Positions 1 to 64,000 of a stretch of DNA of 64,000 nucleotides are shown in pieces. A program made the position numbers and the translations under genes. The notes under the pieces were generated by a model that was given only the letters and a program-made list of their open reading frames with translations, did not search any database and was not told the origin of the DNA. Position 1 is the stretch's first letter. Every line of letters begins with the position of its first letter. The stretch comes from Komagataeibacter sucrofermentans DSM 15973 (GTDB lineage: Bacteria; Pseudomonadota; Alphaproteobacteria; Acetobacterales; Acetobacteraceae): positions 562,001-626,000 of the forward strand of contig NZ_CP137157.1 of NCBI RefSeq assembly GCF_040581405.1, read 5' to 3'.

Positions 1-2
1 AA

Positions 3-32
3 GCAGGCACCCGGTGTAAACCGGATACCTGC
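3..32 (-). terminator. Terminator hairpin downstream of gcd
   Basis: Read on the minus strand, arms GCAGGTATCCGG and CCGGGTGCCTGC form a 12-pair stem (two G-T pairs) around a 6-nt loop, just after the glucose dehydrogenase stop codon. The window edge cuts off any U-tract; only the first two Ts are visible. Confidence 0.6.
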
Positions 33-46
33 ACGGTTATTGTTTT

Positions 47-2506
47 TTATTGGGCTGCATTGCCTGCCTGTGCACCATCAAGCGTGTAGGCGATGATGTA
101 ATCGCCGCTCCGGGTGCCCAGGCCACCATGGCCGCCAGCCGCAATCAGGACATACTGTTTGCCACCAACCTCATACGACATGGGGGTTGCCTGGCCGCCT
201 GCGGGCAGGCGGTCGGTCCACAGCACGTTGCCGGTCGCGAGGTCGAAGGCGCGCAGGTAATCATCCGCCGTGGCCCCCATGAAGACAACGCCACCCCTGG
301 TCACAATATTGCCACCGACGTTATACATGCCGGTCGGCAGGGGGATGTTGTTGTGGGTGCGGAACGGCCCCGTATCGCGCGTGGTGCCGACCGGGTGCTG
401 CCACACGATCTTCTTGGTCACGAGGTCGATCGCGCTCAGCGTGCCCCAGACCGGGCCCTTGCACGGAATCTGCAGCGGGTTCAGCCACGGGTTGGTCAGC
501 GCGATGTAAGGCGTGCCGTAATCAGGCGAGACGGAAAGCGCATCGCCCTTGGCGGCAGGCTCCTCGCCCTTACCATCCCATTTGGGCAGCGTGCCGTTGC
601 TTTCCAGCTTCTGGCGGTGGTCAAGCTTGATGCGGAAGGGCAGGTAGCTCGCATTGGCCAGCATGATCTTGCGCTGCGGGTCGATGGTGATGCCCTGCCA
701 GTCAACCACGCCATAGAAGGCGGGATAGACCACGGTGGTCTGGCCCACATGCGGCGGCGTGAACTGCCCCTCATAGGCGGACTGGCGGTACTCGATGCGG
801 CACAGCATCTGGTCAAGCAGCGTTGCGCCCCACATGTCGCTTTCCTTCAGGTTTGGCGGCGTAAGGCTGGGCATGGCCGCCGGGAAGGGCTGCGTGGGGG
901 AGGCATGGTCATCAGGCGCAACACCCGCGGTCGGCACGGGGCGTTCTTCCACCGGGTAGCCGGGCACGGTCTCGCCGGTGCGGCGGTCGAGCACGAAGAA
1001 CTCGCCGCGCTTGGTGCTCTGCACCAGGGCGGGGATCGTCTCGCCATTGGGGCCGGGCAGGTCGACCATCGACGGGCCGGAGGGGATGTCCATGTCCCAC
1101 AGGTCGTGGTGCACGGTCTGGTAGGTCCAGCGGCGCTCGCCGGTCACGATATCGAGCGCGATGGTGGCCGAGGAGGTCGCATCATCAAACGGGCGGCGCG
1201 TGCCACCCCAGTTATCCGGCGGCGAGTTGCCAGTGGGGATGTAGACCATGCCGAGGTTGAGGTCGGCGGTGTACACGCCCCAGGCGTTGGGGGTGTCGCG
1301 GGTCAGGACTTCGTCGGGGTTGGGCTTCCAGGTTTCGGGGTTGTGGCCCGCATCCCATGCCCAGGCCAGCGCGCCGGTTGTGGCGTCAAAGCCACGGATT
1401 GCGCCCGAGGGCTCGAAATTGGCCTGGTTGTCAAACACCCAGCCACCCGTAATCAGGCGGTTCTTGGCCACCAGCGGCGGCGAGGTGACGAAGTGGAAGC
1501 CATGCGGCACGTGACCGAGATATTCACGCAGGGAAATGAAGCCGTGATCGCCAAAATCGTCGCACGGCTTGCCGGTCTCTGCATCCAGCGCCACCATGCG
1601 CACATCCGCCACGGGGGAATAGATGCGCGTGCGGCAGCTTGTCTGGATCTCGTCGGGGATGCGGTAATACGACACGCCACGGCAGGCGAGATAGACGTTC
1701 TTGGCCAGGTCGGCGGTATCGGGGTGGGGGTCGAACTTCCACTTCACCTTGCCGGTGGCGGCATCCATTGCAATCACCCAGCTATGGGGCGTGCACATGT
1801 ACAGCGTGTTGTCGACCTTGATGGGCGTGACTTCAAGGTTGAACTCATGACCCTGGTCGGGGCCGGCCACGGTGCCTTCGCCCGCCTGCTGCACGTCACC
1901 CGTGCGGGTCAGCCAGGCGCGCTTGAGCTTGCCCACGTTGGCGGGCGTGATCTGCCCCAGCGGGGAATAGCGGTCGCCGCCTGCGGTGCGGCCATAGGCC
2001 TGCCAGTCGCCATCGGGCATGTTCTCGGCCGCTGATTCCGGCTGGCCCTGTGCCGCCATGCGATCGGCCGGGACCGTGCCATCGATGGAATACGACGAGA
2101 AGCAGCTGATGAGCAGCACAAGGCACGACACGCCAACCGCGCCGAGCAGGGCCTTCTTGTCAGCCAGCCAGCTTTCGCTCACGCGCCAGACCTGAGGCAG
2201 CAGCAGCCAGACGCCAATGCCCACCAGCGTCAGCAGCCGGACCTCGAGGCCCCAGATGTTGAAGCCGGTCTCGACCAGCGCCCAGATGGTGGCAACCACC
2301 AGCAGGGCGGCATACAGGCTGCTTGCCAGCCGGGGCTGCTTCAGCCCCAGCGCTGCGGCAGCGAGCAGGACGCAGCCCGTCAGCGCATAGAACCAGGAGC
2401 CGCCGAGCAGGAGCAGCTGGGCCCCGCCAAAGAATAGAAAAAGCCCGATCAGGGCCAGCAAGACGGAGGTTATGATGGATAATAACCTCTTGGTGGTTTC
2501 TCGCAT
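47..2506 (-). CDS. gcd: Membrane-bound PQQ-dependent glucose dehydrogenase
   Basis: This 819-residue protein matches the quinoprotein membrane glucose dehydrogenase family (E. coli Gcd is about 800 residues). The family oxidises D-glucose to gluconolactone in the periplasm and passes electrons to ubiquinone. The first ~140 residues hold about five hydrophobic membrane segments. From about residue 160 the protein is a periplasmic PQQ propeller opening with a WQAYGRTAGGDRYSPL block and carrying several Trp-docking-type repeats. The start at 2506 is preceded by GGAAGAA; the frame stays open 56 codons further upstream, but that stretch is Arg-rich and unlike the family, so it is excluded. It is transcribed alone and divergently from the MFS gene. 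The protein family is clear. Glucose is the expected substrate, but related mGDH-type enzymes can accept other sugars. Confidence 0.93.
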   Translation of the reverse strand: MRETTKRLLSIITSVLLALIGLFLFFGGAQLLLLGGSWFYALTGCVLLAAAALGLKQPRLASSLYAALLVVATIWALVETGFNIWGLEVRLLTLVGIGVWLLLPQVWRVSESWLADKKALLGAVGVSCLVLLISCFSSYSIDGTVPADRMAAQGQPESAAENMPDGDWQAYGRTAGGDRYSPLGQITPANVGKLKRAWLTRTGDVQQAGEGTVAGPDQGHEFNLEVTPIKVDNTLYMCTPHSWVIAMDAATGKVKWKFDPHPDTADLAKNVYLACRGVSYYRIPDEIQTSCRTRIYSPVADVRMVALDAETGKPCDDFGDHGFISLREYLGHVPHGFHFVTSPPLVAKNRLITGGWVFDNQANFEPSGAIRGFDATTGALAWAWDAGHNPETWKPNPDEVLTRDTPNAWGVYTADLNLGMVYIPTGNSPPDNWGGTRRPFDDATSSATIALDIVTGERRWTYQTVHHDLWDMDIPSGPSMVDLPGPNGETIPALVQSTKRGEFFVLDRRTGETVPGYPVEERPVPTAGVAPDDHASPTQPFPAAMPSLTPPNLKESDMWGATLLDQMLCRIEYRQSAYEGQFTPPHVGQTTVVYPAFYGVVDWQGITIDPQRKIMLANASYLPFRIKLDHRQKLESNGTLPKWDGKGEEPAAKGDALSVSPDYGTPYIALTNPWLNPLQIPCKGPVWGTLSAIDLVTKKIVWQHPVGTTRDTGPFRTHNNIPLPTGMYNVGGNIVTRGGVVFMGATADDYLRAFDLATGNVLWTDRLPAGGQATPMSYEVGGKQYVLIAAGGHGGLGTRSGDYIIAYTLDGAQAGNAAQ

Positions 2507-2969
2507 GCCGCGTTTCTTCCCATAGTTTTCCAAAGCTGCGCTGCGTGTGTAGGTATCGGGTTGCCTAGTGCGCCCAGCCAGAGCCTGTTGTTCAGCATGA
2601 GGGGGGCGGCAAATGCCATGCCCTACCGCGCGGGCTTCACGCAGCTGTGTCCGGGCATGGCGCAACTGTCTCAAAATCGAGACGGGTCTCCTGCCCTGTT
2701 GTCATGATAAAGCCCGAAAGCCGCGCAGGGAGTGCCGTGTGCATGGCCGTGGGGGCAGGGCTGACGGGGCAGGCCGGGCTCCGTCCGGGCCCGGGTGCAT
2801 GGCTGGTTATGGCGCTTATGTGTTCAATAGACGTTATGCACGTTTTTCTATGAACGGGGAGTCTGTACTGCCTTGGCATAATGGACACTTCCACTACAGT
2901 GCAGGAAGTGCCAGAAGGCCCACAAGTGAAGCGACATGATGTTGTGTCGTTATATTTCTGCAGGCAATC
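2507..2969. other. Divergent intergenic region, gcd / MFS exporter
   Basis: This 463-bp stretch contains no convincing gene and must hold promoters for both flanking divergent genes. The only clear structure is an inverted repeat at 2886-2910, listed separately. A TATATT close to 2955 is a weak -10 candidate for the plus-strand gene. Confidence 0.5.
2886..2910. promoter_or_regulatory. Inverted repeat, candidate operator of the MFS gene
   Basis: CACTTCC and GGAAGTG are exact inverted copies separated by 11 bases, and a smaller dyad CACT-AC-AGTG lies inside. The site is 60-84 bp upstream of the MFS start, where a repressor or LysR-type activator would bind. No regulator gene is adjacent, so the cognate protein is unknown. 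Confidence 0.35.
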
Positions 2970-4166
2970 ATGCTTTTCAAAACCCTCCCGGCTGAAGCCG
3001 TTATCGGTCTTTGCGCCCTGTTTGCATGTACTTTCACGGCCCTGACAACCGAGGTGGCGCCTGTCGGCATCCTGATCGACATGGCCCGCGCCTTTCACAT
3101 CCCTGAAGGGGAAGCCGGACTTGCCGTCAGCGCCTTTGCCCTGATGGTGGCGGTGTGCGCCGTGCCGCTGACCATCATGACCGCGCATATTGACCGCAAG
3201 CGCCTCGTGCTGGTGTCGCTGCTGGGCTATGTGGTGTCGAACCTGGTGGTGGCGGCCGCGCCAAGCTTTGTCATCCTGTGCATGGGCCGCCTGATTGGTG
3301 GCGTTGCGCATGCGCTGCTCATGTCCATCGCATCCGCCTATGCCGCGCGGCTGGTTCCCGCGAGGATGACCGGGCGGGCCATTTCATTCGTTTATGGCGG
3401 CACGTCGCTTGGCGCGGTGCTGGGCGTGCCGGGGGCGGCGGCCATCGGGCATCTGGCGGGCTGGCGGGTGGCGATGTACGTGATGACGGGCCTGTCCGTC
3501 CTGCTTACGCTATGCATTGCCTTCTTCCTGCCGCCGGTCACAACACCGGTGCAGGTCAGAAACGGGCTGCCCTCGGCGGGGCCGAGCCGGGCCATGCGGA
3601 TCTTTCTGGTGGTGATCGCGGTCAATGCCATCCTCTTCTTTGCCCATAACCTGCTTTATACCTATGTCACCCCGCTGCTGCTTGATCACGGGCTGGCTAC
3701 GGGCAACCTGAGCATCGCCCTGCTGCTGACCGGCAGCGTAAGCATCGTGGGCCTGTGGGGGGTGGGGCAGCTTGTCGATACCCGCCCGGCAACGGGCCTG
3801 CTGGGCGGTGGCGCTGCCATGCTGATCGGCATGGGGCTGATGTACGGGCATATCCTCTCGGGCTGGGCGGCGGTGGCGCCAGTCGGGCTGTGGTGCATGG
3901 GGTATTCGGCGGTCATTCCTTGCGTCATGTCCGGCGCGATCCGTGCGCGGGCCACGCGGCCTGACGTGGCCGGGGCGGGCATCAATGCCGCGAGCAATGT
4001 GGGTATTCTCATGGGCTCGGCCGTGGGCGGGCAGGTTCTGAATGCCGCGGGCTTTGGCGTGCTCACGCCCATGGCCATCATCACGGTGGTGGTGGGGCTG
4101 GTCGTGGTCATGACCAATCCCCGCGCCTTTCCCCACAGGCTTGCCGACACGGATCATGAGGAATAA
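2970..4166 (+). CDS. MFS transporter, DHA1/AraJ-like efflux
   Basis: This 398-residue protein has about 12 hydrophobic segments and begins with the TTEVAPVGILIDMARAF pattern shared by AraJ/YdhP-type proton-driven exporters of sugars or drugs. The loop after the second segment (AHIDRKRLVL) and the GRLIGGVAHALLMS segment fit the family. The substrate cannot be read from the sequence. The GST-like gene starts 8 bp after its stop, so the two are probably co-transcribed. The ribosome-binding site is weak (GCAGG), and the start is the first Met of the first transmembrane segment. Confidence 0.85.
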   Translation: MLFKTLPAEAVIGLCALFACTFTALTTEVAPVGILIDMARAFHIPEGEAGLAVSAFALMVAVCAVPLTIMTAHIDRKRLVLVSLLGYVVSNLVVAAAPSFVILCMGRLIGGVAHALLMSIASAYAARLVPARMTGRAISFVYGGTSLGAVLGVPGAAAIGHLAGWRVAMYVMTGLSVLLTLCIAFFLPPVTTPVQVRNGLPSAGPSRAMRIFLVVIAVNAILFFAHNLLYTYVTPLLLDHGLATGNLSIALLLTGSVSIVGLWGVGQLVDTRPATGLLGGGAAMLIGMGLMYGHILSGWAAVAPVGLWCMGYSAVIPCVMSGAIRARATRPDVAGAGINAASNVGILMGSAVGGQVLNAAGFGVLTPMAIITVVVGLVVVMTNPRAFPHRLADTDHEE

Positions 4167-4174
4167 AGGCTGGT

Positions 4175-4801
4175 GTGATGACATGGCCCGTTCTGTACAG
4201 TTTCCGCCGCTGCCCGTATGCCATGCGGGCGCGGCTGGCGCTGCTGGCGAGTGAAACGCCCTGCACCCTGCGCGAGGTAAAGCTGGCAGCCAAGCCCGCC
4301 GCCATGCTGCGGGCCTCACCCAAGGGCACGGTACCGGTGCTGGTATTGCCCGATGGTCGCGTGATGGCCGAGAGCCTCGAGATCATGGACTGGGCGCTGG
4401 CCCGTCACGACCCGCTGCACTGGCGGCCCGGCACGCGCCATGACCTGATCGCGCGTAATGACGGGCCGTTCAAATATCATCTCGACCGCTACAAATACGC
4501 GACCCGTTACCAGTCAGATGCGCTGCATCATCGGGGCGAGGCGCTGCATATCCTGCACGACCTTGAAGCGGCGCTGCATTCAGCCCCGTTTTTGCACGGA
4601 GCGCGACCGGGCATGACCGATGCCGCCATTGCCCCATTCGTGCGCCAGTTCGTGGCGACCGATCCTGACGGGTTCGCCACCTGTGCCCTGCCGCGCGTGC
4701 GGGGGTGGCTGGAGGCTTTTCTGGCTACGCCGCTGTTTGGACGCGCCATGAAACGTGTCGCCCCTTGGCGTGAAGGCGATGCGCCGGTTCTGGTGGGTTA
4801 A
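4175..4801 (+). CDS. Glutathione S-transferase family protein
   Basis: This is a 208-residue protein with a thioredoxin-fold N-terminus. The RRCPYAMRAR motif near residue 11 resembles the Cys-Pro-Tyr active site of omega/beta-like GSTs and glutaredoxin-2. KGTVPVLVLPDG supplies the conserved cis-Pro, and MAESLEIMDW is the glutathione-binding segment. The C-terminal half is helical. The first codon is GTG, directly followed by ATG at 4178; either may be the start. It probably shares a transcript with the MFS gene, which suggests a role in detoxification or thiol redox, but no substrate can be inferred. A hairpin repeat follows the stop immediately. Confidence 0.85.
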   Translation: MMTWPVLYSFRRCPYAMRARLALLASETPCTLREVKLAAKPAAMLRASPKGTVPVLVLPDGRVMAESLEIMDWALARHDPLHWRPGTRHDLIARNDGPFKYHLDRYKYATRYQSDALHHRGEALHILHDLEAALHSAPFLHGARPGMTDAAIAPFVRQFVATDPDGFATCALPRVRGWLEAFLATPLFGRAMKRVAPWREGDAPVLVG

Positions 4802-4848
4802 GGCGCGCCGCCTTTTTGAAAAAAGGCGGCACCCAAAAACGTTTATTC
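4802..4848. repeat. Dispersed intergenic repeat, copy 1 (right half only)
   Basis: Arms GCCGCCTTTTT (4807-4817) and AAAAAGGCGGC (4820-4830), followed by ACCCAAAAAC, are the right half of the dispersed repeat whose reference copy is at 48475. It fills the space between two convergent genes and could terminate transcripts from both sides. Confidence 0.8.
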
Positions 4849-4851
4849 CTT

Positions 4852-6327
4852 TTAGGCCATGGTTTTTGCCAGTGGCATTGTCTCTGCGCGGAAGCGGGCG
4901 GTTTTGGGGTCGCACACATAGGCCTGCGCCATGGGGGCGGGGTTGCGGGCGAGTTCATCGACAGAGCGGATGATGAAGTCCGCCTTGGCATCATCCATCA
5001 GGGCGCAGAAGTTCAGCCGCGTCCAGCCCGGCTTGCGGATCTCCTCGCCGTTGAGAATGGCGTGGCGCAGGGTGTCCGACAGGAGTTCGTCAATATCAAG
5101 CAGGCTGTGCGCATAAGGCCCCGCGCAGGCGCAGCCGCCACGGGCCTGGATGCCATACCCGTCGGACAGCATGCGCGTGAAAAGCTGCTGGTGCACCATC
5201 TCGCCCGCCTCGACCCCATGCACGCGGAAGGAGAAGATAGGCAGGGCATGCCGTGCCTGCGCGTTGCCTACGATCTCGATATGCGGGTTGCGCCGCCAGA
5301 CCTGCTCGGCGCGGGTGCGCAGGGCATGGTGGCGGGCATCGAGCCAGTCCTGCCCCATGGCGTCCTTGACCATGAAGGCCAGGGCCGCGCGGATGTCGCC
5401 AATGACATTGGGGGTGCCCGCTTCCTCGCGGCTTTCGAGGCTGGTGGCATAATCATGCCCCCACGGCGAGACAAACCGCACCGTGCCACCGCCGGTAAAG
5501 ACCGGGCGCGTGCGCGATACGGCGGCATCGCGCACGATCATGATGCCCGATGCCGCAGGCCCGCCCACGAATTTATGCGCCGAGAGCACAACGGCATCCT
5601 TTTCATACGGCGTGCCCGCACGCATGTTGATGGGCAGGTACGGCCCGCCACCGGCGTAATCCCACACGGCCAGCGCGCCGTGGCGTTTGAGCACCCCTGT
5701 CACGGCATCCACATCGGTGATGATGCCCGTCACGTTCGAGGCCGCCGAGAAAGCGCCGATGCGCAGGCGCGTGGGGTCGGTGGCGGCGAGAGCACGGTCA
5801 AGCCGTTCAAGGTCCGGGCCACCTTCCGGGGCTTCGCCAATGGTGATGACCTCCGCCCCGCTCTCGCGCCAGGGCAGGATGTTGGAGTGATGCTCGTAAG
5901 GCCCGATGAACAGCACGGGCCGCTTTCCCGCTTCCGCCGCCTCGGGCACGCCAAGCAGATGCACCAGCCGGTTCAGTCCCGCCGTGGCCCCTGCGCCGCA
6001 GAACACGGTGGAGAACCCTGTGCCCGCCCCGCATAGAAGCGCGATCTGCGCGCGCGCGGCATGGCGCATGCGGGTCATGTACCCCCCACAGAACGAGGCC
6101 TCGGTATGGGAGTTGGCGTAATAGGGCAGCACGCGGGTGAGCACGAACTCCTCGATCTGCTTTAGCGCCCGGCCCGAGGCGACATAATCGGCATAAACCA
6201 GTGGTTTGATGCCAAACGGGCCGGGAACGGGCGCGCCTTCCCCGATCAGGCCCGCGCGCAGGCCCTTATGGCCACCTGCAAGCAGGCTGGCTGCAAACTC
6301 TGAAAAAGACGTGTCATCCACCTGCAT
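4852..6327 (-). CDS. Aminotransferase class V-fold PLP enzyme
   Basis: This 491-residue protein has the class-V (cysteine-desulfurase-like) aminotransferase fold. Recognisable blocks are ADYVASGRAL near the N-terminus, ANSHTEASFCGGYMTRMRHAAR, the GAGATAGLNRL phosphate-binding region, YEHHSNILPWRE, and VLSAHKFVGG, whose Lys should bind [13 protein letters not shown] stretch lies where desulfurases carry their catalytic Cys loop. It is much longer than IscS/SufS, so the reaction is uncertain; a role in amino-acid catabolism or sulfur chemistry is possible. The start at 6327 has GGGGGAA upstream. A start at 6381 would leave little promoter room. It is divergent from an Lrp/AsnC regulator, its likely controller. 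Confidence 0.8.
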   Translation of the reverse strand: MQVDDTSFSEFAASLLAGGHKGLRAGLIGEGAPVPGPFGIKPLVYADYVASGRALKQIEEFVLTRVLPYYANSHTEASFCGGYMTRMRHAARAQIALLCGAGTGFSTVFCGAGATAGLNRLVHLLGVPEAAEAGKRPVLFIGPYEHHSNILPWRESGAEVITIGEAPEGGPDLERLDRALAATDPTRLRIGAFSAASNVTGIITDVDAVTGVLKRHGALAVWDYAGGGPYLPINMRAGTPYEKDAVVLSAHKFVGGPAASGIMIVRDAAVSRTRPVFTGGGTVRFVSPWGHDYATSLESREEAGTPNVIGDIRAALAFMVKDAMGQDWLDARHHALRTRAEQVWRRNPHIEIVGNAQARHALPIFSFRVHGVEAGEMVHQQLFTRMLSDGYGIQARGGCACAGPYAHSLLDIDELLSDTLRHAILNGEEIRKPGWTRLNFCALMDDAKADFIIRSVDELARNPAPMAQAYVCDPKTARFRAETMPLAKTMA

Positions 6328-6436
6328 GGCCTGTTCCCCCCAAAGCGCATTGCATGGAGATGTTAATCGGATTTTGGGCAATATTTTTCCCTATTTCATG
6401 CTGCATGCGTGCAAAAATGGTGTCATATGATCGGTT

Positions 6437-6898
6437 ATGAGCGAAAAAATGGATCATTTTGATCGTGCCATATTGCGCGCCCTGCAAAAGGATGCAGGCC
6501 TGTCGCAGCGTGAACTGGCCGAGCGGGTCGGCCTGTCACAGAATGCATGCTGGCGGCGGCTTAATGCCCTGCGCGCGCGGGGCCTGGCAGGCGAGCGCAC
6601 CCTGCGGCTTGATCCGGCAAAACTGGGGCTGGGGCTTACGGTTTTTGTCATGATCCGCACGCGCAGCCATTCGCGTGAGTGGCTTGAGCGGTTTCACAAG
6701 GCTGTTAATGACATCCCCAATGTGATCGATTTCTACCGCATTGCGGGCGATTACGATTACATGCTCAAGATCATCACCGAGGACATGGCCTCGTTTGACG
6801 ATATATACCGCACCCTGATCAGCCGGGTCGATCTCGACACGGTCACATCCTATATCGCCATGGAGGCGATTGCAGCCAACCGTGACCTGCCGATCTGA
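6437..6898 (+). CDS. Lrp/AsnC family transcriptional regulator
   Basis: This 153-residue protein has the two-part Lrp/AsnC architecture. An N-terminal helix-turn-helix includes LQKDAGLSQRELAERVGLSQNACWRRL (residues ~15-41). A C-terminal RAM ligand-binding domain carries the conserved FYRIAGDYDYMLKI strand. Such proteins sense amino acids and usually control a neighbouring amino-acid gene. Its start lies about 110 bp from the divergently transcribed PLP enzyme, so that gene is the obvious target. No clean palindromic operator was found in the short shared promoter region. Confidence 0.9.
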   Translation: MSEKMDHFDRAILRALQKDAGLSQRELAERVGLSQNACWRRLNALRARGLAGERTLRLDPAKLGLGLTVFVMIRTRSHSREWLERFHKAVNDIPNVIDFYRIAGDYDYMLKIITEDMASFDDIYRTLISRVDLDTVTSYIAMEAIAANRDLPI

Positions 6899-7024
6899 AG
6901 CCGGGCAGGGCATGTGTTTATGCACCGGGTGCGTCCCGATAACAGGACTCACCAATCCCGTCCCGTCACGCTAAGACCGCACGGGATGGCCGGGGCAGGC
7001 GGTCGCGGATTTGTGGAGTTCATG

Positions 7025-8032
7025 ATGCGTATTCTTGTTACTGGCACCGCCGGGTTCATCGGTTTCCATGTGGCCCGGCGCCTGCTGCGCGAAGGCCACG
7101 AGGTGACCGGCATCGATGGCGTGACCCCCTATTACGATGTCATGCTCAAGCGCGCACGCCATGCCCGGTTGCGGGAATATGCCGGTTTTACCTGCAATGA
7201 ATTCATGCTCGAGGATGCGCAGGCCCTGCATGATGCCTTTGAGCAGTGCAGGCCGGAGGGGGTCATTCACCTCGCCGCGCAGGCAGGGGTGCGCTACGGG
7301 ATGGAAAATCCGGGCTCGTATGTCAGCGCCAACCTTGTGGGCACCTATAACGTGCTCGAGCAGGCCCGACGCTGCGCCACGCCACACCTCATGATTGCCT
7401 CGACCTCATCCGTCTATGGGGCCAATGCGGTCATTCCCTTTGCCGAGGACCAGCGCTGCGACCATCCGCTCAGCCTGTATGCCGCCACCAAGAAGGCAAC
7501 CGAGGATCTGGCGCATTCCTATGCCCATCTGTGGAACCTGCCCATCACGGCCTTCCGCTTCTTTACGGTGTACGGGCCATGGGGCCGGCCTGACATGGCG
7601 CTGTTCAAATTCACCGCCAACACGCTCGAGGGCCGCCCGATCGATGTCTATAACAATGGCGACATGGAGCGGGACTTTACCTATATCGACGATATCGTCG
7701 AGGCGATCCACCGCCTGGCAACCCGCCCTGCGCCCGCATCGGGGGAAAGTGATCGTGGGGCAAGCCCCGTGGCCCCTTATCGGGTGGTCAATATCGGCAA
7801 TGGCGAGCCGGTCAGCCTCATGGCGTTCATTCAGGCGATCGAGACGGCGCTGGGGCGTAAATGCGTGTGCAATTACCTGCCCATGCAGCCCGGTGACGTG
7901 CCGCGCACCTGGGCGGACTGCACGGCCCTGCAGGACCTGACCGGTTTTCGCCCCACCACCTCCGTGCAGGCCGGGGTGGATGCCTTCGTGGCGTGGTACC
8001 GTGACTATTACGGCGTGCCTGCTGACGCCTGA
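7025..8032 (+). CDS. NAD-dependent epimerase, UDP-glucuronate 4-epimerase-like
   Basis: This is a 335-residue extended short-chain dehydrogenase. GTAGFIGFHVAR near residue 7 is the NAD-binding GxxGxxG motif. STSSVYG and YAATKKATE supply the catalytic Ser and the YxxxK pair. HLAAQAGVRYGMENPGSYVSANLVGT and FRFFTVYGPWGRPDMALFKFT are typical of UDP-glucuronate 4-epimerases, which make UDP-galacturonate for polysaccharide synthesis. GGAG at 7015-7018 is spaced best for ATG 7025; ATG 7022 is the alternative. It stands alone, convergent with copB. Confidence 0.88.
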   Translation: MRILVTGTAGFIGFHVARRLLREGHEVTGIDGVTPYYDVMLKRARHARLREYAGFTCNEFMLEDAQALHDAFEQCRPEGVIHLAAQAGVRYGMENPGSYVSANLVGTYNVLEQARRCATPHLMIASTSSVYGANAVIPFAEDQRCDHPLSLYAATKKATEDLAHSYAHLWNLPITAFRFFTVYGPWGRPDMALFKFTANTLEGRPIDVYNNGDMERDFTYIDDIVEAIHRLATRPAPASGESDRGASPVAPYRVVNIGNGEPVSLMAFIQAIETALGRKCVCNYLPMQPGDVPRTWADCTALQDLTGFRPTTSVQAGVDAFVAWYRDYYGVPADA

Positions 8033-8047
8033 GCGCGGACACGCTCA
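8030..8047. terminator. Hairpin built from two opposing stop codons
   Basis: TGAGCG and CGCTCA form a perfect 6-bp dyad around CGGACA. The left TGA is the epimerase stop, and the right TCA is the reverse complement of the copB stop. No U-tract follows on either strand, so termination strength is doubtful. Confidence 0.4.
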
Positions 8048-8878
8048 GAACCAGCTCCGCACGCCAAAGGTCAGGCGCAGCGCCCCGCTCTCGCCGTGCT
8101 GGTCATGCACGATGCGGCGGGCCTGTGTCAGATACCCCGCATAGGACACGGCCACATAAGGCGCGAATTTGCGCCAGATCTCGTAGCGCAGGCGCAGCCC
8201 CGCATCGACATCAGAAAGCCCCGCGCCAACCTGCCGCGCCGGGTCGGATCTGGTATAGAGATTGAACTCCGCCTGTGGCTGCAGAATAAGCCGGTTGGTG
8301 AGCAGGAAATCGTATGATCCCTCAATACGGGAGGCAAAGCGCCCCCGGTCGCTGACATAGGCTGTGGCCTGGAACTCGAACTGGTACAGCGCCAGCCCCT
8401 GCACGCCCAGCGCGCCCCATGTGCGGGTGGGGCCATCATCAATATCGGCGCGGACACCGGCCTGAACATTCCAGTAGGGCGAGACCGCGCGGCTGTACAG
8501 CAGTTCGTGGTCGCCATCATGCAGGCGGCCATGCTCAAGCGTGCCTTCCGACTTGAGCCACAGCCTGTTGTAGTCGCCACCGTACCACGCTTCGCCATCC
8601 CAGCGGAAATCCGTGCCGCCGGGTGCGTAACGCCCCTCAAGCTGATCGAGAATGCCGTGGAAGTAGCGGCCCTGATCCATGACCGGCTTCATGCCGCCCA
8701 CATAGGCCACGGGAGCGTTGGTGGGCGCATCGGCGGCGTGATAGGCAGGCTTTGGCAGGGTTTTGCGCGTGGTTGCCGTTGCGGTTTTTCGGGGCGTGGT
8801 TGTGGCCTCGCTCCGGGCCTGCGCGGGCAGGGCGGTGGCGGGCAGCAGCAAGGCTGCAAGAAGGAGTGCGCGCCTCAT
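8045..8878 (-). CDS. copB: Copper resistance protein B (outer membrane)
   Basis: The 277-residue protein matches the CopB/PcoB family, outer-membrane beta-barrels that work with the CopA multicopper oxidase in periplasmic copper tolerance. MRRALLLAALLLPATALPAQA is a signal peptide. After a Thr/Lys-rich linker comes the conserved region with WDGEAWYGGDYNRLWLKSEG and RIEGSYDFLLTNRLILQPQ, and the C-terminus ends in Phe as in many barrels. The Met/His-rich N-terminal segment found in some CopB proteins is absent here. It is present in the partner oxidase instead. The ATG overlaps the copA stop (ATGA), so translation is coupled. Confidence 0.92.
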   Translation of the reverse strand: MRRALLLAALLLPATALPAQARSEATTTPRKTATATTRKTLPKPAYHAADAPTNAPVAYVGGMKPVMDQGRYFHGILDQLEGRYAPGGTDFRWDGEAWYGGDYNRLWLKSEGTLEHGRLHDGDHELLYSRAVSPYWNVQAGVRADIDDGPTRTWGALGVQGLALYQFEFQATAYVSDRGRFASRIEGSYDFLLTNRLILQPQAEFNLYTRSDPARQVGAGLSDVDAGLRLRYEIWRKFAPYVAVSYAGYLTQARRIVHDQHGESGALRLTFGVRSWF

Positions 8879-10935
8879 TCCACGATCACCGTGCGGAACA
8901 TGCCCGTTTCCATATGCAGCATGAGGTGGCAGTGATAGGCCCACAGGCCCGGCGCATCCGCCGTGACAAGGTAGCTCAGCTTCGAGCCCGGCTGCGAGAT
9001 GAGGGTGTGCTTGTAGGGGCGGTAGGCACCCTGTCCGTTCTCAAGTTCGCTCCACATTCCGTGCAGGTGGATGGGATGCTCCATCATCGTGTCGTTGATG
9101 AGGGTAAAGCGCACGCGTTCGTTGCGCCTGAGCCGGATTGGCCCTGATTCGGAAAACTTGCGCCCGTTGAAGCCCCAGATATAGCGCTCCATGTTGCCCG
9201 TCAGGTGCATGATGATCTCACGCGTGGGCGGCCTTGGGTCGCTGCCCGGCCGGGTGGCGCGCAGTTGGCTATAGTTCAGCACGCGGCGGCCATTGTGCTC
9301 CAGCCCATCGCCGGGGCTGGCCAGGCGGTCGGTGGGCATGCGGGCGATATTCTGGTTTTCCACGTTCAGGGGCGGGGGGCCGGGGTCATCCACTTCCAGC
9401 ACGGGCGCCATTCCGGGGGCGGGCATGTCATGGTGCATTGCCCCGTGCGTGTGCATGGGGGCAGTTCGCGGGTGGTGCATGGGTTCATCCATGCCTTGTT
9501 CAGGCATGGGCATGCCGTGTCCATGCCCGGCTGGATGCATGTTCTCCATGTTCATGTCCTCCATCGCGCCCGCTTCGTGGCGTGGCATGGAGGTATCATG
9601 CCCGTGTGGCGCCGGTTCCAGGGTGGTTGCCTGCATGTCGCTCATGGGGGCGTGCGGTGCATGATCCGTCATGTCCATGCCTTCCATCGTGCTGCTTTCG
9701 TGGTGCGGCATGGGGTGGCTGTGTCCGTGCGGTGCCTGCATGTCGGGCGCATGGTCCGCCATCGGCATGTCTTTCATGCTGCTGCCGGGTTTCATGTCGC
9801 CCATGCCCATATCGACCATGGTGCGCACCGGGCGCGGGTCCATGGGCGGGATGGGGCCGCTCATGCCCGGTTGCGGGGCCAGCGTGCCCCGGGCATAGCC
9901 GGTGCGGTCCTCGCTCTGGGCAAAGAGGGTATAGGCGCGGGCCTCCTTTGGCTGCACGATCACGTCATAGGTCTCGGCCACGCCAATGCGGAACTCGTCC
10001 ACCGGCACGGGTTCGACCGCATTGCCATCGGCTGCGACCACCAGCATTTCCAGCCCCGGGATGCGGATATCGAAAAAGGTCATCGAGGCGGCATTGATGA
10101 AGCGCAGCCGCACCCGCTCGCCGGGGCTGAAGAGAGCGCTCCAGTTCATGTCAGGCGCATGGCCGTTGAGCAGGTAGGTATAGATCACGCCCGTGACGTC
10201 AGCGATGTCGGTTGCCGCCATGCGCATGCGCGACCAGGCCAGCCGGTCCTTCAGCGCAGCCAGCGTGCCGCCTGCCCCCCTGGCCTCGCGCGGGAGGGAT
10301 GCCAGCGTGCGCTGGCGGAAGACATAGTAGTCATCCTGCATCTTGAGGTTGCTGAGCATGTCCATGGGCGGGACATCCGTCCATTCCGATAGCAGGATGA
10401 CGTAATCACGCGCGCAGGCCTGTGGGTCGGGCACGGGCGGATCAATGACGATCGCGCCATAAAGTCCCTGCGCCTCCTGCATGCCGGAATGGCTGTGATA
10501 CCAGTATGTGCCGCTCTGGGTGACGGGAAAGCGGTAGGTAAAGGTCTGCCCCGGCGGGATTCCGGCAAAGCTCAGCCCCGGCACGCCATCCATGCCGGCG
10601 GGCAGGCGCAGGCCGTGCCAGTGGATGGAGGTGTCTTCATCCGCCAGTGTGTTGGTGACGTTGATGCACACCGTATCATTCTCCCGCCAGCGCAGGACGG
10701 GGCCGGGCACATCCCCGCCAATGCATGGCGCGTGCAGCACCTTGCGGTCGATTTCAATACGGGCGCGGCCCACGCGCAGATCCCAGCGCGCGCGGGCCAC
10801 GGGGGGCACCTGGCCTGCGGCAGGGGTGTGGGCATGCAGCGGGCGGGGCAGGGCAGCCATGGCCGCCCCTGCGCCCAGCCCCGTTACAAAACGGCGGCGG
10901 CTCAGGCCGCCCCGGTTACGAGACGGAATCAACAT
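8875..10935 (-). CDS. copA: Copper-resistance multicopper oxidase (CopA/PcoA type)
   Basis: This 686-residue protein is exported by the Tat pathway (SRRRFVTGLGAGAAMAAL, residues 12-29). Cupredoxin copper-ligand motifs are all present: IHWHGL (~104) and WYHSHSG (~145) in the first domain, HPIHLHGMW (~620) and AYHCHLMLHMETGM (~666) at the C-terminus for type 1, 2 and 3 copper. Residues ~363-512 are a low-complexity insert with about 28 Met and 20 His, probably for binding Cu(I). The family oxidises and sequesters Cu(I) in the periplasm. It is followed by copB with overlapping codons and preceded by a small exported protein. The operon promoter carries a CsoR-type dyad. The symbol follows the Pseudomonas copAB usage and is distinct from the ATPase gene at 16803. 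Confidence 0.94.
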   Translation of the reverse strand: MLIPSRNRGGLSRRRFVTGLGAGAAMAALPRPLHAHTPAAGQVPPVARARWDLRVGRARIEIDRKVLHAPCIGGDVPGPVLRWRENDTVCINVTNTLADEDTSIHWHGLRLPAGMDGVPGLSFAGIPPGQTFTYRFPVTQSGTYWYHSHSGMQEAQGLYGAIVIDPPVPDPQACARDYVILLSEWTDVPPMDMLSNLKMQDDYYVFRQRTLASLPREARGAGGTLAALKDRLAWSRMRMAATDIADVTGVIYTYLLNGHAPDMNWSALFSPGERVRLRFINAASMTFFDIRIPGLEMLVVAADGNAVEPVPVDEFRIGVAETYDVIVQPKEARAYTLFAQSEDRTGYARGTLAPQPGMSGPIPPMDPRPVRTMVDMGMGDMKPGSSMKDMPMADHAPDMQAPHGHSHPMPHHESSTMEGMDMTDHAPHAPMSDMQATTLEPAPHGHDTSMPRHEAGAMEDMNMENMHPAGHGHGMPMPEQGMDEPMHHPRTAPMHTHGAMHHDMPAPGMAPVLEVDDPGPPPLNVENQNIARMPTDRLASPGDGLEHNGRRVLNYSQLRATRPGSDPRPPTREIIMHLTGNMERYIWGFNGRKFSESGPIRLRRNERVRFTLINDTMMEHPIHLHGMWSELENGQGAYRPYKHTLISQPGSKLSYLVTADAPGLWAYHCHLMLHMETGMFRTVIVE

Positions 10936-11013
10936 GAAAAAATCCGGAAAGAAACAGTCAGTCAGATCCCGCCCTGCGCAGGGCAGGGCAGGGGCCAGAA
11001 CGGGGTGACGTGT

Positions 11014-11403
11014 TTACAGGTTCCGGATCTTGGGCGGCCGCAGGGGCGGCAGCCAGTCGCCGCCGGGCGCAGGGGCCTGTCGGGAGGCGAGGAAAGCACG
11101 TCTTCCCTCGGCGGAGAGGCCGGTCAGGCGTTGGGCCGAAGGGGGGGCGGGCATGTCCGACAGGCCCGCATGCACATGGCAGCACGGGTTCTGGCCGGGC
11201 GTGGCGGGATCGTGGCGGGCATGGTGTATGCGGGCCATGTGCAGGGCATGGGCGGGGGTCATGCAATCAGGCGCCATGGCGCAGGCCGTGGCGAGTGAAT
11301 GGGCGTGAGCGACAGGCGTGGGAACAGCGCCAAGAAGCAGCCCCGCCTGCATCAGCAGCCAGACCAGCAGGCCAACCCATGTCCGGCCCCGCGCCCTGAA
11401 CAT
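11014..11403 (-). CDS. Small exported Cys/His-rich protein of the copper operon
   Basis: This 129-residue protein is the first gene of the copper operon. A signal peptide (MFRARGRTWVGLLVWLLMQA onward, ending near AHA) is followed by a short region with several potential metal ligands: CAMAPDCM, HMARIHHARH and CCHVHAG. The last ~40 residues are Pro/Arg-rich. It resembles the DUF2946-like small periplasmic proteins found near copper genes, but assignment to that family is uncertain. The frame extends 9 codons upstream of the chosen Met. Its position between the CsoR-type promoter and the oxidase argues for a copper-binding role. Confidence 0.7.
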   Translation of the reverse strand: MFRARGRTWVGLLVWLLMQAGLLLGAVPTPVAHAHSLATACAMAPDCMTPAHALHMARIHHARHDPATPGQNPCCHVHAGLSDMPAPPSAQRLTGLSAEGRRAFLASRQAPAPGGDWLPPLRPPKIRNL

Positions 11404-11445
11404 CCAGCACTCCCATCCGCCACGTAGCATTACAAACTGTTGCCC

Positions 11446-11465
11446 ATAATACCCATGGGGGGCAT
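11446..11465 (-). promoter_or_regulatory. Copper operon promoter with CsoR-type operator
   Basis: The plus-strand 17-mer ATACCCATGGGGGGCAT (11449-11465) is a G-tract dyad of the kind bound by CsoR-family copper repressors. It overlaps a minus-strand -10 candidate TATTAT (11446-11451), 46 bp from the first gene. A near-identical 17-mer lies at 16753-16769 ahead of the Cu(I) ATPase. Confidence 0.7.
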
Positions 11466-11492
11466 AAAGGAAAGCCTTTTATGTCAGCCCGC

Positions 11493-11560
11493 CTGAAGCT
11501 TTATCCGGCAGAACGCCGCTTTTTTGAAAAAAGGCGGCATCCAGAACCTTTCATCATTTT
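11493..11560. repeat. Dispersed intergenic repeat, copy 2
   Basis: The GCCGCTTTTTTGAAAAAAGG hairpin followed by CGGCATCCAGAACCTTT is the right half of the repeat. The left hairpin survives only as TGAAGCTTTATC. It overlaps the FTR1 stop codon and may act as that operon's terminator. Confidence 0.7.
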
Positions 11561-12369
11561 ATAACAGGTTGCCTGCGCACCAGGCGGGTCGCGATCAGCA
11601 TTACCGCCAGCGTAACACCCCACGCCAGGAGCTGGATGCCCATGGGCCGGTCGGAATACCCCACCAGTGCCTTGGCGGCCCGCCCCACCATGCTGCCATC
11701 AGAGAGCAGCCACGACGTATCCCACATCTCATAGCCCAGGGCGGGCACGATATCATCGCCCGCCAGCAGGGCCGCGGCCTGACTGGCCATGCCTGCGGCC
11801 AGCAGGGCGATGAGCAGGCCGGTCACGGCAAACAGGCGGTGAAGCGGGATGACGATCAGCCCGCGATACAGCAGCCACGATATGCCGCCGCCCGCCACAA
11901 TGCCCAGCAGGCCACCCGCCAGCATGGGCACCGGGCCGGAATGGGTGGAGACCGCGATGCCATACAGGAACAGCACTACCTCCACCCCCTCGCGCAGTAC
12001 CGCTACAGCCACCACCACGGCCATGGCCGCAAGCGAGCGCTGGCCGGTCGCGACCTCGGCGCCGAGGGCCTTCATGTCGCCCGCCATCTCGCGCCCGTGC
12101 CGGGTCATCCAGATAGTGTGCCAGCCCAGCATGACAACCGCGATGCACAGGATGATGGCCGAGAACACATCCTGCCCATTGCCCGACAGCGCCGCCGAGA
12201 GGCTGCCCGCAAACACCGCCACCACCGCAGCGCCCGCCACGCCGGCCGCAATGCCGCCCGCCACCCAGCGCCCCCGGCCCGCTATGCCCTGCGTTGCCGC
12301 CAGCACGATGCCAATGATCAGGCCCGCTTCCATGACCTCGCGAAAAACGATCAGCAGACTTCCCAGCAT
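11554..12369 (-). CDS. FTR1-family high-affinity iron permease
   Basis: The 271-residue protein has about seven membrane segments and two REXXE iron-binding motifs, REVME in the first helix (~residue 10) and REGVE (~residue 126). These define the FTR1/EfeU family of ferric or ferrous iron permeases. It lies 2 bp downstream of a periplasmic cupredoxin. EfeUO-like systems similarly pair a permease with a cupredoxin-type periplasmic protein. There is no EfeB peroxidase or EfeO M75 peptidase domain nearby, so this is a minimal two-gene system. Confidence 0.9.
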   Translation of the reverse strand: MLGSLLIVFREVMEAGLIIGIVLAATQGIAGRGRWVAGGIAAGVAGAAVVAVFAGSLSAALSGNGQDVFSAIILCIAVVMLGWHTIWMTRHGREMAGDMKALGAEVATGQRSLAAMAVVVAVAVLREGVEVVLFLYGIAVSTHSGPVPMLAGGLLGIVAGGGISWLLYRGLIVIPLHRLFAVTGLLIALLAAGMASQAAALLAGDDIVPALGYEMWDTSWLLSDGSMVGRAAKALVGYSDRPMGIQLLAWGVTLAVMLIATRLVRRQPVIK

Positions 12370-12371
12370 GT

Positions 12372-12713
12372 TCAGGGCTCCTGCGTTACGGTAACGGTGC
12401 CCGTTGCCTGGTCGGGGTGGTAGTCATCGAAGAACTTGTAGGTGCCCGGATGCAGTGGCCCGGCATGGACCGTAATGGTGCTGCCCGGGACCACGATCTT
12501 CTCGAACTTCAGGTCATAGCTTTCAAATTCGTCAGTCGTGTCATCCTGATTGTCCAGCATGATGAGAAAGCGCGTGCCTGCTGGCACCGTAAAATGGTCC
12601 GGGCTGAAATGATGGTCCTTGACCACCAGGTGCACGGGATCCTGCGCCCATGCCGCCGGGGCGGACAGGAGGGCCGCAAGCCCGAGGCAGGACAGGATGG
12701 TCGCGTAACGCAT
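12372..12713 (-). CDS. Periplasmic cupredoxin-domain protein of the iron uptake operon
   Basis: This is a 113-residue exported protein with signal peptide MRYATILSCLGLAALLSAPA and cleavage near AWAQ. The rest is a single cupredoxin fold (VHLVVKDHHFSPDHFTVPAGTRFLIML ... AGPLHPGTYKFFDDYHP). The classical type-1 copper Cys ligand is missing, while several His, Asp and Glu residues (DHHF, DEFESYD, FDDYHP) remain as candidate ligands, as in EfeO N-terminal or P19-like proteins. Together with FTR1 it should capture or oxidise iron for import. It is the first gene of the operon; GGAG lies about 10 nt before the ATG. Confidence 0.85.
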   Translation of the reverse strand: MRYATILSCLGLAALLSAPAAWAQDPVHLVVKDHHFSPDHFTVPAGTRFLIMLDNQDDTTDEFESYDLKFEKIVVPGSTITVHAGPLHPGTYKFFDDYHPDQATGTVTVTQEP

Positions 12714-12739
12714 GGACAGACTCTCCGTGGAATGGCGGT

Positions 12740-12768
12740 AAATTATTGCGACTTATTATCACTGTCAA
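12740..12768 (-). promoter_or_regulatory. Promoter of the cupredoxin-FTR1 operon
   Basis: On the minus strand, TTGACA (12763-12768) and TAATTT (12740-12745) are separated by exactly 17 bp. The spacer contains GATAAT followed by CAATAA (minus strand, within 12741-12760), which resembles Fur-type AT-rich boxes and may be an iron-regulator site. The promoter is well supported; the operator is a guess. Confidence 0.6.
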
Positions 12769-12848
12769 TTTCAGTCTTTCCACCCGTGCCGTCCTGTCGA
12801 TGCGGGGCTGACATGCGCGGGCAGGTGCCTGCATAAAGGTATGTTCTG

Positions 12849-12896
12849 TTGACATCTTTTTCCTGCGGCATAAAAGGTCCTTATTAAATACACCTT
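12849..12896 (+). promoter_or_regulatory. hmp promoter with NsrR-like box
   Basis: TTGACA (12849-12854) and a weak -10 TAAAAG (12871-12876) precede an imperfect 11-1-11 dyad at 12874-12896. Its halves are AAGGTCCTTAT and AAATACACCTT around a central T. Against the known E. coli NsrR box (halves AAGATGYATTT and AAATRCATCTT) about 17 of 22 positions agree, 10 of 11 in the right half. NsrR represses flavohaemoglobin genes until NO destroys its Fe-S cluster. Confidence 0.65.
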
Positions 12897-12909
12897 AATG
12901 GAGGCCAGA

Positions 12910-14112
12910 ATGGCGCCGCCGCTCGATGACACAACCCGCAGCATCATCAAGGCCTGCGTACCCGCCCTTGAAGCCCATGGTCTGGCGATCACGACTGAAA
13001 TGTATCGCCGCCTGCTGGCCAATCCCGCCATCCGCGATCTGTTCAATCTCTCGCATCAGGAAGATGGGGCGCAGCCCAGGGCGCTGGCCCTGGCCGTGCT
13101 GGCCTATGCCCGCAATATCGATAATCTTGGCGCCATGGCAGGCGCGGTCGAGCGCATTGCTGAAAAGCATGTAGGCCTGAATATCGAGCCTGAGCACTAT
13201 CCGTATGTGGCCGAGGCCCTGCTGGGCGCGATTGCGCAGGTGCTGGGCGATGCCGCCACCCCGGAAATCATGGATGCATGGGGCAAGGCCTACTGGTTCC
13301 TGGCCGATATCCTGATCGGGCGTGAAAAACAGATCTACGCGGCTCACGCGGCGGCTCCCGGCGGCTGGGTGGGGTGGCGGCCCTTCCGCGTGCAGGCCCG
13401 CAAGGCAGAGAGCGAGACCGTCACCTCCTTCGAACTGGTGCCTGAGGATGGCGGCCCGGTCATGCGGCATGCGCCGGGGCAGTATCTCAGCTTCCGGCTT
13501 GATGTGCCGGGGCATGGGTGTGAACGGCGCAATTACAGCATCTCGTCCGCACCCTCCGCGCATGGCTACCGCATCAGCGTGCGCCGCATTGATGGTGGCG
13601 TGGTGTCGGACTGGCTGCATGACAGCGTGCGCGAAGGCGCCGTGCTGCAGGTTTCCGCCCCCGCCGGTGAGTTCACGCTCACGCCCGCCACCGGGCCCAT
13701 CGTGTTCCTGAGCGCAGGGGTGGGGCTGACGCCGTTTATGTCCATGCTGGCGAAACTGACGGGCAGCGACGCGCATCCCCCCATTCATTACATCCACACC
13801 ACCCGCACCCCGCGCACGGAAGCCTTTGGCCCGGCCATTCGCGCGCTTGCGGGCCGGGGGCAGGTGCGGGCGGATATTTTCTACACCCGGCAGGCCCCGC
13901 AGGCGGATGCATCCGTGCCGGGAGTGACCTGCCATGAGGGGCGCATCACGCCCGCATGGCTACAGGGTAGTGTGGACCTGAAGGCGACCTATTACATCTG
14001 CGGCCCCGACGGCTTCATGCGCGACATGGTAGGCGTGCTGAAGGACGCAGGCGTGCCACCAGCGCAGATCCGCTACGAATTCTTTGGTCCGGCAGATGAC
14101 CCCGCACTCTGA
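12910..14112 (+). CDS. hmp: Flavohaemoglobin / nitric oxide dioxygenase
   Basis: The 400-residue enzyme oxidises NO to nitrate using O2 and NAD(P)H in the cytoplasm. The globin domain (1-~140) has the B10 Tyr at residue 32 (EMYRRL) and the proximal haem His at 87 (EKHVGL). An FAD domain follows with the RNYSISSAP motif, then an NAD domain with GVGLTPFMSM, YICGPDGFM and the terminal FFGP. The start at 12910 is chosen because GGAGG at 12901-12905 is correctly spaced; the ATG at 12898 lies inside that ribosome site. The gene is monocistronic with an NsrR-like operator. Confidence 0.95.
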   Translation: MAPPLDDTTRSIIKACVPALEAHGLAITTEMYRRLLANPAIRDLFNLSHQEDGAQPRALALAVLAYARNIDNLGAMAGAVERIAEKHVGLNIEPEHYPYVAEALLGAIAQVLGDAATPEIMDAWGKAYWFLADILIGREKQIYAAHAAAPGGWVGWRPFRVQARKAESETVTSFELVPEDGGPVMRHAPGQYLSFRLDVPGHGCERRNYSISSAPSAHGYRISVRRIDGGVVSDWLHDSVREGAVLQVSAPAGEFTLTPATGPIVFLSAGVGLTPFMSMLAKLTGSDAHPPIHYIHTTRTPRTEAFGPAIRALAGRGQVRADIFYTRQAPQADASVPGVTCHEGRITPAWLQGSVDLKATYYICGPDGFMRDMVGVLKDAGVPPAQIRYEFFGPADDPAL

Positions 14113-14141
14113 TCCGGGCAATTGTTGTGGAAATATGCTTT

Positions 14142-14210
14142 AAAAAATAAAAAAGCTTCAGGGAACGCCGCCTTTTTGAAAAAGGGCGGCACCCGAAAAC
14201 TTCTACCCTT
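14142..14210. repeat. Dispersed intergenic repeat, copy 3
   Basis: A truncated left hairpin (AAAAAAGCTTCAGGGAAC) is followed by the right hairpin, GCCGCCTTTTT paired with AAAAGGGCGGC, and then ACCCGAAAAC. It lies between hmp and a GST gene. Confidence 0.75.
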
Positions 14211-14340
14211 TTCCGTAATCATCAGCCATGTCGCGGGCAGATCTGGCGGAACCAAACAGGCGGCAATCCCCTTATCGCCTGTATCCGCAGCGCGCGTGCC
14301 GCCAGGCGGGTCCATGTTTCGCCACGGAAGGTCCGCCGCC

Positions 14341-15033
14341 ATGATTACCGTGCATCATCTCGACAATTCGCGTTCCCAGCGCATCCTGTGGCTGCTGGAG
14401 GAACTCGAACTGCCCTACGAGATCCGCTTTTACAAACGCGACCCCAAAACCATGCTGGCGCCCAAAAGCCTGCGCAGGATCCACCCGCTGGGCAAGGCCC
14501 CGATCATCACCGATACCGAGGGCGACGTAACGCTTGCGGAAAGCGGGGCCATTATCGAATACCTCGTCGAGCGCTATGGCAACGGCCGCCTGCAGCCCGA
14601 ACGCAGCACGCCCGAGCACGTGCAGTTTCTGTACTGGCTGCACTATGCGGAAGGCTCGGCCATGCCGCCGCTGCTGCTCAAGCTGGTGTTCGGGCTGCTG
14701 CCCACGCGGGTGCCCTTTATCATCCGCCCCGTGGCCAGCCTGATCGCGAGTGGGGTGCAGAGCCGGATCATCAACCCGCAACTCAAGCTGCACATGGATT
14801 TCTGGGAGCAGGCGCTAAGCCAGCGCGAATGGTTTACAGGCCAGGACTTCACTGCAGCCGACATCCAGATGAGTTTCCCGCTTGAAGCCGCCGCCTCCCG
14901 CGCCGGGGCCTTGCAGGGCAGGCCGCATGTGGGCGCCTTTTTGCGGCGCATCCATGCACGGCCCGCCTATCAGCGCGCGTTGATTAAAGGCGGGGCCTAT
15001 ACCTTCGCCTCGGCAGGTGATGCGCCTGCCTGA
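14341..15033 (+). CDS. Glutathione S-transferase family protein
   Basis: The 230-residue protein begins MITVHHLDNSRSQRILWLLEE, the Ser-containing active-site segment of bacterial GSTs related to the GstB/YfcG and yeast Gtt1 groups. HPLGKAPIITD gives the cis-Pro, and LAESGAIIEYLVERYG is the glutathione-binding Glu-Ser. The all-helical C-terminal domain contains LYWLHYAEGSAMPPLLLKLVF. GGAAGG precedes the ATG; the frame is open for 73 codons upstream across the repeat element, which is not coding. The substrate is unknown. It is a monocistronic gene, distinct from the CPY-type GST at 4175. Confidence 0.88.
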   Translation: MITVHHLDNSRSQRILWLLEELELPYEIRFYKRDPKTMLAPKSLRRIHPLGKAPIITDTEGDVTLAESGAIIEYLVERYGNGRLQPERSTPEHVQFLYWLHYAEGSAMPPLLLKLVFGLLPTRVPFIIRPVASLIASGVQSRIINPQLKLHMDFWEQALSQREWFTGQDFTAADIQMSFPLEAAASRAGALQGRPHVGAFLRRIHARPAYQRALIKGGAYTFASAGDAPA

Positions 15034-15107
15034 CAGCACGGCTGCGGTTTACGCCCCACCTCGGTTCGTATTAAGTGCGCGCATTCCTTCCGCGCCCCCG
15101 AGGTTCC

Positions 15108-16730
15108 ATGATTCGTCTCGACAGTATCAGCAAGCATAACGGCCAGCGCCTGGTCTTCATTGAAGCATCAGCCGCGTTGCAGAAGGGCGAGAAGATCGGC
15201 CTCGTGGGGCCAAACGGAGCGGGCAAGACCACGCTGTTCCGCATGATGACCGGGCAGGACGAACCCGATGAAGGCCAGATCCTGACCGATCGCGGCATTA
15301 CCATTGGCTTCTTCAGCCAGGATGTGGGCGAGATGACAGGCCGCAGCGCCGTGGCCGAGGTGATGGAAGGAGCTGGCGCCGTATCGGAGGTCGCCTCCGA
15401 ACTCGCCACGCTGGAAACGGCCCTTGCCGACCCCGAGCAGGCTGATCAGCTTGACGCCATCCTTGAACGTTTTGGCGAGGTGCAGGCCCGTTTTGAGGAA
15501 CTCGGCGGCTACGCGCTCGACAGCAGGGCGCGTGAGGTGCTGCACGGGCTGGGCTTCAGCCAGGAGATGATGGATGGCGATGTCAGCCGCCTCTCGGGTG
15601 GGTGGAAGATGCGCGTGGCCCTTGGCCGCATCCTGCTCATGCGCCCCGATGTGATGCTGCTTGATGAGCCAAGCAACCATCTCGACCTTGAAAGCCTGAT
15701 CTGGCTGGAACAGTTTCTGGCCGGTTACGATGGCGCGCTGCTCATGACATCGCATGACCGGGCGTTCATGAACCGGGTCATCAACAAGGTAATCGAGATT
15801 GATGGTGGCAGCCTGACCAGCTTTTCGGGCGATTACGAGTTCTATGAGCAGCAGCGCGCCCAGAACGAGAAGCAGCAGCAGGCCCAGTTTGAGCGCCAGC
15901 AGGCGGCGCTGGCCAAGGAAATCAGCTTTATCGAACGCTTCAAGGCCCGCGCCTCGCACGCAGCGCAGGTGCAGAGCCGGGTCAAGAAGCTGGAAAAGAT
16001 CGATCGCGTCGAGCCGCCCAAGCGCAGGCAGGCGCTGAGCTTCGAGTTTCCGCCCCCGCCGCGCTCGGGCGAGGACGTGGTCAAGCTGCGTGGCGTGGAT
16101 AAAAGCTATGGCAGCCGCGTGATCTACCACAATCTCGACCTGCTGATCCGCAGGCGTGAGCGGTGCTGCGTGCTGGGCGTGAATGGCGCGGGCAAGTCCA
16201 CGCTGCTCAAGCTGGTCACTGGCACGACCCAGCCCGATGCGGGCACGGTCACGCTGGGTGGTAGCGTGAAGCTGGGCTATTTCGCCCAGCACGCCATGGA
16301 CCTGCTTGATGGCAGCCGCACGGTGTTTGAAACGCTGGATGATGCCTTTCCGCTGGCAAGTCAGGGTTCGCTGCGGGCGCTGGCAGGCAGCTTCGGCTTT
16401 TCGGGCGATGAGGTGGAGAAAAGCTGCCGCGTGCTGTCAGGCGGCGAGAAGGCGCGGCTGGTCATGGCGCTGATGCTGTATGACCCGCCCAACTTCCTGG
16501 TGCTTGATGAACCGACCAACCATCTCGACATCGCCACCAAGGAAATGCTGATCGCGTCACTCGCGCAGTATGAAGGCACGATGCTGTTCGTATCGCATGA
16601 CCGGCACTTTCTTGCCGCCCTGTCCAACCGGGTGCTTGAAGTAACCCCCGGTGGCATCCACCAGTATGATGGCGGCTACACGGAATATGTCGCCCGCACC
16701 GGGCAGGAAGCCCCCGGGCTGCACGCCTGA
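15108..16730 (+). CDS. ABC-F family ATP-binding protein
   Basis: This 540-residue protein is two fused ABC ATPase domains without membrane segments, the ABC-F architecture of ribosome-associated factors (Uup/YbiT/EttA). Domain 1 has GPNGAGKTT, LSGGWKMRVAL and LLDEPSNHLD. The Q/K/R-rich linker (about residues 245-305) is followed by domain 2 with GVNGAGKST, LSGGEKARLVM and VLDEPTNHLD. Members act on the ribosomal E site during translation; some give antibiotic resistance. The subfamily cannot be fixed by eye. The start at 15108 fits the family N-terminus MIRLDSISK. Confidence 0.9.
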   Translation: MIRLDSISKHNGQRLVFIEASAALQKGEKIGLVGPNGAGKTTLFRMMTGQDEPDEGQILTDRGITIGFFSQDVGEMTGRSAVAEVMEGAGAVSEVASELATLETALADPEQADQLDAILERFGEVQARFEELGGYALDSRAREVLHGLGFSQEMMDGDVSRLSGGWKMRVALGRILLMRPDVMLLDEPSNHLDLESLIWLEQFLAGYDGALLMTSHDRAFMNRVINKVIEIDGGSLTSFSGDYEFYEQQRAQNEKQQQAQFERQQAALAKEISFIERFKARASHAAQVQSRVKKLEKIDRVEPPKRRQALSFEFPPPPRSGEDVVKLRGVDKSYGSRVIYHNLDLLIRRRERCCVLGVNGAGKSTLLKLVTGTTQPDAGTVTLGGSVKLGYFAQHAMDLLDGSRTVFETLDDAFPLASQGSLRALAGSFGFSGDEVEKSCRVLSGGEKARLVMALMLYDPPNFLVLDEPTNHLDIATKEMLIASLAQYEGTMLFVSHDRHFLAALSNRVLEVTPGGIHQYDGGYTEYVARTGQEAPGLHA

Positions 16731-16746
16731 ACCGGTAGGCCTGCCC

Positions 16747-16772
16747 TTGAAAATACCATTGGGGGGTATAAA
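16747..16772 (+). promoter_or_regulatory. Promoter/CsoR-type operator of the Cu(I) ATPase gene
   Basis: The 17-mer ATACCATTGGGGGGTAT (16753-16769) has ATACC and GGTAT as exact inverted ends. It overlaps a -10 candidate TATAAA (16767-16772), with TTGAAA at 16747-16752 only 14 bp upstream. It matches 14 of 17 positions of the site at 11449-11465 in the copper oxidase promoter. Confidence 0.75.
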
Positions 16773-16802
16773 GTCAGGTCGGTGAGCATAAGGAGCGCCG
16801 CC

Positions 16803-19184
16803 GTGGCCCAGACTGTCAGTTTTTCCGTAGGCGGCATGAGCTGCGCGGCCTGCGCCACGCGGCTGGAAAAGGTGCTCAACCGGCAGGGGGGCGTGCAGGC
16901 CACGGTCAACTTTGCCACCAACCGGGTGCAGGCCGAGGTCGATGACCCCGCAACCGCGCTGCCTGCCATGGTCGCGGCTATTGGCAAGGCGGGTTTTGAG
17001 GTTGCAGAAAACAGCGTGGACCTGTCGGTTACCGGCATGAGCTGTGCGGCCTGCGCGGCGCGGGTCGAGAAAATTCTCAACCGCCTGCCGCTGACACAGG
17101 CCAGCGTGAATTTTGCCACCGGGCACGCGCATGTCTCGTACGTGCCCGGCATGGGCGGGCCAGAAACCTTTATTGCCCGCATTGAAAAAGCCGGTTTTGG
17201 CGCAACCATGGTAGATGATGCAGCGCCGCGCCCGGACCCGCACGCCCAGCGCATGCAGGCGTGGCGGAGGGAACGCAACGAGTTTACACTCACCCTCGTG
17301 CTGGCTCTGCCATTTGCGGCGCAGATGCTGGCCATGCTGGCGGGCATGGGGTTCATGCTGCCCGGCCCCGTGCAGGCAGTGCTGGCCACGGTGGTGCAGT
17401 TTTACTGCGCGCGCCACCTCTATCCCCGTGCGTGGAAGGCCGTGCGCGGTGGAGCGGCCAATATGGATGTGCTGGTGGTGCTGGGCACGGGCATCGCCTA
17501 TTTTTTCAGCCTGACGGTTCTGGTCCTGCGCCTGCCGCAGCCGCTGTATTTCGAGAGCAGCGTTGCCATCATCACGCTCATCTCACTGGGCCGCCTTATG
17601 GAGAGCCGCGCGCGTGATAAAACCGCGGCAGGGCTGGAAAGCCTGCTGAAACTACAGCCTCCGCTGGCCCATGTGGAACGCGATGGCGTGGTGCGCGACT
17701 GCCCGGTGGAACAGGTGCGCGTGGGCGATGTGTTTATCGTGCGCCCCGGCGAGAGCCTGCCGGTGGATGGCGCGGTGCTTGATGGCGCATCGGATGTGAA
17801 TGAAGCCATGCTGACCGGCGAGAGCATGCCCGTGGCCAAGCAGGTGCATGACACGGTTTTTGCAGGCACGCTCAACACCACCGGCAGCCTGCGGGTAAAG
17901 GCCACCGGCGTGGGGGCGGATACCGCGCTGGCTCATATCGTGAAAATGGTGGAGCAGGCGCAGGGCAGCAAGGCGCATGTGCAACGTCTGGCCGACCGGG
18001 TGGCGGGCGTGTTCGTGCCGGTGGTGCTGGTATTGGCAGCACTTACCTTTGGCGTGTGGTGGGGGGTGAGCGGACATGTTTCGGCCAGCCTTATTGCCGC
18101 CGTGTCGGTTCTGGTCATTGCCTGCCCGTGTTCACTGGGGCTGGCTACGCCCACCGCCATCATGGTGGGCACCGGGCTTGGCGCGCGTGCGGGTATCCTG
18201 TTCCGTAATGCCGATGCGCTGGAACAGGCGCAAAAACTTGATACAATCATGCTCGACAAGACCGGCACCCTGACCGAAGGCACCCCCACGGTGCAGGACG
18301 TGCAGGCCCGGCCCGGCGTGGACCTGGTCCACCTGCTGGCAGTGGCCTGCACGCTGGAGCAGGATTCCGAGCACCCGCTGGCCCGCGCCATCATGGCGCA
18401 TGCCGCCAGGCTTGGCGTGCAACACGGCACGCTGGCCGCCTTTCAGGCTACGCCGGGGCTGGGGGTTGCAGGCATGGTGGATGGCATGGCGGCCTGCCTC
18501 GGCGCGCCGCGCTTTCTGGCTGAACGCGGCATTGCGCTGGACCCGGAGGCGGCAGGCGGACTGACGGGCGCGGGGCGCACTGTGATTGGCGTGGCGCAGG
18601 CGGGGCGTCTGCTGGGTTATATTGCCCTGTCCGATACGTTACGGCCTGATGCGGTCGCGAGTGTGGCCGCGTTCCGGGCGGCGGGCATCCGGGTGGTCAT
18701 GCTCACGGGGGATAGCCCGCAGGCAGCAGGCCCCGTCGCGGCCGCAGTGGGGGTGGATGATTACCGCGCGGGCGTGCTGCCCGGTGACAAGGCGCGGATT
18801 ATCGAACAGTACCGCGCGCAGGGCCATGTGGTGGGCATGGTGGGTGATGGCATCAATGATGCGCCGGCGCTGGCTGCGGCTGACGTGGGTTTTGCCATCG
18901 GGGCCGGAGCCGCCATCGCGCGCGAGACAGCAGATATCGTGCTGATGAAGAATGAACTGGCCAGCGTGGGCGACGCCATCTCGCTTTCGCGCGCCACACT
19001 GGCCAAGATCCGGCAGAACCTGTTTTTTGCGTTCATCTATAATATTCTGGGCCTGCCGCTTGCAGCCTTCGGCCTGCTCAACCCTATTGTGGCGGCAGGC
19101 GCCATGGCCATGAGTTCGGTCTCGGTGGTCAGCAACGCGCTGCTGCTCAACCGCTGGCGGCCGCAACCCCGCGCCCGGAGCTGA
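16803..19184 (+). CDS. copA: Cu(I)-exporting P-type ATPase
   Basis: The 793-residue P1B-1 ATPase pumps Cu(I) from the cytoplasm. Two N-terminal HMA domains each carry GMSCAAC (~residues 12 and 79). The membrane CPC motif (ACPCSLGLATP) is near residue 441, the phosphorylated Asp is D485 in DKTGTLTEG, the HP motif is SEHPLA, and GDGINDAPAL closes the ATP domain. The GTG start at 16803 is preceded by AAGGAG with 7-nt spacing and is preferred over GTG 16782, which lies too close to the promoter. A CsoR regulator follows 103 bp downstream. A CsoR-type dyad overlaps its promoter. Confidence 0.95.
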   Translation: MAQTVSFSVGGMSCAACATRLEKVLNRQGGVQATVNFATNRVQAEVDDPATALPAMVAAIGKAGFEVAENSVDLSVTGMSCAACAARVEKILNRLPLTQASVNFATGHAHVSYVPGMGGPETFIARIEKAGFGATMVDDAAPRPDPHAQRMQAWRRERNEFTLTLVLALPFAAQMLAMLAGMGFMLPGPVQAVLATVVQFYCARHLYPRAWKAVRGGAANMDVLVVLGTGIAYFFSLTVLVLRLPQPLYFESSVAIITLISLGRLMESRARDKTAAGLESLLKLQPPLAHVERDGVVRDCPVEQVRVGDVFIVRPGESLPVDGAVLDGASDVNEAMLTGESMPVAKQVHDTVFAGTLNTTGSLRVKATGVGADTALAHIVKMVEQAQGSKAHVQRLADRVAGVFVPVVLVLAALTFGVWWGVSGHVSASLIAAVSVLVIACPCSLGLATPTAIMVGTGLGARAGILFRNADALEQAQKLDTIMLDKTGTLTEGTPTVQDVQARPGVDLVHLLAVACTLEQDSEHPLARAIMAHAARLGVQHGTLAAFQATPGLGVAGMVDGMAACLGAPRFLAERGIALDPEAAGGLTGAGRTVIGVAQAGRLLGYIALSDTLRPDAVASVAAFRAAGIRVVMLTGDSPQAAGPVAAAVGVDDYRAGVLPGDKARIIEQYRAQGHVVGMVGDGINDAPALAAADVGFAIGAGAAIARETADIVLMKNELASVGDAISLSRATLAKIRQNLFFAFIYNILGLPLAAFGLLNPIVAAGAMAMSSVSVVSNALLLNRWRPQPRARS

Positions 19185-19287
19185 ATGAGGCTCACATCAT
19201 GTTACGGCCTGTTCCGCATGCGTGTGCTCGTCTATGCTGCGGCATGGTGGCATGATCCAGCATGATTCAAGGGATGGACGACGACGC

Positions 19288-19626
19288 GTGACCAGAGATA
19301 AACAGCAGGTAACAGACCCCGCAGCCTGCACGCAGTGCGTTCCACAGCATGACAGGGTCGTGGAACAGCCCCACAAGAAAGCCCTGATCAACCGCGTGCG
19401 CCGCATTGAAGGGCAGGTGGGCGGCGTGATGAACATGATCGAGAATGACCGCTACTGCGTGGATATTCTGACCCAGATATCGGCGGTAAAGTCGGCGCTT
19501 GATGGGGTTGCGATCCAGATCCTGTCCTCTCATGCCAAGGGCTGCGTGCGCAAGGCGGTGCAGGAAGATGGCGGCGAGGAAACGATGGAAGAGCTGCTCG
19601 GCATCATCCGCAAGCTGATCCGGTAG
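19288..19626 (+). CDS. csoR: CsoR-family copper-sensing repressor
   Basis: The 112-residue all-helical protein has the family core NRVRRIEGQVGGVMNMIE and DILTQISAVKSAL. Cys57, His82 and Cys86 reproduce the 25- and 4-residue spacing of the Cu(I) ligand triad of M. tuberculosis CsoR, with Tyr just before the first Cys as there. RcnR and FrmR relatives have other ligand sets, so copper is the likely signal. An unusual N-terminal extension contains CTQC. The GTG start at 19288 is a choice; ATG 19252 is possible. It is downstream of the Cu(I) ATPase and probably represses the two promoters with ATACC-N7-GGTAT-like dyads. Confidence 0.85.
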   Translation: MTRDKQQVTDPAACTQCVPQHDRVVEQPHKKALINRVRRIEGQVGGVMNMIENDRYCVDILTQISAVKSALDGVAIQILSSHAKGCVRKAVQEDGGEETMEELLGIIRKLIR

Positions 19627-19662
19627 GTGCGTTCTCCATTACTGGTAAAGAACGGAACAAAG

Positions 19663-19730
19663 ACGTTTCTGGTAAGGATTTTTTTTAAAAGCTTCGATAG
19701 ACACTGCTTTTTTTAAAACGGCAGTGCCTA
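19663..19730. repeat. Dispersed intergenic repeat, copy 4 (diverged)
   Basis: GTTTCTGGTAAGGATTTTTT with AAAAGCTTCGATAG, then CACTGCTTTTTTT pairing with AAAACGGCAGTG, keep the two-hairpin layout with compensating changes: CACTGC pairs with GCAGTG where other copies have GCCGCC and GGCGGC. It lies between two convergent 3' ends. Confidence 0.65.
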
Positions 19731-19747
19731 TGAAACATATGTTCCCT

Positions 19748-20857
19748 TTACTGCATGCGGAGCGCCATGCGGCCTATGGCCGGGTCATCGGTAAAGAAGC
19801 CATCAAGCCCCAGGTCCAGATAACGCCGTATTTCGGCAATTGCTCCGGGCACGTTGCGCGCGCTGTCGCCCTCGCCATTGCGGAGCTGGGCGGGCAGGAA
19901 GTGGTTCTCGGGGCGGAAGGTGTAGGAATGCACCAGCAGGCCCGCCGCATGGGCATCATCAATCAGGCTGGTGGGCGCAAGCCACGCGCCGGAGGCATCA
20001 CGCGGCATGATGTCATCATTCGAGGGGCCAATGACATCGGCATAGGCCCGCACGCCGCGCAGGCCATCAGGGGTCATGAAATCGCCAAAGGTGACCGGCC
20101 TGGCCGTGCCCAGCGTGTCAGGCACCGTTTCCGTGCGCCTGCCCATGAGGAACATGAGCCGCGCCTGCGGGTTGATGGCCTGCACCCGCCCATGGAGCGC
20201 GCGCAGGTTCGCCGTCTCGAAGGACTGGACCTCGAGCGGGCAGTAGCGGGTGTAGTCATGGTCGGCGATGACGTGCAGGAACGTCTCCTCCGGCGTATGG
20301 CCAAGTTTATGGAAATGCGTTGAATTCTTTATTTCGGGTATCAGCCCGATCATGCGCCCGCGGGTTGCGGCCTCGGCTGCGACAAAGTCGATCACTTCCT
20401 CAAAGGTTAGAATATCGAAATGCCCGTCATAACGGGTGTTGTGGGCGCGCAGGGCGGGCAGGCGTTCCCTGGCGCGCAGGGTCTTGAGTTCGGCCAGGGT
20501 GAAATCGGTCGTGAACCAGCCGGTTTCCGCCTTGCCATCAATGGTCATGGTGCGACGGCGGCTGGCAAATTCCGGGTGGCTGGCCACATCGGATGTGTCT
20601 GCGATATTGCTTTCATGACGGGCGACGAGCACGCCATCACGGGTGGGCACGAGGTCGGGCTCGATATAATCCGCCCCATCGGCAATGGCGCGGGCATAGG
20701 CGGCCAGCGTGTGTTCGGGCCGCAGGGCCGATGCCCCCCGATGCGCCATGACAGCAGGCACCGGCGCCAGGGAAGGGTTTGCAAAAGCCTGCCGGGCTGT
20801 GGTCAGCGCCGCCATGCTCATCAATGTGCCTGTCATGGCCTGTCTACGGGTCAGCAT
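19748..20857 (-). CDS. glpQ: Periplasmic glycerophosphodiester phosphodiesterase
   Basis: This 369-residue exported enzyme hydrolyses glycerophosphodiesters to glycerol-3-phosphate and an alcohol. An N-terminal LTRRQAMTG stretch and hydrophobic segment look like a Tat or Sec signal ending near AFA. The catalytic GDPD signature follows: VMAHRGASALRPEHTLAAY with the His-Arg pair, then DYIEPDLVPTRDGVLVARHE with the metal-binding Glu/Asp and the second His. IPEIKNSTHF and the C-terminal DGFFTDDP are conserved. The length fits periplasmic GlpQ rather than the shorter cytoplasmic UgpQ. No glycerol-3-phosphate transporter is adjacent. Confidence 0.92.
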   Translation of the reverse strand: MLTRRQAMTGTLMSMAALTTARQAFANPSLAPVPAVMAHRGASALRPEHTLAAYARAIADGADYIEPDLVPTRDGVLVARHESNIADTSDVASHPEFASRRRTMTIDGKAETGWFTTDFTLAELKTLRARERLPALRAHNTRYDGHFDILTFEEVIDFVAAEAATRGRMIGLIPEIKNSTHFHKLGHTPEETFLHVIADHDYTRYCPLEVQSFETANLRALHGRVQAINPQARLMFLMGRRTETVPDTLGTARPVTFGDFMTPDGLRGVRAYADVIGPSNDDIMPRDASGAWLAPTSLIDDAHAAGLLVHSYTFRPENHFLPAQLRNGEGDSARNVPGAIAEIRRYLDLGLDGFFTDDPAIGRMALRMQ

Positions 20858-21088
20858 GCCTCTGTCCTTTAAAAGCGCGCGCCAATTTTAAGCCAGAACG
20901 CGCGTAGGGCAATGCAGGGCGACCGGCCAGAACGGCGCTTGACCGGGAATTCTATGTGACAGTTTAATGAAAGTTCTCCTGCAAAAGGAGTAAAGCCGCT
21001 TTTGCGATTGTCTTTCCTGTCATGACAGTCTGCTTTCCGGGCTTTATTTACATGTTATGACTGGTGCAGGCTGCCCGGCCAGATCGCC
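20858..21088. other. Intergenic region upstream of glpQ
   Basis: No gene or repeat is visible. It should contain the minus-strand glpQ promoter, but no good hexamer pair stands out. Confidence 0.4.
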
Positions 21089-21370
21089 ATGGCGGAATCC
21101 GAATACTGTCATCCTGAGGGCAATGTCGACGGCACTCTCTCCAGGGGCCATGAAAGCTATTCAGATGGCACATCGGTGGTCTATTGCAATGACATGATGG
21201 CATGGCATATTGTGCAAATAAAGGACGTGCTGCACACCACGGTCAACTATTCGGGCAAGTATTTCACCTCGTTTGGTGCAATGCGGGGCGCATCTGACGG
21301 GTTTGGCAACGTCCTGACCTTCAACCATGGCTTCTGGCATCAGGTCTGTCCGGGCATTACATTGAAATAG
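21089..21370 (+). CDS. Small hypothetical protein, possibly a gene remnant
   Basis: A 93-codon frame with no recognised domain. It contains two Trp, several Tyr/Phe and three Cys, a composition more like coding than chance. No ribosome-binding site precedes the ATG, and the frame is open about 15 codons further upstream without a start. The surroundings are lower in GC than neighbouring genes. It may be the 3' remnant of a larger gene or not a gene at all. Confidence 0.3.
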   Translation: MAESEYCHPEGNVDGTLSRGHESYSDGTSVVYCNDMMAWHIVQIKDVLHTTVNYSGKYFTSFGAMRGASDGFGNVLTFNHGFWHQVCPGITLK

Positions 21371-21948
21371 GAAGTCATGAACCTGGCCAACTGGCAGCCA
21401 CGCTGCGTGAGTGGCGCGTATCTGCAATATGTTGATGAAATGGAGCATTACGGTCGTGCCGTTTATTTCCGTATTGTTTTAGCTGATGGATGACATGTCT
21501 AGGGCAGCCATTTCGCAATACTTACTGTCTGGGGCGTGATCGTGGCTCGATCAGGGCCTGAAATGAACGGGTATGGGAGCATCGTGTACATGAAAAACTG
21601 AAATAGTAATGATACTTTTTCAATGCATATTAAACGTGTTTTATAATCAGCACGCATGATGCTGTTATAACGGCTGTCATTCATGGTTCTTTCGCCGGGG
21701 CGCGGCCATGCGGTTGTGCTGGCTGGCGGTCTGATCCTGTCACTATATTTTTACAAAACATGTCCTGCCTGCGGCAGCCGCTACTTTTACTCGTGAGACG
21801 TGAAGCTGCTATACGCGTAGATAGGGGTATAAAAGGTTGCAGGACTGCAGTAAGTGGCGGTATCGATATAAACACTATTGCATCCCGCACGGCCATGCCT
21901 GTCTTCCGGCATTCCTGCTGGACCAACGTGCATGAGAGGCGACGCTAG
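21371..21948. other. Long leader region before the FAD dehydrogenase operon
   Basis: This 578-bp region is AT-richer than its flanks and shows no credible gene. TATAAT at 21642-21647 has TTCAAT 17 bp upstream and could be a promoter about 300 bp before the operon. TATAAA at 21828-21833 follows a GGGG tract and is a closer -10 candidate without a good -35. Confidence 0.4.
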
Positions 21949-22563
21949 ATGGCTGCAGACCGGCCCTGTTTTCCTACCAGTATTCATCGTTCCACCCCCA
22001 ATACCATCAGACTGAACCGGGCGCTGCGCATGACGCGCCGCGATGCGCTGCTCGGTGCGTTCGGGGCTGCCGTTGTCGTTACGGGCAGCGGGCAGGGCAT
22101 GGCCGCCACGGCAGAGGAAGACACGGTCATACCGCTGTTCCTCGCCCTGTCGCAGCGCCTGACGGATCGTGACACGCTTGATCCGCGCATTGGTCATGCC
22201 CTGTATGCGGGCATCATCCACGCCGTGCCCGAGCGGCGTGACCAGATCCAGAAGCTGCATGATTTCATGACCGGCGGCAATTTTGCCTCCGCCCGCGCGC
22301 TCGCCTCCGCCGCCGAGCATCAGGATCCCGTGTTCAAGGATGTCATTCAGGATATCATGACCGGCTGGTATCGCGGCCTGGCCGACCATAAGGTCGTGGT
22401 CTATCGCTCCGCGCTGATGTTCGACATCACCAAGGATGCGATCTACCCCAAGACCTATGCAACGGGTGGTCCGTTCTACTGGACCCAGACCCCGCCGGAA
22501 GTGGCTGTTCCCACTGGTGAACCCGCTCTTTCGCCTTCGAAACTCGTGATCGAACCTACCTGA
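21949..22563 (+). CDS. Small subunit of a membrane-bound FAD-cytochrome c dehydrogenase (gluconate 2-DH subunit 3 family)
   Basis: This 204-residue exported protein belongs to the small-subunit family of gluconate 2-, 2-ketogluconate and fructose dehydrogenases. RMTRRDALLGAFGAAVVVTG is a Tat signal (residues ~27-46) behind an unusually long N-region. The mature part has LALSQRLTDRDTLDPRIGHALYAGI and a C-terminal YPKTYATGGPFYWTQTPPEVAVPTGEP. The small subunit is needed for export of the FAD subunit, which has no signal of its own. GAGG lies about 10 nt before the chosen ATG. It opens a three-gene operon in the order small-FAD-cytochrome, as in kgdSLC-type clusters. Confidence 0.85.
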   Translation: MAADRPCFPTSIHRSTPNTIRLNRALRMTRRDALLGAFGAAVVVTGSGQGMAATAEEDTVIPLFLALSQRLTDRDTLDPRIGHALYAGIIHAVPERRDQIQKLHDFMTGGNFASARALASAAEHQDPVFKDVIQDIMTGWYRGLADHKVVVYRSALMFDITKDAIYPKTYATGGPFYWTQTPPEVAVPTGEPALSPSKLVIEPT

Positions 22564-22579
22564 TATCCGGAGCCTTTTT

Positions 22580-24217
22580 ATGCCGTCCGAACAAGACCTA
22601 TCTGCCGACGTCGTAATCGTCGGCTCCGGCGTCGCTGGCAGCTCCATTGCCAACGAACTGGCGCGCGCGGGTATTTCCGTCATCGTGCTTGAAGCGGGGC
22701 CACGGGTCGACCGCCAGCATTTTGTCGAGAACTTCCGCAACCTCGAGAACAAACCCTCCTATCAGGGGCCGTTCCCGACGGTGCCGTGGGCGCGTCATCC
22801 GCCCGATCAGGTTACCCCCAACGATTACCTGCACACCACCGGCCCCGATGCCGAGGCCTACCAGCAGGTCTACCTGCGCATGATGGGTGGCACCACCTGG
22901 CACTGGGCTGGCTGCGCGTGGCGTTACCTGCCATCGGATTTTGAACTCAAGACCCGCTATGGCCAGGGCCGTGACTGGGCGCTGAAATATGATGATCTCG
23001 AGCCGTTCTACTACCAGGCCGAGGTGATGATGGGCGTGTGCGGCCCGGACCCGAAGGTGGAAGACCTCGGCTCACCGCGCAAGCAGCCCTACCCGATGGA
23101 TGCGCTGCCCATTTCCTATGCGGCCCAGCAGTTCCGCAAGCTGATTTCGGAAAAGACGCCGTATCGCGTGGTGCATGAGCCGCAGGCCCGCAACACCCGC
23201 CCGTATGACAGCCGCCCGACCTGCGAGGGGCATAACAACTGCATGCCCATCTGCCCGATCGGGGCGATGTATAACGGCAGCTACTCCGTCTATCATGCCG
23301 AGGCGGCAGGGGCGAAGTTCGTGCCCAACGCCGTGGTGTACCGAATCGAGCGTGACAGCGCCAACAAGCGCGTCACCGCCGTGCATTATTATGATCCCGA
23401 CAAGGGGTCGCACCGCGTGACCGGCAAGTATTTCGTGATTGCGGCGCACTGCATCGAGACCGCAAAGCTCATGCTGTTCTCCGCCGATGAGCAGAGCCCG
23501 GACGGCATCGCCAACAGTTCGGGCCATGTCGGTCGCAACATGATGGACCACACCGGCGTGCAGGTGAGCTTCATCAGTGGCGACAAGGCCCTGTGGCCCG
23601 GTCGTGGCCCGCTGGAAACCAACGTGATCGACAATTTCCGCGATGGTGACTGGCGCAACGAGCGTGGCGCGTATCTGGTGCACATGGTTGATGACAACCA
23701 GGTTGACCTGGCCACGCAGCTTGCCATCTCCAAGGGGTATGTCGGGCGTGAGCTTGAGGAGCAGATCCGCTATCTCGCCTCGCACACGGTGCGCCTGTTC
23801 AGCCATAACGAAGGCCTTGCCGACCCGGACAACCGCCTGACGCTGAGCAAGACCAACAAGGATATTCTCGGCATTCCGCACCCCGAGGTCTATTACAAGC
23901 TGCCCGAATATACGGTGAAGAGCTGCGAGCACACGCGCGGCCTGTTCCGTGACCTGATCGGCCTCATGCATGGTACGGATGAGGAATGGACGCCGGGCTA
24001 CTTCCCGCAGGATCATCCCGCAGGCAGCACCATCATGGGCACCGACCCGAAGGATTCCGTGGTGGACGGCTTCTGCCGCACGCATGACCACGAAAACCTG
24101 TTTATCGCGAGTTCGTCCGTTTTCTCTTCGGTCGGAACCGGCAACATCACCCTGACAGTCGCCGCACTTGCCCTGCGCGTGGCTGATACGCTTAAAAAAG
24201 AACTCGCCCATGCCTGA
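22580..24217 (+). CDS. FAD (GMC-type) large subunit of the membrane dehydrogenase
   Basis: The 545-residue catalytic subunit begins with an FAD-binding VVIVGSGVAGSSIANELARAG motif (residues ~11-31). RMMGGTTWHWAGCAWRYLPSDF is the flavin-contact region of this branch of the GMC oxidoreductases. CEGHNNCMPICPIGAMYNG contains the Cys pattern proposed to bind a 3Fe-4S cluster in fructose dehydrogenase-type enzymes. C-terminal SSVFSSVGTGNITLTVAALALR holds the second conserved block. It lacks a signal peptide and is probably carried by the small subunit through Tat. Gluconate, 2-ketogluconate and fructose enzymes are all close relatives, so the substrate is left open. Confidence 0.9.
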   Translation: MPSEQDLSADVVIVGSGVAGSSIANELARAGISVIVLEAGPRVDRQHFVENFRNLENKPSYQGPFPTVPWARHPPDQVTPNDYLHTTGPDAEAYQQVYLRMMGGTTWHWAGCAWRYLPSDFELKTRYGQGRDWALKYDDLEPFYYQAEVMMGVCGPDPKVEDLGSPRKQPYPMDALPISYAAQQFRKLISEKTPYRVVHEPQARNTRPYDSRPTCEGHNNCMPICPIGAMYNGSYSVYHAEAAGAKFVPNAVVYRIERDSANKRVTAVHYYDPDKGSHRVTGKYFVIAAHCIETAKLMLFSADEQSPDGIANSSGHVGRNMMDHTGVQVSFISGDKALWPGRGPLETNVIDNFRDGDWRNERGAYLVHMVDDNQVDLATQLAISKGYVGRELEEQIRYLASHTVRLFSHNEGLADPDNRLTLSKTNKDILGIPHPEVYYKLPEYTVKSCEHTRGLFRDLIGLMHGTDEEWTPGYFPQDHPAGSTIMGTDPKDSVVDGFCRTHDHENLFIASSSVFSSVGTGNITLTVAALALRVADTLKKELAHA

Positions 24218-25532
24218 CGTGACGCGCAAGATCCTGTGGTCGGTTTTGACCGCAGGCACTGCTCTTGCAACATTTTCTGCCGTTCCCGCGCGGGCGGATG
24301 ATCCTTCTGCCGACCTCATGGCCCGTGGCGAGTATATCGCCACGGCAGGCGACTGCGTTGCCTGTCATACCGCCCCTGGCGGCAAGCCTTTTGCAGGTGG
24401 CCTGAAGATCACCACGCCCATGGGCGATGTGGTGACGACCAACATCACGCCTGATCCCGATCATGGCATTGGCAAATACACGGAAGAGGATTTCGAGAAG
24501 AGCCTGCGTCATGGCATTCGCCGTGATGGCAGCCGGCTTTATCCCGCCATGCCCTACGTGTCCTATGCCGGCATGACGGATGATGACGTGAAGGCGCTGT
24601 ATACCTGGTTCATGCATGGCGTGAAGCCGGTGGCCGAGACGCCGCCGGTCACATCGCTCAACTTCCCGGCCAACCTGCGCATCACGATGGGCCTGTGGAA
24701 CATGGTGGCCACCAGCGAACCCCCCGAAACCGGGGATTCCGCCACCTTTGACAAGCTGCGCCGGGGCAAATACCTGGCCCGTGCCCTTGAGCATTGTGGT
24801 ACCTGCCATACGCCGCGCAACATCATGCTGAGCGAGAAAGAGGACAGCTACCTTGCAGGTGCCAGCCTGCTCGGGTGGTATGCCCCTAACATTACCTCCA
24901 GCAAGACGGGCGGCATCGGCAACTGGAGCGAGGACAACCTCGTTGAATACCTCAAGACCGGCCATGTGGCAGGCCTGAGCCAGGCAGCCGGCCCGATGGG
25001 CGAGGCGGTGGAGCACAGCACCAGTCACCTGACCAATGATGACCTGCATGCGCTTGCAGCCTACATCCTGCAGGTGCCTGCCAAGGATGACGAGGCCGAG
25101 CGCAGCCCGCGTGAGCAGTTTGGCAAGCCGCTTGAAGAGGCGGATGTCCGCTCGGGTGAACTCACCCGCATCGACAAGCTTGACCCGATGGACGGCGCGC
25201 ACATCTATGATGCAAACTGCGCGGCCTGTCATGGCAGTAACGGCGCGGGCACGGCTGACCATTATGCACCCTCGCTGTTCCATAACTCGGTGGTTGGCTC
25301 AGCGCGGCCCGATGACCTGATTATGGCCGTGCTCAATGGCGTGGACCGTAATGCGGGCGGGGTGCATGTGCATATGCCTGCCTTCAACCAGAGCTCCGAC
25401 GTGGAGCGCCTGAGCAATGCCGAGATTGCCAGCGTGGTCAACTATGTCACGGCCACGTTTGGCAGTGGCGACCACGGTGTAACCGCCGAACAGGTGGAAA
25501 AAATGGGCAAGGAACTGCCCAAGACTCCCTAA
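24210..25532 (+). CDS. Triheme cytochrome c subunit of the membrane dehydrogenase
   Basis: This 440-residue exported protein has three CxxCH haem c sites: CVACH (~residue 50), CGTCH (~205) and CAACH (~342). An N-terminal signal sequence ends near ARADD. Distal Met ligands are expected for each domain. It anchors the dehydrogenase at the outer face of the inner membrane and passes electrons to ubiquinone, as in AAB gluconate and alcohol dehydrogenases. The start overlaps the last codons of the FAD subunit by 8 bp, showing translational coupling. A long nested hairpin follows the stop. Confidence 0.92.
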   Translation: MPDVTRKILWSVLTAGTALATFSAVPARADDPSADLMARGEYIATAGDCVACHTAPGGKPFAGGLKITTPMGDVVTTNITPDPDHGIGKYTEEDFEKSLRHGIRRDGSRLYPAMPYVSYAGMTDDDVKALYTWFMHGVKPVAETPPVTSLNFPANLRITMGLWNMVATSEPPETGDSATFDKLRRGKYLARALEHCGTCHTPRNIMLSEKEDSYLAGASLLGWYAPNITSSKTGGIGNWSEDNLVEYLKTGHVAGLSQAAGPMGEAVEHSTSHLTNDDLHALAAYILQVPAKDDEAERSPREQFGKPLEEADVRSGELTRIDKLDPMDGAHIYDANCAACHGSNGAGTADHYAPSLFHNSVVGSARPDDLIMAVLNGVDRNAGGVHVHMPAFNQSSDVERLSNAEIASVVNYVTATFGSGDHGVTAEQVEKMGKELPKTP

Positions 25533-25546
25533 AGGCTTTTCAGGCT

Positions 25547-25589
25547 CCGGCGGTGTCTGCATCCCCATTGAGGGGTGCAGGGTCGCCGG
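25547..25589 (+). terminator. Nested hairpin after the FAD dehydrogenase operon
   Basis: Inner arms TGCATCCC and GGGGTGCA, around the region C-ATTGA, are enclosed by CCGGCG (25547-25552) and CGCCGG (25584-25589). No uninterrupted T-tract follows, so this may be a 3'-end stabiliser or a Rho-assisted terminator. Confidence 0.45.
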
Positions 25590-25666
25590 GGTTGGTCTTT
25601 GCAATACTGTCAGCGCAGGAAATATTTGTCCTGCCGGTGCAGTAAAAAAGTATCTCTCTATAATAT

Positions 25667-25945
25667 TTACTTTTTGCGCCGGGGCGGAAAACGCTCCGGC
25701 GCTTTTGCTGCATCAAAGCCGTGTTCTTCTACCCGCAGCGGAACGATCATGTCTGGCGCATGGTTTCTGCCTGGCCAATGACCCCAGATGACTTTTGCTG
25801 CGAATGTGCGGCCACGGCATTCAACATTCACCATATCACCCACCACGGGAACCGGACCGTTGAAGAGGTTCTGATCAGCGCGAAGTTCGCATTCGGTCAC
25901 GACTTCCCCTGATTGCAGCAATATCCGTTTGATCCAGTAGCGCAT
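25667..25945 (-). CDS. Small conserved-looking hypothetical protein
   Basis: A 92-residue frame beginning MRYWIKRILLQSGEVVTECELR. Evenly spaced strands (VPVVGDMVNVECRGRTFAAKVIWGHWPGR) suggest a small beta-rich fold, and the C-terminus is basic (ERFPPRRKK). There is no signal peptide or recognised motif, and the ribosome-binding site is weak. The composition is protein-like, so I regard it as probably real. It lies alone between the dehydrogenase operon and the PAP2 gene. Confidence 0.55.
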   Translation of the reverse strand: MRYWIKRILLQSGEVVTECELRADQNLFNGPVPVVGDMVNVECRGRTFAAKVIWGHWPGRNHAPDMIVPLRVEEHGFDAAKAPERFPPRRKK

Positions 25946-26078
25946 ACTACAGGCATAGCAGATAGCGCCTTATGGCAGGCCCCACAATGAATCCTGGCGC
26001 GGCAGAAACGGTGTTCGCTAGCGAGCGGGGAGTGTCTGTGATAGGCACGACAGGCGCAAAACGGGACCCAGGATCATA

Positions 26079-26642
26079 ATGCTGCATTTCATCACCGATT
26101 TTGCCGATCAGGCCGTGATGCTGCCGGTGATGATAACTGTGGCCCTTATCATGGTTGTGTACGGCTGGTGGCGCGGCGTTGTGGTCTGGACGGTTACAGC
26201 CGCCGCGATGCTGGCGGTCATGCTGCTGCTTAAAATAGCCGGTCTTTATTATGCCGCGAGTGAACAGGCCGCCATTATCAGCCCCAGCGGGCATGTTGCA
26301 GCGGCGTGCATGGTGTATGGCGGGCTTCTTGTTCTGCTGGGACGGCGGTATTTCATGCGTTTCCCAGCTCTTATGCTGGTGCCGTTATCGGGCATTGGCA
26401 TTGCCGTGGCGTGCACCCGCGTGGCGTTGCATACCCATACCCTGTTCGAGGTCGTGACAGGTGGGGTGGTTGGCTGTGCCGCGGGCCTGGTGCTGGGGCG
26501 TGCGTGCGGGCCTGTGCCGCCGCGGTTATGGCTTTATCTGCTACCTGGGGTGGCGTGCGTGGCCATGCTGTTCCATGGAGCGCATCTGGGCATTGAAGGA
26601 GCGATACGCGCTATGTTTTTGCCCAGGAGGGTTATGACGTGA
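26079..26642 (+). CDS. PAP2-superfamily membrane phosphatase, variant motif set
   Basis: The 187-residue protein has about six membrane segments. SPSGHVAAA is the central PSGH motif of type-2 phosphatidic acid phosphatases, and TRVALHTHTLFE matches the third motif (SR-x5-H-x3-D) with Thr and Glu replacing Ser and Asp. The first motif (K-x6-RP) is not recognisable; only a Lys in LLLKIAGLYY is near. Active PAP2 enzymes remove phosphate from lipid phosphates or polyprenyl pyrophosphates at the membrane. Loss of the first motif leaves catalytic activity uncertain. Confidence 0.75.
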   Translation: MLHFITDFADQAVMLPVMITVALIMVVYGWWRGVVVWTVTAAAMLAVMLLLKIAGLYYAASEQAAIISPSGHVAAACMVYGGLLVLLGRRYFMRFPALMLVPLSGIGIAVACTRVALHTHTLFEVVTGGVVGCAAGLVLGRACGPVPPRLWLYLLPGVACVAMLFHGAHLGIEGAIRAMFLPRRVMT

Positions 26643-26684
26643 TTGAATTGAAATAATAAAATTTCAGGTTCTGTTTTTTAAAAG

Positions 26685-26731
26685 TAAGGTTCTCTGAAGC
26701 ATTTTAAAAAAAGCTTCACCCAAAACTTTTT
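26685..26731. repeat. Dispersed intergenic repeat, copy 5 (one hairpin)
   Basis: AAGGTTCTCTGAAGCATTTT followed by AAAAAAAGCTTC and then ACCCAAAACTTTT keeps the left hairpin and outer arms but lacks the GCCGCC hairpin. It lies between convergent 3' ends. Confidence 0.55.
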
Positions 26732-26766
26732 TGTTTTTTAGGGTATTTTGCGGCCAGCGGCCCGGA

Positions 26767-26810
26767 CGGGCACTGGCAAGGCGTCATGCCTCAGCCAGTG
26801 CCCGGTTTTT
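26767..26810 (+). terminator. Strong terminator between PAP2 and aldehyde dehydrogenase genes
   Basis: CGGGCACTGGC (26767-26777) and GCCAGTGCCCG (26794-26804) form a perfect 11-bp stem, and the 16-nt loop holds a smaller AGGC-GCCT pair. T5 follows on the plus strand (26806-26810), so it ends the plus-strand PAP2 transcript. Confidence 0.8.
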
Positions 26811-26826
26811 AACCGATCTGTGCGGA

Positions 26827-28218
26827 TCAGAACGGGGCGTCGATGTCCACAACGTCAATCAGCTTGTGATTGACGAATTCCTTGATGCCAAGACCGATCA
26901 GCTCACGGCCGTAGCCCGAGCGCGCCACGCCGCCAAACGGCAGGTCGGCCTTCACCATGGTCGGATGGTTGACATAGACCATGCCGGTATAGATCTGCTC
27001 GGCCACCTTGACGCCGCGCTTGGTGTCCTTTGTGAAGACAGCACCACCCAGCCCGTAGGGCGAGTCATTGGCGATGCGGATGGCATCAGCCTCGTCCTTG
27101 GCGCGGTAAAGCTGCGTTACGGGGCCAAAGAACTCCCAGTGGCGGGCTTCGTTGTTCTCGTGCAGGTTGGTCATGAGCAGAGGCTGGAAGAAGGCACCCT
27201 TCTCCGGCACGGGTGCGCCAATCACTTCCACAACAGCGCCATGCTTCTTGGCTTCTTCAACCTGCGCGCGCAGGTCATCGGCTGCCTTCTGCGAGGAGAG
27301 GGGGGCCAGCTGCGTTGCCGGGTCCATCGGGTCGCCAGCCTTCAGGCTGGCCACGCCCTTCTTGTACAGCTCCACAAAGCGGTCATAGATCGCATCAGCC
27401 ACGATCAGGCGCTTGGCCGAGACGCAGACCTGGCCCGCATTCCAGTGGCGGCCAAACACGGCCCACTTCACGGTCTTTTCCAGGTCGGCATCTTCCAGCA
27501 CCACGAATGCGTCGGAACCACCAAGTTCCATCGTGGATTTCTTGAGCGCCTTGGCGGCAACGCCTGCCACAATGGCGCCAGCACCTTCGGAGCCGGTCAG
27601 GGCCACGCCACACACGCGCGGATCGCTCAGGATCACCTCGGTGTGGTGGCGGGCGGCGTACAGGTTGCGGAAGCCACCCTTGGGCAGGCCGGCTTCCTGC
27701 ATCAGCGTATCGAAGGCTGCGGCACACTGCGGCACGTTGGAGGCATGCTTGAGCAGCACCGTGTTACCGGCGGAAAGCTGCGGCGCGATGATGCGGGCTA
27801 CCTGATAGTAGGGGAAGTTCCACGGCTCGATGGCAAAAACGATGCCCTGCGGCTGGTGGATGATCATGGCCTCGCCCTCAGCGGGGTTGGCGACCGGCAG
27901 CTTCTCGGCTTTCAGCAGGCGCTCGGCATGTTCGGCGTAGTATTCGAAGATCTCTGCCGACAGGATGGTCTCGGCCTTGGATTCCGCATACGTCTTGCCC
28001 ATTTCCAGCGTGATCAGGCGGGCATATTTGTCAATGTCGCGACGCAGGATGGCACCTGCGGCCTTCATCACTTCCGCACGTTTGGCAAACGAGGTGTGGC
28101 GCCAGGCCTTGAAGGCCTCATAAGCATCGGTCAGCGCGGTCTGGACTTCCTGATCCGTAGCATCGGGGAAAGTCTTCAGCTTTTCACCAGTATAAGGGTT
28201 GGTCGTAGCATAAGCCAT
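26827..28218 (-). CDS. NAD(P)-dependent aldehyde dehydrogenase, succinate-semialdehyde type
   Basis: This 463-residue enzyme has the length and layout of E. coli Sad (YneI) succinate-semialdehyde dehydrogenase. EPWNFPYYQVARIIAPQL is the cofactor region, ALTGSEGAGA the NAD-binding turn, STMELGGSDAFVVL contains the catalytic Glu, and NAGQVCVSAKR the nucleophilic Cys. C-terminal PFGGVARSGYGRE is conserved. The usual GQVCTAAKR reads GQVCVSAKR here. AAGGAAC precedes the ATG at 28218, and a good promoter lies only 29 bp upstream, which rules out the longer frame. Related AAB enzymes oxidise various aldehydes, so the substrate is provisional. Confidence 0.88.
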   Translation of the reverse strand: MAYATTNPYTGEKLKTFPDATDQEVQTALTDAYEAFKAWRHTSFAKRAEVMKAAGAILRRDIDKYARLITLEMGKTYAESKAETILSAEIFEYYAEHAERLLKAEKLPVANPAEGEAMIIHQPQGIVFAIEPWNFPYYQVARIIAPQLSAGNTVLLKHASNVPQCAAAFDTLMQEAGLPKGGFRNLYAARHHTEVILSDPRVCGVALTGSEGAGAIVAGVAAKALKKSTMELGGSDAFVVLEDADLEKTVKWAVFGRHWNAGQVCVSAKRLIVADAIYDRFVELYKKGVASLKAGDPMDPATQLAPLSSQKAADDLRAQVEEAKKHGAVVEVIGAPVPEKGAFFQPLLMTNLHENNEARHWEFFGPVTQLYRAKDEADAIRIANDSPYGLGGAVFTKDTKRGVKVAEQIYTGMVYVNHPTMVKADLPFGGVARSGYGRELIGLGIKEFVNHKLIDVVDIDAPF

Positions 28219-28246
28219 GGACAATCTGTTCCTTAGAGTTTCGTCA

Positions 28247-28274
28247 AGTATATATTCCACGTGCAGGCGTGCAA
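28247..28274 (-). promoter_or_regulatory. Promoter of the aldehyde dehydrogenase gene
   Basis: On the minus strand, TTGCAC (28269-28274) and TATACT (28247-28252) are 16 bp apart. Transcription would begin near 28240, just ahead of the ribosome-binding site. Confidence 0.6.
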
Positions 28275-28373
28275 GAATCGTTTCAGGTATCACTAACGCC
28301 CCGAACGTGCAAAAGCTGATTTTCCATCAAGGTGGCAAAAACATGGAGATTTCTTCACGGAAAACCGGACTTT

Positions 28374-28408
28374 CCCGCCCTCTTGGCCTGCTCCGTGCCG
28401 AGGGCGGG
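28374..28408 (-). terminator. Hairpin downstream of nsrR
   Basis: CCCGCCCTC (28374-28382) and GAGGGCGGG (28400-28408) form a perfect 9-bp stem about 54 bp after the nsrR stop. Neither strand has a T-tract, so termination is tentative. Confidence 0.4.
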
Positions 28409-28461
28409 CGGTGATGGTAAAATGGAATTTACCGTCTGCGCGCCATGGGCTTCAGGCGTGC

Positions 28462-28917
28462 TCAGGCAGGAAGCGGGGCGCCGAGCATCTTGCGTTCCCG
28501 GTCGGTCATGACATCCGCCAGCGTATAACGGTCCAGCACCGAGATGAATAACCCCAGCGCTTCATTAAGCACGCCGCGCAGGCGGCACACATCGCTCAGG
28601 ATGCAGCCCTTGCGGGTTACGCCTTCAGGGGGTGTGGGCTGCATGCAGGCCACCAGTCCCATATCTTCTTCCGTATAGCGCACGACATCACCGATCACGA
28701 TCTGCGCGGCAGGCCGGCCCAACCGCAGGCCGCCATTGCGCCCACGGATGGTTTCCACAAAGCCGCCCTGTCCCAGCCTGTGGATGATCTTGATCAGATG
28801 ATTTTCCGAAATACCATAAGCCTGCGCGACCTCCCTGATCGACGTCAGGCGGTCGGTATGGATGCCCAGATAGATCAGGGTTCTCAGGGCATAATCGGTA
28901 TGCAGGGTCAGGCGCAT
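28462..28917 (-). CDS. nsrR: Rrf2-family NO-sensing repressor NsrR
   Basis: The 151-residue protein begins MRLTLHTDYALRTLIYL, the characteristic NsrR start. A winged helix (SIREVAQAYGISENHLIKIIHRL) and the wing VETIRGRNGGLRLGRPA follow. Three Cys that would ligate the Fe-S cluster are at 91, 105 and 111. The second gap (5 residues) equals that of E. coli NsrR, but the first is 13 rather than 4 because of a PTPPEGVTRK insert. NsrR loses repression when NO attacks the cluster. The flavohaemoglobin gene at 12910, with an NsrR-like box, is a likely target. Confidence 0.9.
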   Translation of the reverse strand: MRLTLHTDYALRTLIYLGIHTDRLTSIREVAQAYGISENHLIKIIHRLGQGGFVETIRGRNGGLRLGRPAAQIVIGDVVRYTEEDMGLVACMQPTPPEGVTRKGCILSDVCRLRGVLNEALGLFISVLDRYTLADVMTDRERKMLGAPLPA

Positions 28918-28918
28918 G

Positions 28919-28944
28919 AGAGGAGATATATAGATTTCCCCTCT
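28919..28944 (-). promoter_or_regulatory. Inverted repeat covering the nsrR ribosome-binding region
   Basis: On the minus strand, AGAGGGGA (28937-28944) and TCTCCTCT (28919-28926) are inverted copies with one mismatch, ending 1 nt before the start codon. AGAGGGGA is the only Shine-Dalgarno-like sequence but is 20 nt from the ATG and would be paired in the hairpin. It may be an autoregulatory operator or an RNA-level control. Confidence 0.4.
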
Positions 28945-29182
28945 TAATTCCAGTGGATAATGTTATTTCCCGTTCTGGCTGCGTCCGATAAAAGCGGCGA
29001 AAGGACAGGCTGATATGCGGGAAAAACCCGCATCATCAGGCAGATTGCACGCTGGCGGCATAGCTGCAGGAAAAGGACGAATTCAGGGTATGCAACGCCC
29101 GTGAGAATGGCAATTGGGCAAAGAGCCGCCATGAGGCAGCGCGACAACCGCACGTGGATTGAAACCCGGCAGAAGAACAGAA
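28945..29182. other. Intergenic region between nsrR and the TonB receptor gene
   Basis: No gene is supported here. The only notable sequence is a lone stretch resembling a type I-C CRISPR repeat end (29136-29165, ending GTGGATTGAAAC). No second copy, spacer array or cas gene is visible. Confidence 0.4.
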
Positions 29183-29210
29183 AATGCCCATGGCTTTCAC
29201 CATGGGCATT
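29183..29210 (-). terminator. Terminator of the TonB receptor gene
   Basis: AATGCCCATGG and CCATGGGCATT form a perfect 11-bp stem with a 6-nt loop, and TTT follows on the minus strand. It lies 24 bp after the receptor stop. Confidence 0.8.
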
Positions 29211-29233
29211 GTCATCAGGAAAGATGGAAACGA

Positions 29234-31816
29234 TCAGAAGTTGGCGTTGAGGCGACCGTAGTAGTAGCCACCCGTGATGGGGATCTGCGCCGAGTTCTCA
29301 TCATACGGCATGGCGCCAAGGGCATTGAGTTCCTGTGACATCATGCGCGGGCGGACATTGAACACGTTGTTCGCGCCAACAGCGAAGTGCCAGTTCTTCT
29401 GGAACCGCACGCCAATCTCGATATCGGTCAGCCAGTGCGGGGTGTTGATGAACTGCTGCAGTGCGTTGTTGGAGTACTGCAGCCCGGTTGGGCCCCAGTC
29501 CTGGTACTGCAGCATGGAGGTCGTCTGGCCGTAGCGGGTCTGACGGATGTTGAAGTCCCAGTTTTTGTAGGTGTAGTAGGCGTTCAGGATGATCTTGCTG
29601 CGCGGGTTGTCAGACGTGATCGAGGCAATATCCGCCAGGTTCAGGTTCGAGCCGTTATGGTGCAGGCGCGTGCGGTTGAGGTCGATCGACATCGACAGCG
29701 CCAGATTGCCATACTTGTGGAAGCGGAAGAGGTAATCCGCCTTGATGTCCACGCCCTGCGTGCGGGTGCTGGCACCGTTGGTGAAGTAATCGGCATAAAC
29801 GTTATCGTAACCGGAGAAGCCGGTCGGCAGCGAAGCCAACTGGGCAATGGCCTGTGCTGCGACTTCACCCTGGGTCGTATTGCCATAAGGGGTGGAGCCA
29901 CCGAAGTTCGTATCCTGAACAATACGGTCACGCAGGTTGATCTGGTACACGTCCGCTTCCACATGGAAGTTATCGACGGGCTCCAGCACGATACCACCGC
30001 TGACGCTGGTCGAACGCTCGGGCTTCAGCTTGGTCGCGCCAATGGCCTGTGCGGCTGAGGAATCGGCGGCCAGCAGGCCACTTGCACCGGTGGGCGAGAC
30101 GTTGACGGCGCTGAAGTGCGATTCAGCCAGTGTGGGCGCACGGAAACCGGTGCTGATGGTGCCACGGATGGCAACGCGCTTGTTGAAGTTATAGCGTGTT
30201 GAAATCTTGCCGTTCTCGGTATTGCCGACGTCGGTGTAATGCTCCAGTCGACCCGCGAAATCGAGTTCCCACTTCTTGGTCAGGTGGAAGTCGCCATCCA
30301 GGTACCAAGACCAGATATCACGATACCACGTGCCAGCCGAACCCGGTGAAATACCGGCATAGCCCTGCGTGCCGCCATTTTCGTAGGAGACGGGGTTGCC
30401 TGCTGTAATGTTGTAGGATTCCATGCGCTCTTCAGCGCCGAAGGCCAGCGTCATGGGCACGGCATGCCCGATATCGAAATGGCGGCGGAAGTCAATGTTG
30501 TTGGTCCACTGCGCCATGCTGTAGGTCTCGGCGCGCGCCTTGCGCGGGCTGGAGCCGTAAGTATTAACGTAGCTGGTGTTCAGGGTGTTCTTGTTGCCGA
30601 TCTTGTCGATATCTTCGCCATAGGTCGTGCTGAGATCCCAGTTGAAGCCCATGAAGTTGTTACCCTTCAGGCCCAGCGTGGCGGCAAAGTCGTTTTCTTC
30701 CATGGTTTCCAGCGGGGAGAAACCATAAGGGGCGATGCTTTCGCACGCGGTGCAGCTACCGCCTACGGAAGGCGTGCGGTAGTTTTCATAAGCTTCCGAG
30801 TGGCGATGGGCATAGGTGATAAGCCCGTAAAAATTGATGCCGGGGGTGAACTGCTTACCCCATTCAATCGCCAGGTTTTCACGCGTTTCTTCAGGCGTGC
30901 TCATGATCTTGTTGGAGTTCGTAGCGATCTTGCCTGCATTGGGGCCAGTATAGGTCCCGCTGGAGGCGCTGGCGGGCTGGGAGCCAAGCAGGCGGTGATC
31001 ATGCGCGTTGTTGGCCACGAAATGATCGGTGTGGTACATCTGCCCGCTGATATGCAGGAAACCGTCCTGGCCGAGCTTCATGCCGCCATCGGCGTTGAGC
31101 TGGTAGTTCCAGCCATCGCCATTATAGGCGTTGGCGCCAGTCTGGCCGCTCAGGTTCAGGCCATGATCCTGCTTTTTGGTAATGATGTTGACCACGCCCG
31201 CGATCGCATCCGAGCCATACATGGCGGCCGCGCCATCTTCGAGCACTTCGATATGGTCGATGGCATTGGCGGGGAGCATGTTCAGGTCAACCGGAGTGGA
31301 GCCTGATTCCGGGCCTGAATCCGCATACAGGTTGGCCGTGGTGTGGCGGCGCTTGCCATCAACGAGCACGAGCACTTCGTTCGGGTTCAGGCCACGCATG
31401 CGGATGGCGGATGTCAGCGCGCCCGCATCGGCACCCATCGCGGTGACATTGATCGAGGCATTGGTGCGGGTCAGCGCATCGGCAAGGTTCATCTGGCCCG
31501 AGCGGCGCAGGGCCGCCCCGCTGATGACCGAGACCGGGCTCATGCTGTCACGCGCCTTGCGGTTGGTGGAGTGCGTGCCGGTGGAGACGCTGATCTGCTC
31601 GACACCGGAGCTGTTCACGCCCCCATTATCGGTCTTGGCGGCCTTGAGGGTAGTGCTGGCACGGCTGTGCGCCTGTGCGGTTGCAGTGTGGTGCGCCCGT
31701 ACGGTGCTTCCCTTCTGATCCGCTGTTGTCGCGCTACCAGATGGTGTGGCGGCCATCGCTCCATAGGAAACAAAAGAGCAGATAGTCGTAATCAAAAGAG
31801 AAGTGCGTCTGTTCAT
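29234..31816 (-). CDS. TonB-dependent outer-membrane receptor
   Basis: This 860-residue protein has an N-terminal signal peptide (cleavage near AMA), a ~60-residue Thr/Ala-rich linker, and a plug domain including MSPVSVISGAALRRSG, IRMRGLNPNEVLVLVDGKRR and IDHIEVLEDGAAAMYGSDAIAGVVNIITKK. The rest is a 22-strand-type barrel ending in Phe (RLNANF). TonB receptors import siderophores, B12, metals or sugars; nothing here fixes the ligand. The plug resembles the iron/catecholate and carbohydrate groups. No periplasmic binding protein or TonB/ExbBD genes are adjacent. It is transcribed alone. Confidence 0.9.
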   Translation of the reverse strand: MNRRTSLLITTICSFVSYGAMAATPSGSATTADQKGSTVRAHHTATAQAHSRASTTLKAAKTDNGGVNSSGVEQISVSTGTHSTNRKARDSMSPVSVISGAALRRSGQMNLADALTRTNASINVTAMGADAGALTSAIRMRGLNPNEVLVLVDGKRRHTTANLYADSGPESGSTPVDLNMLPANAIDHIEVLEDGAAAMYGSDAIAGVVNIITKKQDHGLNLSGQTGANAYNGDGWNYQLNADGGMKLGQDGFLHISGQMYHTDHFVANNAHDHRLLGSQPASASSGTYTGPNAGKIATNSNKIMSTPEETRENLAIEWGKQFTPGINFYGLITYAHRHSEAYENYRTPSVGGSCTACESIAPYGFSPLETMEENDFAATLGLKGNNFMGFNWDLSTTYGEDIDKIGNKNTLNTSYVNTYGSSPRKARAETYSMAQWTNNIDFRRHFDIGHAVPMTLAFGAEERMESYNITAGNPVSYENGGTQGYAGISPGSAGTWYRDIWSWYLDGDFHLTKKWELDFAGRLEHYTDVGNTENGKISTRYNFNKRVAIRGTISTGFRAPTLAESHFSAVNVSPTGASGLLAADSSAAQAIGATKLKPERSTSVSGGIVLEPVDNFHVEADVYQINLRDRIVQDTNFGGSTPYGNTTQGEVAAQAIAQLASLPTGFSGYDNVYADYFTNGASTRTQGVDIKADYLFRFHKYGNLALSMSIDLNRTRLHHNGSNLNLADIASITSDNPRSKIILNAYYTYKNWDFNIRQTRYGQTTSMLQYQDWGPTGLQYSNNALQQFINTPHWLTDIEIGVRFQKNWHFAVGANNVFNVRPRMMSQELNALGAMPYDENSAQIPITGGYYYGRLNANF

Positions 31817-32348
31817 CGAGTGCCCCGCAATCCATAGCTCGTGATGCTATTTATTAGCGGCGCGTAATAATTTGCGAGAGGGAAAAGCACCCCCCCGATC
31901 ATTGCGCAGGAGATATGTTGCGGCGCTGCAACACAATGTTGGATGTTACTTTAAGTTAACTTTGCATGAGACGAAACTGATGGCGCCCTGGAAATTTCCA
32001 GGCATGATCCTGTAATATCTTTTATTTTCAATAAATTATAAATTTCCTGCGCCCTTCGCTTTCTCAAGGCGTTTTCGTAGTTGACAGTGGGTGGAAAGTT
32101 ATTTGGTTCTTTGTAATAACAAAATGAAATCAATATATTGCCTATTCCCGTATATCGATGGAAAGCGTGATATAAAAGATACGCTCGCCTGTGTGCCGGT
32201 TGCATTTCTGACTCATGTCGCAGCCTGGAGCCCCATTGTTGTTTCGGCTGCTGATGTCGGGGGCTGTCTTGTCCCGGATGGCGGGTGAAAGGACTGGAAT
32301 CGGCGCGGTTACGGCAGAATCGGTTCGGGTTGCGGATGGAGAGGGCGT
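31817..32348. other. AT-rich intergenic region upstream of the TonB receptor
   Basis: No gene is supported in these 532 bp. Two dyads are visible: TGTTGC and GCAACA flanking a 6-nt loop (31916-31933), and the perfect 16-bp palindrome CCTGGAAATTTCCAGG (31987-32002). The second is 170 bp before the receptor start and is a candidate operator. Confidence 0.45.
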
Positions 32349-33272
32349 TTATCCTCCCTGCAGGCGGGCTACCCGGCAGGCGGCCAGATCCCACGCGGCG
32401 CACCCGACGGATTTGAAAAGCACAGGCTGCTCCGCAGGCGGAATGCGACCTTGCAGCGCCAGCGAGAGGGGATGGACGGTCTGCCAGTCCACGCCTGCCT
32501 GATACAGATCGCCCGCTTCCGTCGGGGCGCCGATCGGGTCATCAACATAAAGGGCGCTACCCGCAATGGTGGTGGGGCCAATTTCCACCATGTCGGTCCG
32601 GTAGGCGCCAACGCCTATGACAAGGCAGGATGCGCGGGCGGGTTCATTATAGATGACCGATGTGCTGGCCGTGAGCGTCAGCACCACATCAAAGGGATCT
32701 TCATGCGCCTGTTCGGGGCGCACGTTCAGGCTTGGCATGGCGTGCGCCGCGCAGAAGGCCCGCGCCCGCTCGGGCGTGCGCCCGCGTATGACAATGGTAA
32801 TGCCGGGATGGATGGCATCAAGGGCCTGCAGATGCGCGATGGCCTGCGTGCCGGTGCCGATCAGCAGCACGCGCTGCACGGGGCCGTGCGCCAGCGTGCG
32901 GATGCCAAGCAGGCTGATGCCGGCAGTGCGACGCATGGTGACGGTGGGGCCATCAAGCGTGAACAGAAAGCGCCCGGCCTGCGCTTCGGCGCAGATGACC
33001 TGCCCCTGTATGGCGGGCAATCCGTGGGCCGGATTGCTGGCAAACAGGGTCAGCAGTTTGGTGACCATGATGTCATCAGCCACGCAGGGCATGCTCATGA
33101 GCGCGCCGCGCTGGTCGCTGGTGCGGATGGTGGTGCGCTCGGGGCACAGGATCTGGCCCTGAGCCGTATCACGCGCCGCCTGTGCCAGGGCATCGATCAG
33201 GGCAGGGAAGGGGAGAAGGGCGCGCGTTTCAGGCGCGGAATACTGCTGCATGCGTGTGAACCGTTGCATCAT
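32349..33272 (-). CDS. Ornithine cyclodeaminase / mu-crystallin family protein
   Basis: The 307-residue protein has the family's N-terminal dimerisation region (LLPFPALIDALAQAARD) and a Rossmann domain with VLLIGTGTQAIAHLQAL near residue 135. RTSDQRGALMSMPC and GAYRTDMVEIGP are conserved blocks. Members include ornithine cyclodeaminase, alanine dehydrogenase and imino-acid (delta-1-pyrroline/piperideine-2-carboxylate) reductases. The short length suits the reductase group, but the substrate is unassigned. The start is uncertain: the Met at 33272 has no clear ribosome site, and a Met at 33251 is possible. Confidence 0.8.
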   Translation of the reverse strand: MMQRFTRMQQYSAPETRALLPFPALIDALAQAARDTAQGQILCPERTTIRTSDQRGALMSMPCVADDIMVTKLLTLFASNPAHGLPAIQGQVICAEAQAGRFLFTLDGPTVTMRRTAGISLLGIRTLAHGPVQRVLLIGTGTQAIAHLQALDAIHPGITIVIRGRTPERARAFCAAHAMPSLNVRPEQAHEDPFDVVLTLTASTSVIYNEPARASCLVIGVGAYRTDMVEIGPTTIAGSALYVDDPIGAPTEAGDLYQAGVDWQTVHPLSLALQGRIPPAEQPVLFKSVGCAAWDLAACRVARLQGG

Positions 33273-33488
33273 GGGAAGAAGATATATGGGTATTGGATTT
33301 CTCGGCTGCCGTCATCGTGCATGGTGCATTTGTCAAAAACAAAATGTTATCGCCCGTAACAAAAATGAAAATGGCATAATGCATATGACTGCCTGTCCTG
33401 CCCGCGCTGTTTTTTTTGGGGTTAATTGTATTGCGATTTGTTCTCATTCGTGATTATGGTGCTCCCACATCATGAATGGGATGGATAA

Positions 33489-33710
33489 ATGTTTGTCTGC
33501 TCCTGCAATATGCTGACTGACACGGACGTAGAGACCGCCGCCCGCAATGGCGCGGTCAGGCCTAAAGAAGTCTATGAATCCAAGGGCTGTCGGGCCCAGT
33601 GCGGTAACTGCGTGCCCGGTGTGGTGTGCATCCTGCGACAGCTTGCCCGTCAGGGGCGCAAGGTCATGCCCGAGGTGGCGCATGTGCACCCCGATATGCA
33701 GGCCATCTGA
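33489..33710 (+). CDS. bfd: Bacterioferritin-associated ferredoxin
   Basis: The 73-residue protein begins MFVCSCNMLTDTDVETAARNGA and carries the four Cys of the BFD-type [2Fe-2S] domain as CSC (residues 4-6) and the C-terminal pair in CRAQCGNC. It has one extra Cys in that region and another in the last helix. Bfd reduces and releases iron stored in bacterioferritin. No bacterioferritin gene is nearby. GGGATGG lies 6 nt before the ATG. The upstream AT-rich stretch may bind an iron regulator, but no clean box is seen. Confidence 0.85.
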   Translation: MFVCSCNMLTDTDVETAARNGAVRPKEVYESKGCRAQCGNCVPGVVCILRQLARQGRKVMPEVAHVHPDMQAI

Positions 33711-33898
33711 CCCGGTTTCCGGCTTGTGCGGTGCCTGTGCAGGGCTTTTATGTGTCTTTCCCCGCCCTGCCATCGTTTGGCAGACCGGCAGGGGCTTCAT
33801 CAGGATAAAGGCGTGTGACGCCAGATAGGGGCGGCAAGTCACGCCCGATCGGGCGTCAGGATGCGCCGGAGCCCGAGCAGCGACCTGATTGCAGGCAT
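33711..33898. other. Intergenic region after bfd
   Basis: No gene is seen. ACGCCCGATCGGGCGT (33841-33856) is a perfect 16-bp palindrome without a T-tract. Confidence 0.4.
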
Positions 33899-33927
33899 AA
33901 AAAACGGCACGCCTGCAGGGCGTGCCG
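33899..33927 (-). terminator. Terminator of the mctP transcript
   Basis: CGGCACGCC (33905-33913) and GGCGTGCCG (33919-33927) form a perfect 9-bp stem. The A6 at 33899-33904 gives T6 on the minus strand, downstream of the permease operon. Confidence 0.8.
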
Positions 33928-33953
33928 CTATGTCCCGATTACAGGAAATGACA

Positions 33954-34035
33954 GGGGTTTCTGGTGAAACTTTTTTCAAAAAGCTTCAGGAGGCACCGCT
34001 TTTGTTAAAAAAAGACGGCGCCCCAAAATGCTTTA
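33954..34035. repeat. Dispersed intergenic repeat, copy 6 (full length)
   Basis: Outer arm GGGTTTCTGGTG, hairpin 1 (GAAACTTTTTTC with AAAAAGCTTC), hairpin 2 (CACCGCTTTTGTT with AAAAAAAGACGGCG) and closing CCCCAAAATGC are all present. It lies between the permease stop and its terminator. Confidence 0.75.
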
Positions 34036-34067
34036 TGTCAGTGCAGACCGAATGGCACGGTCACTTC

Positions 34068-35582
34068 TCAGCCCTGCCGCCGCATGTTCTGGCGGGGCTG
34101 GAGGGTGGAGGGCGATGCCCCCAGCGCCAGCCGGATCACGCTGCCCAGCACCATCGTCACCATGATATTGACGCCCAGCGCCAGCAGTCCAGTTGAAACG
34201 GAAGCCGAAAAGCCACCAAACGCAATGGGGTGCACGGGTTTGAGCCCATCCAGCCAGCACAGCCCCAGCCCGAACAGCGAGCCGCTAGCCCAGCCGCCAA
34301 TCAGTGCGGGGGCTGACAGCCGCAGCGGCAGCAGGCCCATGATCAGCGCAGGGAAGGTCTGGAGAATGATGACGCCGCCCAGCAGTTGCAGGTCGATCGC
34401 GAACTTGGCGTTGAGGAACACGACGCAGCCCAGCGCGCCCACTTTCACGCCCAGCCCGGCCAGACGCGAGCCGGTGACCGATTCGCTATGGCGCGGCAGG
34501 ATGTTGTGCATGATCAGGTTGGCCGCGCCAATCGCCATGACCGAGGCAGGCACAAGCGCCCCCACCGCAATGGCGGCAAAGCAGAAGCCCGCGAACCATG
34601 AGGGGAAGATGGCCAGAAACAGCTGCGGCACCACCTGCGAGGATGACGTGGTTACGATTCCCGCCGCATGCGCCATCAGCCCCAGCAGCGCGATCAGCCC
34701 GAGCACAATGGTGTAGATGGGGAGGAACACGGCATTCTGCCGGATGGTATCGGCGGATTTGGCCGCCAGAATGCCGGTCAGCGTATGCGGGTAAAGGAAG
34801 GCGGCAAAAGCCGATGAAAGCGCAAGCGTGGCATAGGGTACCGTCTGGTCCTGTGACACGATGCGGCCGCCGGGGATGGCGGGCAGGTGTTCCGTCGCCG
34901 CATGGAACATGGCGCCATAGCCACCAAGGTGGATCGGCACGATAATGACCGCCGCCAGCACGGCGATATAGATCATTACATCCTTGATGAACGCGGTCAG
35001 CGCTGGCGCATGCAGGCCACCCAGCCACGTATAGGCGGCCAGCGACACGAACGCGAACAGCAGCGGCAGCATGCCGGTATAGCCCAGCGCTTCGACAACC
35101 GTGCGGATGCCGATCAACTGCAGCGCGATATAGGGCAGCACCGCCACCAGCCCGCTTATGGCCACCGCCAGTTCCAGCGTGCGGCTGCCAAAGCGCGCGC
35201 GCACGATATCGGCCGCCGTGGCGTGGCCGCCATCGCGCGCGATGGTCCACAGCTTTGGCATTACGGCGAAGATGAACGGATAGACAATGATGGTGTAGGG
35301 CAGCGCGAAAAAGCCGAACCCCCCGGTGGAATAGACCAGCGCGGGCACCGCGATGACCGTGTAGGCGGTATAGAAATCACCCCCCACCAGAAACCATGTC
35401 ACCCAGGCGCCGAACTCACGCCCGCCCAGCCCCCATTCCTCGCCCTGGCTGTGATGGGTCGTGGCCTTGCGGCGGTTGAGCAGCGGGCGCCAGAACCGCA
35501 CCGTGCTGCCCAGCACGATGGTTGCGACAAAAAAGAGGATAAACACGCCAATGGCGGCATTGTCAGGCAGGGAGGCGCTCAT
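34068..35582 (-). CDS. mctP: Sodium:solute symporter, MctP-type monocarboxylate permease
   Basis: This 504-residue protein has about 13 membrane segments. SLGGREFGAWVTWFLVGGDFYTAYTV-like sequence near residue 45 and the GLHAPALTAFIKDVMIY segment are typical of the SSS family. It is nearest the MctP group that imports lactate, pyruvate and related monocarboxylates. A DUF3311 protein precedes it with an ATGA overlap, the standard MctP arrangement. The ATG at 35582 is preceded by GGAAGGTGG at about 10 nt; a second ATG seven codons upstream is less likely. Pyruvate phosphate dikinase is divergent. Confidence 0.86.
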   Translation of the reverse strand: MSASLPDNAAIGVFILFFVATIVLGSTVRFWRPLLNRRKATTHHSQGEEWGLGGREFGAWVTWFLVGGDFYTAYTVIAVPALVYSTGGFGFFALPYTIIVYPFIFAVMPKLWTIARDGGHATAADIVRARFGSRTLELAVAISGLVAVLPYIALQLIGIRTVVEALGYTGMLPLLFAFVSLAAYTWLGGLHAPALTAFIKDVMIYIAVLAAVIIVPIHLGGYGAMFHAATEHLPAIPGGRIVSQDQTVPYATLALSSAFAAFLYPHTLTGILAAKSADTIRQNAVFLPIYTIVLGLIALLGLMAHAAGIVTTSSSQVVPQLFLAIFPSWFAGFCFAAIAVGALVPASVMAIGAANLIMHNILPRHSESVTGSRLAGLGVKVGALGCVVFLNAKFAIDLQLLGGVIILQTFPALIMGLLPLRLSAPALIGGWASGSLFGLGLCWLDGLKPVHPIAFGGFSASVSTGLLALGVNIMVTMVLGSVIRLALGASPSTLQPRQNMRRQG

Positions 35583-35755
35583 GACTGTTTGTCCACCTTC
35601 CACGCCATCCAGATCAGGACGGAGGTTACGGGCACCCAGGCAAGCTGGTACCAGTAAAAGAACGGGAAGCCGAGCAGCACCGGATCGTGCCGGTTATATA
35701 GCGGCACCCACAGCAGCCCGGCAAAGGGCAGCAGGAGGAGTATGGTTTTTTTCAT
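35579..35755 (-). CDS. DUF3311 small membrane protein, partner of MctP
   Basis: The 58-residue protein has two hydrophobic segments: a signal-like first helix (KKTILLLLPFAGLLWVPLYN) and a second containing FPFFYWYQLAWVPVTSVLIW. The motif with YNRHDPVLLGFPFFYWYQ is typical of DUF3311, small proteins encoded just before SSS permeases. It may stabilise or form part of the transporter. The stop overlaps the permease start. The frame extends upstream, but family length favours the Met at 35755. Confidence 0.82.
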   Translation of the reverse strand: MKKTILLLLPFAGLLWVPLYNRHDPVLLGFPFFYWYQLAWVPVTSVLIWMAWKVDKQS

Positions 35756-36313
35756 GTTGACCGGACTTCTTGTTTTTGTGTGGCCGTCAGCAATTTTTCT
35801 GGAAAGCACGGTAAGGTGTCAACATAATTAAGGGTGTTTTAAAAGTATTTTTTGAAGAATTGATCGGGTTATTTTTGTAATTACATTTTTTATTGTGCGA
35901 TGCGCAATGCTTTTGCTGCGATGCACAATGCAATGCAGCAAAAACAGGTGTTTTGCAGGCCAAAAAAATTATCCACAAAACAAATAACTAAAATTATTAA
36001 AAATAATATAATGAGTGTCCCGTTGGTGGGCCTTATAGGGTTCATGTCAGAATTTTTAAAAATAACCCATTATAATTAAAGTATATTATTCTGATTGCCT
36101 GCGCCGCAGCCTGCCCCACGCGCCCATGGCGGCGCAGCCCGGCAACCCGTGGCCGGTGAAAATAGTGATTGCCCGCCCTTGCCCGTGCCGGTTAAATTCA
36201 CGACCCGGACCTGCCAACAACAAACAATATTAAAAAGCACGGTCGTCTGTTTTTACCCTGTGCCGGAGCAGGCGTTATCCTTGACAGACGGGCGCGCGTA
36301 GGAACGAACAGAC
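35756..36313. other. Divergent AT-rich control region, mctP / ppdK
   Basis: No gene is supported in these 558 bp. The stretch at about 35820-36090 is very AT-rich compared with flanking genes and holds a compact repeat array (35896-35943). TATTAT near 36085 is a possible -10 for ppdK, about 225 bp before its start. Confidence 0.5.
35896..35943. promoter_or_regulatory. Direct and inverted repeat array upstream of the mctP operon
   Basis: TGCGATGCGCAATGC (35896-35910) and TGCGATGCACAATGC (35917-35931) are 15-mers differing at one base and spaced 21 bp start to start, two helical turns. Overlapping them is a perfect inverted repeat, TTTTGCTGC (35911-35919) with GCAGCAAAA (35935-35943). The array is 140-190 bp from the DUF3311 start and about 370 bp from ppdK. 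The regulator is unknown. Confidence 0.55.
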
Positions 36314-38989
36314 ATGACCAAATGGGTTTATAGCTTCGGAGATGGCCTGAACGAAGGGCGCGCGGAGATGCGCAACCTTCTGGGCGGCAAAGGCGCCAAC
36401 CTGGCGGAAATGGCGGCAAACGGCCTGCCGGTGCCCCCGGGCTTCACCATTACAACGGAAGTCTGTTCGGCCTTTTATGAAAATGGCCGGAAATACCCCG
36501 CCGAGCTTGAGGCGCAGGTGAACGAGGCGCTGCGCCGGGTCGAGCAGTCGATGGGCCTGCGCTTTGGCGATGCAGCCGCCCCGCTGCTGGTTTCGGTGCG
36601 TTCGGGCGCGCGCGTGTCCATGCCGGGCATGATGGATACCGTGCTCAACCTCGGCCTCAATGACGAGACGGTGGAAGGTCTGGCCCGGTCCTCCGGCGAT
36701 GCCCGCTTCGCATGGGACAGCTACCGCCGCTTCATCCAGATGTATGGTTCGGTGGTGATGGGCGTGCCCCACCATCACTTCGAGGATGTGCTCGAGCAGT
36801 TCAAGCGCGCGAGCAAGGTGGAAGACGATACCGCCATCACGGCAGAGCAGTGGCGCACCATCGTGGCCGATTACCGCCACCTCATCAGCACCCATGCCGG
36901 AACCGAATTCCCCACCAGCCCGCAGGACCAGCTCTGGGGTGCGATCGGGGCGGTGTTCGGCTCGTGGATGAACCCGCGCGCTAATACCTACCGCAAGCTG
37001 CACGAGATCCCGGCCTCATGGGGCACGGCGGTCAACGTGCAGTCCATGGTGTTCGGCAACATGGGCGATGACTGCGCCACGGGCGTGTGCTTCACGCGCG
37101 ATCCGTCCACGGGCGAGAACATTTTCTACGGCGAATACCTCATCAACGCGCAGGGCGAGGACGTGGTGGCGGGCATCCGCACGCCGCAGCCCATGGCGTG
37201 TGCGCGCGCCGAGGCGGGCCAGCACCCGATGGAAACTACCCTGCCGCAGGCTTACGCCGAGCTGATGCGCGTGCGCTCCGTGCTGGAAACCCATTACAAG
37301 GACATGCAGGACATCGAATTCACCGTCCAGCGCAACGTCCTCTACATTCTCCAGACCCGCAGCGGCAAGCGTACCGCCGCAGCAGCGCTGAAGATCGCCA
37401 TCGACATGGCGCGTGAAGGCCTGATCACGCAGGAGGACGCGATCCGCCGCGTGCCGGCCTCCTCGCTCGACCAGCTTCTCCACCCCACGCTCGACCCCAA
37501 GGCCGAGCGCGTGCAGCTTACGCGCGGCCTGCCTGCATCGCCGGGGGCGGCTGCCGGTGCGGTCGTGTTCTCGGCCGAGGAATGCGAGGCGCGGGCGGCC
37601 AAGGGCGAGGACGTGATTCTTGTGCGTATCGAGACCTCGCCGGAGGACGTGCACGGCATGCACGCTGCCCGTGGCGTGCTCACCACCCGTGGCGGCATGA
37701 CCTCGCACGCCGCCGTGGTGGCGCGTGGCATGGGCCGCGTGTGCGTGGCGGGCGCTGGCAGCATCCATGTCGATTACGCCGCTGGCACCATGACCATTGG
37801 CGCGCACACCATCGCGCAGGGCGAGTGGATCACGCTCGATGGCGGCACGGGGGCCGTCTATCTGGGCCGCGTGCCTACCATAGCACCCACGCTGTCCGAT
37901 GATTTCAACACGCTCATGGGCTGGGCCGACAGCGTGCGCCGCCTTGGCGTGCGCGCCAACGCCGAAACGCCTGATGATGCCGCCACCGCCCGGCGCTTCG
38001 GCGCGGAGGGCATTGGCCTTGCCCGCACGGAGCACATGTTCTTCGGGCCTGACCGCATCGGGCTGGTGCGCCAGATGATCATCGCCGATGATGAACTGGT
38101 GCGCCAGAAGGCCATTGCGGGGCTGCTGCCCTTCCAGCGTGATGACTTCGCCAGCCTGTTCCGCATCATGGCCGGGCTGCCTGTTACCGTACGCCTGCTC
38201 GACCCGCCGCTGCACGAGTTCCTGCCGCATGAGGAAGCCGAGATGGCTGAAGTGGCGCAGGCGCTGGGCAAGGGCGTGGAAGAGGTTCGTACCCGCTGCG
38301 CGGCGCTGGCCGAGACTAACCCGATGCTGGGCCACCGTGGCTGCCGCCTTGGCCTGACCAGCCCGGAAATCTATGCCATGCAGGTGCGTGCCCTGATCCA
38401 GGCCGCCGTGATTGTGGAGAAGGAACTCGGCAAGCCCATCCGCCCCGAGATCATGATCCCGCTGGTGGCGACGCAGGCCGAACTGGCCACCACCCGCCGC
38501 GCTGCGGAAGACGAGATCGCCCGCGTGCTGAAGGAAGAGGGCACCAACCTCAACTACTACATCGGCACCATGATCGAACTGCCGCGTGCCGCCATCCAGG
38601 CGGACAAGATTGCGGAATATGCCGATTTCTTCTCGTTTGGCACCAACGACCTGACCCAGACCACCTTTGGCCTGTCGCGTGATGATGCGGGTTCATTCCT
38701 GCCTTACTACGTTGATAACGGCCTGCTGCCGCGCGACCCGTTCGTATCCATCGACCGTGATGGCGTGGGCGCGCTCGTGCGCCTTGGCGTGGAGCGTGGG
38801 CGCCAGACCAGCCCGGACCTCAAGCTGGGCATCTGCGGCGAGCATGGCGGCGACCCGGATTCCATCGCGTTCTTTGATGAAGTCGGGCTGGACTACGTAT
38901 CGTGCTCGCCCTTCCGCGTGCCGGTGGCCCGCCTTGCCGCCGCACAGGCGGCCCTTGCCACCCGCAACAAGGTCGGCAACCCCGCCTGA
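36314..38989 (+). CDS. ppdK: Pyruvate, phosphate dikinase
   Basis: The 891-residue enzyme interconverts pyruvate + ATP + Pi and PEP + AMP + PPi. The N-terminal nucleotide-binding domain includes LLGGKGANLAEMA and VSVRSGARVSMPGMMDTVLNLG. The swivelling His domain has GGMTSHAAVVARGMG with the phosphorylated His at 465. The PEP/pyruvate barrel ends with LGICGEHGGD and catalytic Cys 841. The regulatory protein gene follows, and MctP is divergent, so the likely role is gluconeogenic growth on lactate or pyruvate. Members of the Acetobacteraceae are known to use PPDK for this. GTAGGAACG precedes the ATG. Confidence 0.95.
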   Translation: MTKWVYSFGDGLNEGRAEMRNLLGGKGANLAEMAANGLPVPPGFTITTEVCSAFYENGRKYPAELEAQVNEALRRVEQSMGLRFGDAAAPLLVSVRSGARVSMPGMMDTVLNLGLNDETVEGLARSSGDARFAWDSYRRFIQMYGSVVMGVPHHHFEDVLEQFKRASKVEDDTAITAEQWRTIVADYRHLISTHAGTEFPTSPQDQLWGAIGAVFGSWMNPRANTYRKLHEIPASWGTAVNVQSMVFGNMGDDCATGVCFTRDPSTGENIFYGEYLINAQGEDVVAGIRTPQPMACARAEAGQHPMETTLPQAYAELMRVRSVLETHYKDMQDIEFTVQRNVLYILQTRSGKRTAAAALKIAIDMAREGLITQEDAIRRVPASSLDQLLHPTLDPKAERVQLTRGLPASPGAAAGAVVFSAEECEARAAKGEDVILVRIETSPEDVHGMHAARGVLTTRGGMTSHAAVVARGMGRVCVAGAGSIHVDYAAGTMTIGAHTIAQGEWITLDGGTGAVYLGRVPTIAPTLSDDFNTLMGWADSVRRLGVRANAETPDDAATARRFGAEGIGLARTEHMFFGPDRIGLVRQMIIADDELVRQKAIAGLLPFQRDDFASLFRIMAGLPVTVRLLDPPLHEFLPHEEAEMAEVAQALGKGVEEVRTRCAALAETNPMLGHRGCRLGLTSPEIYAMQVRALIQAAVIVEKELGKPIRPEIMIPLVATQAELATTRRAAEDEIARVLKEEGTNLNYYIGTMIELPRAAIQADKIAEYADFFSFGTNDLTQTTFGLSRDDAGSFLPYYVDNGLLPRDPFVSIDRDGVGALVRLGVERGRQTSPDLKLGICGEHGGDPDSIAFFDEVGLDYVSCSPFRVPVARLAAAQAALATRNKVGNPA

Positions 38990-39022
38990 CGTGCATATGG
39001 TGGCATAGATACTGAAAAAAAT

Positions 39023-39055
39023 GGCGCGTCGCCTGCCCTGGGGCAGCGGCGCGCC
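39023..39055 (+). other. GC-rich hairpin between ppdK and its regulator
   Basis: GGCGCG (39023-39028) pairs with CGCGCC (39050-39055), and inner TGCCC pairs with GGGCA (39034-39045). No T-tract follows. The stem ends 15 nt before the regulator start and could reduce read-through or affect translation. Confidence 0.45.
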
Positions 39056-39069
39056 TGTCAGGCAGGACA

Positions 39070-39936
39070 ATGAGCGAACAGCCGATTATCCTGCATCTTG
39101 TATCCGAGGCGACGGGACAGGCGCTCGAGGCGGTGATGCGCGCCTGCGGGGCCCAGTTTCAGGATGCCGAGTTTTCCCTCCGTAACTGGAATCTCGTGCG
39201 CACGCGCGTGCAGGTCGGCCGCGTGCTGGCCGGGATCAGTCACGAGCCGGGGCCGGTCCTGTCCTCGCTCACATCGCCCGAATTGCAGACCATGCTGCGG
39301 GTGGGGTGCGCGCGCCTTGGGGTGCAGGTCAAGAACATCCTTGATGGCACGATCCATTTCCTTGAACAGCAGACCGGCATCCCCGCCGAGCGCCACCCCG
39401 GTGGCCAGTACGTGATGGATGAAAGCTACCGTCGCCGCATCGATGCGATGCAGTACGTCATCGCCCATGATGACGGGCAGAAAACAACCGACCTGACCCG
39501 CGCGGAGGTGGTGCTTGTAGGGGTCTCGCGCACATCCAAGACACCCACCTGTTTTTATCTGGCCAACCGGGGCATTCGCGCGGCCAATATTCCACTTGTG
39601 CCGCATGCGCCGCTGCCTGCGGGGCTGGAACATTTTCCCGGCCTTGTGGTGGGCCTGACCATTGATGCGCATACCCTGCTCGAAATCCGCCGCTCGCGCG
39701 TGGGCATGATGCTGCCTGGCCGCTCAATGGCAGCGCCCGGCATGTCGGAAACCTCGGTCAAGCCCTATATCGACCCGGTCAACGTGCAGGAGGAACTGCA
39801 GTGGGCACGGCGGCTGTGCACACGGCATAAATGGCCGGTCATCAACGTCACCCATCGCTCGGTGGAGGAAACGGCGGCGGCCATCATCGACATGCTCGAG
39901 CATGATGGCACCACCAGGATCCTGCCTGCCATGTAA
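39070..39936 (+). CDS. PPDK/PEP synthase regulatory protein (DUF299)
   Basis: The 288-residue protein is a bifunctional serine/threonine kinase and phosphorylase that uses ADP to inactivate PPDK (or PEP synthase) and Pi to reactivate it. It has the family start IILHLVSEATGQALEAVMRA, the P-loop-like GVSRTSKTPTCFYLANRG (~residue 150) and C-terminal WPVINVTHRSVEETAA. Encoded 80 bp after ppdK and on the same strand, its target is almost certainly PPDK. AGGACA precedes the ATG. Confidence 0.92.
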   Translation: MSEQPIILHLVSEATGQALEAVMRACGAQFQDAEFSLRNWNLVRTRVQVGRVLAGISHEPGPVLSSLTSPELQTMLRVGCARLGVQVKNILDGTIHFLEQQTGIPAERHPGGQYVMDESYRRRIDAMQYVIAHDDGQKTTDLTRAEVVLVGVSRTSKTPTCFYLANRGIRAANIPLVPHAPLPAGLEHFPGLVVGLTIDAHTLLEIRRSRVGMMLPGRSMAAPGMSETSVKPYIDPVNVQEELQWARRLCTRHKWPVINVTHRSVEETAAAIIDMLEHDGTTRILPAM

Positions 39937-40073
39937 GGCGCCAGATAGAAGTTTTTGAAATCCCTCCACGGGGCAGGCCGTATCCAGCCGGGGCGACGTG
40001 ACAGATACGCCGCCATATCCTATTGCTGCGGTAGCGCGTGCGCCTGCCTTTTTTCTGTCCTGATGGATCATGG

Positions 40074-41519
40074 ATGATTGATACACTCACACCCGGCCGG
40101 ATTGTTGTCGTGGGTGATCTTCTGCTGGACCGCTACATTACCGGCTCGGTCAACCGGATCTCGCCCGAGGCTCCGGTGCCCGTGCTGCTGCACGCGCGCG
40201 AGCACGCAACGCCCGGTGGCGCCGCCAATGTGGCGGCTAATGCGGCAGCCCTTGGCGCCCCGGTCAGCCTGATCGGGGTGGTGGGCGCTGATGGCGCGGC
40301 CCGTACCCTGCGTGAAAAACTGGCCAGCTGGTCCGGCATCGACACGGGCGCATGGGTGGTGGCCCCCGCATGGACCACCATCACCAAGACCCGCATTCTG
40401 GGCGGGCAGCAGCAGATCATCCGCATTGATGAGGAAATTCTCAGCCCCTTCAATGCTGAAATCAATGCACGCCTGCTGGCCGCTGTTGATGCGGCCCTGC
40501 CGGGTGCCCGGGTGCTGGTCTGCTCGGATTACGCCAAGGGCGTGCTGTCGGATAATGTGATACGCGGCATCATGGCGCGGGCGGCTGCCTGTGGCGTGCC
40601 TGTGATCGTGGACCCCAAGCGCGCGACATTCGGCATTTACGCAGGTGCCGCGCTGATTACGCCCAATCGCGCCGAGATCAGCCGCGCCACCGGCCTGCCC
40701 ACCGACACGGATGCGCAGGTGGAGGCGGCGGCGCGCGCGGCAGGCAGCCAGTTTGGTGGCGACGTGCTGGTTACGCGCTCCGAGCAGGGCATGTCGCTGT
40801 GGCGGCAGGCGGGCACCGTGCGGCATGTCTCGGCCCAGCGTTCGGAAGTGTTTGATGTGTGCGGCGCGGGCGATACGGTGGTGGCCACCATCGCCACCAT
40901 GCTCTCCGCCGGGCTGCCGCTCGAGACGGCCGTGGTCATCGCGACCACGGCGGCGGCGATCTCGGTCAGCAAGCATGGCACGGCCACTGTCTCGCGCCAC
41001 GAACTGCAACATGCCCTGAATGGGGAAACCACGGGCCACGGCAACCTTGTCAGCCTGGGTGAGGCCGCGCGCATCGTGGCGGACTGGCGGCACCATGGCG
41101 CGCGCATCGTGTTCACCAATGGCTGTTTCGACCTGCTGCATCCCGGCCATATCGCCCTGTTGCGAGGCGCCGCCCGGCAGGGCGACCGGCTGGTGGTCGC
41201 ACTCAATACCGACCGCTCGGTTGCGGCCCTCAAGGGGCCTTCGCGCCCGGTGCAGGATGAGCAGGCGCGGGCAACCGTGCTCGGCGCCCTGCGTGATGTG
41301 GACCTTGTGGTGCTGTTTGATGAGGAGACGCCCATCGAGGTCATCAGGGCCCTGCGCCCCGATGTGCTGGTCAAGGGCGCGGACTATACGGAAGAGCAGG
41401 TGGTGGGTGCGCCCTTCGTGCGTGGTTATGGTGGCCGCGTGGCCCTGATTGACCTGATTGATGGCCGTTCGACCACATCGCTGGTCCGGCGCGCGGGGGC
41501 AGGGCAGGCCAATGGGTGA
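40074..41519 (+). CDS. hldE: Bifunctional heptose 7-phosphate kinase / heptose 1-phosphate adenylyltransferase
   Basis: The 481-residue fusion makes ADP-heptose for the LPS inner core. Residues 1-~320 are a ribokinase-type kinase (VVVGDLLLDRYITG, ATPGGAANVAANAAALG, and FDVCGAGDTVVA with the catalytic Asp). Residues ~345-481 are a nucleotidyltransferase with FTNGCFDLLHPGH and GPSRPVQDEQARA. The length matches HldE/RfaE (about 477). The ATG at 40074 is chosen over an earlier in-frame GTG. It overlaps the next gene by 8 bp. Confidence 0.94.
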   Translation: MIDTLTPGRIVVVGDLLLDRYITGSVNRISPEAPVPVLLHAREHATPGGAANVAANAAALGAPVSLIGVVGADGAARTLREKLASWSGIDTGAWVVAPAWTTITKTRILGGQQQIIRIDEEILSPFNAEINARLLAAVDAALPGARVLVCSDYAKGVLSDNVIRGIMARAAACGVPVIVDPKRATFGIYAGAALITPNRAEISRATGLPTDTDAQVEAAARAAGSQFGGDVLVTRSEQGMSLWRQAGTVRHVSAQRSEVFDVCGAGDTVVATIATMLSAGLPLETAVVIATTAAAISVSKHGTATVSRHELQHALNGETTGHGNLVSLGEAARIVADWRHHGARIVFTNGCFDLLHPGHIALLRGAARQGDRLVVALNTDRSVAALKGPSRPVQDEQARATVLGALRDVDLVVLFDEETPIEVIRALRPDVLVKGADYTEEQVVGAPFVRGYGGRVALIDLIDGRSTTSLVRRAGAGQANG

Positions 41520-42660
41520 GCGGCCCGTGGAGGCGCAACCTTTTGGCGGGCTGCGGCACTGGCTGGCGCAGGCCGCCCTGCCGTTATGGATCGATGCGGG
41601 CTTCGACCCCGTGCGGCGGCTGTTTCATGAGCGGCTGGGCTTTGACGGCGTGCCGTGCAATCCGCCCGCCCTGCGGCTTATGGTGCAGGCCCGTCAGATC
41701 GCGACCTATGTGCGCGCCGCCGATGATGGCCATACGACCGCCGGGGCCACGGCGCTGGCCTGCATGGCGCAGGTGCGCCAGCATTACTGGCGGGCGGATG
41801 GCGCGCCGGGCTGGGTCTTTTCACTCGCCCCCGATGGTGCCCCGGCGGATACGCGGCGCGATCTTTATGCCCATGCCTTCATTCTTTATGCCTGCGCGTG
41901 GTCATACCGGCTATCGGGCGAGCGGACGTGGCTGGAGACAGCGCGGCAGACAGTGGATGAAATAACCACCCTGTTCGGCACCACCCAGATCGGTGGCTAT
42001 CTTGATACCGTGCCGGGGCAGGATGATTTTCGCCGCCAGAACCCGCACATGCACCTGCTTGAAGCCTTCCTGGCGCTGGCCGAGGTTGGCGGCGGGGAAA
42101 TGTATCTCGATCATGCCCGTGCCCTTGCGATGTTGGGCATGCGGCATTTCATGCTGCCCGGCGGCGCGGTGGGCGAACTGTTCACGCCCCTGTGGCAGCC
42201 GAGCGCGCCGCCGGGGCAGAACCGGACCGAGCCGGGACATGTGTTTGAATGGGCGTGGCTTCTGGCGGAATATGCACGCCTTGCGGGGGAGGGGGCGGAC
42301 TCATCCTTCATGTGCGCATCCGCGCAGTTGCATGCGTTTGGCATGCGCCATGGCGTCTGCCCCGACACGCTGGCCGTGTGTGATGCGGTGACCGATCAGG
42401 GCGCGCCACTCGAAGCCACGACGCGCATCTGGCAGCAGACCGAATTCATCCGCCAGCTTGCCCGCCGCGCCGCAGGGGGCGATGGCGGGGCACAGGACCT
42501 GCTGGCCCCGGCCTGCGCCCGTTTTGCGCGGGCCTATCTGCCGCCCGGGTTGCGCGGCGGCTGGTTTGACCGGCTGGGGGCGGATGGCGCGCCGCTTGAT
42601 GGCTACATGCCCGCGAGTTCGCTGTACCACATCTATGGTGCCGTGCGCGAAATCGGCTGA
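41512..42660 (+). CDS. AGE-family (N-acylglucosamine 2-epimerase-like) isomerase
   Basis: The 382-residue protein fits the (alpha/alpha)6-barrel AGE superfamily: N-terminal RRLFHERLGFDG, QARQIATYVRAA, DLYAHAFILYACAWSYRLSGE, NPHMHLLEAFLAL and EPGHVFEWAWLLAEYARL with catalytic-type His residues, and C-terminal SSLYHIYGAVREI. Members isomerise mannose or mannose-6-phosphate, N-acylglucosamine or cellobiose. In Acetobacteraceae such genes are often annotated as mannose-6-phosphate isomerases. Overlap with hldE suggests sugar-nucleotide or LPS precursor supply. The exact substrate is open. Confidence 0.85.
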   Translation: MGERPVEAQPFGGLRHWLAQAALPLWIDAGFDPVRRLFHERLGFDGVPCNPPALRLMVQARQIATYVRAADDGHTTAGATALACMAQVRQHYWRADGAPGWVFSLAPDGAPADTRRDLYAHAFILYACAWSYRLSGERTWLETARQTVDEITTLFGTTQIGGYLDTVPGQDDFRRQNPHMHLLEAFLALAEVGGGEMYLDHARALAMLGMRHFMLPGGAVGELFTPLWQPSAPPGQNRTEPGHVFEWAWLLAEYARLAGEGADSSFMCASAQLHAFGMRHGVCPDTLAVCDAVTDQGAPLEATTRIWQQTEFIRQLARRAAGGDGGAQDLLAPACARFARAYLPPGLRGGWFDRLGADGAPLDGYMPASSLYHIYGAVREIG

Positions 42661-42683
42661 GGTGGCAGCCTGGCAGCATCAGG

Positions 42684-42760
42684 ATATTTTTGGTGAGGCC
42701 TTTTTCAAAAAGCTTTGGAAAAACGCAGCCTTTGCGGGAAAAGACCGCGCCTGAGAACTA
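42684..42760. repeat. Dispersed intergenic repeat, copy 7
   Basis: ATTTTTGGTGAGGCCTTTTT with AAAAAGCTTTGG, then CGCAGCCTTTGCGGGAAAAG followed by ACCGCGCCTGAGAAC, keep the element's layout with a diverged second hairpin. It follows the AGE gene. Confidence 0.65.
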
Positions 42761-42792
42761 TCAATGAATTGTTCTTCAACGAGGCGCCAGCC

Positions 42793-42837
42793 ATGACAGA
42801 TAATCCCCATGAGGCCCTGCAGCCCGATGCTGGGTGA
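42793..42837 (+). CDS. Possible 14-residue peptide (MTDNPHEALQPDAG)
   Basis: ATG with GAGGCG 9 nt upstream opens a 14-codon frame ending 7 nt before a strong terminator. It could be a leader peptide, the end of a small transcript, or chance. Confidence 0.2.
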   Translation: MTDNPHEALQPDAG

Positions 42838-42844
42838 GGTTACG

Positions 42845-42873
42845 AGGCCCGTGCCGTCAGGACGGGCCTTTTT
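42845..42873 (+). terminator. Terminator after the hldE-AGE operon
   Basis: AGGCCCGT (42845-42852) and ACGGGCCT (42862-42869) form an 8-bp stem with a 9-nt loop, followed by a T5 tract. A classic intrinsic terminator on the plus strand. Confidence 0.85.
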
Positions 42874-43177
42874 CTTTGCATGCGAAGATCACAGGCATGC
42901 AGCAGGCTTAAACCTGATATGTGGCTATTTTTAAGTTACGGCCTAATGGGTTGTAGTAAGAAAAATAAATGAAATAATAAACAAGTAATAAAAAATCTGT
43001 TAAATAAATAATCATGCAAATTTTTGATATATGAAATATGAATGATCTATATGACCGCGCATGAATATAATCGTGTTTATTGCGTGTAGTGGACATGAGG
43101 GACAAAAGCCGTACGATATTCCTGACAGTTATTTATTCAGCATATTTCCTTCACATCCCGGTCCATGGAGTTGAAGC

Positions 43178-44518
43178 ATGTCCAAGGCAGATCTCAAGCT
43201 GCTGATCATCCAGCCATCGCATTACCGTTCCAAGACCGACCGGACCATTTTCAAGACAAAGCGGCGGCAGATGGTGCCGCTCGCACTGCCCTACCTTGCT
43301 GCCCTTACCCCACGCGAATGGACCGTCACCCTGCTTGACGAGCAGTTGGAGGACATCAACTTCGAGGTGCCGGTCGATGTGGTCGCACTCAGCGCCTGGA
43401 CACTGCATTCCCCCCGCGCCTATGACATCGCCGCCGAGTTCCGCAGGCGTGGGGTCAGGGTCATCATGGGTGGCCCGCATGTGTTCTTCTATGCCGAGGA
43501 GGCGGCCGAGCATTGTGATGCGGTGGGCGTGGGCGAGGCCGAACCCATCTGGCGCACCATGCTTGAAGATGCGGCCGCAAACCGGCTGCAAAAGATCTAC
43601 CGCGCCACGCCGCTCAGGGAACTCAATGACCTGCCAGCCCCGCGCTACGACCTGCTGGACCTGAAGAAGTTTGGCCCCTTCCGCACCTTTGCCGTGCAGT
43701 CCTCGCGCGGGTGCCCGTTCGTGTGTGATTTCTGCTCGGAGCGGTTCTATCTTGGCGGGCGCTTCCGCTGGCGGCCGGTGGACCAGATGGTGGCCGAACT
43801 TGAGCGCGTGAAGAACAAGGGCAGCCATTTCTTTTTTGGCGAGAGCAATTTCGGCGGCAAGAAAAGCCGCGCCATGGAACTGATGGAAGGGCTGGTGCCG
43901 CTCAGGATCCGCTGGTCCACGCTGTGGTCATCCAACCTGTGCCTTGATACCGACTTCCTCGACCTTGCCCAGCGCAGCGGGGTGATGCACGTCAATATCG
44001 GCATTGAGAGCATTGATGAGGAGATGCTCCAGGGCATGAAGAAGGGCTGGAACAAGGCCAGCCGCTATGGCGAGATGTTCGACAACCTGCGCAGGCGCGA
44101 CATCAGCTACTCGCTCAACTTCATTTTTGGCTACGACAACGAACACCCCGATGTGTACGAGGCGACCCTCTCCTTTCTCGAGGCGCACAAGGTGCCTGCC
44201 GCCTACTTCAATATTCTCACCCCCACCAAGGGCACGGCCCTGTTCGAGCGGATGAAGAAGGCGGGCCGCATCATCGACCCTGAGGATATCGATCGCTGGC
44301 CCGGCCAGGTTTGTCATATCTGGCCCAAGAACTGCACGCCGGGGCAGATGGAGCAGCGCATCCAGGGCATGTACCGCAAATTCTACAGCATGCGCTCGAT
44401 GGTGCACCGCCTGCCATTTCCGCGCACGCGCTCGGACATGTCATCATGGATTCTGAACATGACGGAACGCCGTATGGCCTTTTCATCCACCGGAAACAAT
44501 GATTTTGATGTCTATTGA
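43178..44518 (+). CDS. B12-binding-domain radical SAM protein
   Basis: This 446-residue protein has an N-terminal Rossmann-like cobalamin-binding-type domain (residues ~8-140, with VDVVALSAWTLHSPRAYDIA and VRVIMGGPHVFFYAEEA). A radical SAM barrel follows with the 4Fe-4S motif CPFVCDFC near residue 178. NIGIESIDEEMLQGMKKGW and ILTPTKGTALFERM are typical of BchE/HpnP/HpnR-like enzymes that methylate or rearrange unactivated carbons. The canonical DxHxxG lower-ligand motif is not present, as in BchE-type members. Hopanoid methylation is one possibility in AAB, but nothing here proves it. A keto-acid decarboxylase follows 52 bp downstream. Confidence 0.85.
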   Translation: MSKADLKLLIIQPSHYRSKTDRTIFKTKRRQMVPLALPYLAALTPREWTVTLLDEQLEDINFEVPVDVVALSAWTLHSPRAYDIAAEFRRRGVRVIMGGPHVFFYAEEAAEHCDAVGVGEAEPIWRTMLEDAAANRLQKIYRATPLRELNDLPAPRYDLLDLKKFGPFRTFAVQSSRGCPFVCDFCSERFYLGGRFRWRPVDQMVAELERVKNKGSHFFFGESNFGGKKSRAMELMEGLVPLRIRWSTLWSSNLCLDTDFLDLAQRSGVMHVNIGIESIDEEMLQGMKKGWNKASRYGEMFDNLRRRDISYSLNFIFGYDNEHPDVYEATLSFLEAHKVPAAYFNILTPTKGTALFERMKKAGRIIDPEDIDRWPGQVCHIWPKNCTPGQMEQRIQGMYRKFYSMRSMVHRLPFPRTRSDMSSWILNMTERRMAFSSTGNNDFDVY

Positions 44519-44570
44519 CCTTGCTCCCGCCAATTCCGGCGGGGGTGGCAACAGATAGGGGAAAGACGGC

Positions 44571-46244
44571 ATGCGCGGATCAATCGGTAGTATGCTGCTG
44601 GACCGGCTCCGGCATCTTGGTGTTTCGCGCATTTATGGCGTCCCCGGTGATTACAATCTTGAATTCCTCGAACTCATCGAGCGCACGCCGGGCATTGAGT
44701 TCATCGGCACGTGCAATGAACTCAATGCCGCTTACGCCGCCGATGGCGATGCGCGGCTGGCGGGCATCGGGGCAGTGCTGGTCACCTACGGGGTAGGCGA
44801 CCTGTCATGCCTTTCCGCCGTGGCGGGGGCGAGCGCCGAGGGCGTGCCGCTGGTCGTGATTTCGGGCATGCCGCCGTGGCATGCCATCCAGTCCCGCGCG
44901 CTGGTGCACCACACCCTGGCCGATGGCAATTATGACAACGTGCTGAACTGCTACCGGCAGTTCACGGTAGCCTGCGCGCGGCTCAACCCCGCAACCGCCG
45001 TGGCCGAGACCGACCGCGTGCTGCAGGCGGTGCAGGCGCTGCGCCGCCCGGTCTATATCCAGTTCCCCTCCGATATCTGTTATGTCGCGGTTGACGTGCC
45101 GCCCCCGCCCACGGTTGCCGCCGTGTCCGATCCCGTCCTGCTGGCCCGGGCGGCGGAGCAGGTGGTCCGGCGCATCAGCCAGGCCCGCAAGCCCGTTGTG
45201 CTGGTTGATGCCATGGTGCGCCAGTATGGGCTGCGCGAACGCGTGCAGGCGCTGTGCACCACCTTCGGCATTCCCTATGCCGCGCTGTCTACCGCGCGCA
45301 CGCTGCTGCCTGAATCCGGGCCTGAATGGCTGGGGCCGTATGGGGGGGCTGCATCCGCCCCGGCTGTTGCGGATTACGTGCAGGCCGCCGATTGCGTGAT
45401 TGCGCTGGGGGTCCGGTTTGTTGATTCCACATCGGGCTATTTCTCGCAGCAGATCGCGCCGGGGGCGATGGTGGACGTGCAGCCCTTCAGCCTGACCTGC
45501 AATGGCGAGAACATTCAGGGCATCACCGCAGCCGACCTGCTGGACAGCGTGCACCAGCGCCTGGCCAGCGTGCGCACGGCGCGGCCCGGACGGATTGCCG
45601 CCCCCGTAGCCTCCGTAACGCCCGCGCCCCAGGATGAAGGCTGGGCGCAGGCCCCGTTCTGGCGCCGGGTCGAAGCCTTCTTGCAACCTGATGACGTGGT
45701 GGTGGCCGATAACGGCTCCTCCATGACGGCCATGCTGCACGCGCAACTGCCCGCAGGGTGCAGCCTGCTGGTGCAGCCGGTCTGGGCCGCGATCGGTTAT
45801 TCGCTGCCAGCCAGCCTTGGCGCATGCCTTGCCCGGCCCGAACGGCGGCATGTGCTGTTTATTGGCGATGGCTCCTTTCAGATGACCGTGCAGGAGCTCT
45901 CCACCCTGCTGCGCCATGAAGCCAATATCACCATCTTCCTCATTAATAATGGGGGCTACACCATCGAGCGCATGATCCTTGGCCCGCAATCGGCTTATAA
46001 CGACATCGCCAACTGGCGTTATGCCGACCTGCCGCAGGCCTTTGGCCCGGACAGGGCGCCGCGTGCGTGGAAGGTAACCGGCATGGACGAACTCGAAACC
46101 GCGCTGGACCAGGCTGCAGCCCAGAAGGGCGTGAACTTTATCGAGGTGCTGTTCACCCCCATGGATGCCCCGGCAGGCATGGCTAAAATGGGTGCGGCGG
46201 TGCGGCGCTATGATTATGGAATCGATCTGCCCGACCAGACCTGA
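44571..46244 (+). CDS. Thiamine-diphosphate-dependent 2-keto acid decarboxylase (PDC/IPDC family)
   Basis: This 557-residue enzyme keeps the catalytic set at the same numbers as Zymomonas pyruvate decarboxylase: Asp27 (GDYNL), Glu50 (CNELN), and His113-His114 (LVHHTLADG). The ThDP motif runs GDGSFQMTVQELSTLLRHEANITIFLINNGGYTIE, with the Glu that takes part in catalysis. The N-terminal wording CNELNAAYAADGDARLAGIGAVLVTYGVG is closer to indolepyruvate/branched-chain keto-acid decarboxylases than to AAB Pdc. AGGGGAAAG precedes the ATG. It probably shares a transcript with the radical SAM gene. Substrate unassigned. Confidence 0.88.
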   Translation: MRGSIGSMLLDRLRHLGVSRIYGVPGDYNLEFLELIERTPGIEFIGTCNELNAAYAADGDARLAGIGAVLVTYGVGDLSCLSAVAGASAEGVPLVVISGMPPWHAIQSRALVHHTLADGNYDNVLNCYRQFTVACARLNPATAVAETDRVLQAVQALRRPVYIQFPSDICYVAVDVPPPPTVAAVSDPVLLARAAEQVVRRISQARKPVVLVDAMVRQYGLRERVQALCTTFGIPYAALSTARTLLPESGPEWLGPYGGAASAPAVADYVQAADCVIALGVRFVDSTSGYFSQQIAPGAMVDVQPFSLTCNGENIQGITAADLLDSVHQRLASVRTARPGRIAAPVASVTPAPQDEGWAQAPFWRRVEAFLQPDDVVVADNGSSMTAMLHAQLPAGCSLLVQPVWAAIGYSLPASLGACLARPERRHVLFIGDGSFQMTVQELSTLLRHEANITIFLINNGGYTIERMILGPQSAYNDIANWRYADLPQAFGPDRAPRAWKVTGMDELETALDQAAAQKGVNFIEVLFTPMDAPAGMAKMGAAVRRYDYGIDLPDQT

Positions 46245-46264
46245 TCGGGGCTACTGCCCGCAGG

Positions 46265-46305
46265 CAGGTCACTTTTTTGCCTTCGGGGTAAAATGACCTG
46301 TTTTT
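46265..46305 (+). terminator. Terminator of the radical SAM-decarboxylase operon
   Basis: CAGGTCA (46265-46271) and TGACCTG (46294-46300) enclose a T-rich arm, a TTCG loop and an A-rich arm, and T5 follows. Strong intrinsic terminator. Confidence 0.85.
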
Positions 46306-46595
46306 ATGCTGGACGGGTGCTTCAGTGCAGGCTATTGAAAATAAGACAGTTTTTTCGGGCCTGCGCCTGAAGTGACCAGAAACAGGCTGGCATGGCCCGA
46401 AAATGGGCCCGTAAGCCAGCCAAGCAGTTCACGAAATCGTGATAATATATGATTAAATATTGTGCATTTGCGCAAAATTTAATCTGGCCTTGCATCCCTC
46501 TGGCGGGGTGCGGGGCCATTGTGCTGCTTTTCTCGGCACAGTGTTCCTGACCATCGGAGAAAAGATCAGGGCGATCTTGGTAGTATGCGCATTTA

Positions 46596-46623
46596 TTGAA
46601 CAATAATAATATGCCGATACTGT
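46596..46623 (+). promoter_or_regulatory. Candidate promoter of the 43-residue peptide gene
   Basis: TTGAAC (46596-46601) and TACTGT (46618-46623) are 16 bp apart, giving a leader of about 100 nt. Confidence 0.4.
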
Positions 46624-46728
46624 AATGGTCTGCTGGTTGTTGCCATCTGTTCCAGATTTTTTATTGCCAGTATTTTGGTTCTGGTGTTCCTTCCGTCTCA
46701 CCAACACGACACCAAAGGAACCAAGAAC

Positions 46729-46860
46729 ATGTTTATTGAAAACATCAGCACCATGATTGCCCACTCCGTTGACGCCATGTCCTCCCTGACCATGGTTGCT
46801 TTCCTGCCCATGATCGCTGCCCTGATGATCGCTACCATCGTGTCCGATCGCGCTGCCTGA
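46729..46860 (+). CDS. 43-residue hydrophobic membrane peptide, unknown function
   Basis: The frame encodes MFIENISTMIAHSVDAMSSL and then a hydrophobic segment of about 18 residues (MVAFLPMIAALMIATIV), ending SDRAA. AAGGAACC is 9 nt before the ATG. The peptide has a single predicted membrane helix and seven Met. It is bracketed by its own likely promoter and, downstream, a long hairpin plus an intrinsic terminator, so it appears to be a stand-alone short transcript. Candidates are a regulatory small membrane protein, a subunit of a membrane complex or a toxin-like peptide. No antitoxin gene or antisense promoter was identified. I do not recognise the family. Confidence 0.65.
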   Translation: MFIENISTMIAHSVDAMSSLTMVAFLPMIAALMIATIVSDRAA

Positions 46861-46891
46861 GCTCTGGGGTTTCTGTCCTGACACCCCTGCC

Positions 46892-46926
46892 GCCGGAATT
46901 CCCACATTAATGTGGGAATGGCCGGC
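46892..46926 (+). other. Long hairpin in the 3' region of the small peptide transcript
   Basis: ATTCCCACATTAATGTGGGA plus the next two bases AT is a perfect palindrome, extended by GCCGG and CCGGC outside with a single bulge. No T-tract follows, so it is probably a structured 3' end. Confidence 0.6.
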
Positions 46927-46955
46927 AGCCAGCAGGCAAAAAGACTGACCATGAC

Positions 46956-46977
46956 AGGCGCTTCGGCGTCTTTTTTT
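46956..46977 (+). terminator. Terminator of the small peptide transcript
   Basis: AGGCGC and GCGTCT pair (one G-T) around a TTCG loop, followed by a T7 tract (46971-46977). Confidence 0.75.
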
Positions 46978-47049
46978 GTGCCCGGTGTTTTGCCTGTCCC
47001 GCCGTGAAGGGCCTGCCTGCGCCGTACCGGCATGCGGGCGGTTGTGGCG

Positions 47050-47080
47050 AAAACTGTTTCAAAAAGCTTCGTAAAAACAT
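47050..47080. repeat. Dispersed intergenic repeat, copy 8 (fragment)
   Basis: GAAAACTGTTTC followed by AAAAAGCTTCGTAAAAAC is the left-hairpin portion only. Unlike most copies it is upstream of a gene. Confidence 0.45.
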
Positions 47081-47237
47081 CGTATCAGGCGTTTACCGCC
47101 CTTTTGCCCGCATGGTTCTGGCGCGGGCTGAAATACATCGCCCAACGGGGCTTGTCGGCATGTCAGCATGGGTGTAACGGCGCGCAACCGGTTGCGTGCA
47201 CCACGCGCGCTTTATTCCATTCATCCAGAGCATATGC

Positions 47238-48464
47238 ATGACACAGACAATGATCCATGACCGTGGAGGGGCTCCTGCGCCCGCGCGCCACGTTGGCAGC
47301 CCCGGCCTGATCTTCTTTATTCTCGCACTTGGTGGCTTTGCCATCGGCACGGCTGAATTCGCGGCCATGAGCCTCGTGCCCATGATCTCGGCAGGCATGC
47401 ATGTAACCGTGCCGCAGGCGGGTCACGCAATCGAGGCCTATGCCGCGGGCGTGTGCGTGGGCGCGCCGCTCATTGCCATGCTGGGCGCCAAATACAGCCG
47501 TAAATACCTGCTGATTGGCATGATGGTGCTTTATGTCATTGGTAATGGCCTGACCGCACTCGCCCCCAATTATTTGTGCCTGCTTTTGTGCCGGTTCATC
47601 AGCGGGCTGCCGCATGGGGCCTATTTTGGCACGGCTGGCATTGTCGCCTCCGGCCTCGTGCCCGAAAACCGCCGCACGCAGGCGGTGGCCCGCGTGGTGC
47701 TGGGCCTGACCATAGCCACCATTGGCGGCGTGCCCATGGCCAACGGGCTGGGCATGCTGGTGGGGTGGCGCTGGGCGTTCGTGCTGATTGCGGGGCTGGC
47801 GCTGTGCACCATGCTGCTGATCATGCGCTTCGTGCCCACTGATCCGCCACGCCCCAACGCCAGCGCCATGACCGAGATCCGCGCCCTGAAGAACCGGCAG
47901 GTGTGGCTGACGCTGGGCATTGGCGTGGTGGGTTTTGGCGGCATCTTCTGTGTCTATACCTATCTTGCTTCCATCCTGCAGGAGGTCACGCACGCGCCTG
48001 CCTACATGACGCCCGTGCTGCTGGCGGTGTTTGGCGTGGGCATGACGGTCGGCACCATGACCTGCGCATGGGCGGCTGACCACAAGATGATGCCCACCAT
48101 CGGCGGCACGCTTCTGGTCAATGCGGCGGCGCTGGCGGGCTTTCCCGGTTCGGTGCATTCCGTATGGAGCATGATGCCCATCGTGTTCCTGATTGGCTGT
48201 GGCGGGGGCCTGGGCACGGTCATCCAGTCGCGCCTGCTCAGTGTTGCGGTTGATGCGCAGGCGCTGGCGGCAGCGATGAACCAGAGCGCTTTCAACATGG
48301 CCAACGCCATTGGCCCATGGCTGGGCGGCATGGCGATCAGCGCCGGGCTGGGCTGGGAATCCGTGGGCTGGGTCGGAAGCTGCCTGGCCATGGGGGGCTT
48401 CGTGATCTGGCTGCTGACGCTGAGCGATATCCGCGCTGCTGCGCGCAGGCAGGCCGGGGGCTGA
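47238..48464 (+). CDS. MFS transporter, DHA1/AraJ-like efflux
   Basis: The 408-residue protein has about 12 membrane segments and the family start LALGGFAIGTAEFAAMSLVPMI. Loop 2-3 reads GAKYSRKYLLIGMM, followed by CRFISGLPHGAYFGTAG and the antiporter-like GLTIATIGGVPMANGLGMLVGWRWAF. It resembles AraJ and arabinose/drug exporters and is a distant paralogue of the gene at 2970. The substrate is unknown. The chosen ATG at 47238 gives a short cytoplasmic tail before helix 1; the frame is open 14 codons upstream. Confidence 0.87.
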   Translation: MTQTMIHDRGGAPAPARHVGSPGLIFFILALGGFAIGTAEFAAMSLVPMISAGMHVTVPQAGHAIEAYAAGVCVGAPLIAMLGAKYSRKYLLIGMMVLYVIGNGLTALAPNYLCLLLCRFISGLPHGAYFGTAGIVASGLVPENRRTQAVARVVLGLTIATIGGVPMANGLGMLVGWRWAFVLIAGLALCTMLLIMRFVPTDPPRPNASAMTEIRALKNRQVWLTLGIGVVGFGGIFCVYTYLASILQEVTHAPAYMTPVLLAVFGVGMTVGTMTCAWAADHKMMPTIGGTLLVNAAALAGFPGSVHSVWSMMPIVFLIGCGGGLGTVIQSRLLSVAVDAQALAAAMNQSAFNMANAIGPWLGGMAISAGLGWESVGWVGSCLAMGGFVIWLLTLSDIRAAARRQAGG

Positions 48465-48474
48465 GCGGCTATAA

Positions 48475-48551
48475 GAGTTTTTGGTGAAGGTTTTTCAAAA
48501 AGCTTCAAGGAACGCCGCCTTTTTGAAAAAAGGCGGCCCCGAAAAACTTCT
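48475..48551. repeat. Dispersed intergenic repeat, copy 9 (reference full copy)
   Basis: This is the cleanest full copy. Outer arms AGTTTTTGG (48476-48484) and CC-G-AAAAACT (48539-48548) enclose hairpin 1 (GAAGGTTTTT, 48486-48495, with AAAAAGCTTC, 48497-48506) and hairpin 2 (GCCGCCTTTTT, 48514-48524, with AAAAAGGCGGC, 48527-48537). The transcript on either strand could fold as a three-way junction. It follows the MFS stop. Confidence 0.85.
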
Positions 48552-48620
48552 GTTATTTTAAAAGACTTCGTAAATCAGGGGTATGGTTGATGCCGCGCCC
48601 CATCCTTCCTATCGTGCCGC

Positions 48621-49889
48621 ATGAGTATTCGATCGGCACAGGCCTCATGCCTGCCTCCACTGTTAGGTGACCTGTTTCCCGCCCGCCCCGTGCAGGGTGA
48701 AGCGGGTGCGGTGCTGCTTCGGGTCCAGACGGTGATCGACACCGTTATCGCGCCCACCGCAGCGCAGCGTGACTGCGCGGGTGGTTATCCCCATCAGGCC
48801 ATGGCGGCGCTGAAGGCCACCGGCGTGCTGGCCCTTGCGGTGCCACGCGCCTGGGGCGGGCTGGGGGTTACGCAGGAACTCTCGCTCGAACTCATGTTGC
48901 GCCTTGCGGTGGCGGACCCGGCCATCGCCCAGCTCTACAAGGTGCATGACGACCTCGTGCGCGAGATATTCGTCTATGCGCCTGCCGCGCTCAGGCCCGT
49001 GCTCGCCCGGCGCATCGTGCATGACCACGCCATTCTCGGCATGGCCGTGGCCGAGAACGGGCGCAGGGCGGACAGTTTCATGCAGACATTGGCGCAGCCG
49101 GGTCCTGCTGGCGCGCATGTCATATCGGGCCGCAAGATCTATGCCACGGGTGCATCCGGGGCGGATCTGGTCGCGGTGTCTTCCTTTGATCCCGTGCGGG
49201 CGCAGCAGGCGGGGGGGAACGTGCGCGCGGGCGTGCGCATGGATCTCGTGCCGCGCGGGGCGGCAGGGCTGCGCTTTCACCATGACTGGAACCGCATGGG
49301 CCAGCGCGCGACCGATTCCGGCACTGTCACGCTGGAGAATGTGGTGGTCGATGATTTCTGGAACGCCCTGGCCCCTGATACCGCCCTGCCGCAGCACGTT
49401 GCCCTGCGCTTTCAGGCCGGTTTCAGCGCCATCCTGACCGGCATCGGCCTTGGCGCGTTGCGCGCGGTCTGCGCCTTTGTGCCACAACATGCACGCCCGT
49501 GGGGGGCGGCAGGCGTGGAAAGCGCGGATCAGGACCCCTATGTGCGCCGCCTGCTTGGCGAGATCGGGGCTGATCTGTCTGGCGCCTGGTGCAGCGTGAT
49601 GCAGGCAGGCCGCCTGCTCGATCAGCATGAGCAGGGCGAGGTGCCCCGCGCCACGGTGGCCATGGCGGCGAGTGCCGCGCGTTCGGTTGCCACGCGCGCG
49701 GCCCTGCGCGCGGCCAGTGAGGCACCGGCAGCAGCAGGCGCGCGGGGCACGGATGCTGCCTTGGGGCTGGACCGTTACTGGCGTGATGCCCGGACCCTGT
49801 CGCTGCATGACCCCGTGGACTGGAAAAATGCTGAAATCGGCCGCAACCTGCTGACAGGCTGGGTGCCGGAACCAGGGCCGTATCAGTAA
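48621..49889 (+). CDS. Acyl-CoA-dehydrogenase-fold flavoprotein (SfnB/DszC-like)
   Basis: The 422-residue protein has the acyl-CoA dehydrogenase fold: AMAALKATGVLALAVPRAWGGLG, LGMAVAENGRRADSF, FHHDWNRMGQRATDSGTVTLENVVV, and a C-terminal WRDARTLSLHDPVDWK. That last block marks the DszC/SfnB subgroup of flavin-dependent monooxygenases for sulfur or aromatic compounds rather than fatty-acid beta-oxidation enzymes, and the catalytic Glu of true dehydrogenases is not evident. A partner flavin reductase is not nearby. The ribosome-binding site is weak; the ATG at 48621 is the first in frame. Function is provisional. Confidence 0.78.
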   Translation: MSIRSAQASCLPPLLGDLFPARPVQGEAGAVLLRVQTVIDTVIAPTAAQRDCAGGYPHQAMAALKATGVLALAVPRAWGGLGVTQELSLELMLRLAVADPAIAQLYKVHDDLVREIFVYAPAALRPVLARRIVHDHAILGMAVAENGRRADSFMQTLAQPGPAGAHVISGRKIYATGASGADLVAVSSFDPVRAQQAGGNVRAGVRMDLVPRGAAGLRFHHDWNRMGQRATDSGTVTLENVVVDDFWNALAPDTALPQHVALRFQAGFSAILTGIGLGALRAVCAFVPQHARPWGAAGVESADQDPYVRRLLGEIGADLSGAWCSVMQAGRLLDQHEQGEVPRATVAMAASAARSVATRAALRAASEAPAAAGARGTDAALGLDRYWRDARTLSLHDPVDWKNAEIGRNLLTGWVPEPGPYQ

Positions 49890-50023
49890 AACTTTTATCA
49901 ATGGGTTCATGGTCATGGCATGACAGGCTGTGGCCGCAGCTTCCGACCAAAGCAGGTTTGACAGGCAGCGTGCCTGCGTGATTGATCGCGCCTGAATGTG
50001 CCTGAACCAGAAGGTAGAGCGGA

Positions 50024-51025
50024 ATGCAGCGACCCGTCATAGCCATTATATCAACCGGCGGCACCATTGCCCGCCAGGCGATGGACCCGCGCGATACGGT
50101 CGATTATGCCGAGATTGGCACGAGCCTTGGCGGGGCTGACCTGCTTGCGGCCCTGCCCGAGGCCGTGCGGGCGCGCTTTGCGGTGCGGGGCATTCCCTTT
50201 TCCAGTTGCGACAGCGTGGAGATGACCCTGCCCCGGTGGTTTGAACTGGCCAGCGTCATCAGCCACACGGTTGCCAGCCAGCCCGATCTGAGCGGCGTGG
50301 TCGTCACCCACGGCACCTCATCGCTGGAGGAAGGGGCCTGCTTCCTCGATCTCGTGCTTGATCTGCCCTGTCCGGTCGTGGTGGTGGGCGCGCAGCGTCC
50401 GGCCAGCGCCATCAGCGCCGATGGCCCGGCCAACCTGTATGCCGCCCTGCTAGTGGCATCAGCCCCGCAATCAGCCGGTCGCGGCGTGCTGGTGGTGGCC
50501 AATAACGAGATTCACGCAGCCCAGGAAGTGACCAAGGCCTCAACCTATCAGCTCGAAACCTTCCGCTCGCCCGATTTTGGCCCGCTGGGCATGATCGAGG
50601 CCAACCGGGTGTTCTTCGGGCGCGCCGCTGCTTATCGCCGCCATGTGGGCTGGCCGCCCGCTTATGGCGCGGGCGGCGAGATTCCGCGCGTTGACATAAC
50701 CTACAGCCATGCAGGGGCCGATGGCGTGGGCATACGCGCCTTTGTGCAGGCCGGCGCGCGCGGCCTCATTGCTGCAGGCATGTTGCCCGGCATGTGCACG
50801 CCTGCCGAAAATGCTGCATTGGATGAGGCCGTGGCGGCGGGTGTTGTGGTGGTGCAGGCCAGCAGCGGGTATTGCGGCGGCGTGGTGCGGCGCCACGAAC
50901 TGCGCCAGCGCGGCCTTCTTGCCGCAGGCCACATGCGCCCCCGTCAGGCGCGCATCCTGCTGGCCCTGGCCCTTATGACCGGCGCGGATGCCGATGCCAT
51001 CCAGGCTTTGTTCGACCGACCCTGA
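50024..51025 (+). CDS. Asparaginase/glutaminase-family amidohydrolase, altered active site
   Basis: The 333-residue protein has the family start PVIAIISTGGTIARQ (catalytic-type Thr near 11-14) and the second block VVVTHGTSSLEEGA. In L-asparaginases this block reads THGTDTxEE, and its Thr, Asp and a later Lys form the catalytic triad. Here Thr98 and Lys171 (VTKAST) remain, but the Asp is Ser99. No signal peptide is present, so it is cytoplasmic. An AnsP-like permease is encoded 1.4 kb away on the other strand. Either it works with modified chemistry or it acts on another amide. Confidence 0.82.
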   Translation: MQRPVIAIISTGGTIARQAMDPRDTVDYAEIGTSLGGADLLAALPEAVRARFAVRGIPFSSCDSVEMTLPRWFELASVISHTVASQPDLSGVVVTHGTSSLEEGACFLDLVLDLPCPVVVVGAQRPASAISADGPANLYAALLVASAPQSAGRGVLVVANNEIHAAQEVTKASTYQLETFRSPDFGPLGMIEANRVFFGRAAAYRRHVGWPPAYGAGGEIPRVDITYSHAGADGVGIRAFVQAGARGLIAAGMLPGMCTPAENAALDEAVAAGVVVVQASSGYCGGVVRRHELRQRGLLAAGHMRPRQARILLALALMTGADADAIQALFDRP

Positions 51026-51094
51026 CCCAGAACCATTTATGGAGAAAAGCGTCAAGGCACGCTGCCTGTTTGACAGGGCAGCGCCCGTTGGCCA

Positions 51095-52225
51095 TCAGAA
51101 CACGCTGTTGAACGCAAATTGCGGCGAGATGACCTGCCCGGTGTTATGGCCCGCAAAGATGGCCGTAACACCGGCAATGATGCCAAAGCGCGGCGACCAG
51201 TTATATTCCACCGCAGGGGCTATCACCCAGTCGCCCGAGGCCTGCCCCAGCACGTTCTGGTATTTGCCCTGCGCGTTATAGCCGCGCACGCGCGAGCCAT
51301 TGGCCCAGTCACGTGCCAGATCCATGGCGATGACCCATTTCTGGTTTACGCCATATTCCAGCGAGAAGCCGCTCTCGCCATACATGCCCGGATGCGCCAG
51401 CCCGCGAAACCCTGCCGAGGTGCCATAGCTGCTGATATCGGCAATATGCGCCTGCGTCAGCGCGCGGCGAAAGGTGCCCCATGTGCGCAGCCGCAGTTCA
51501 TGGTGGCCGGGCAGGGTGTAGGTTGACTGCTCCGTCAAGGCGACGCGGAAGGTATAGGTGCCGGTGCCTACGCCATCTTCCGCGCGGCCCAGTTTTGTAT
51601 AGTCGCCTGCGGGAAAGGCCACGCCCACGAACAGGCTCAGCGCGGGGATGTAGCGCCTGGGGTCGGCATCAAGGTAGCGCCACATCACATCCACCGGCAG
51701 GTCGCCCATCTTGGCGCCACTTGTCGTGCCACCATAGTTACCATGCCGCCAGCCGTAACTGATGGTGGGCGTCATCTGCAGGCTGATCGAATTGGTGATG
51801 GAATATTTGTACAGCGTAAAGCTCGAGACCATATGCGCCCGGTCTTTTATCGGTGCCGCCCGGCCCACGCTATCAAGGTTGCCCACCGGCTGGCTGTAGG
51901 CAAAATACGGCTCCCACGCAAACACGCCCTTCTTGGTCAGCGCGCCGGATGGCGAGACGAGCGAGCCGGTGTACCACTGGGTATAATCCTCGTTCACGCC
52001 CTGCGAGCCCGCCGCCGTGCCATTGCCCGTGCCCGCCGCATGCGCGCAGCCAAGGCCCGCGAGGGCAATAAGAAATGGAATCGCAACGAATAATATTGAT
52101 TCCGGTATCGGAATGTATGATGCTCTTGCACAGGGGCGACCTGCGTCTTTTTCCCGTGCTGTCATGGCGCGGGTAGCGGATGCGGTGCCCAGCCTTGCGG
52201 CGTGGGTGCGTGTCAGGGAAATCAT
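51095..52225 (-). CDS. Outer-membrane beta-barrel protein, MetA-pathway/transporter-like
   Basis: The protein (376 residues from this start) shows alternating amphipathic strands and a terminal Phe (FAFNSVF), as in outer-membrane barrels of the phenol-degradation MetA/transporter family. The hydrophobic signal (SILFVAIPFLIALAGLGCAHAAG) begins about 40 residues in, so the true start is uncertain. ATG 52225 has AGGAAA about 11 nt upstream; ATG 52165 would give a more normal signal peptide but lacks a ribosome site; ATG 52261 lies in a hairpin. Substrate unknown. Confidence 0.7.
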   Translation of the reverse strand: MISLTRTHAARLGTASATRAMTAREKDAGRPCARASYIPIPESILFVAIPFLIALAGLGCAHAAGTGNGTAAGSQGVNEDYTQWYTGSLVSPSGALTKKGVFAWEPYFAYSQPVGNLDSVGRAAPIKDRAHMVSSFTLYKYSITNSISLQMTPTISYGWRHGNYGGTTSGAKMGDLPVDVMWRYLDADPRRYIPALSLFVGVAFPAGDYTKLGRAEDGVGTGTYTFRVALTEQSTYTLPGHHELRLRTWGTFRRALTQAHIADISSYGTSAGFRGLAHPGMYGESGFSLEYGVNQKWVIAMDLARDWANGSRVRGYNAQGKYQNVLGQASGDWVIAPAVEYNWSPRFGIIAGVTAIFAGHNTGQVISPQFAFNSVF

Positions 52226-52253
52226 GGTTGCGGCCATTTCCTGCTCAGGGCGT

Positions 52254-52281
52254 CCCTGCATGCATGGCAGTGCATGCAGGG
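52254..52281. other. Inverted repeat upstream of the outer-membrane protein gene
   Basis: CCCTGCATG (52254-52262) and CATGCAGGG (52273-52281) are perfect inverted copies with a 10-nt spacer. It covers a possible ATG at 52261, and could be an operator or leader hairpin. Confidence 0.4.
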
Positions 52282-52387
52282 TCTTATTGGTTCTGGGGTA
52301 AGTGTGCGGGTGCCTGCTATACGAACTGCAGTCGCAGGGAAGGGATCAGGACATCACGGCGGTGCTCCTTAAGCTGACAGACCAGTG

Positions 52388-52421
52388 AAACGGCGGAAGA
52401 ATGGCAGTTCTTCCGCCGTTT
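52388..52421. terminator. Bidirectional terminator between the ansP-like and outer-membrane genes
   Basis: AAACGGCGGAAGAA and TTCTTCCGCCGTTT form a perfect 14-bp stem with a 6-nt loop. It is 5 bp past the permease stop; Ts at the end of the stem occur on both strands. Confidence 0.8.
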
Positions 52422-52425
52422 TCCT

Positions 52426-53880
52426 TTACGGTGTGGTCATGCGCGGCGGCTCCTGCCCATCCTGCGCGGCAGCGCGTGTGGGGTTGAGGTACTTCCACCC
52501 GATCACCAGCAGCACGGCCACGATCGACATGCTGGCAATGGTGTAGGTGCCATTGGGGTAATCAAACAGCATCAGCACGAGCACGCCGGCCAGATAGGCC
52601 AGTGTCAGCCACGAGGTGAAGGGTGCGCCCGGCATTTCAAAACCCGATGAGGCCATGCGCCCGCTGCGTACTGCCTGGCGCAGCTTGATCTGGCTGAGCA
52701 GGATGAAGCCCCATGTGCTGATGATGCCGATCGCCGCCATGTTCAGCACGATCTCGAACACCTGCGAGGGCACGATGTAATTGAGCACCACCCCCACCAG
52801 GTACACCGCAACCGTAAGCAGGATGCCGTTGGCTGGTACGGCGCTGGCGTTCATGCGGGCCAGGGGCTCGGGTGCAGCGCCGCCCAGCGCCATGGCGCGC
52901 AGCACGCGCCCGGTGGAATACAGCCCCGAATTGAGGCTCGACAGGGCGGCCGTCAGCACCACGATGTTCATGATCGTATCAACGCCCGGCACGCCAAGGG
53001 CTTCAAAAAAGGTCACGAACGGGCTGGTGCCACCGTGATAGGCGGTCCAGGGCAGCAGGTTGACCAGCAGCACCACCGACAGCACATAGAACAGGCCGAT
53101 ACGCCAGATCACGCTGTTGATGCTGCGCGGCAGGACGGTGCGCACATCCGCGCACTCGCCCGCTGCCGTTCCGATCAGTTCTATGCCCGAATAGGCGAAC
53201 ACCACGCCCTGCACCAGCAGCAGGCTGGCAATCAGCCCGTGGGGGAAGATGCCGCCATTATCGGCAATCAGGTGCAGGCCGGTCTGGTGGCCACCCACGG
53301 GCATGCGCACGCCCAGTATGATGCTGCCCGCCACAAGGAACAGGCACAGGGCCACGATCTTGATGAGCGAGAACCAGAACTCGATCTCGCCAAACCACTT
53401 GACGCCCACCAGGTTCAGCGCCGTGACCACGCATAGCGCCATGAGGGCGAAGACCCATTGCGGCACGAAGGCGAACGTGCCCCAGAAATGCATGTACAGC
53501 GCCACCGCCGTAATATCGACAATGCCGGTCATGGCCCAGTTCATGAATGACAGCCAGCCAGCCACGAAGGCCGCCTTCTCGCCCAGGAACTCGCGCGTGT
53601 AGGACACGAAGCTGCCGCAGGTGGGGCGGTACATCACCAGTTCACCCAGCGCGCGCATGATCAGGAACGAGAACATGCCGCACACAAGATAGACCAGCGC
53701 CAGCGATGGCCCCGCCGCCTGCAGCCTTGAGCCCGCGCCAAGGAACAGGCCCGTGCCGATGGCGCCCCCCACGGCGATCATCTGGATCTGGCGGCTGCCT
53801 AAACCCTTATGATAGCCCTCGTCATCTTCCGCCGGCAAAATGGGGGTGCTGTCTTCCTGCGCGTGGTCCGGTATGCTCAT
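52426..53880 (-). CDS. ansP: Amino acid permease, AnsP (asparagine) type
   Basis: The 484-residue APC-superfamily permease has 12 membrane segments. The N-terminal region GYHKGLGSRQIQMIAVGGAIGTGLFLGAGSRLQ, SFVSYTREFLGEKAAFVAGWLSFMNWAMTGIVDITAVALYMHFWG and VGVKWFGEIEFWFSLIKI follows E. coli AnsP very closely. It is a proton-coupled importer, probably for L-asparagine, though GABA/alanine permeases are close relatives. An asparaginase-family enzyme nearby supports the asparagine assignment. A 9-bp inverted repeat about 130 bp upstream may be its operator. Confidence 0.87.
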   Translation of the reverse strand: MSIPDHAQEDSTPILPAEDDEGYHKGLGSRQIQMIAVGGAIGTGLFLGAGSRLQAAGPSLALVYLVCGMFSFLIMRALGELVMYRPTCGSFVSYTREFLGEKAAFVAGWLSFMNWAMTGIVDITAVALYMHFWGTFAFVPQWVFALMALCVVTALNLVGVKWFGEIEFWFSLIKIVALCLFLVAGSIILGVRMPVGGHQTGLHLIADNGGIFPHGLIASLLLVQGVVFAYSGIELIGTAAGECADVRTVLPRSINSVIWRIGLFYVLSVVLLVNLLPWTAYHGGTSPFVTFFEALGVPGVDTIMNIVVLTAALSSLNSGLYSTGRVLRAMALGGAAPEPLARMNASAVPANGILLTVAVYLVGVVLNYIVPSQVFEIVLNMAAIGIISTWGFILLSQIKLRQAVRSGRMASSGFEMPGAPFTSWLTLAYLAGVLVLMLFDYPNGTYTIASMSIVAVLLVIGWKYLNPTRAAAQDGQEPPRMTTP

Positions 53881-54254
53881 GCTGTTGTCTCCGCCGTGGT
53901 CATCGCAGATGGGAGGGTGAAGGGAGGCGCCAGCCGGGTGTCCGGCCTGGCATTGTTCGGGGCTGGCCTAAACCATGTACAAAAAATATGCAGTTTCGCT
54001 GTATGGTCGAAACGGATCAGTCCGGTCCGTACTGATCCGGCCTGCGGGGGGCAGATCCTGTGCGGTGGGGAAGAAAAAGAAAGAAATATCATGCAGCATC
54101 AAATAGTTGTTCTGTCGCGAACATTGTCAGACACATTAACGGCTGACAAGCAAAGATGCCTTGATAAAAGCGTTATGATTAAAAAATGAACATAATTTTT
54201 GAAGCTTTGGCAGAAAATGCATTATATTTCATCATGAAAGGGAGCCGTTCCATC
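53881..54254. other. Divergent intergenic region, ansP / secreted protein
   Basis: No gene is supported. Apart from the inverted repeat at 54013-54039, the right half (54070-54250) is AT-rich and holds the promoter of the plus-strand gene. Confidence 0.45.
54013..54039. promoter_or_regulatory. Inverted repeat, candidate ansP operator
   Basis: CGGATCAGT and ACTGATCCG are perfect inverted 9-mers with a 9-nt spacer, 133-159 bp upstream of the permease start. Confidence 0.4.
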
Positions 54255-55151
54255 ATGTCTGAACAGGAATCAGGCCCCGCGAGAGTCCGCTTTGCCGCCC
54301 TGATTGCTGGCCTGCTTGGCGCCGTCACCATCCCGGTCGCGGCCCATGCCGATAATCAGCGTTTTGATGGTGGCGAACTCGCACAGGATGCGCCGCAGTA
54401 TTTCGTGCTGCGCCCCGATGATGTGGCCACCACCACGCAGATGGGCGAACTGCGCCTGTCCGAAAGCAGCATTGATTTCAGCAATGGCGAGCGGCTTGAC
54501 GTCAGGCCCGATCCGGGCGGGCGGGCGGGGCATCTGCTTTACCGGGTGGATTACGGGCAGAATCCGGTCATGCCAACGGGCAACCTGCTGTGCGCGGCCC
54601 CTCTTAACCCGCTTTATCTCGATTTCGCGGCCCGGGGCGATGACGAAGCGCATTATGACATGACGCTGTACTGCAGTTCGCGCGTGGTGCCGTTCCGCGC
54701 GATTGGCGCGGGGCGCAGCGCTGCCGTGTTTCATTACACCCGCGCCACCGATACGGTCTGGGCGCACAGCCCGGCCGAGAGCGGCTACCTGCATGGGGCG
54801 GTGGCGCAGTACTGCACCCGCCATCACGCGCATGACACGCAGGCAGCCTGCACCGCGCGCGAGGAATCAGCCTATGCCGCCATCATGGCGCGCCAGATCG
54901 CGCCGCCCGTGCTCAAGCAGTGCGCGGCCTATGTTACGGGCAGGCGCGAGCATGCGGGTTATGTCAGCTTTAGCGGCCTGCTCAACTGCGCGCGCCTGCG
55001 CGACAGCAGGGCCGTGTTTGATTATTGCGCCGCCCGCATTACCGGGCAGAAGCGGGCTGATGATACGGTTTTTTTCGATGCCTCGCCCGCCCAGGCAGAT
55101 GGCGCGGCGCTATGCTTTAACGCGCTCGCGGCCCGTCAGGCGCGTGATTAG
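54255..55151 (+). CDS. Secreted Cys-rich protein of unknown function
   Basis: This is a 298-residue protein with a signal peptide (RVRFAALIAGLLGAVTIPVAAHA). The mature part has an N-terminal beta-rich region and a C-terminal half with eight or more Cys (LYCSS, QYCTRHH, AACTARE, KQCAAY, LNCARL, DYCAAR, ALCFNAL), spaced so that several disulfides are likely. No enzyme motif is recognised. AGGGAG lies 11 nt before the ATG at 54255; the frame is open 23 codons further upstream. It is not obviously operonic with either neighbour. Confidence 0.65.
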   Translation: MSEQESGPARVRFAALIAGLLGAVTIPVAAHADNQRFDGGELAQDAPQYFVLRPDDVATTTQMGELRLSESSIDFSNGERLDVRPDPGGRAGHLLYRVDYGQNPVMPTGNLLCAAPLNPLYLDFAARGDDEAHYDMTLYCSSRVVPFRAIGAGRSAAVFHYTRATDTVWAHSPAESGYLHGAVAQYCTRHHAHDTQAACTAREESAYAAIMARQIAPPVLKQCAAYVTGRREHAGYVSFSGLLNCARLRDSRAVFDYCAARITGQKRADDTVFFDASPAQADGAALCFNALAARQARD

Positions 55152-55387
55152 GGTCAGGATTTATGGCCCTGTGCGTCATGCCCCGGCCGGTCGCAGGTAT
55201 TGCGGGCCGTAACATCAGCAAATGCACGGGTTGAGCAGGCTGCATTCATGTCCGGGGGCACGCTTTAGGCGATAAACCTGATCACTGCCACCGCCTGCCC
55301 GTGCCAACCACGACTGGCCTAACACGCAGGGCCTGTTCCTGCCCGTCAGGCGCAAAAGCACATGACATTTTTCAGGGAACAGGATGT

Positions 55388-56638
55388 TCAGGCCACGTCG
55401 GGCACTTCAATACCCGATACGAATTTGTAGACATCTTCATGATGCAGCAGGAAGATGCGGTGTTTCTTGCCCAGCAGCAGCGCTTCCTGCGTGTAGGGCG
55501 CGTTGGAGACGATGGCGCCGATATCGGCACGGCTTTCGGTCTTTTCCTTTATGCCCTGCCAGATCACGTCATCATGCACGGGCTTGCGGTCGATCCAGCA
55601 ATGCACCAGCATCTTCAGCCCGTTGCGGCTGCAATGGATGACCGAGCCCAGGCCTGTGGCTACCGGGGGGCGGATTTCCCAGCCCGCCTTTTCAATCCAT
55701 TGCGAGCAGAAGGCCGCGTATTCCGCCTGGTTCATGTCCTGGTGGTAAATGCCAGGCGTAAGGACAGTGGCAGAGGACGTGCGGGCGGTATTGGCCGCAA
55801 GCGTGGTGAGATGCGCACACACCGTCTTGTGAATGGCAGGCCATAATGCGCTCTGCCCGTCACGCGCGAGCGCGGGCAGGAGGGTGGTGCGCGTGAAACG
55901 CTCCACATGCGTGCTCCACGGCGTAGGGCTGTGGGGCAGGGCGGTGGCGCCATCCTCGGCCTGCTGGTACCAGCGCGCCAGCATGGGGCGATGGCGCTCG
56001 GCCAGTCGCAGGCAGGTGCCAATGGCCTTGCGCCGCCGCGCCATGAGCCAGATCGTGCGCAACACCCGCATCATGATCCACCCGGCACCGGCGATAAGCA
56101 TCAGCGTGAGGGTGAGCGAGCCGAGTTTCTGGAAGCCGCGCGTCATGAAAAACAGGTCGGTTGGCAGCGGTCTTTCCTGGTTCTGCACGATCACGGGTGG
56201 CGCGATCGGGGGCAGGTCGTCCTCGACCGGCTGCTGCGGGCCTTCAGGGGTGGGGGTATCGGCCACGACGGGTGCGGGGGGCGGCGCGACATGAACCGGC
56301 GCAGATGCAGGCGCGCCGATGGCCGTGATGTCACCGGTCATGAAATACAGCGGCGCCAGCCCCGGCACCGGCGGCACGCGGCGCATGAGTGGCAGCCCGT
56401 TGCGGTTTGCAATCTTTTCCCACTTTATATCGGGGGTAACGGCATGGCAGTCGCCCTGCCGGAGCAGCGTCTTGCGCCAGGCGGGGGGGTGCTGGGCTAC
56501 CATGGCGGGATCGGACACGGCACGCAGGGCGGCATCATCCCCACAGGCAACGGTGGGATGGGTCGCGCTGAACAGGCCCGCGGCGCTGGCGCTGGCAGGC
56601 AGCCACAGGAGCAGGCAGGCACTCGCCCATATCCGCAT
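55388..56638 (-). CDS. Membrane-anchored protein with a degenerate Mrr/restriction-endonuclease-like domain
   Basis: The 416-residue protein has a signal peptide (MRIWASACLLLWLPASASA), a periplasmic region with three Cys, a Pro-rich linker (~residues 110-160) and a transmembrane helix (~173-199) followed by ARRRK, which places the rest in the cytoplasm. Residues ~305-412 (AAFCSQWIEKAGWEIRPPVA, then LVHCWIDRKPVHDDVIWQGI, GAIVSNAPYTQEALLLGKKHRIFLL) follow the Mrr_cat pattern: the G-W-E strand, a Q-C-K-like strand and the V-T-x-x-x-F-T-like strand. The catalytic Asp and Gln-x-Lys are not preserved. It is probably a nucleic-acid-binding or signalling relative rather than an active nuclease. Confidence 0.6.
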   Translation of the reverse strand: MRIWASACLLLWLPASASAAGLFSATHPTVACGDDAALRAVSDPAMVAQHPPAWRKTLLRQGDCHAVTPDIKWEKIANRNGLPLMRRVPPVPGLAPLYFMTGDITAIGAPASAPVHVAPPPAPVVADTPTPEGPQQPVEDDLPPIAPPVIVQNQERPLPTDLFFMTRGFQKLGSLTLTLMLIAGAGWIMMRVLRTIWLMARRRKAIGTCLRLAERHRPMLARWYQQAEDGATALPHSPTPWSTHVERFTRTTLLPALARDGQSALWPAIHKTVCAHLTTLAANTARTSSATVLTPGIYHQDMNQAEYAAFCSQWIEKAGWEIRPPVATGLGSVIHCSRNGLKMLVHCWIDRKPVHDDVIWQGIKEKTESRADIGAIVSNAPYTQEALLLGKKHRIFLLHHEDVYKFVSGIEVPDVA

Positions 56639-56914
56639 GATGCTCTTTATCCTTCCGGTCTGGTGAGGTGGCTGGCGCAGACCCTGGGTATCAGCAAATC
56701 AAGATGTGTTAACGTGCAGATGCCGATATGCAGAATACAGTTGTTCTTGTAAACAGGCTTTATTTAGTCCTGTATGTTTGAATCTCGATCCCGCTGAACA
56801 GGGCGGTACGAAAAGTGGCATGTCCTTATCGGGTATCTGCCCCCTTGCCGCTCTTATGGCGATGTTCACGAACTTCGCGGATGCTCAGCGCGACATGTTG
56901 GAAAGCAGGAGCGG
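56639..56914. other. Divergent intergenic region before cobC
   Basis: No gene is supported in these 276 bp. I looked for a cobalamin riboswitch (B12 box GCCACTG) and found none. Confidence 0.4.
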
Positions 56915-57571
56915 ATGACTGACCGTTTTGCAGTAGTGCTGGCGCGCCATCCCGCCGTAACCGGCGCGGAAGGCGTGTGTTACGGCCAACACGACGTTGC
57001 CCTGGCCGAGGGCTGGGAGCGCATGGCCGATGGCCTGCGCACCGTCATGCAGGGTGTGGGGTGCCGGATTCTGTTCTCTTCTCCCGCGCGGCGGTGCCGC
57101 ATGGTGGCGGAGCGTGTGGCGCAATTCATGAATCTGGAGTTGAGGGTGGATTCACGTCTGCGTGAGATCAGCTTCGGGGAGTGGGAGGGGCGCCCCTGGA
57201 GCCGAATCTCGCGCACGGCACTCGATGCATGGGCGGCGGATGTGAGCGGGTTTGCGCCACCCGGCGGCGAGAGCGGCAGCGCGTTGCGGGCCCGCGTGCG
57301 CCATTTCTGGACCGAGATGCAGCAGCGCGGGCAATCCTGCGCCATCATCACCCATGGTGGCCCGCTGCGCCTCATGCACGGCATGGTTCATGGCACGGCG
57401 GGCAACCTGCTTGCACCTTCGCCGCCCATGGGGTCGGTGCGGGTGATCGAGCAGGGCAGTACCCCGTTCAGTACAGGGCCGTCAGAACTGCGCATTCCGT
57501 CACGACTGCCGTTGCACCAAGAACGTCACCGGTCTGTCCGCCAAGTTGCCACCGTGCAAGGCAGCACATAA
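56915..57571 (+). CDS. cobC: Alpha-ribazole phosphatase-like histidine phosphatase
   Basis: The 218-residue protein belongs to the histidine phosphatase superfamily, with LARHPAV near residue 9 (the Arg-His pair), [27 protein letters not shown] and the second His in [10 protein letters not shown]. Placement beside cobS, cobT and cobU assigns it to removing the 5'-phosphate in lower-ligand assembly. The last ~35 residues (from about [11 protein letters not shown]) are read from DNA that also encodes the end of cobS on the other strand, and are longer than usual for CobC. AGGAG precedes the ATG. Confidence 0.85.
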
Positions 57572-58220
57572 GCACGCTGGCCAGCATGGCCACGGCGCAG
57601 GCGGTCATGGCCCCTGGAGCGGGCAACAGTATGGCCGCCAGTGCCACGGCAAGGCCCAGGCAGGCCAAAAGTGCTGTGCGGGGCAGGCTGGCCATGGTGC
57701 TGGCCAGTCCATCACGCCGGGCGGGTGGCAGCCGCCAAAGCACGCCTGCCATGGCGGCACGGGCCAGCGCGCCCGCCACCGGCAGCGCCACCAGCGCTCC
57801 CGGCCCCGACATGGCTGCAAGGGCCGTAATGCGCACCAGCAGGGCCACGACCAGCGCCATCACGCCATAACTGCCCACGCGGCTGTCACGCATGATCTCG
57901 AGCTTGCGCGCCCGGTCGCGGCCGCCGCCACAGCCATCGGCCATGTCGGCCAGGCCATCCTCATGCAGCCCGCCGCATAGCAGCAGCAGCCCGCCCACGC
58001 ACCAGCCCGCAGCGGGCAGGGGGGCAAGGCCAAGCCGCAGGCTGGCCCCATAGGCAAGGGCTGCAAGCGCGTTGATGCCCGCGCCAATCAGGGGCCAGCA
58101 CCATATCGAGCGTGTCATGCTGTAGGGCAACCCGTCGCGTGCCAGCCAGCCCGTGGGCAGGCGGGTCAGCAGCCCCAGCCCGCACACAAGATCGGCGCGC
58201 AGTCGGGCCGTCATGCTCAT
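57468..58220 (-). CDS. cobS: Adenosylcobinamide-GDP ribazoletransferase
   Basis: The 250-residue integral membrane enzyme joins adenosylcobinamide-GDP and alpha-ribazole to make adenosylcobalamin. [11 protein letters not shown] near the N-terminus, [37 protein letters not shown] (metal-binding Glu/Asp) and six or so membrane segments are diagnostic. ATGA overlap with the cobT stop indicates coupling. The 3' end overlaps cobC by 104 bp, tail to tail. Confidence 0.93.
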
Positions 58221-59242
58221 TCCCGCCCGCTCACCTGCGCCTGCGCGAAGGTGGCCATGCCGCACAGGCACGCCACCGCCGCGCGCACCAGCCCCACGGC
58301 CAGCCCCGCGCCCGAGCCTTCGCCCAGCCGCAGCCCCAGTTCCAGCAGCGGCGCCAGACCCAGTTCTGCTGCAAGGTGGGCATGCCCGCCTTCAGCCGAG
58401 CAGTGGGCCAGCCGCGTATGGGCCAGCCCCCCGGTGGTCAGCACGCCCAGCGGGGCGACCGCTGCCGTGCAGATGAAGCCATCAACCAGCACGGGAATAT
58501 CCATGTAACGCGCGGCCAGAACCGCCCCGAATATGGCCGCAAGCTCGTGCCCGCCCACATGGCGCAGGATTTCGAGCGGGTCGGCCAGTCCGGCGTGATG
58601 GGCCAGCGCGCGGTCGATTACCGCCGCCTTGTGGCGCACGCCAGCCGCGTCCAGCCCGGTGCCGCGCCCGGCCCATCGCGCCCCACCCCCGCCAAACAGG
58701 GCGGCGCAGATGGCGGCGGCGGGAGTGGTGTTGCCAATGCCCATCTCGCCCACGCACAGCAGGTCCGTGCCCGGCTGGACCGCGCGGATGCCGGTGGCGA
58801 TGGCGCGCAGGAAGGCGGCTTCATCCATGGCGGGAGCCTGCGTAAAGTCCGCCGTGGGGCGCAGGTCTTCAACCTCGACCACATGCAGCCGGGCGGCTGC
58901 CACGCGGGCGATCTGGTTGATGGCGGCTCCGCCCGTGCGAAAATTCTCGACCATCTGGCGCGTGACATCGCTGGGCCAGGGCGTGACACCCTGCGCGGTG
59001 ATGCCGTGATTGCCCGCGAAGATGAGGATATCCACCCGCTCGGCCCGGGGGCGCCCGGTGCGCTGCCACTGGCCTGCCCACAGTGCCAGTTCCTCCAGCC
59101 GGCCAAGGCTGCCCGGGGGCTTGGTCAACCGGCTGTCATGAGCGGCAATGGCGGCACCGGCGGCGCTGTCGGCGGTGGGGAGGTCGCGGCACAGCACGCG
59201 CAGCGCGGCCATGTCCTGCGGTATGGAAAGACGGGATGGCAT
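58217..59242 (-). CDS. cobT: Nicotinate-nucleotide-dimethylbenzimidazole phosphoribosyltransferase
   Basis: This 341-residue enzyme makes alpha-ribazole phosphate from nicotinate mononucleotide and DMB. Conserved blocks are [59 protein letters not shown] and the C-terminal [13 protein letters not shown], whose Glu is the catalytic base. It is the first gene of the cobT-cobS unit, divergent from cobU with 65 bp between starts. The DMB-synthesis gene bluB is not in the window. Confidence 0.94.
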
Positions 59243-59307
59243 GGGCAGCGTTGTGTGGTCTTATGCGCGCCGATGCAAGATGCCCATGCAAGACGATGGA
59301 GAATAAA

Positions 59308-59847
59308 ATGACGGCGCACCCCGCGCAGACCATGACTGCAGGCCTGCAGGGCTGCATTTTCGTGCTCGGTGGCGCGCGTTCGGGCAAGAGCGCCTTTGCC
59401 GAGGCGCTGTTCACGCCCTGGCCCGCGCCCTGGACCTACCTTGCCACCTGTAAGCCCCATGATGGCGAGATGGATGCCCGCATCAGCCGCCATCGCGCCC
59501 GCCGGGGTGAAAACTGGCGCACCGCCGAGGAACCGCTCGACCTGCATCGCGTGCTCGACGGGGCGGGCGCAAGCCCCGTGCTGGTTGATTGCCTGACCCT
59601 GTGGCTGACCAACCTCATGCTGGGCGAGCACGACATAACGGCGGCAACCCGCGCCCTGCTGGCCGCCCTTGCGCGCCGCGCGGGGCCGACGGTGCTGGTT
59701 TCGAACGAGGTGGGGCAGGGCATCGTGCCCGACAATGCGCTGGCGCGGCGCTTCCGGGATGAGGCAGGGCTGCTGCATCAGGCTATTGCGCGTGAGGCGG
59801 CTCGTGTTGTCTTTGTGGTGGCAGGCCTGCCAATGGAGATGAAATGA
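59308..59847 (+). CDS. cobU: Adenosylcobinamide kinase / adenosylcobinamide-phosphate guanylyltransferase
   Basis: This 179-residue bifunctional enzyme has the P-loop GGARSGKSAFAE near residue 21, the TYLATCKPHDGEMDARISRHRARRG region with the guanylylated His, LVDCLTLWLTNLM and SNEVGQGIVPDNALARRFRDEAG. GGAG at 59298-59301 is 6 nt before ATG 59308, favouring it over ATG 59296. It overlaps cobO by ATGA and opens the cobU-cobO-cobQ unit. Confidence 0.93.
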   Translation: MTAHPAQTMTAGLQGCIFVLGGARSGKSAFAEALFTPWPAPWTYLATCKPHDGEMDARISRHRARRGENWRTAEEPLDLHRVLDGAGASPVLVDCLTLWLTNLMLGEHDITAATRALLAALARRAGPTVLVSNEVGQGIVPDNALARRFRDEAGLLHQAIAREAARVVFVVAGLPMEMK

Positions 59848-60452
59848 CCCTGACCCCCGAAGAAATCCGCCACCGTGAAAAAATGGCCAAGCGCAAGGCC
59901 GTGCAGGACCGGGAGGTGGAGAGCAAATCCATCGAGAAAGGGCTGCTGGCCGTGCATACGGGGGCGGGCAAGGGCAAGTCCACCGCCGCCTTCGGCATGG
60001 CGCTGCGCACGCTGGCCCATGGTGGGCGGATCGTGGTGATCCAGTTCATCAAGGGCGCATGGAATACCGGCGAGCGCAAGACGCTCGAACGTTTTGGCGA
60101 CCAGGTGGAATGGCATGCGCTGGGCGAGGGCTTTACCTGGAACACGCAGGACCGCGCGAAAGACATCGCCAACTGCCGCATGGCGTGGGACCAGGCCAGG
60201 GCCGCGCTGAAGCGCAGTGACGTGAACATGGTGATCCTTGACGAACTCAACATCGCCCTGCGCTACGACTACCTGCCCATTGACGACGTGCTGGCCGATA
60301 TCGCCGCCCGCCCCCCCATGCAGCACGTGGTGGTGACAGGCCGCAACGCCCGTCCGGCCATGATCGAGGCCGCTGACCTCGTGACCGAGATGACGCAGGT
60401 GGCCCATCACTTTAAAAAGGGCGTCAAGGCGCAGGCCGGGATCGAGTTCTGA
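59844..60452 (+). CDS. cobO: Cob(I)yrinic acid a,c-diamide adenosyltransferase (CobO/BtuR)
   Basis: This 202-residue ATP:corrinoid adenosyltransferase has the P-loop [23 protein letters not shown] (~residue 38), [27 protein letters not shown] and [21 protein letters not shown]. It adds the 5'-deoxyadenosyl ligand. The N-terminal [25 protein letters not shown] arm is typical. The start overlaps the cobU stop; cobQ starts 2 bp after its stop. Confidence 0.95.
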
Positions 60453-60454
60453 GC

Positions 60455-61924
60455 ATGGCGCGCGCACTCATGTTTCAGGGCACCGGCTCGAGTGTTGGCA
60501 AGTCCGTGCTGGTGGCCGGGCTGTGCCGCGCCCTGACCCGCCGGGGGCTGCGCGTGCGCCCGTTCAAGCCGCAGAACATGTCCAACAACGCCGCCGTGAC
60601 CGCTGATGGCGGCGAGATCGGGCGCGCGCAGGCATTGCAGGCGCGGGCGTGCGGCGTGCCGCTTTCGGTGCATATGAACCCGGTGCTGCTCAAGCCGCAG
60701 GGCATGACCGGCTCGCAGCTTGTGGTGCGCGGGCAGATGCGCGGGCAGGTGCGCGCGCGTGACTTCCAGTCCTTCAAGCGCGGGCTGATGCCCGAGGTGC
60801 TGGGCAGCTTCCGCACCCTTGCTGAGCAGGCCGACATCGTGCTGGTGGAAGGGGCGGGTTCCGCTTCGGAGGTCAATCTACGGGCTGATGACATCGCCAA
60901 TATGGGCTTTGCCCAGGCGGCGGATATTGATGTGGTGCTGATTGGCGATATCGACCGGGGCGGCGTGATCGCGAGCCTCGTGGGCACGAAGGTGGTGGTG
61001 GCGCCGGATGACGCGCGGCGCATCCGGGGTTTTATCGTCAACCGCATGCGTGGCGACCCCACGCTGTTTGCCGCAGGCATGGACGGGATTGCCCGCATGA
61101 CCGGCTGGCAGCCCATGGGCCTCGTGCCGTTTCTCGACCGGGTGCGCGCCCTGCCTGCGGAGGACGCAGCCGACCTTGCCGCTGGTGGCAAGCTGCGTGG
61201 GAAGGGCGTGCGCATTGTCGTGCCGTGCCTGCCCATGATCGCCAATTTTGATGACCTCGACCCGCTGGCGGCGGAAGAAGGCGTGTCGCTAACCATGGTG
61301 CCACGCGGGCAGGTGCTGCCCGCATGTGACCTGATCGTCCTGCCCGGCGCCAAGGCCACTATTGCCGATCTGGCCACACTCCGTGCGGAGGGGTGGGATA
61401 TCGACATCCACGCCCATGTGCGCCGTGGTGGGCATGTGCTGGGCATATGTGGTGGCTACCAGATGCTGGGCCACAGCATTGCCGATCCCGATGGCATCGA
61501 GGGACCGCCCGCCACGGTGGACGGGCTGGGACTGCTCGATGTGACAACCGTGCTGGCGGGCCACAAGCGGCTGGAGGACGTAACCGGCAAACTGCTGCCC
61601 GAAGGCGTGCCCCTGCATGGTTATGAAATGCATATCGGCCGCACCGAAGGGCCAGATCACGCCAGCCGCCCGCTGATCGACCTTGGCGGGCGGCCTGATG
61701 GCGCGGTCAGTCCATCGGGGCGGATATGGGGAACTTACGTGCATGGGCTGCTGGCCGATGGCCGCGCGCGGGCAGCGCTGCTGGCGCGGCTTGGCGCAGG
61801 CTCGCATGCGCAGGATCATGATGCGACGGTGGATGCGGCGCTCGATGCGCTGGCCGACCATCTGGAAGCGCATCTCGATATTGACGGGCTGCTGGCCATG
61901 GCGCGGCCGGTGCAGCGTGGGTAA
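60455..61924 (+). CDS. cobQ: Cobyric acid synthase
   Basis: The 489-residue amidotransferase amidates side chains b, d, e and g of adenosylcobyrinate diamide. The ATPase half starts [20 protein letters not shown] and [12 protein letters not shown]. The glutaminase half has the nucleophile Cys in ICGGYQMLG and a downstream His in YVHGLL. The length is normal. It is the last gene of the cobU-cobO-cobQ unit, followed by a diverged dispersed repeat. Confidence 0.95.
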
Positions 61925-61935
61925 GGAAATAATAA

Positions 61936-62011
61936 AAGTTTTTGGTGAAGGTTTTTTTTAAACTTCAGAATAATGCTATGTTTTTTGGGAAAAGTACTGC
62001 CCGGAAACCTT
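61936..62011. repeat. Dispersed intergenic repeat, copy 10 (diverged)
   Basis: AAGTTTTTGGTGAAGGTTTT then AAACTTCAG, a degraded second hairpin (TGCTATGTTTTTTGGG) and CCCGGAAACCTT follow the element's order. It sits between the convergent cobQ and cobD ends. Confidence 0.65.
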
Positions 62012-62023
62012 GATTGCTTTCGG

Positions 62024-63031
62024 TCAGCGTCGCCGTAATGTCCGGCCAAGCAGAGCCATGGCTGTTACGCCCGCCAGTGTCTGGATCAGGCATGCGCGAC
62101 GGTACAATGCCAGTGCGCGGTACAGGTCAGCCGGGCGCAGGTCGGGCGTGCCATCGCCCACCCATGGCTCGGCCACGCGCACGCCGTTATAGGCGCGTGG
62201 GCCAGACAGGCGGATGCCCAGCGCCCCCGCCATGGCCGCTTCCGGCCAGCCCGCATTGGGTGAGCGGTGGGTGCGGGCATCACGCCGCAGCACGCGCAGG
62301 GAACCACGCGCATCCATGCCGGGCAGGCTCAGGGCGGCAAGGATGATCCACAGGGCGGACAGGCGCGAGGCGGGCAGGTTGACCAGATCATCAAGCCGTG
62401 CCGCCGCATAGCCAAAGGCTTCATGGCGGGGCGTGCGGTGGCCGATCATGCTGTCAGCCGTATTGACTGCCTTGTAGAACACCGCCCCCGGCAACCCGCC
62501 CAGCGCCATCCAGAACAGCGGGGCCACGATCCCGTCGGAGAAGTTTTCGGCCAGCGTCTCGGTGGCCGCGCGTAGCACGGCGGCCTCATCAAGCTGTTCG
62601 GGGTCACGGCCCACGATGTGCGAGACTGCGCGCCGGGCGGCAGGCAGGCTGACCTGCGCCTGTTGGGCCACGGCCAGCACATGGTCATGCAGCGAGCGCT
62701 GGGCCACCAGCGAACTGGCCAGCACGCCGGTCAACGGCAGGGCCAGGCTGCGCGGCAGGATGCGGCGGATGCTGCGTTCAAGGGCTATGGCGGCCAGGGT
62801 TGGCACGGCCACGATCACGGCACTCGCCACAAAGCCGTTGGCCCGGCGGCGGGCGGGGGTGCGTTCGGGCGTGTTAAGGCGACGGTCCAGCCCACTGATC
62901 AGGCGGCCAATCCAGATCACGGGGTGCCCGATCCGGCTGACAAGCGCCTGCGGGTAACCAGCCATGGCATCGGTGACCGAGGCCACGCATGCGGTGCTGA
63001 CAGGGCGAAGCAGAAAACGGGAAAGGCGCAT
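62024..63031 (-). CDS. cobD: Adenosylcobinamide-phosphate synthase
   Basis: This 335-residue membrane protein of the CbiB/CobD family attaches aminopropanol (phosphate) to adenosylcobyrate. GHPVIWIGRLISGLDRRLN, VGRDPEQLDEAAVLRAATETLAENFSDGIVAPLFWM, PGAVFYKAVNTADSMIGHRTPRHEAFGYAAARLDDLVNLPASRL and NAGWPEAAMAGALGIRLSGP are diagnostic. The chosen Met lacks a strong ribosome site; the frame is open about 39 codons further, but without family resemblance. It is convergent with cobQ and completes the late cobalamin set here. Confidence 0.92.
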   Translation of the reverse strand: MRLSRFLLRPVSTACVASVTDAMAGYPQALVSRIGHPVIWIGRLISGLDRRLNTPERTPARRRANGFVASAVIVAVPTLAAIALERSIRRILPRSLALPLTGVLASSLVAQRSLHDHVLAVAQQAQVSLPAARRAVSHIVGRDPEQLDEAAVLRAATETLAENFSDGIVAPLFWMALGGLPGAVFYKAVNTADSMIGHRTPRHEAFGYAAARLDDLVNLPASRLSALWIILAALSLPGMDARGSLRVLRRDARTHRSPNAGWPEAAMAGALGIRLSGPRAYNGVRVAEPWVGDGTPDLRPADLYRALALYRRACLIQTLAGVTAMALLGRTLRRR

Positions 63032-63420
63032 GCCCGATGGATATTGCGCCCCCTGCACACGGTCAAGGGAGGCGATAACGGACGATGCGCGGGTTTTCCG
63101 CCATGGCGCGTGAACGTGCTTTTGGCGGGCAATGCAGGTCCTGCGCATGGCAGATATAGGACTTATGGGGTTCTATTGCTGCATGTGAGGTAATTATAGT
63201 GGTGACAACTGTGGGACTGAAATCTTTTTAAGGTATATGTAAAAAACTACAATAAAAATAACCTGTATTTTATTGGCAGAATAATACGGAAAAGGGAAGC
63301 CGTGGCCAGACTTCAAAAAAACGGCAGGCCTGCCGCGCGCGTGTGGACCGTTGATGCCACAACCATCCGGCCATGGGGTCGAATATCAGGATGAATGTCG
63401 CTGTGATCTACGGGAAAGAA
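63032..63420. other. Divergent intergenic region, cobD / lipoprotein
   Basis: No gene is supported. The section at about 63180-63300 is AT-rich and should contain the promoters of both divergent genes. No B12 riboswitch is visible. Confidence 0.45.
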
Positions 63421-64000
63421 ATGCGTCATAACAATAAAATTAAAAAACTGTTTTTTCCAATGCTGATTTTACCACTTCTTGGTGGCTGCATTCATCCGCA
63501 CCCACCTGCAATGCCATTCAACAGCAGTGAGGTGGCATGGGCGCAAAAGCCGGGTCATGCGGCCATCAGGGGGTGTGTCAGTGGGGCAATATTTACAAAA
63601 CAGACGTCTACGCCCATGACTTTTGGAAATGAAACGGTCTATACGTTTCATGATGTACCGAGTTCCATCATGCAGATACCGCGAGGCCATTTTACAGTAG
63701 AGCTGCTTCCGGAAAGTGAATATATGCATGCGCTGTCAAAAAAGATGGAGTTTTACAGTACCCGGCTTATCGGCCCCACGGCCGTAAATGATCCCCGTTG
63801 GGTTGATCCGTCGGTGCTGTCTTTCATCCGGCGTATTTCCTGCCCGGTTGCCGGTCCGGATATCTGTACGTCTGTTGGTCATTTTCTCTGGACCAATCTT
63901 CCCGCGGGTCAGTGGTATATCGTTACGTCATATGACGCAGCAAACGTAGATGACAGTAGTGTCGTTGATGTACAGAAAATAACCACGGTTGACGGCAAGA
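63421..64000 (+). CDS. Lipoprotein of unknown function, 3' end beyond the window
   Basis: An open frame of 193 codons runs off the right edge without a stop. It begins MRHNNKIKKLFFPMLILPLL and continues GGC, a lipobox with the lipidated Cys at residue 23, so the protein should be a membrane-anchored lipoprotein. The mature part has a His/Pro-rich start, four Cys after the lipobox and aromatic-rich beta-like segments (YTFHDVPSS, WTNLPAGQWYIVTSYDA). GGGAAAGAA precedes the ATG. GC content is lower than in the cob genes. No family recognised. Confidence 0.75.
   Translation, partial: MRHNNKIKKLFFPMLILPLLGGCIHPHPPAMPFNSSEVAWAQKPGHAAIRGCVSGAIFTKQTSTPMTFGNETVYTFHDVPSSIMQIPRGHFTVELLPESEYMHALSKKMEFYSTRLIGPTAVNDPRWVDPSVLSFIRRISCPVAGPDICTSVGHFLWTNLPAGQWYIVTSYDAANVDDSSVVDVQKITTVDGK

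Follow-up and report, generated by a model that had tools for sequence, protein, structure and literature searches.

A dispersed inverted-dimer repeat at gene ends in Acetobacteraceae as a candidate bidirectional transcription terminator

A full copy of a dispersed repeat lies in the spacer between two tandem genes, 4 bp past the stop codon of the gene that ends at position 48464 of the window, by which we mean the whole 64-kb stretch of DNA analysed here. Together with nine further places listed in an earlier, sequence-only reading, it belongs to one repeat family of about 85 bp, whose parts follow each other in the order A-tract, outer stem, two hairpins, T-tract (Table 1). The common layout that this reading had ascribed to all ten copies is true as the consensus of the family, ATAAAAGTTTTTGGTGAAGCTTTTTTCAAAAAGCTTCAAAGAACGCCGCCTTTTTGAAAAAAGGCGGCACCCAAAAACTTTTATT, obtained from 15 copies (14 pulled from the same genome by pattern, plus window copy 48475). 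The ten window copies themselves match it only partly, and in copies 19663, 33954, 42684 and 61936 much of the pairing is gone.

Copies in the window and their predicted folds

Two models were built from the same 15 copies: R1, which includes structure, and R2, which uses sequence only. The claim of ten copies stands for the nine places that R1 recovered with 32.6 to 84.5 bits (E 4e-7 to 4e-23), the match of 48475, a seed copy of R1, being there by construction; R2 alone matched the tenth place, 47050, a fragment of the left half. One mononucleotide-shuffled window gave no match at the local-alignment cut-off, compared with 17 rows at nine places in the real window. The change on both arms of hairpin 2 noted earlier for the fourth copy is present in its sequence. 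Placement behind stop codons was also borne out: nine of the ten window copies lie close behind a stop codon, 47050 being the exception, and our gene calls put four of them (4802, 19663, 26685 and 61936) between convergent genes, as had been stated. The convergent genes on either side of copy 61936 (window 60455-62986) encode CbiA/GATase_3 and CobD/CbiB domains, of cobalamin-synthesis type. Outside the first list, a GC-rich hairpin like hairpin 2 occurs at 51045-51086 (R2 19.1 bits; -22.7 kcal/mol), perhaps by chance.

Table 1. Repeat copies in the window and parts of copy 48475 (window coordinates)
Feature	Positions	Strand	Evidence and setting
Copy 48475, full	48469..48554	+	R1 84.5 bits (seed); three helices in fold
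Copy 48475, left outer arm, A-rich start	48471..48484	+	sequence; pairs with right arm in fold
Copy 48475, hairpin 1 (GAAGG T5 C A5 GCTTC)	48486..48506	+	sequence and fold
Copy 48475, hairpin 2 (GCCGCC T5 G A6 GGCGGC)	48514..48537	+	sequence and fold
Copy 48475, right outer arm, T-rich end	48539..48552	+	sequence and fold
Copy 4802, right half (hairpin 2 and right arm)	4801..4847	+	R1 39.5 bits, R2 38.8 bits; between convergent genes, begins at stop codon
Copy 11493, left half broken	11497..11555	+	R1 32.6 bits; adjoins stop codon of minus-strand gene
Copy 14142, left half decayed	14122..14207	+	R1 34.9 bits, R2 53.2 bits; past gene ending 14112
Copy 19663, hairpin-2 stem swapped (CACTGC/GCAGTG)	19657..19743	+	R1 41.8 bits; fold; convergent genes
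Copy 26685, hairpin 2 ruined	26654..26734	-	R1 50.1 bits; fold; convergent genes
Copy 33954, full length, decayed	33949..34036	+	R1 52.8 bits; 32 bp off stop codon of minus-strand gene
Copy 42684, full length, decayed	42679..42765	+	R1 43.9 bits; past gene ending 42660
Copy 47050, left-half fragment	47040..47076	+	R2 only, 15.8 bits, E 6e-4; away from stop codons
Copy 61936, decayed	61930..62015	+	R1 35.9 bits; convergent genes

Either half of the repeat consists of an arm, AAAAGTTTTTGG(G)TG, and then a hairpin with the tip TTTTTTCAAAAA, read from its own arm, and the lower stems of the two halves are unlike (AAGC versus CCGCC). Given this shared arm and hairpin-tip layout, the repeat is therefore an inverted dimer of two related halves that looks nearly identical on both strands. 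R1 scores many good copies on both strands, and the outer arms form terminal inverted repeats that pair over 12-13 positions. No Rfam family matched the window above its curated gathering cut-off; searches at a permissive threshold returned sub-threshold matches only, in four loci, three of which are sister loci where the match falls at the element itself.

RNA of either strand of a near-consensus copy is predicted to fold into an outer stem enclosing two hairpins (-40.5 and -42.1 kcal/mol; z -7.3 and -8.4), and in one such copy the outer stem contributes 12 kcal/mol. Window copy 48475 is weaker (-28.0 and -25.4 kcal/mol for its two strands, z -2.7 and -3.0, with 2 of 200 shuffles equally stable at z -2.7); among the nine window copies folded, it alone has all three helices in its minimum-energy fold. 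When 95 copies found with R2 were sorted, both halves were present in 58, the right half only in 27, the left half only in 3 and some other arrangement in 7, and 40 were full in the sense that each of the three helices was at least 70% paired. Some short copies are half of hairpin 1 fused to half of the other hairpin, and these fold as a single hairpin between the A- and T-tracts. The hairpin and the tracts outlast such remodelling; the branch does not.

Position at gene ends and the flanking tracts

A genome-wide count of copies, suggested by the sequence-only reading, came out high: the host genome, that of an acetic acid bacterium (3.44 Mb in five contigs), holds at least 150 matches at E 0.01 or better, a floor because 150 was the number of candidates scored. 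We surveyed the position of copies in 864 kb of this genome (25%), using R2 at E 1e-4 and R1 at E 1e-3, relative to gene calls from a simple codon-usage caller, which is crude and surer of stops than of starts. The 96 non-overlapping copies thus located comprise 56 between convergent genes, 38 between tandem genes and 2 between divergent genes, with none within called genes. Among spacers of at least 60 bp, a copy was present in 50 of the 83 between convergent genes, in 37 of the 264 between tandem genes and in 2 of the 112 between divergent genes; when convergent junctions of any length are counted, 54 of 112 hold a copy and 58 do not. The distance from copy to stop codon has a median of 15 bp across the 96 copies, and what remains of an occupied convergent spacer after subtraction of the copy has a median of 29.5 bp. 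Nearly all copies in tandem spacers (34 of 38) lie closer to the upstream stop than to the following start, 16 of the 38 being oriented with the genes and 22 against them.

Named relatives were sampled through 80 loci chosen by exact 30-base match, and their 126 non-overlapping copies divide into 60 convergent, 43 tandem, 3 divergent, 1 inside a gene and 19 at locus edges. Elements of the sister families described below show a weaker bias (n = 27: 4 convergent, 14 tandem, 6 divergent, 1 inside, 2 at an edge). Along contig C1, the stretch from 1.2 to 2.05 Mb, which lies outside the window, is poor in copies and holds 10 of the best 149 matches on that contig; a 200-kb sample there has 8 copies, against 57 in a 400-kb sample and 22 in a 200-kb sample from elsewhere, and dnaA is located at C1:1960316.

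The flanking tracts were analysed in 42 parsed full copies out of 51, nine being left out as their arms could not be located. About 12 A-rich bases stand on the left and about 12 T-rich bases on the right, beyond which the flanks take on genome composition. With the four conserved bases removed, T occupies 4.19 of nine positions in the right flank as against 1.83 in a control stretch (Wilcoxon P 3e-7; 37 copies higher, 3 lower), and A reaches 4.24 as against 1.98 in the left flank (Wilcoxon P 8e-7; 37 higher, 2 lower). At least six A and at least six T within the 12 flanking bases were found in 33 of the 42 copies. An A-rich stretch, a stem and a T-rich stretch make up the pattern given for bidirectional terminators in PMC1852404.

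In full copies no U-tract stands directly behind either hairpin; it is the AU-rich outer stem that adjoins the U-tract. A textbook terminator composed of hairpin 2 and a U-tract was ruled out for full copies, because ACCCAAAAAC comes after hairpin 2. The same arrangement suits a few half copies (loci L211 and L217), and in some half and fused copies a GC-rich hairpin is directly followed by a U-tract. The suggestion that T and A runs inside the stems could make the copies bidirectional terminators therefore survives in part: gene-end position and symmetry fit bidirectional terminators, but the runs inside the stems are probably not the cause, because in full copies the U-tract lies just outside the outer stem.

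A conventional scan, which looks for a single hairpin directly followed by a T-tract, passed 38 of 108 convergent gene ends with a copy versus 18 of 116 without one. At tandem gene ends the figures are 12 of 37 for those with a copy and 37 of 227 for those lacking one; of 224 shuffled ends, 7% passed. Ends that carry a copy thus pass more often, yet so simple a scan accepts no more than about a third of them; most fail it because the full form is branched.

Relatives, covariation and the fate of individual copies

The repeat is carried by all 18 other genomes of the genus that we searched (22 to at least 111 matches at E 1e-6). Outside the genus it was absent from four of the five genomes searched in the same family and from all 16 searched in other families. 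A draw of 249 genomes of the family, under strict filters and with 17 candidates scored per genome, gave matches in 32 genomes from 14 of 102 genera; one further genus carries the repeat in 9 of 38 genomes and another in 4 of 4. An exact 30-base pattern was found in at least 120 stretches of named genomes, with Komagataeibacter, Novacetimonas, Gluconacetobacter entanii, Acetobacter and Gluconobacter among the matches listed. One of these exact matches lies on a contig labelled Alistipes (L148, JAGBAX010000016.1). Six plasmid records, from Komagataeibacter or Novacetimonas, contain the repeat, and none of the phage sequences searched does. Near-consensus copies occur in Acetobacter and Gluconobacter.

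Copies of the sister families have the same outer arms and hairpin tips and other lower stems, namely GTTC/GAAC with CTCCC/GGGAG, GCTTC/GAAGC with GTTC/GAAC, or GTTC/GAAC with CTTC/GAAG. Seven genomes chosen for their earlier matches yielded 2 to 114 matches, and the elements are fewer than the matches because both strands of one element were often counted. The stem of hairpin 2 itself reads TCCGCC/GGCGGA in Gluconobacter copies and GTCACC/GGCGAC, with one mismatch, in Acetobacter garciniae. The first half of a sister-family element (39-41% of the query) matches NZ_CP115853.1:56448-56488 and NZ_CP115852.1:258701-258739, two plasmids of Pseudoroseomonas cervicalis, and the sister families may extend to Roseomonas-type bacteria.

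A check for covariation, also proposed in the sequence-only reading, produced a strong signal across genera and a modest one within the group. Across genera, in an alignment fitted to the structure, which favours the structure, 38 elements have 1131 of 1164 cells paired (97%), with double changes in 17 of 32 pairs. Counted as 76 rows, each element on both strands, the alignment is 96.7% paired versus 82.5% when shuffled and 58-71% when slid, and it contains 341 double-change cells versus 99 in shuffled alignments; one of five measures, the number of further pair types, shows no excess (46 versus 45.2 shuffled). The structure-fitted alignment was used because MAFFT, applied to all genera, leaves hairpin 1 out of register by about one base from family to family; every raw sequence shows the stems plainly.

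Within the group formed by the Komagataeibacter group, Acetobacter and Gluconobacter, we aligned 158 full copies, out of 221 non-overlapping ones, by sequence only. Pairing there is 90.9% versus 90.0% in shuffled alignments, and the 69 double changes exceed the 34 +/- 5 of 500 shuffles, none of which reached 69, while a slide of -1 gives 58. Covariation within the group is real but modest. Template switching between palindromic arms can itself produce paired changes and inversions, so that this signal is weaker evidence than the one across genera. In the genera examined, the T5/A5 runs and the hairpin tips are kept beyond what pairing needs. An excess of G-U pairs on the plus strand of the outer stem was set aside as a hint of selection on RNA, because hairpin 2 leans the opposite way and the copies are not independent.

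Window copies could be followed at orthologous sites of relatives. Relative G004 has copy 48475 in full, and G003 has it with an internal deletion; from G002, G013 and G014 it is missing, the distance between anchors being 17-32 bp there instead of 124-135 bp. Site 4802 is also occupied in G003 and G004, site 14142 has fuller copies in both, and site 42684 is occupied in G004. Site 11493 has the fused form in G004 and is empty in G003; at 61936, the copy has the opposite orientation in G003 and a short form in G004, and the site is empty in G002 and G014.

A broader comparison with G004 covered the 57 copies in the first 400 kb. The flanks of 18 found no match in the G004 stretch, and the spacers of another 4 were too different to compare. 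At 30 of the 35 comparable sites copies are in place in both genomes, and at 5 they are present in one. Five of the 30 shared sites were scored as inverted; at two of these, C1:135317 and 307596, the full length between the same arms is cleanly inverted. In the reverse comparison, G004 supplied 40 copies with flanks, and for 8 of them the spacer in the host genome is far shorter. An arm remnant is kept at two of the absent sites, 161255 in G004 and 346918 in the host genome, and both absences are therefore losses. Relative to this one genome, copies are mostly kept in place, and there they decay, collapse or invert.

Elements of the host and G004 are 84% identical (aligned positions at 32 sites, gaps and two poorly aligned sites excluded), four-fold sites of 207 genes are 83% identical, and only 28 of 89 one-sided changes in orthologous copies leave both versions paired. 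With divergence near that of four-fold sites and so few changes that keep pairing, in-place selection on the structure lacks support from the orthologous pairs. Identity among paralogues (41 full copies) is 83.9% between copies and 89.6% to the consensus. Near-neutral drift, taken together with near-consensus copies in separate genera, suggests that the copies are somehow renewed. We also considered that the repeat had inserted into the loop of an older hairpin, as complementary flanks at some sister loci might indicate, and rejected it: flanks pair no better than shuffled partners (z +1.2 to +2.0 for host copies, the wrong direction; z -1.0 for sister loci, six loci parsed).

A candidate two-way terminator and competing readings

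We propose that the repeat is a dispersed, symmetric, bidirectional transcription terminator that also caps mRNA 3' ends, and put the probability of this reading at about 0.58. Gene-end position, symmetry, flanking tracts and tolerance of shape support it; from these features of sequence we infer both termination and the blocking of exonucleases. A polymerase leaving the gene on either side would transcribe first an A-rich stretch, next a strong folded body and finally a U-rich stretch. In full copies this body would be a three-way junction, its outer stem closing beside the U-tract with the two hairpins within, and in fused and half forms it would be a single hairpin. Once the stem closed behind a polymerase standing on the U-tract, the RNA would come free, and its 3' end would keep a fold that blocks exonucleases. 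Because of the near dyad symmetry, one copy could serve both convergent genes. Tentatively, we extend this to a more specific proposal: a branched terminator whose three-way-junction RNA may close on a U-tract in both directions, at about half or more of the convergent ends sampled, with stems double-changed across Acetobacteraceae, T5/A5 runs fixed, in-place inversion and collapse to a single hairpin.

The chief rival, which we consider unlikely, is a selfish or mobile repeat that is non-autonomous (like REPINs, BIMEs or MITEs), persists only close behind stop codons, where it is harmless, and resembles a terminator as a by-product of its palindromes. It would account for the at least 150 copies, the spread over 14 of 102 genera in the family sample, the plasmid copies, the near-consensus copies in Acetobacter and Gluconobacter, and the clean absence at some relatives' sites, and its terminal inverted arms and inverted-dimer layout recall REP doublets. 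However, the RAYT domain (PF01797), for which the sequence-only reading had advised a search, was found in none of 19 genomes of the genus, whereas a control search was positive in 5 of 14 known genomes, and a REP with its RAYT was rejected on that account. No target-site duplication was obvious in the full/empty pairs inspected, in which A/T-rich edges and remnant-bearing losses blur the ends. Nor did a search of 2.2 Mb, judged by arm pairs, recognise a longer parent element that shares these ends: 16 of 20 inverted arm pairs 130-4000 bp apart are two listed copies, one involves a lone arm-like match, and the remaining three lie at loci outside the copy scan. The sharing of 30 of 35 comparable sites with G004, at least two of the absences being losses, also speaks against mobility, and mere avoidance of harm poorly accounts for placement 15 bp from the stop codon.

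REP, REPIN and BIME sequences, as portrayed in PMC2817692 and PMC3733652, are extragenic palindromes in hundreds of copies, with inverted doublets and a bias to gene ends, reported in the latter source, like that seen here. The traits of many extragenic copies (none of the 96 within called genes) and inverted half-units are found here as well; unlike REPs, the repeat comes without a RAYT domain in the 19 genomes searched and without a GTAG or CGTC tag, the motifs GTAG, GTGG and CGTC and the complements CTAC and GACG all being absent from its consensus. PMC3733652 gives CGTC repeats as missing from Acetobacteraceae. MITEs and SPRITE are likewise short repeats with terminal inverted arms, and SPRITE is named for a terminator-like sequence (PMC10969869); they are set apart by description, as here neither target duplication nor parent element was found. 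Strict membership in the REP or MITE class, to which the repeat had been likened, is thus unsupported for an element with no RAYT in the genomes searched, no tag in its consensus, no duplication seen in the pairs inspected and most comparable sites shared with a relative. A once-mobile repeat could later have been turned into the lineage's terminator, in which case both readings would hold in turn.

An mRNA 3'-end stabiliser or processing signal is improbable. Termination would then occur elsewhere, for instance through Rho, and the fold would stop exonucleases or be cut by RNase; very stable folds close behind stop codons and a position independent of orientation agree with such a role, but A- and T-tracts on both sides are uncalled for. 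A DNA-level site between converging transcription units, acting through cruciform extrusion or through binding of a nucleoid protein or a topoisomerase, is very improbable, for although T5/A5 runs and hairpin tips kept beyond pairing needs, strand-symmetric use and in-place inversion would suit it, unbranched half copies are common (27 right halves among 95), and we know of no protein that binds this repeat.

The proposed two-way terminator has partial counterparts elsewhere. Bidirectional intrinsic (Rho-independent) terminators share the A-rich/stem/T-rich order on both strands and the position at gene ends and between convergent genes (PMC1852404); the full form of the present repeat differs in being a three-way junction and in belonging to one repeated sequence family. 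The uptake-sequence terminators of Neisseria and Pasteurellaceae resemble it as dispersed inverted pairs used as terminator hairpins (PMC1852404 and PMC2267715). In contrast to a DNA uptake sequence, which has many copies inside genes, none of the 96 copies here lies within a called gene. To our knowledge, this repeat has no link to DNA uptake in these bacteria. The EFAR repeats of Enterococcus faecalis, an unrelated host, are likewise small and dispersed, and they are said to terminate transcription in both directions.

In the open-licence literature we found no description of the repeat in Acetobacteraceae. Uptake-sequence terminators, SPRITE and EFAR are already known examples of dispersed repeats with the function or the look of a terminator; new relative to the literature found are the branched architecture, the stems swapped across genera and this density on convergent junctions.

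If the repeat is a terminator, one sequence family ends many genes, and termination evolves as copies of a single part are made and remodelled, with no need to construct every site anew. Branched RNA could then replace the terminator hairpin, in a shape that single-hairpin predictors tend to overlook. Komagataeibacter and Gluconobacter are used for cellulose and for oxidations, so that strong terminators working in both directions would be of practical use there. The exchanged stems and the inversions in place also offer a handle on how palindromic repeats are renewed without a known transposase. Beside some copies (C1:109492, L223:5989 and G004 tile 177206) stands a second block, approximately ATTTCAGGG followed by a GC-rich piece and TTTCA(A/G)(A/G)CA, which may be another repeat or a longer version of this one.
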